From an uncultured Lacinutrix sp. (lineage in GTDB: Bacteria; Bacteroidota; Bacteroidia; Flavobacteriales; Flavobacteriaceae), in NCBI GenBank assembly GCA_937916035.1, contig CALGIH010000052.1, positions 1-11,106 on the forward strand: a stretch of 11,106 nucleotides of DNA. The letters run 5' to 3'. This document shows positions 1-11,106 of this stretch, piece after piece. The notes below the pieces were generated by a model. It had not been told where the DNA came from, did no database searches, and saw only the letters and a list, made by a program, of their open reading frames with translations. Both the position numbers and the translations under genes were made by a program. Each line of letters begins with the position of its first letter. Position 1 is the stretch's first letter.

Positions 1-42
1 CTTTTTCAAACCACTGTTGAGTGATATTGATATTTGATTAAT

Positions 43-3000
43 TTAATCTTCTACAATAAAATAGGTTAAGTTTTTAGCATTAAAAGACGCATTAAAAGCT
101 TTAATTTCTTTATCTACCAGATTGTTAAACATTCCTAATTGTTCATTAATTTTTTGCGTTAATTCATTTTTTACTGCAATATCTTGTTCTGTAGGAGCAA
201 AGTCTCCTCCACCTACTAACGAATTTAAATGAGCAAGTTTATTATTAAGTCTAATTGGAAAATTTAATGGATCCTGTCCGCTTCTGTTCTGCGTTTGGTA
301 TAACGCTTTTTCAATTTCAGAGAATTGTTCTTTTAATGTTTTTGCTTTTTCTACTAAATCTTTAACAGTATCATCGCCTTTATATTGCGCCATAAAAGCT
401 TCTAACTTACCATTAATATTTCTAATTTTTTTAATGGATTTATGTGTGTTATCCAGTGTTTTATTAATATCCTCTATGAAGACGAATTGTTTTTTCATAT
501 CCTCTAAGGTGCTTTCAGCTCTAGGGTCTGCTAATATGGTAAACGCTTGGCTTAGTGTTTCGCCATTTACATTTAAACTTACCTTATAATTTCCTGGAAC
601 AGCTCTAGGACCTCTTAAACTCCCTGACCACATTATCATTCCTGGGAATCGATCTGCACCATCATAAACCATGTTCCAAACAAATTGATTGTTTCCTTTT
701 TCAACAGATAACTTATCTTCCTTAGACTTAGTGCTAAATGTTTTAATGGTATCGCCTTTAGTGTCAAAATAGGTTAATGATACTTCATCCTTTTCATCAT
801 ACTTATTCAAGTTAAAATATGTGATAATTCCTGATTCAAGGTTAGTACCATTTGTTTTACTTCCTTTTATACTTCCGCCACCCATTCTATAAGAATCCTT
901 AGGCTTAAATAAAATATTTGCTGAAGCATTCTTGTTGTACAACTGATGAATGACTGTTAAATCGTCAAGCATCCATAGACTTCGTCCTTGAGTGGCTACA
1001 ATTAAACTATTCTCTTTAATCGTTAAATCTGTAATTGGAACAATTGGTAAATTTAATTGGAATGGTTTCCAGTTTTTACCATCGTCGAAAGAAATATACA
1101 TTCCAGTTTCTGTTCCAGCATACAACAATCCTTTTTGTTTTGGGTCTTCACGAACTACTCTTGTAAAATGTTCTGCATCAATCCCATTTGTGATTTTTGT
1201 CCATGTTTGTCCGTAATCGGTTGTTTTGTACAAATAAGGTGCAAAATCACCAGTTTTGTATTTAGTTCCTGCGATGTAGCAAGTTCCTGCATCATAAATA
1301 CTTGGTTCAACACTATTAATCATCATCCATTCTGGCATTCCTTTAGGAGTTACATTTTCCCAAGATTCACCACCATTTCTAGTTATATGAACTAAACCAT
1401 CATCACTACCAACCCAAAGTAAACCTTCTTGTAAAGCTGATTCGTTAGCTGCAAAAATGGTGCAATAATACTCAACAGCTGTATTGTCTTGAGTAATTGG
1501 TCCACCTGAAGATTTTAGTTTTTCAGGATCATTACGTGTTAAGTCAGGACTAATAATATCCCAAGATTGACCTTCGTCTTCTGTAACATGAACACTCTGT
1601 GAAAAAGTATATAATCTCTTCGGATTATGTTTTGAGAAAATTATAGGGAAATTCCACTGAAAACGGTATTTCATACCTTCAGCACCATGACCCATGGGAT
1701 TATCTGGCCAAACATTTATAGCTCTCGATGTACCGCGTTCATGATTAACGCGTGTTAAATAACCACCATAACTTCCACCATACACAATATTATCATTTTC
1801 AGGATCAATAGCGATATGTGCCGATTCTCCTCCAGCTGTATCTTCCCAGTCATCTTCTGTAATAGATCTACCATCTGTTCTATGTTGAATTCTTACTGTT
1901 GAATTATCTTGCTGTGCCGCATAAATTCTATATGGAAAATGATTATCGGTTGTTACACGATAAAATTGTGCAGTTGGTTGATTATGATACGTACTCCAAG
2001 TTTCTCCACCATCATAGGTTACTTGTGCACCACCATCATCTCCTATAATCATTCTATTTGAATTTTCAGGAGCAATCCATAAATCGTGATGATCTCCATG
2101 AGGTGCATTATAAGTACTAAATGTTTTTCCTCCATCTGTACTTTTATGATATTCAACGTTCATTACGTAAACCTTATCAACATCCTCAGTATCTGCATGA
2201 ACTCTTGTATAATACCAAGCACGTTGGCGCAATTTTCTTTCGTCGTTAACTTGTGTCCAGTTATCACCACCATCATCACTTCTGTATAATCCACCTTTTT
2301 CTTTATTTTCAACAATCGACCAAACACGTTGATTATTTACTGGAGATACTGTAACTCCAATAATTCCTAAGGTGTCTGTCGGGAAGCCCTTATTTTTTGA
2401 AATCTCTTTCCAAGTTTCTCCACTGTCAGTACTTTTCCATAAAGCAGAACCTTCGCCTCCAGAATTTAAACTATATGGTGTTCTATTAATTCGCCAAGTA
2501 GAAGCATATAAAATCCTTGGATTTGTAGGATCCATCTGTAAATCTACAACACCAGCATTTGCATTTGCAAACAGTGTTTTCTTCCATGTTTTTCCTCCAT
2601 CGGTACTTTTATAAACGCCTCGTTCTTGAGTTGGTTTGTATAAATTCCCCATTACACCTGCGTAAACAATGTCAGAATTTGTAGGGTGAACAGCAATTCT
2701 TGGAACATGTCTAGAGTTTTTTAATCCAGCAGAAGTCCATGTTTTTCCAGCATCTTCTGTTTTCCAAATTCCATATCCTGATGAAACATTTCCTCTTACG
2801 GTTTGTTCACCTCCTCCTACATAAATTACATTGGGATCGCTTTTTGAAACAGTTATAGCTCCAATACTTCCTCCAAAATAGCCGTCAGAAATATTTTCCC
2901 ATTCTCTTCCTCCATCGGTAGTTTTCCAGATTCCACCCCCAGTTGCTCCAAAATAGAACAAGTTTGGCTCGTTTGGAACTCCTGTTACAGCAGCACTTCT

Positions 3001-3132
3001 TCCACCTCTAAAAGGACCAACGAGTCGATACTCTAAAGCATCATATTGGTCTTCATTAATTGTTTGTGCATTGATTTGCGTGTGACTTAACAGCAATAGA
3101 AACATCGCTGAAATAATAGTTAATAATCTCAT
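43..3132 (-). CDS. Exported VPS10/BNR (Asp-box) repeat protein, 1029 aa
   Basis: A complete minus-strand gene. The N-terminus is a signal peptide: a short basic start, a hydrophobic core at residues 3-16, and a likely cleavage after Ala22, so the protein is exported. Eleven Asp-box motifs of the form S/T-x-D-x-G-x-T-W are visible near residues 71, 125, 176, 234, 285, 331, 372, 517, 584, 637 and 681. Such motifs mark the blade hairpins of sialidase/sortilin-type beta-propellers, and this number fits two propellers in tandem. A His-rich stretch (HGDHHD, 345-350) follows the sixth box. After about residue 730 there is a beta-rich domain with a typical PGNYKV turn (846-851), then a charged helical tail (about 870-1015). 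Family members are often named 'glycosyl hydrolase', but I see no glycosidase active site. Secretion to periplasm or surface is inferred. The tail does not look like a type IX secretion sorting domain. The substrate or partner is unknown. Confidence 0.93.
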   Translation of the reverse strand: MRLLTIISAMFLLLLSHTQINAQTINEDQYDALEYRLVGPFRGGRSAAVTGVPNEPNLFYFGATGGGIWKTTDGGREWENISDGYFGGSIGAITVSKSDPNVIYVGGGEQTVRGNVSSGYGIWKTEDAGKTWTSAGLKNSRHVPRIAVHPTNSDIVYAGVMGNLYKPTQERGVYKSTDGGKTWKKTLFANANAGVVDLQMDPTNPRILYASTWRINRTPYSLNSGGEGSALWKSTDSGETWKEISKNKGFPTDTLGIIGVTVSPVNNQRVWSIVENKEKGGLYRSDDGGDNWTQVNDERKLRQRAWYYTRVHADTEDVDKVYVMNVEYHKSTDGGKTFSTYNAPHGDHHDLWIAPENSNRMIIGDDGGAQVTYDGGETWSTYHNQPTAQFYRVTTDNHFPYRIYAAQQDNSTVRIQHRTDGRSITEDDWEDTAGGESAHIAIDPENDNIVYGGSYGGYLTRVNHERGTSRAINVWPDNPMGHGAEGMKYRFQWNFPIIFSKHNPKRLYTFSQSVHVTEDEGQSWDIISPDLTRNDPEKLKSSGGPITQDNTAVEYYCTIFAANESALQEGLLWVGSDDGLVHITRNGGESWENVTPKGMPEWMMINSVEPSIYDAGTCYIAGTKYKTGDFAPYLYKTTDYGQTWTKITNGIDAEHFTRVVREDPKQKGLLYAGTETGMYISFDDGKNWKPFQLNLPIVPITDLTIKENSLIVATQGRSLWMLDDLTVIHQLYNKNASANILFKPKDSYRMGGGSIKGSKTNGTNLESGIITYFNLNKYDEKDEVSLTYFDTKGDTIKTFSTKSKEDKLSVEKGNNQFVWNMVYDGADRFPGMIMWSGSLRGPRAVPGNYKVSLNVNGETLSQAFTILADPRAESTLEDMKKQFVFIEDINKTLDNTHKSIKKIRNINGKLEAFMAQYKGDDTVKDLVEKAKTLKEQFSEIEKALYQTQNRSGQDPLNFPIRLNNKLAHLNSLVGGGDFAPTEQDIAVKNELTQKINEQLGMFNNLVDKEIKAFNASFNAKNLTYFIVED

Positions 3133-3219
3133 TATTTAGTTGGTTTAGTTATGAACTATTAAAAGTAATAATAAATTCTTAGTACTTATAATATCTTTAG
3201 AGTTTTAACTATTAATTCA

Positions 3220-3254
3220 CTCAAAATAGCTTTGAAGTTAAAAGTTGTTTTGAG
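3220..3254 (+). other. 14-bp stem-loop that pairs best as plus-strand RNA
   Basis: The arms CTCAAAATAGCTTT (3220-3233) and AAAGTTGTTTTGAG (3241-3254) form a 14-pair stem with a 7-base loop. Two pairs are G-U wobbles (3227 with 3247, 3229 with 3245). In RNA from the opposite strand the same positions become C-A mismatches, so the structure favours a plus-strand transcript. No U-tract follows, so it does not look like an intrinsic terminator. The function is unknown, and the AT-rich setting makes chance possible. Confidence 0.35.
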
Positions 3255-3338
3255 GCTATGTCATACAAGCGATACTAATCCCTTTAGCTTTTCTAATTTA
3301 GAACATTAGATTCATTAACTGGAAAAGGGCTTGGCTCA

Positions 3339-3473
3339 TTAAAATTCAAAAGTTATAGTTTCAATTTTATCGCTTTCATTTTAATAGGTTAAAACAAAAA
3401 CACCATCTCTAATTTTTGTTTCATCAAAAGTACTTTTTGCGACATTTTCATTCATAAAAATTTCTTTTGTCAT
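3339..3473 (-). pseudogene. Short coding-like remnant with an internal stop
   Basis: Reading the minus strand from the ATG at 3473 gives a 30-codon frame that begins MTKEIFMNENVAK and ends RDGVFVLTY at a TAA (3381-3383). The same frame continues without interruption as NESDKIETITFEF to a second TAA at 3339-3341. The composition on both sides of the first stop (acidic and polar residues alternating with Ile/Phe/Val) looks like real protein. After the second stop, a shifted frame reads NEPSPFPVNESNVLN. This is what a decaying gene with a nonsense change and a frameshift would look like. The first 30 codons could instead be a genuine small protein. I recognise no family. It lies upstream of the Asp-box gene in the same orientation. 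Confidence 0.3.
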
Positions 3474-3663
3474 TCTGTTTTTTTCAAATCCTTAAAGCTT
3501 AATAGTCAAAATATCATAGGTTAAAATTCAAAAATATTATACCTAATTCAAAATGTAAATAAAAAATCATTAAATTATAAGTAGCGCTCTTTTGCCGTTG
3601 TTTTTAACTTAAAAAAACACTTTTTAAATTAGAAATGTATTAATTATTAACACAAAAAACTCC

Positions 3664-3671
3664 TAACTTTG
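3664..3671 (+). promoter_or_regulatory. Bacteroidota -7 promoter box (TAACTTTG)
   Basis: TAACTTTG matches the Bacteroidota primary-sigma -7 consensus TAnnTTTG exactly. It lies 69 bases upstream of the HemC-HemD start codon, predicting a leader of roughly 60-65 bases. At -33 there is TTA (3644-3646) rather than TTG, at a 17-base spacing, so the upstream element is imperfect. This is the best promoter candidate for the HemC-HemD/EI24 transcript. Confidence 0.5.
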
Positions 3672-3684
3672 AAAAAATTTAAAA

Positions 3685-3721
3685 TTGAAATTTTGTTATT
3701 AAAACTAGCACTAAATTTCAA
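3685..3721 (+). repeat. 9-bp inverted repeat in the HemC-HemD leader
   Basis: TTGAAATTT (3685-3693) and AAATTTCAA (3713-3721) are perfect inverted copies separated by 19 bases. They lie between the predicted transcription start and the ATG at 3741. They could form a weak leader hairpin or a protein-binding site. With only A/T and single G/C pairs in such AT-rich DNA, a chance origin is quite possible. Confidence 0.25.
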
Positions 3722-3740
3722 CCTGAAGATTCAATAAAAC

Positions 3741-5315
3741 ATGTCTAAAATTATAAGAATTGGTGCCCTAAACAGTCCATTAGCTTTATGGCAAGCAAAT
3801 GCTGTTCAGCAAATGCTTGAAAAATTAGATCAAAAATCTGAGGTTGTTTCTGTGCAATCAACAGATGATTTAAATCAAAACAAACCAATTAACGAAACAT
3901 TTACACATGCTTTAGATAATGAAATGCTAAGTCAGAACATAGACATCGCTGTACATTCTTTAAAAGATGTTCCGTTTTTATTGACCAAAGGTATTGTTCA
4001 AGCTGCTGTAATAAAGCGAGGTAATTTTAAAGATGTCCTTGTTTTTAAAAATAACGAAGAATTTTTATCTCAAAAGGACGCTATAATTGCTACTGGAAGT
4101 TTACGATGTCGTGCACAATGGCTTAATAGATATCCAACACACACCATCGTTGATTTACGTGGTGATTTAACATCGCGATTACAACAAACTGAAGATACTA
4201 ATGAATGGAATGGTGCAATATTTGGAGCTGCTGGATTAGGAAGACTTGGGTTAAAGCCTGAAGACTCAGTCAACTTAGATTGGATGATTCCGACTCCTGC
4301 TCAAGGCACCATTGTAATTACAGCTTTAGAGGAAAACGAAGAAATTAGAACTATTTGTGCAGAACTTAATCATGAAGAAACAAAAATTTGCACACGTATA
4401 GAACGAGAGTTTTTAAATTTACTTGGCGGAGATTCTACAGCTCCAATTGGAGCTTTAGCTTACATTAAGGAAGTAGAAGAAGAAAAAGAAGTCCACTTTA
4501 AAGGCGTTTTATTCAGCCCAGATGGAAGCAAGAAAATTGAAGTAATTCGTGTTGAATCTCTTAGCACTTATCATGAAATAGCTCCTTACTGTGCCGATTT
4601 TATTATAGAACGAGGAGGTAAAAGTTTAATGGATACCATTAAGGGTTCATCACAAAAAACCAATATCTATTCTACTAAAACTTTAACAACAGACCAACGT
4701 TTGTTATTTAATGAAAAAGTAGTTGCTGAAAGCTCTGATTTTATCAAATTTAGCTTAAACAGAATTAAACCTCAGATAGTCCGAAACCCAATAGAAAATG
4801 TAATTATTGCTAACAAAAATTCGGTAGAGGCATTGCTCCAAAATTTTTCGGCTGTTGAACTACAATTCAAAAATATTTACTGCGTTGGTCGACGTACAAA
4901 ACGATTGGTAGAAAAAAGAATTGGACCAGTAAAACACACCGAAAAAAACGAAAAAGAATTAGCTGAGTATTTAGTTGGTTATATTGAAGGGACTGAAGCA
5001 ACTTACTTTTGTAGTGATTTATATGAAGATGATATATCAACTATTTTGAGTGATCAAAACATAAAAGTTAACGAAGTTGAAGCCTACCAAACAAAATATG
5101 ATGCTGAAAGTGTTAAAGAATCTGTTGAAGGTATAATCTTTTATAGTCCATTAACAGTCCAAAGTTATTTGAAAGAAAACGATCCAAACAAAATTGCATT
5201 TTGTATTAATGAAACTACTGCTGCTGAAGCCAAAAAGAAATTTGAAGATGTACGGATTGCAAAATTGCCAACAGTAGAAAGTATTATAGAATTAGTAAAC
5301 GAACATTTCGCTTAA
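3741..5315 (+). CDS. hemC: Diverged HemC-HemD fusion (hydroxymethylbilane synthase-like plus uroporphyrinogen-III synthase-like)
   Basis: Residues 1-300 are HemC-like: RIGALNSPLALW (6-17), IAVHSLKDVP (69-78, catalytic-type Asp76), TGSLRCRAQW (118-127), DLRGDLTSRL (138-147) and the PIG turn (235-237). Residues about 309-524 are HemD-like: CVGRRTKRLV (381-390), YSPLTVQSY (468-476) and the TTAAEA segment (492-497). HemC normally makes hydroxymethylbilane from four porphobilinogens, and HemD closes and inverts it to uroporphyrinogen III; both are cytosolic. Ordinary HemC is about 300 residues, so 524 fits a fusion. The active site is eroded. The dipyrromethane-bearing Cys (E. coli Cys242) aligns with Ser232, Arg11 with Leu10 and Arg132 with Cys123. 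The mobile loop carrying Lys55 and Lys59 is five residues shorter and lacks both lysines. The frame is intact, so the gene looks maintained. Assignment to the family is secure; catalytic activity is doubtful. It is followed after three bases by the EI24 gene. Confidence 0.88.
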   Translation: MSKIIRIGALNSPLALWQANAVQQMLEKLDQKSEVVSVQSTDDLNQNKPINETFTHALDNEMLSQNIDIAVHSLKDVPFLLTKGIVQAAVIKRGNFKDVLVFKNNEEFLSQKDAIIATGSLRCRAQWLNRYPTHTIVDLRGDLTSRLQQTEDTNEWNGAIFGAAGLGRLGLKPEDSVNLDWMIPTPAQGTIVITALEENEEIRTICAELNHEETKICTRIEREFLNLLGGDSTAPIGALAYIKEVEEEKEVHFKGVLFSPDGSKKIEVIRVESLSTYHEIAPYCADFIIERGGKSLMDTIKGSSQKTNIYSTKTLTTDQRLLFNEKVVAESSDFIKFSLNRIKPQIVRNPIENVIIANKNSVEALLQNFSAVELQFKNIYCVGRRTKRLVEKRIGPVKHTEKNEKELAEYLVGYIEGTEATYFCSDLYEDDISTILSDQNIKVNEVEAYQTKYDAESVKESVEGIIFYSPLTVQSYLKENDPNKIAFCINETTAAEAKKKFEDVRIAKLPTVESIIELVNEHFA

Positions 5316-5318
5316 AAG

Positions 5319-6083
5319 ATGTTTAAAAACATTTTCATAGGACTTAAAGCATATGCTGGAGCTTTTGAGTTAATCTCAAAACTTAAACTATGGAAGTATT
5401 TTGTAATTCCAATTCTTATTAGTGTTGTAACTGCTGTCGTTATTGGCCTTTATGCTTATGGATTTTCAGATAATATTGGTCAATTTATTTCAAAGATTTG
5501 GGTTTGGGAATGGGGAAAAGAAACCTTTACAACCATAAGTGAAATATTTGGAGGTATAATCATTATTGTTCTAGGACTAGTTTTGTACAAACACATCATA
5601 ATGGCATTATCTGCTCCTTTTATGAGTCCTGTTTCTGAAAAAATAGAAGCTCATTTATTAGGTGAAAATTCTAAATTAATCCATCAACACAGAAACACGT
5701 CTTTTCAAGAACAACTTTGGCGAGGTATTAGAATTAACCTTCGAAATTTATTCATGGAATTATGGCTAACTGCCATTATCCTAATCATCAGTTTAGTTCC
5801 TGTAATTGGTTGGTTTACATCGTTATTACTCTTCTTCATCCAAGCTTATTATGCTGGATTTGGTAATATGGACTACACATTAGAACGTCATTTTAAATAT
5901 AAAGAAAGCCTAACTTTTGTTAGAAAAAATAGAGGCATTGCCATTGGTAATGGTATTGTATTTATGCTGTTTCTATTAATTCCTGTTGTTGGAGTTATTC
6001 TTGTGCTACCATTATCTGTGACTGCTGCTTCAACTGAAACAGTGAAGTTATTAAATGCACAAAATCGTCAAAATATAAATTGA
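5319..6083 (+). CDS. EI24/CysZ-like integral membrane protein
   Basis: This 254-residue inner-membrane protein has hydrophobic segments at about 27-48, 75-98, a long hairpin-like stretch at 143-176, and 207-236. These are separated by hydrophilic loops. The SAPFMSPVSEKIE segment (98-110), the YYAGFGNMDYTLER segment (177-190) and the following basic RKNRG (202-206) are the pattern I associate with the EI24 domain family, which includes the sulfate transporter CysZ. In flavobacteria an EI24 gene commonly sits among heme-synthesis genes, but its substrate there is not known to me. Only three bases separate its ATG from the stop of the HemC-HemD fusion, so co-transcription and probably translational coupling are expected. 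Transport of a tetrapyrrole precursor or a sulfur compound is speculation. Confidence 0.85.
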   Translation: MFKNIFIGLKAYAGAFELISKLKLWKYFVIPILISVVTAVVIGLYAYGFSDNIGQFISKIWVWEWGKETFTTISEIFGGIIIIVLGLVLYKHIIMALSAPFMSPVSEKIEAHLLGENSKLIHQHRNTSFQEQLWRGIRINLRNLFMELWLTAIILIISLVPVIGWFTSLLLFFIQAYYAGFGNMDYTLERHFKYKESLTFVRKNRGIAIGNGIVFMLFLLIPVVGVILVLPLSVTAASTETVKLLNAQNRQNIN

Positions 6084-6092
6084 TTTCTTAAC

Positions 6093-6119
6093 TTTCAAGA
6101 AGAATTTACATTCTTGAAA
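6093..6119 (+). repeat. Perfect 9-bp inverted repeat abutting a start codon
   Basis: TTTCAAGAA (6093-6101) and TTCTTGAAA (6111-6119) are perfect inverted copies around a 9-base spacer. The right arm ends on the base before the ATG at 6120. It fills most of the 36-base gap between the EI24 stop and the serine hydrolase start. As RNA it would fold over the ribosome-loading region; as DNA it would be a 27-bp dyad operator. No U-tract follows, so it is a poor intrinsic terminator. Which role it has, if any, cannot be told from sequence. Confidence 0.5.
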
Positions 6120-7403
6120 ATGCATAACAAAACATTATTATTTTTTCTTATCACTGGAAACCTTGTTTCGGCGCAATTAACTTATAATACTCCAGAATCT
6201 GTTGGATTAAATTCAAGTTACATTGAATTCAATGTAGACTCTATCATGAATGATGCAATTAATCAGAAAGCATTTCCTGGAGCACAATTATTGGTTGCCA
6301 AAAAAGGTAAAATCATCTTTCATAAAACTTATGGCTTTCATACTTATGATAGTGTTCAAAAGGTAGCTAAAGATGACATCTACGATCTAGCATCTGTAAC
6401 CAAAATTGTTGGACCGCTTCCAGCACTTATGAAACTGTATGAAGAAGGCAAAATAGATCTTGATGCTCCTTTTAGCAATTATTGGACATCATGGAAAAAT
6501 CGTAAAGACAAAAAAGATATTACGCTTCGCGAACTCTTATCTCATCAAGCAGGAATGAATCCATACATCGTATTTTTATGTGAAGTTTTAAAAAACGGGA
6601 CGCCTAAAAATCGATTTATTAAAAAGGAGTCAGAGAAACGTTATTCAAAAAAGGTTTATAACAATTTGTATGTGAAAAACAGGTTCAATAAGAAAGTGTT
6701 TAGAAAAATTAAACGCTCAAAAGTAAGTAATGATAAGACTTATCAATATTCAGGATTGGCTTCATTAATTTACCCAACACTTATTGAAAAAATTACTGGC
6801 GAAAACTATGAAGACTACCTCAACAAAAACTTTTATAAGCCATTAAGCTGTGAGGTTTTGGGATATAATCCACTCACCAAAAACTTTAAAAATAATATTG
6901 TTCCAACAGAGTTAGATTCATTTTTTAGAAAAGATTATGTAAAAGGTTATGTACATGATGAAAATGCAGCACTGTTAGGGGGTGTTTCAGGCAACGCAGG
7001 ATTATTTGCAACAGCTTTAGATTTGGGAAAGTATATGCAAATGTTGCTCCAAAAAGGGACTTATGACGGAACACATTTCTTTAAACCTTCAACAGTTGAT
7101 GCGTTTACTAAAATACAATATCCAGAAAATAATAATAGACGCGGTTTAGGATTTGATAAACCAATAATAAGAAATGACACCTTAAGTATTAAAGAAGCAT
7201 ATCCAGCGCCACAAGTGAGCCCGGAGAGTTTCGGGCATTCAGGGTTTACAGGAACATTTGTTTGGGCAGATCCAGCAAATGACATTGTTTTTATATTTTT
7301 ATCCAATCGAGTTTATCCAACAAGGAGTCATACAAATATTTACAATTTAAACGTTCGTCCTAAATTACAGCAAGTCTTTTATACGAGTCCTAAATCTGAA
7401 TGA
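6120..7403 (+). CDS. Exported serine hydrolase, beta-lactamase/penicillin-binding fold
   Basis: I place the start at the ATG at 6120 (427 residues). An in-frame TTG at 6114 lies inside the inverted repeat and is less likely. Residues 1-18 form a signal peptide with likely cleavage before Gln19. The catalytic SxxK is Ser92-Val-Thr-Lys95 within DLASVTK. The second-motif Tyr is probably Tyr210 (YSG, where relatives often have YSN or YSD). The third motif is the HSG of GHSGFTGT (His373). GGVSGNAGLFAT (287-298) is also characteristic. A very basic segment at about 158-202 forms the lid or insert between motifs one and two. Homologous domains occur alone or fused behind family-3 glycosidases in Bacteroidota. 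The likely role is periplasmic hydrolysis of a peptide, amide or ester, perhaps in cell-wall metabolism; the substrate cannot be given. Confidence 0.88.
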   Translation: MHNKTLLFFLITGNLVSAQLTYNTPESVGLNSSYIEFNVDSIMNDAINQKAFPGAQLLVAKKGKIIFHKTYGFHTYDSVQKVAKDDIYDLASVTKIVGPLPALMKLYEEGKIDLDAPFSNYWTSWKNRKDKKDITLRELLSHQAGMNPYIVFLCEVLKNGTPKNRFIKKESEKRYSKKVYNNLYVKNRFNKKVFRKIKRSKVSNDKTYQYSGLASLIYPTLIEKITGENYEDYLNKNFYKPLSCEVLGYNPLTKNFKNNIVPTELDSFFRKDYVKGYVHDENAALLGGVSGNAGLFATALDLGKYMQMLLQKGTYDGTHFFKPSTVDAFTKIQYPENNNRRGLGFDKPIIRNDTLSIKEAYPAPQVSPESFGHSGFTGTFVWADPANDIVFIFLSNRVYPTRSHTNIYNLNVRPKLQQVFYTSPKSE

Positions 7404-7421
7404 GGATTGATAAATAATTTA

Positions 7422-7445
7422 GTACTTTAGACCTCTTAAAGGTAC
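7422..7445 (+). other. Short hairpin just upstream of the CNNM gene
   Basis: GTACTTTA (7422-7429) pairs with TAAA (7437-7440) and GTAC (7442-7445), with one bulged G at 7441 and a 7-base loop. It occupies most of the 45-base gap before the ATG at 7449 and ends three bases before it. It could affect translation starts, but eight pairs with a bulge are weak evidence. Confidence 0.25.
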
Positions 7446-7448
7446 GCT

Positions 7449-8564
7449 ATGAGTTTAATGATTTTTTACGCAATTATCTCTATTTTCTTTTCCTTTGTGT
7501 GCTCCATTTTAGAAGCTGTTTTGCTTAGTGTAACTCCTACTTTTCTCAATATAAAAAAGAAGGAAAATAAACTTTATGCTTTTGAGCTAGAAGCATTAAA
7601 GAAAGACGTTGATAAACCACTTATTGCTATTCTAACTCTAAACACAATTGCACATACTGTTGGCGCCATTTTAGTTGGTGTGCAAGCTAAAGTTGCCTAT
7701 TCCGAACTCTACGGAACAACTTCAAGAACCCTGTTTGGCATCAACGTCACTGAAGATATTATGGTAGGAATTGTATCAACAATCATGACTATTTTAATTT
7801 TGGTAGCTTCAGAAATTATCCCGAAAACTATTGGTGCTACTTACTGGAGAGAATTAGCAAATTTTTCGACCATAGCATTAAAAATTCTTATTTTTCCTTT
7901 AAAATGGACAGGTTTACTTTGGTTATTGCAGCTTACAACAAAATTGATTGGAGGTTCTGGACATGGTAGCGTTTTAAGTAGGGAAGGATTTTTAGCAATG
8001 ACAGATATTGCTCATGAAGAAGGCGTTTTTCAAGAATCAGAAAGTAAAATCATTAAAAATTTATTGACTTTTAAGGAGATTCAAGTAAAAGATGTGATGA
8101 CACCGCGAACTGTGATGACAGCAGAAATGGAAACTATGACAATTGCGGAGTTTTTCAATGAAAACCATAATACTCGTTTTTCAAGAATTCCTGTTTATAC
8201 AGATACTCTTGATAACATCACTGGATTAGTCCTAAAAGATGATGTGTTTAAAGAAATGGCATTTGATAATGGCCACAAGAAATTATCAGACGTTAAACGA
8301 AATATCATTATTGTCAATAGAAATATGCCTATTCCAACCCTATTTGAAGAATTGGTTAAAAACAAAAACCACATGGCTTTAGTAGTTGATGAATTTGGCT
8401 CAGTTAGTGGCTTGGTAACTATGGAAGATATCATTGAAACACTTTTAGGTCTCGAAATAATGGACGAAAGTGATAATGTTGCTGACTTACAGCTTTTGGC
8501 TAGAAAAAGTTGGGAAATAAGAGCTAAACGTTTAGGTTTAATAGAAGATAAACTTGAAGAATAA
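7449..8564 (+). CDS. CNNM (DUF21) membrane protein with a CBS pair
   Basis: This 371-residue inner-membrane protein has an N-terminal DUF21/CNNM domain with hydrophobic segments at about 3-30, 57-82, 103-128 and 138-166. It includes the family signature SEIIPKTIGA (121-130). A cytosolic CBS pair follows: VKDVMTPRTVM (213-223) with SRIPVY (245-250) in the first repeat, and HMALVVDEFGSVSGLVTMEDIIETLLG (308-334, partly cited here as its ends HMALVVDEFG and TMEDIIETLLG) in the second. The protein stops shortly after CBS2 and lacks the C-terminal CorC/HlyC transporter-associated domain found in longer relatives such as CorC/YtfL types. CNNM proteins are linked to Mg2+ (and Co2+) export or Mg2+ homeostasis, with CBS domains sensing nucleotides. 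The ion here is inferred from the family. Its stop overlaps the next start by one base. Confidence 0.9.
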   Translation: MSLMIFYAIISIFFSFVCSILEAVLLSVTPTFLNIKKKENKLYAFELEALKKDVDKPLIAILTLNTIAHTVGAILVGVQAKVAYSELYGTTSRTLFGINVTEDIMVGIVSTIMTILILVASEIIPKTIGATYWRELANFSTIALKILIFPLKWTGLLWLLQLTTKLIGGSGHGSVLSREGFLAMTDIAHEEGVFQESESKIIKNLLTFKEIQVKDVMTPRTVMTAEMETMTIAEFFNENHNTRFSRIPVYTDTLDNITGLVLKDDVFKEMAFDNGHKKLSDVKRNIIIVNRNMPIPTLFEELVKNKNHMALVVDEFGSVSGLVTMEDIIETLLGLEIMDESDNVADLQLLARKSWEIRAKRLGLIEDKLEE

Positions 8565-9037
8565 TGGAATCATGCACGATAAATACGCCATTAGGATATG
8601 CTAAATTAGAAGGCGACGAAGCAGGGATTTCATCGCTAACTGTTCTTAATAATAAAGTAGCCGCTTCTGATATTATTCCTGAAATACTGGAAGATGCCGT
8701 TTGTCAATTAAACGAATATTTTGAAGGTGAGCGTAATGAGTTTAGCTTAAAACTAAATCCTGAAGGCACTGATTTTCAAAAACGAGTTTGGGGCAAATTG
8801 CTTACAATTCCTTACGGAAAAACCACTTCTTATTTACAACTATCCAAAAACCTAGGCGATGTAAAAGCAATTAGAGCTGTAGCAAATGCTAATGGCAAAA
8901 ACCCACTTTGGATTATTGTGCCTTGCCATCGTGTAATAGGAAGTGATGGAAGCTTAACTGGTTATGCAGGAGGATTAGGTAGAAAACAATGGTTAATAAA
9001 CCATGAAAGCCCAAACAAACAACAATCATTATTTTAA
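8564..9037 (+). CDS. ogt: Methylated-DNA--protein-cysteine S-methyltransferase
   Basis: This protein repairs O6-alkylguanine (and O4-alkylthymine) in DNA by moving the alkyl group onto its own cysteine in a single-turnover reaction. The active-site motif is PCHRV at residues 120-124, with acceptor Cys121. The DNA-binding helix-turn-helix and arginine-finger region is FQKRVW (71-76), IPYGKTTSY (82-90) and AIRAVANANGKNP (102-114), with Arg104 the likely flipping arginine. GYAGGLGRKQWL (133-144) completes the C-terminal domain. At 157 residues it is a normal short Ogt-type enzyme with no Ada regulatory domain. The last five residues, QQSLF, resemble a sliding-clamp-binding peptide. The ATG shares one base with the upstream CNNM stop (TAATG), implying translational coupling. 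Confidence 0.96.
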   Translation: MESCTINTPLGYAKLEGDEAGISSLTVLNNKVAASDIIPEILEDAVCQLNEYFEGERNEFSLKLNPEGTDFQKRVWGKLLTIPYGKTTSYLQLSKNLGDVKAIRAVANANGKNPLWIIVPCHRVIGSDGSLTGYAGGLGRKQWLINHESPNKQQSLF

Positions 9038-9050
9038 TCTATAACCTTAT

Positions 9051-10202
9051 ATGAAATCATTTAAAAAACTTTTAAAATGGATAGTAATTAGTATTGCGAC
9101 TATTGTTCTTTTACTTTACTTATTTGATTATGGTTATATATTAAGAGGCGTAAGAGTTGTCTATTTTACTGGACACAACAGTGCTTTTATTGACGATTAT
9201 CCATATTTTGAAAATGACATTATTGAAAAAAGTGATACGCCAGAACCTTGGTCCAACCATAAAGATTATAATTCTGTAAAAGAAACTGACATTCTATCTA
9301 CCTCTAATAAAGATTGGGGAACTATAGCCTATCTAATTATAAAAAATGACAGTATTTGGTTTGAAAAATATTATGATGGATTTGATGAAAATTCGCAAAC
9401 CAATTCATTTTCAATGGCGAAAAGTATCACGACTTCATTGCTTGGAAAAGCAATAATGGATGGTTATATTAAAGATTTAGATCAGCCTATCAGTGATTTT
9501 TACCCAGAATATGATTACGCAAAAACGACTGTTGGAGATTTAGCTTCAATGGCTTCCGGATTAGATTGGGTAGAGAGTTATACGAGTCCGTTTTCCGTAA
9601 CTGCAAGAGCAAATTATGATGATGATTTGGCTGAAACTATATTAAATCAAAAAGTTGTAAAAACTCCTGGAGTAGCCTATGAATATTTAAGTGGTAGCAC
9701 ACAATTACTCGGAATGATTATTGAAAAAGCCTCAGGAAAACAATTGGCAAGTTACCTGTCTGAAAGTTTCTGGAAACCAATGGGAGCTGTAAATGATGCT
9801 TTATGGCAATTGGATGATAGTGAGAATAAATTAGCAAAAACCTTCTGTTGCATCTCAAGTAACGCAAAAGATTTTGCTCGTTTTGGTAAGCTCTATAAAG
9901 ACCATGGCAAATGGAATGGTGAACAGCTTCTAGATTTTACTTTTGTTGCAAAATCCATCAAACCACGATTTGCCGCAAGTCCTGAATATGGTTACGGTTG
10001 GTGGTTAAAAGAGCAAAACGGTAAACAATTTTTTATGATGCGTGGTCATTTGGGACAATATGTAATTGTACAGCCTGAAGACAATGTTATTATTGTGCGT
10101 TTAGGTCATCATAAATCTCCTGATGAAGGGAAGCCAACATTTACTGAAGATATCTCCACATATATAGATGAAACTTATAATATGTTGAATAACAAAAGAT
10201 AA
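9051..10202 (+). CDS. Membrane-anchored serine hydrolase, class C beta-lactamase-like fold
   Basis: This 383-residue protein has a basic N-terminus followed by a single hydrophobic segment (about 9-25) with no obvious signal-peptidase site. It is probably anchored in the inner membrane with the enzyme domain in the periplasm. The catalytic SxxK is Ser121-Met-Ala-Lys124 in FSMAKS. The second motif is Tyr212 in YEYLSGST, and the C-terminal substrate-loop region is RGHLGQYVIV (331-340) after GYGWWLK (314-320). This arrangement resembles EstB and 6-aminohexanoate-dimer-hydrolase relatives more than the upstream serine hydrolase, so the two are not recent duplicates. It starts 13 bases after the alkyltransferase stop and is probably in the same transcript. 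The substrate is unknown; amide or ester hydrolysis is inferred from the fold. Confidence 0.88.
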   Translation: MKSFKKLLKWIVISIATIVLLLYLFDYGYILRGVRVVYFTGHNSAFIDDYPYFENDIIEKSDTPEPWSNHKDYNSVKETDILSTSNKDWGTIAYLIIKNDSIWFEKYYDGFDENSQTNSFSMAKSITTSLLGKAIMDGYIKDLDQPISDFYPEYDYAKTTVGDLASMASGLDWVESYTSPFSVTARANYDDDLAETILNQKVVKTPGVAYEYLSGSTQLLGMIIEKASGKQLASYLSESFWKPMGAVNDALWQLDDSENKLAKTFCCISSNAKDFARFGKLYKDHGKWNGEQLLDFTFVAKSIKPRFAASPEYGYGWWLKEQNGKQFFMMRGHLGQYVIVQPEDNVIIVRLGHHKSPDEGKPTFTEDISTYIDETYNMLNNKR

Positions 10203-10221
10203 GATTTTGTTTTTTGTATTA

Positions 10222-10254
10222 TTTTCTTAAATTTATATATAAATTTCAAGAAAA
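10222..10254 (+). repeat. AT-rich near-perfect palindrome ending at a start codon
   Basis: AAATTTATA and TATAAATTT (10229-10246) form a perfect 18-bp palindrome. It is flanked by TTTTCTT (10222-10228) and AAGAAAA (10248-10254), which also pair, with one bulged C at 10247. The last base is the A of the exonuclease ATG. TAAATTTC (10240-10247) is one mismatch from the -7 consensus, with a TTG at 10214-10216, so a promoter giving a nearly leaderless transcript is possible. The repeat is nearly all A/T, which makes it easy to arise by chance. Confidence 0.35.
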
Positions 10255-10967
10255 TGATTTCAAAACTTAATTTAGAAAACATTCTTTTTTTAGACATTGA
10301 AACTGTCCCTGAAACACAGTATTTTTCAGAATTAGACGAAACCAAACAAGCCCTTTGGGAACATAAATCTCAGTACCAACGAAAGGAAGATGTTACTGCT
10401 GAAGAATTTTATGAACGTGCAGGAATCTGGGCCGAATTCGGGAAAATAGTATGCATTTCTGTTGGATATTTTGCTAATCAAGGAGATCTTAGGAAATTTA
10501 GAGTCACTTCTTTTTATGGCGATGAAATTAAAATTCTTAAAGATTTTAAAACCCTTTTAATCTCTCACTTTAATCAAGCAAATCATTTATTGTGTGCCCA
10601 CAATGGTAAAGAATTCGATTTTCCATACATAGCAAGACGCATGATTATTAACAACATCGAGTTACCATATAAACTAAATCTCTTTGGCAAAAAGCCTTGG
10701 GAAGTAACACATCTTGACACACTTGAATTATGGAAATTTGGTGATTACAAAACTTATACTTCTTTAAAATTATTGACTAATGTACTAGGTATTCCATCAC
10801 CAAAAGATGACATTGATGGATCCGAAGTTTACAGAGTATATTATGAAGAAGAACAAATTGACCGAATTATTGTCTATTGTGAAAAAGACACAATTGCTGT
10901 GGCTCAAATATTTTTAAGACTGCGTGGTGACTCAATATTAACAGATGACGAAATAATACATATATAA
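10254..10967 (+). CDS. Stand-alone 3'-5' exonuclease, PolB-proofreading type (DEDDy)
   Basis: This 237-residue protein consists only of an RNase H-fold exonuclease of the 'predicted PolB-like 3'-5' exonuclease' group. ExoI is FLDIETVP (12-19) with metal ligands Asp14 and Glu16. ExoII is CAHNGKEFDFPYI (114-126) with Asp122. An additional LDTLELW (154-160) is typical of the group. ExoIII is YCEKDTIAVAQI (208-219), with Tyr208 and Asp212 making it a DEDDy enzyme. All four acidic ligands and the tyrosine are present, so it should be active on single-stranded or mismatched DNA 3' ends, or possibly RNA. There is no polymerase domain. It is cytosolic. The stop codon immediately precedes and partly joins the terminator stem. 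Confidence 0.94.
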   Translation: MISKLNLENILFLDIETVPETQYFSELDETKQALWEHKSQYQRKEDVTAEEFYERAGIWAEFGKIVCISVGYFANQGDLRKFRVTSFYGDEIKILKDFKTLLISHFNQANHLLCAHNGKEFDFPYIARRMIINNIELPYKLNLFGKKPWEVTHLDTLELWKFGDYKTYTSLKLLTNVLGIPSPKDDIDGSEVYRVYYEEEQIDRIIVYCEKDTIAVAQIFLRLRGDSILTDDEIIHI

Positions 10968-10999
10968 AAAAAGTCCAGATATAAATATCTGGACTTTTT
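10968..10999. terminator. Strong bidirectional intrinsic terminator
   Basis: AAAAAGTCCAGATA-type arms (10968-10981 and 10986-10999) form a perfect 14-bp stem around a 4-base loop, TAAA. One end of the stem is four A-T pairs, so the transcript ends in a U-run in either direction. It directly follows the exonuclease stop and lies 26 bases from the end of the apparent convergent gene, so it should serve both. Confidence 0.92.
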
Positions 11000-11025
11000 A
11001 ATTATTAAATTATAGAGGTGTCTAT

Positions 11026-11106
11026 TTAGCTTCTTATTATAATTTCCTGACAACTAATATGGTTATTATTCATCATTCTATTTATTAGGTTATCAAAAAT
11101 GGTTTG
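11026..11106 (-). CDS. C-terminal end of a convergent gene (partial)
   Basis: On the minus strand only one frame is open to the window edge. It gives 26 residues ending NNNHISCQEIIIRS before a TAA (11026-11028). The other two minus frames stop quickly. The stop lies just beyond a bidirectional terminator, where a convergent gene would be expected to end. The piece is too short for a family assignment, and an open stretch of this length can occur by chance. Confidence 0.45.
   Translation of the reverse strand, partial: QTIFDNLINRMMNNNHISCQEIIIRS

Follow-up and report, generated by a model that had tools for sequence, protein, structure and literature searches.

A cysteine-less HemC-HemD fusion, probably retained as a pseudoenzyme, in Flavobacteriaceae genomes lacking hemB and hemE

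Hydroxymethylbilane synthase (HemC) binds its dipyrromethane cofactor through a thioether to a cysteine that has been called invariant (PMC3949521). The nearest parallel to the protein described here is the TrpC-TrpF pseudoenzyme of Leucomyxa plasmidifera, a biosynthetic fusion which was judged inactive from its mutated residues and has been kept, in an undefined role, without the rest of its pathway (PMC11528492). Closer to our locus, Flavobacteriaceae sp. S0825 is presented in PMC11139205 as a strain without the heme pathway that grows on heme, blood or cytochrome c, and for which uroporphyrin I and protoporphyrin IX, among other compounds, fail to replace hemin; the terms hemC, hemD and hydroxymethylbilane are absent from the paper's text. 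By strain name, locus L090 and protein P0016 of our data set belong to S0825. Searches of the open-licence literature yielded no description of a HemC without this cysteine, or of a retained one.

The gene under study (3741..5315, forward strand) lies in the window, that is, the whole 11,106-nt stretch of DNA that was analysed. It starts with ATG and encodes a fusion of 524 amino acids, comprising a HemC half with a degenerate active site (3741..4640, +), delimited by profile and alignment, and a uroporphyrinogen-III synthase-like HemD half (4641..5315, +), which in clade A, the group of Cys-less proteins around the window, shows the stronger conservation of the two halves. In profile searches the protein matches PF01379 (4e-48), PF03900 (7e-7) and PF02602 (1e-20), and it exceeds the curated cut-offs of PF01379 (164 bits against 22.1) and of TIGR00212 hemC (212 bits against 164), as does its HEM4 domain for PF02602 (74 bits against 27.5). 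The protein of G151, which is of the same genus as the window's genome, falls below the TIGR00212 cut-off with 144.9 bits.

Alignment with E. coli HemC bore out most of what the first-pass annotation had read from the active site. Ser232 (codon tct, 4434..4436, +) occupies the place of Cys242, the dipyrromethane-bearing position, and is preceded by Asp231 where Gly is normal; Arg11 has become Leu10 (3768..3770, +), Arg132 has become Cys123 (4107..4109, +), the TGD motif reads TDD (Gly45 to Asp42), and the flap loop is five residues shorter. Lys75, Asp76, Arg122, Arg140, Arg146 and Arg168 are retained as had been noted, corresponding to Lys83, Asp84 (the catalytic Asp), Arg131, Arg149, Arg155 and Arg176 of E. 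coli, so that the cluster of arginines that bind pyrrole carboxylates has lost Arg11 and Arg132 and kept the other four. The same annotation had pointed to the loop carrying Lys55 and Lys59 in E. coli: the deletion stands and is meaningful against normal Flavobacteriaceae HemC, but the missing lysines are uninformative, because normal Flavobacteriaceae HemC has mostly Glu and Thr at those positions. A sequencing error at 4434-4436 was considered and rejected, since the same Ser is found in the nearest homolog, P0001 (97% identical), and across a clade.

Three protein searches, with the best 120 matches of each, gave 301 different homologs, and among these listed matches the cofactor Cys is absent from 29 and present in 272, a proportion that is no estimate of frequency because the homologs are those closest to three Cys-less queries. 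At the Cys position the 29 proteins have Ser (13), Asn (4), Phe (4), Arg (2), Gln (2) or Thr, Tyr, His and Leu (one each), and all of them are fusions of 508-531 amino acids. In trees built from chosen rows (56 and 50), the Cys-less proteins fall into clade A and a separate group (clades B, C and D) among Lutibacter-like sequences. In these trees the Ser is common to a clade, and the Cys was lost at least twice, the losses falling in two or more groups of Flavobacteriaceae.

The members of clade A group together in the HemCD trees (support 99/86 and 95/36) and with the HemD half alone (74/93). In contrast, the flanking genes put the normal Pontimicrobium aquaticum amid the genomes with a Cys-less gene and reject the union of these in a single clade (p-AU 2e-6 without G151, 2e-42 with it), whereas the clade that they support is rejected by HemCD (p-AU 5e-4). 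Such a conflict points to either transfer of the locus or convergence. The HemCD tree and an upstream element shared by five of the six loci seem to favour a single origin of clade A, and transfer by recombination would explain both signals, convergence being a possible alternative. Across the genes of the G374-S0825 locus dS ranges from 0.09 to 0.44, and this unevenness between neighbouring genes is consistent with recombination.

The losses do not appear to be spread evenly over the protein. At positions where 97% or more of 113 normal proteins share one residue, that residue is kept by the 17 clade-A proteins in 133 of 255 cells of the active site, 1670 of 2125 in the remainder of HemC and 1306 of 1513 in HemD, and residue loss in clade A is, as judged from the alignment, concentrated on the active site. 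In the two clade-B proteins the figures are 16 of 30, 165 of 250 and 121 of 178, and for these two rows the apparent bias is slight. Even arginines kept in the window protein are unevenly preserved in clade A (Arg149 in 2 of 17 rows, Arg155 in 9 of 17). The catalytic Asp position is better off among the 29 Cys-less homologs, with Asp in 20, Glu in 5, Lys in 2 and Asn and Gln in one each, and the Asp or Glu kept in most of them could allow some residual catalysis.

It might be supposed that the window protein still works as a hydroxymethylbilane synthase, with its primer anchored in another way, for instance through Cys123 or Ser232. The six retained residues would agree with this, as would the distribution of Cys at the Arg132 position, which occurs in 11 of the 29 Cys-less homologs, in several groups, and in none of the 272 normal ones among those listed. 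However, the other 18 have Arg (7, P0001 included), His (7) or Gln (4) there. Cys, His and Gln are each reached from an Arg codon of the CGN type by a single transition, and relaxed constraint is thus enough to account for them, striking as the recurrence of Cys across the Cys-less groups is.

Further evidence against continued synthesis comes from the genomes. Seven genomes with a Cys-less hemCD were searched, namely G000 (the window's metagenome-assembled genome (MAG), 62.8% complete), G151 (97% complete), G152, G153, G146, G337 and G374 (100% complete). Leaving the mixed-looking G154 apart, hemB and hemE were absent from all seven and hemH from six, the exception being a doubtful copy in G000; the absence of hemA and hemF was judged at the locus. 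The normal genomes G149, G150 and G207 carry hemB, hemE and hemH. A second, canonical hemC in the same genome, which the first-pass annotation had proposed to look for, was not found in any of the seven; G151 and G374 have one HemC match each, which is degenerate, and the 62.8% complete MAG of the window likewise has a single match. Since hemB is absent there would be no known primer to anchor, and S0825 requires heme. We therefore regard an active enzyme with another anchor as extremely improbable, and the window protein can hardly be making hydroxymethylbilane for heme. Of the two possibilities originally offered for the Cys-less protein, loss of hydroxymethylbilane synthesis is favoured by the missing hemB and hemE and by the heme auxotrophy of S0825, and anchoring through Cys123 is contradicted by the Arg of P0001 and by the genomes without hemB.

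Two contigs deserve separate mention. In the MAG of the window a ferrochelatase gene (hemH) lies with araC on contig C160 (locus L130, G000:C160:1340-2353); its best listed matches are in other genera (71% identity to a Kordia locus against 62% to the congener), for which reason the contig is treated as a probable foreign contaminant. G154 carries hemB, hemE, and both a normal and a Cys-less hemCD, the latter at its usual place (L034) and the former on a contig (L132) that carries canonical hemA-hemCD-hemB together with a hemL-like gene. Because the gene order of L132 differs and its HemCD identity is at most 61% among the matches listed, this contig is probably foreign and G154 probably a mixed bin.

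A survey of the family gave a consistent picture. Among 397 genomes, HemC was found in 359 and hemB in 353; when the lists were compared by hand, HemC stood without hemB in 8 genomes and hemB without HemC in 2, and 36 had neither. Where the HemC score is weak (E above 1e-55, a threshold chosen after the data were seen), hemB is absent from 5 of 7 genomes, against 3 of the 352 with normal scores (Fisher 2.4e-8, an optimistic value because the surveyed genomes are related). The two weak-scoring genomes with hemB are G297, which has masked bases, and G079, whose gene was matched in two pieces, and the three hemB-less genomes among the 352 are MAGs that are 64, 89 and 68% complete. G284 and G339 have hemB and no HemC match, perhaps as incomplete assemblies.

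The locus itself tells the same story of pathway loss around a gene that stayed. In the congeners L135 and L033 and in P. aquaticum (L131), the order is a sortilin-like gene, hemH, araC, hemA, hemCD, hemE, EI24, hemF, hemB, serine hydrolase, CNNM and MGMT, the hem genes being named by NCBIfam from L135; other relatives gain or lose genes. In the window and in L090, L128, L036 and L034 the neighbours are kept and hemH, araC, hemA, hemE, hemF and hemB are absent, leaving hemCD alone. By synteny, hemH, araC and hemA are missing from the junction at 3133..3740, hemE from that between hemCD and EI24 (5316..5318), and hemF and hemB from that between EI24 and the serine hydrolase (6084..6113). Profile and synteny identify the conserved neighbours as a Sortilin/VPS10-like protein upstream (43..3132, -) and, downstream, an EI24/CysZ-like membrane protein (5319..6083, +) and a serine hydrolase of beta-lactamase fold (6114..7403, +). 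The 15-kb stretch of the G151 locus (L129) retains araC and hemCD and is additionally devoid of EI24, the serine hydrolase and MGMT. No neighbour gene is constant across all the Cys-less loci, as G151 lacks EI24 and the neighbours in genus g147 are unrelated. In g147 (L126 and L127), the Cys-less hemCD has Arg at the Cys position and lies among genes for a TPP-enzyme, an iron alcohol dehydrogenase, a LytTR protein and a short-chain dehydrogenase, and no known heme gene was seen around it in these two stretches.

A gene left behind in this way could be a decaying relic, a functionless and eroding leftover whose purifying selection is only apparent or dates from an older functional ancestry. The preferential loss of active-site residues would fit such a relic, and so would the 36 surveyed genomes in which HemC and hemB are both gone. 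Moreover, the dN of hemCD exceeds that of most flanking genes in distant Cys-less pairs (0.167 against 0.033-0.157 for G374-L036; 0.150 against 0.067-0.119 for the window and G374), although not in G374-S0825 (0.021 against 0.004-0.035). However, the annotation's claim that the gene is under selection held for both domains of two close pairs of Cys-less genes, where the dN/dS intervals exclude 1 and the frames are open: HemC 0.13 (95% interval 0.07-0.22) and HemD 0.23 (0.14-0.38) for G146-G337, and HemC 0.35 (0.18-0.76) and HemD 0.08 (0-0.24) for G374-S0825. Whole-gene values are 0.17 and 0.23, respectively, and since the one close normal pair has 0.13 (0.05-0.27), a difference between Cys-less and normal genes is unclear at close range. 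In more distant pairs the Cys-less values (0.14-0.18) are two to three times those of normal pairs at comparable distance (0.06-0.08), which indicates that the constraint is relaxed, yet present. The uniform length of the 29 Cys-less homologs and the disappearance of araC and five adjoining heme genes from around a hemCD that stayed also argue against a relic.

The upstream region provides a further argument. A sequence scan located a 25-bp promoter-like element, TTAACACAAAAAACTCCTAACTTTG, at 3647..3671 (+), 70-94 bp ahead of the hemCD start codon in the window; this TAACTTTG element contains the Bacteroidota -7 motif TAnnTTTG at 3664-3671. When 137 sequences (1.92 Mb) were scanned for matches with no more than four mismatches, it was found only upstream of clade-A Cys-less hemCD. 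The copies of the window, L090 and L128 are exact, whereas that of L036 has one mismatch and that of L034 two; two further rows are duplicates of the window and L128. G151 has a weaker version, beyond the four-mismatch limit, g147 has the TAACTTT part alone, and none of the normal hemCD loci scanned has the element. Further copies that might suggest a regulon were not found in the loci or in 361,896 bases (about 11%) of G152. The window and L128 share an identical run of 42 bp upstream, with a hemCD dS of 0.86, which speaks against decay, and we consider a relic unlikely. Several-fold dS differences between adjoining genes were seen at the close loci L090/L128 and L135/L033, which suggests recombination at this site of the chromosome.

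Selection could also act solely against misfolding of an expressed protein that has become useless, so that the active site drifts and structural residues are held. This predicts the observed pattern, in which the active site is lost first, but the simplest fate of a useless expressed gene is deletion, as befell the neighbours, and the conserved promoter-like element argues for expression that is wanted; we find this explanation very improbable.

A different possibility is that the HemD half alone matters, acting as a uroporphyrinogen-III synthase on an imported linear tetrapyrrole or in a HemD side function, with the HemC half as a passive scaffold. In agreement with this, the HemD invariants are the best kept in clade A, and dN/dS of HemD is below that of HemC in G374-S0825. 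However, the order is reversed in G146-G337, with overlapping intervals, and hydroxymethylbilane, of which the genome is predicted to have no source, is unstable, its import being improbable. In addition, a stand-alone HEM4 frame of 249-253 amino acids is present in all seven Cys-less genomes and a HEM4 match in 18 of 20 HemC-less genomes tested, and because stand-alone HEM4 is so widespread, HemD activity alone gives no obvious reason for retaining the fusion. This explanation seems to us rather unlikely as well. The stand-alone HEM4 protein (about 250 amino acids; G000:C115:5650-6279 and its equivalents) occurs in many genomes of the family, some of them HemC-less, in which its role can hardly be heme synthesis; in a Bacteroides control, HEM4 matches and PF01379 and PF00490 do not.

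Taken together, the protein fits the family model of HemC and lacks the cofactor Cys, the complete arginine cluster and a supply from hemB. It has lost catalytic residues and retained its family domains at the sequence level, and the dN/dS intervals below 1 and the clade-A element speak for maintenance by selection. We consider it probable that this is a HemC-HemD pseudoenzyme, kept for a non-catalytic role once the bacterium had stopped making heme. The heme pathway genes around hemCD have disappeared, as have the cofactor Cys and several active-site residues, whereas the reading frame, both domains at the sequence level and, in clade A, the upstream element have stayed; the protein would accordingly have ceased polymerising porphobilinogen. 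The non-catalytic job may have been a prior side function of the fusion or may have been acquired after pathway loss. Granted the pseudoenzyme explanation, our leading, though tentative, candidate for this job is that the HemD half, together with the two-domain HemC cleft, reversibly binds heme or some other tetrapyrrole taken up from outside, and would so serve as carrier, buffer or sensor in heme-scavenging cells. More speculatively still, HemC-HemD fusions might hide a second function, and in several lineages that abandoned heme synthesis the catalytic site might have been dropped and the protein re-used, under its own promoter, as a heme or tetrapyrrole carrier or sensor serving scavenging; since 36 genomes have neither hemB nor HemC, the supposed function would be dispensable in other heme-less lineages.

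A Cys-less HemC lineage under selection is unusual, because textbooks give the dipyrromethane cysteine as invariant in a pathway that is nearly universal, and the repeated survival of hemCD after pathway loss suggests that HemC-HemD has a role besides catalysis which has gone unrecognised. Annotators should be wary as well, as databases name the Cys-less proteins hydroxymethylbilane synthase and could count them toward a heme pathway. Compared with active HemC (PF01379 plus PF03900, TIGR00212; PDB 1pda, 4htg and 4mlq), the window protein belongs to the same family, scores above the cut-offs and keeps the catalytic Asp and part of the Arg cluster, whereas the cofactor Cys and other active-site residues are gone, the flap loop is shortened and neither hemB nor hemE is found in the genomes. 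The normal fusion of P. aquaticum (P0009, L131) shares the architecture, the neighbours and 77% identity with the window protein; in contrast, it is surrounded by a complete heme cluster, retains the Cys and the Arg residues and has no 25-bp element upstream. The Leucomyxa TrpC-TrpF fusion resembles the Cys-less hemCD in having outlived its pathway, but it is an unrelated enzyme and a plastid protein of a protist (PMC11528492).
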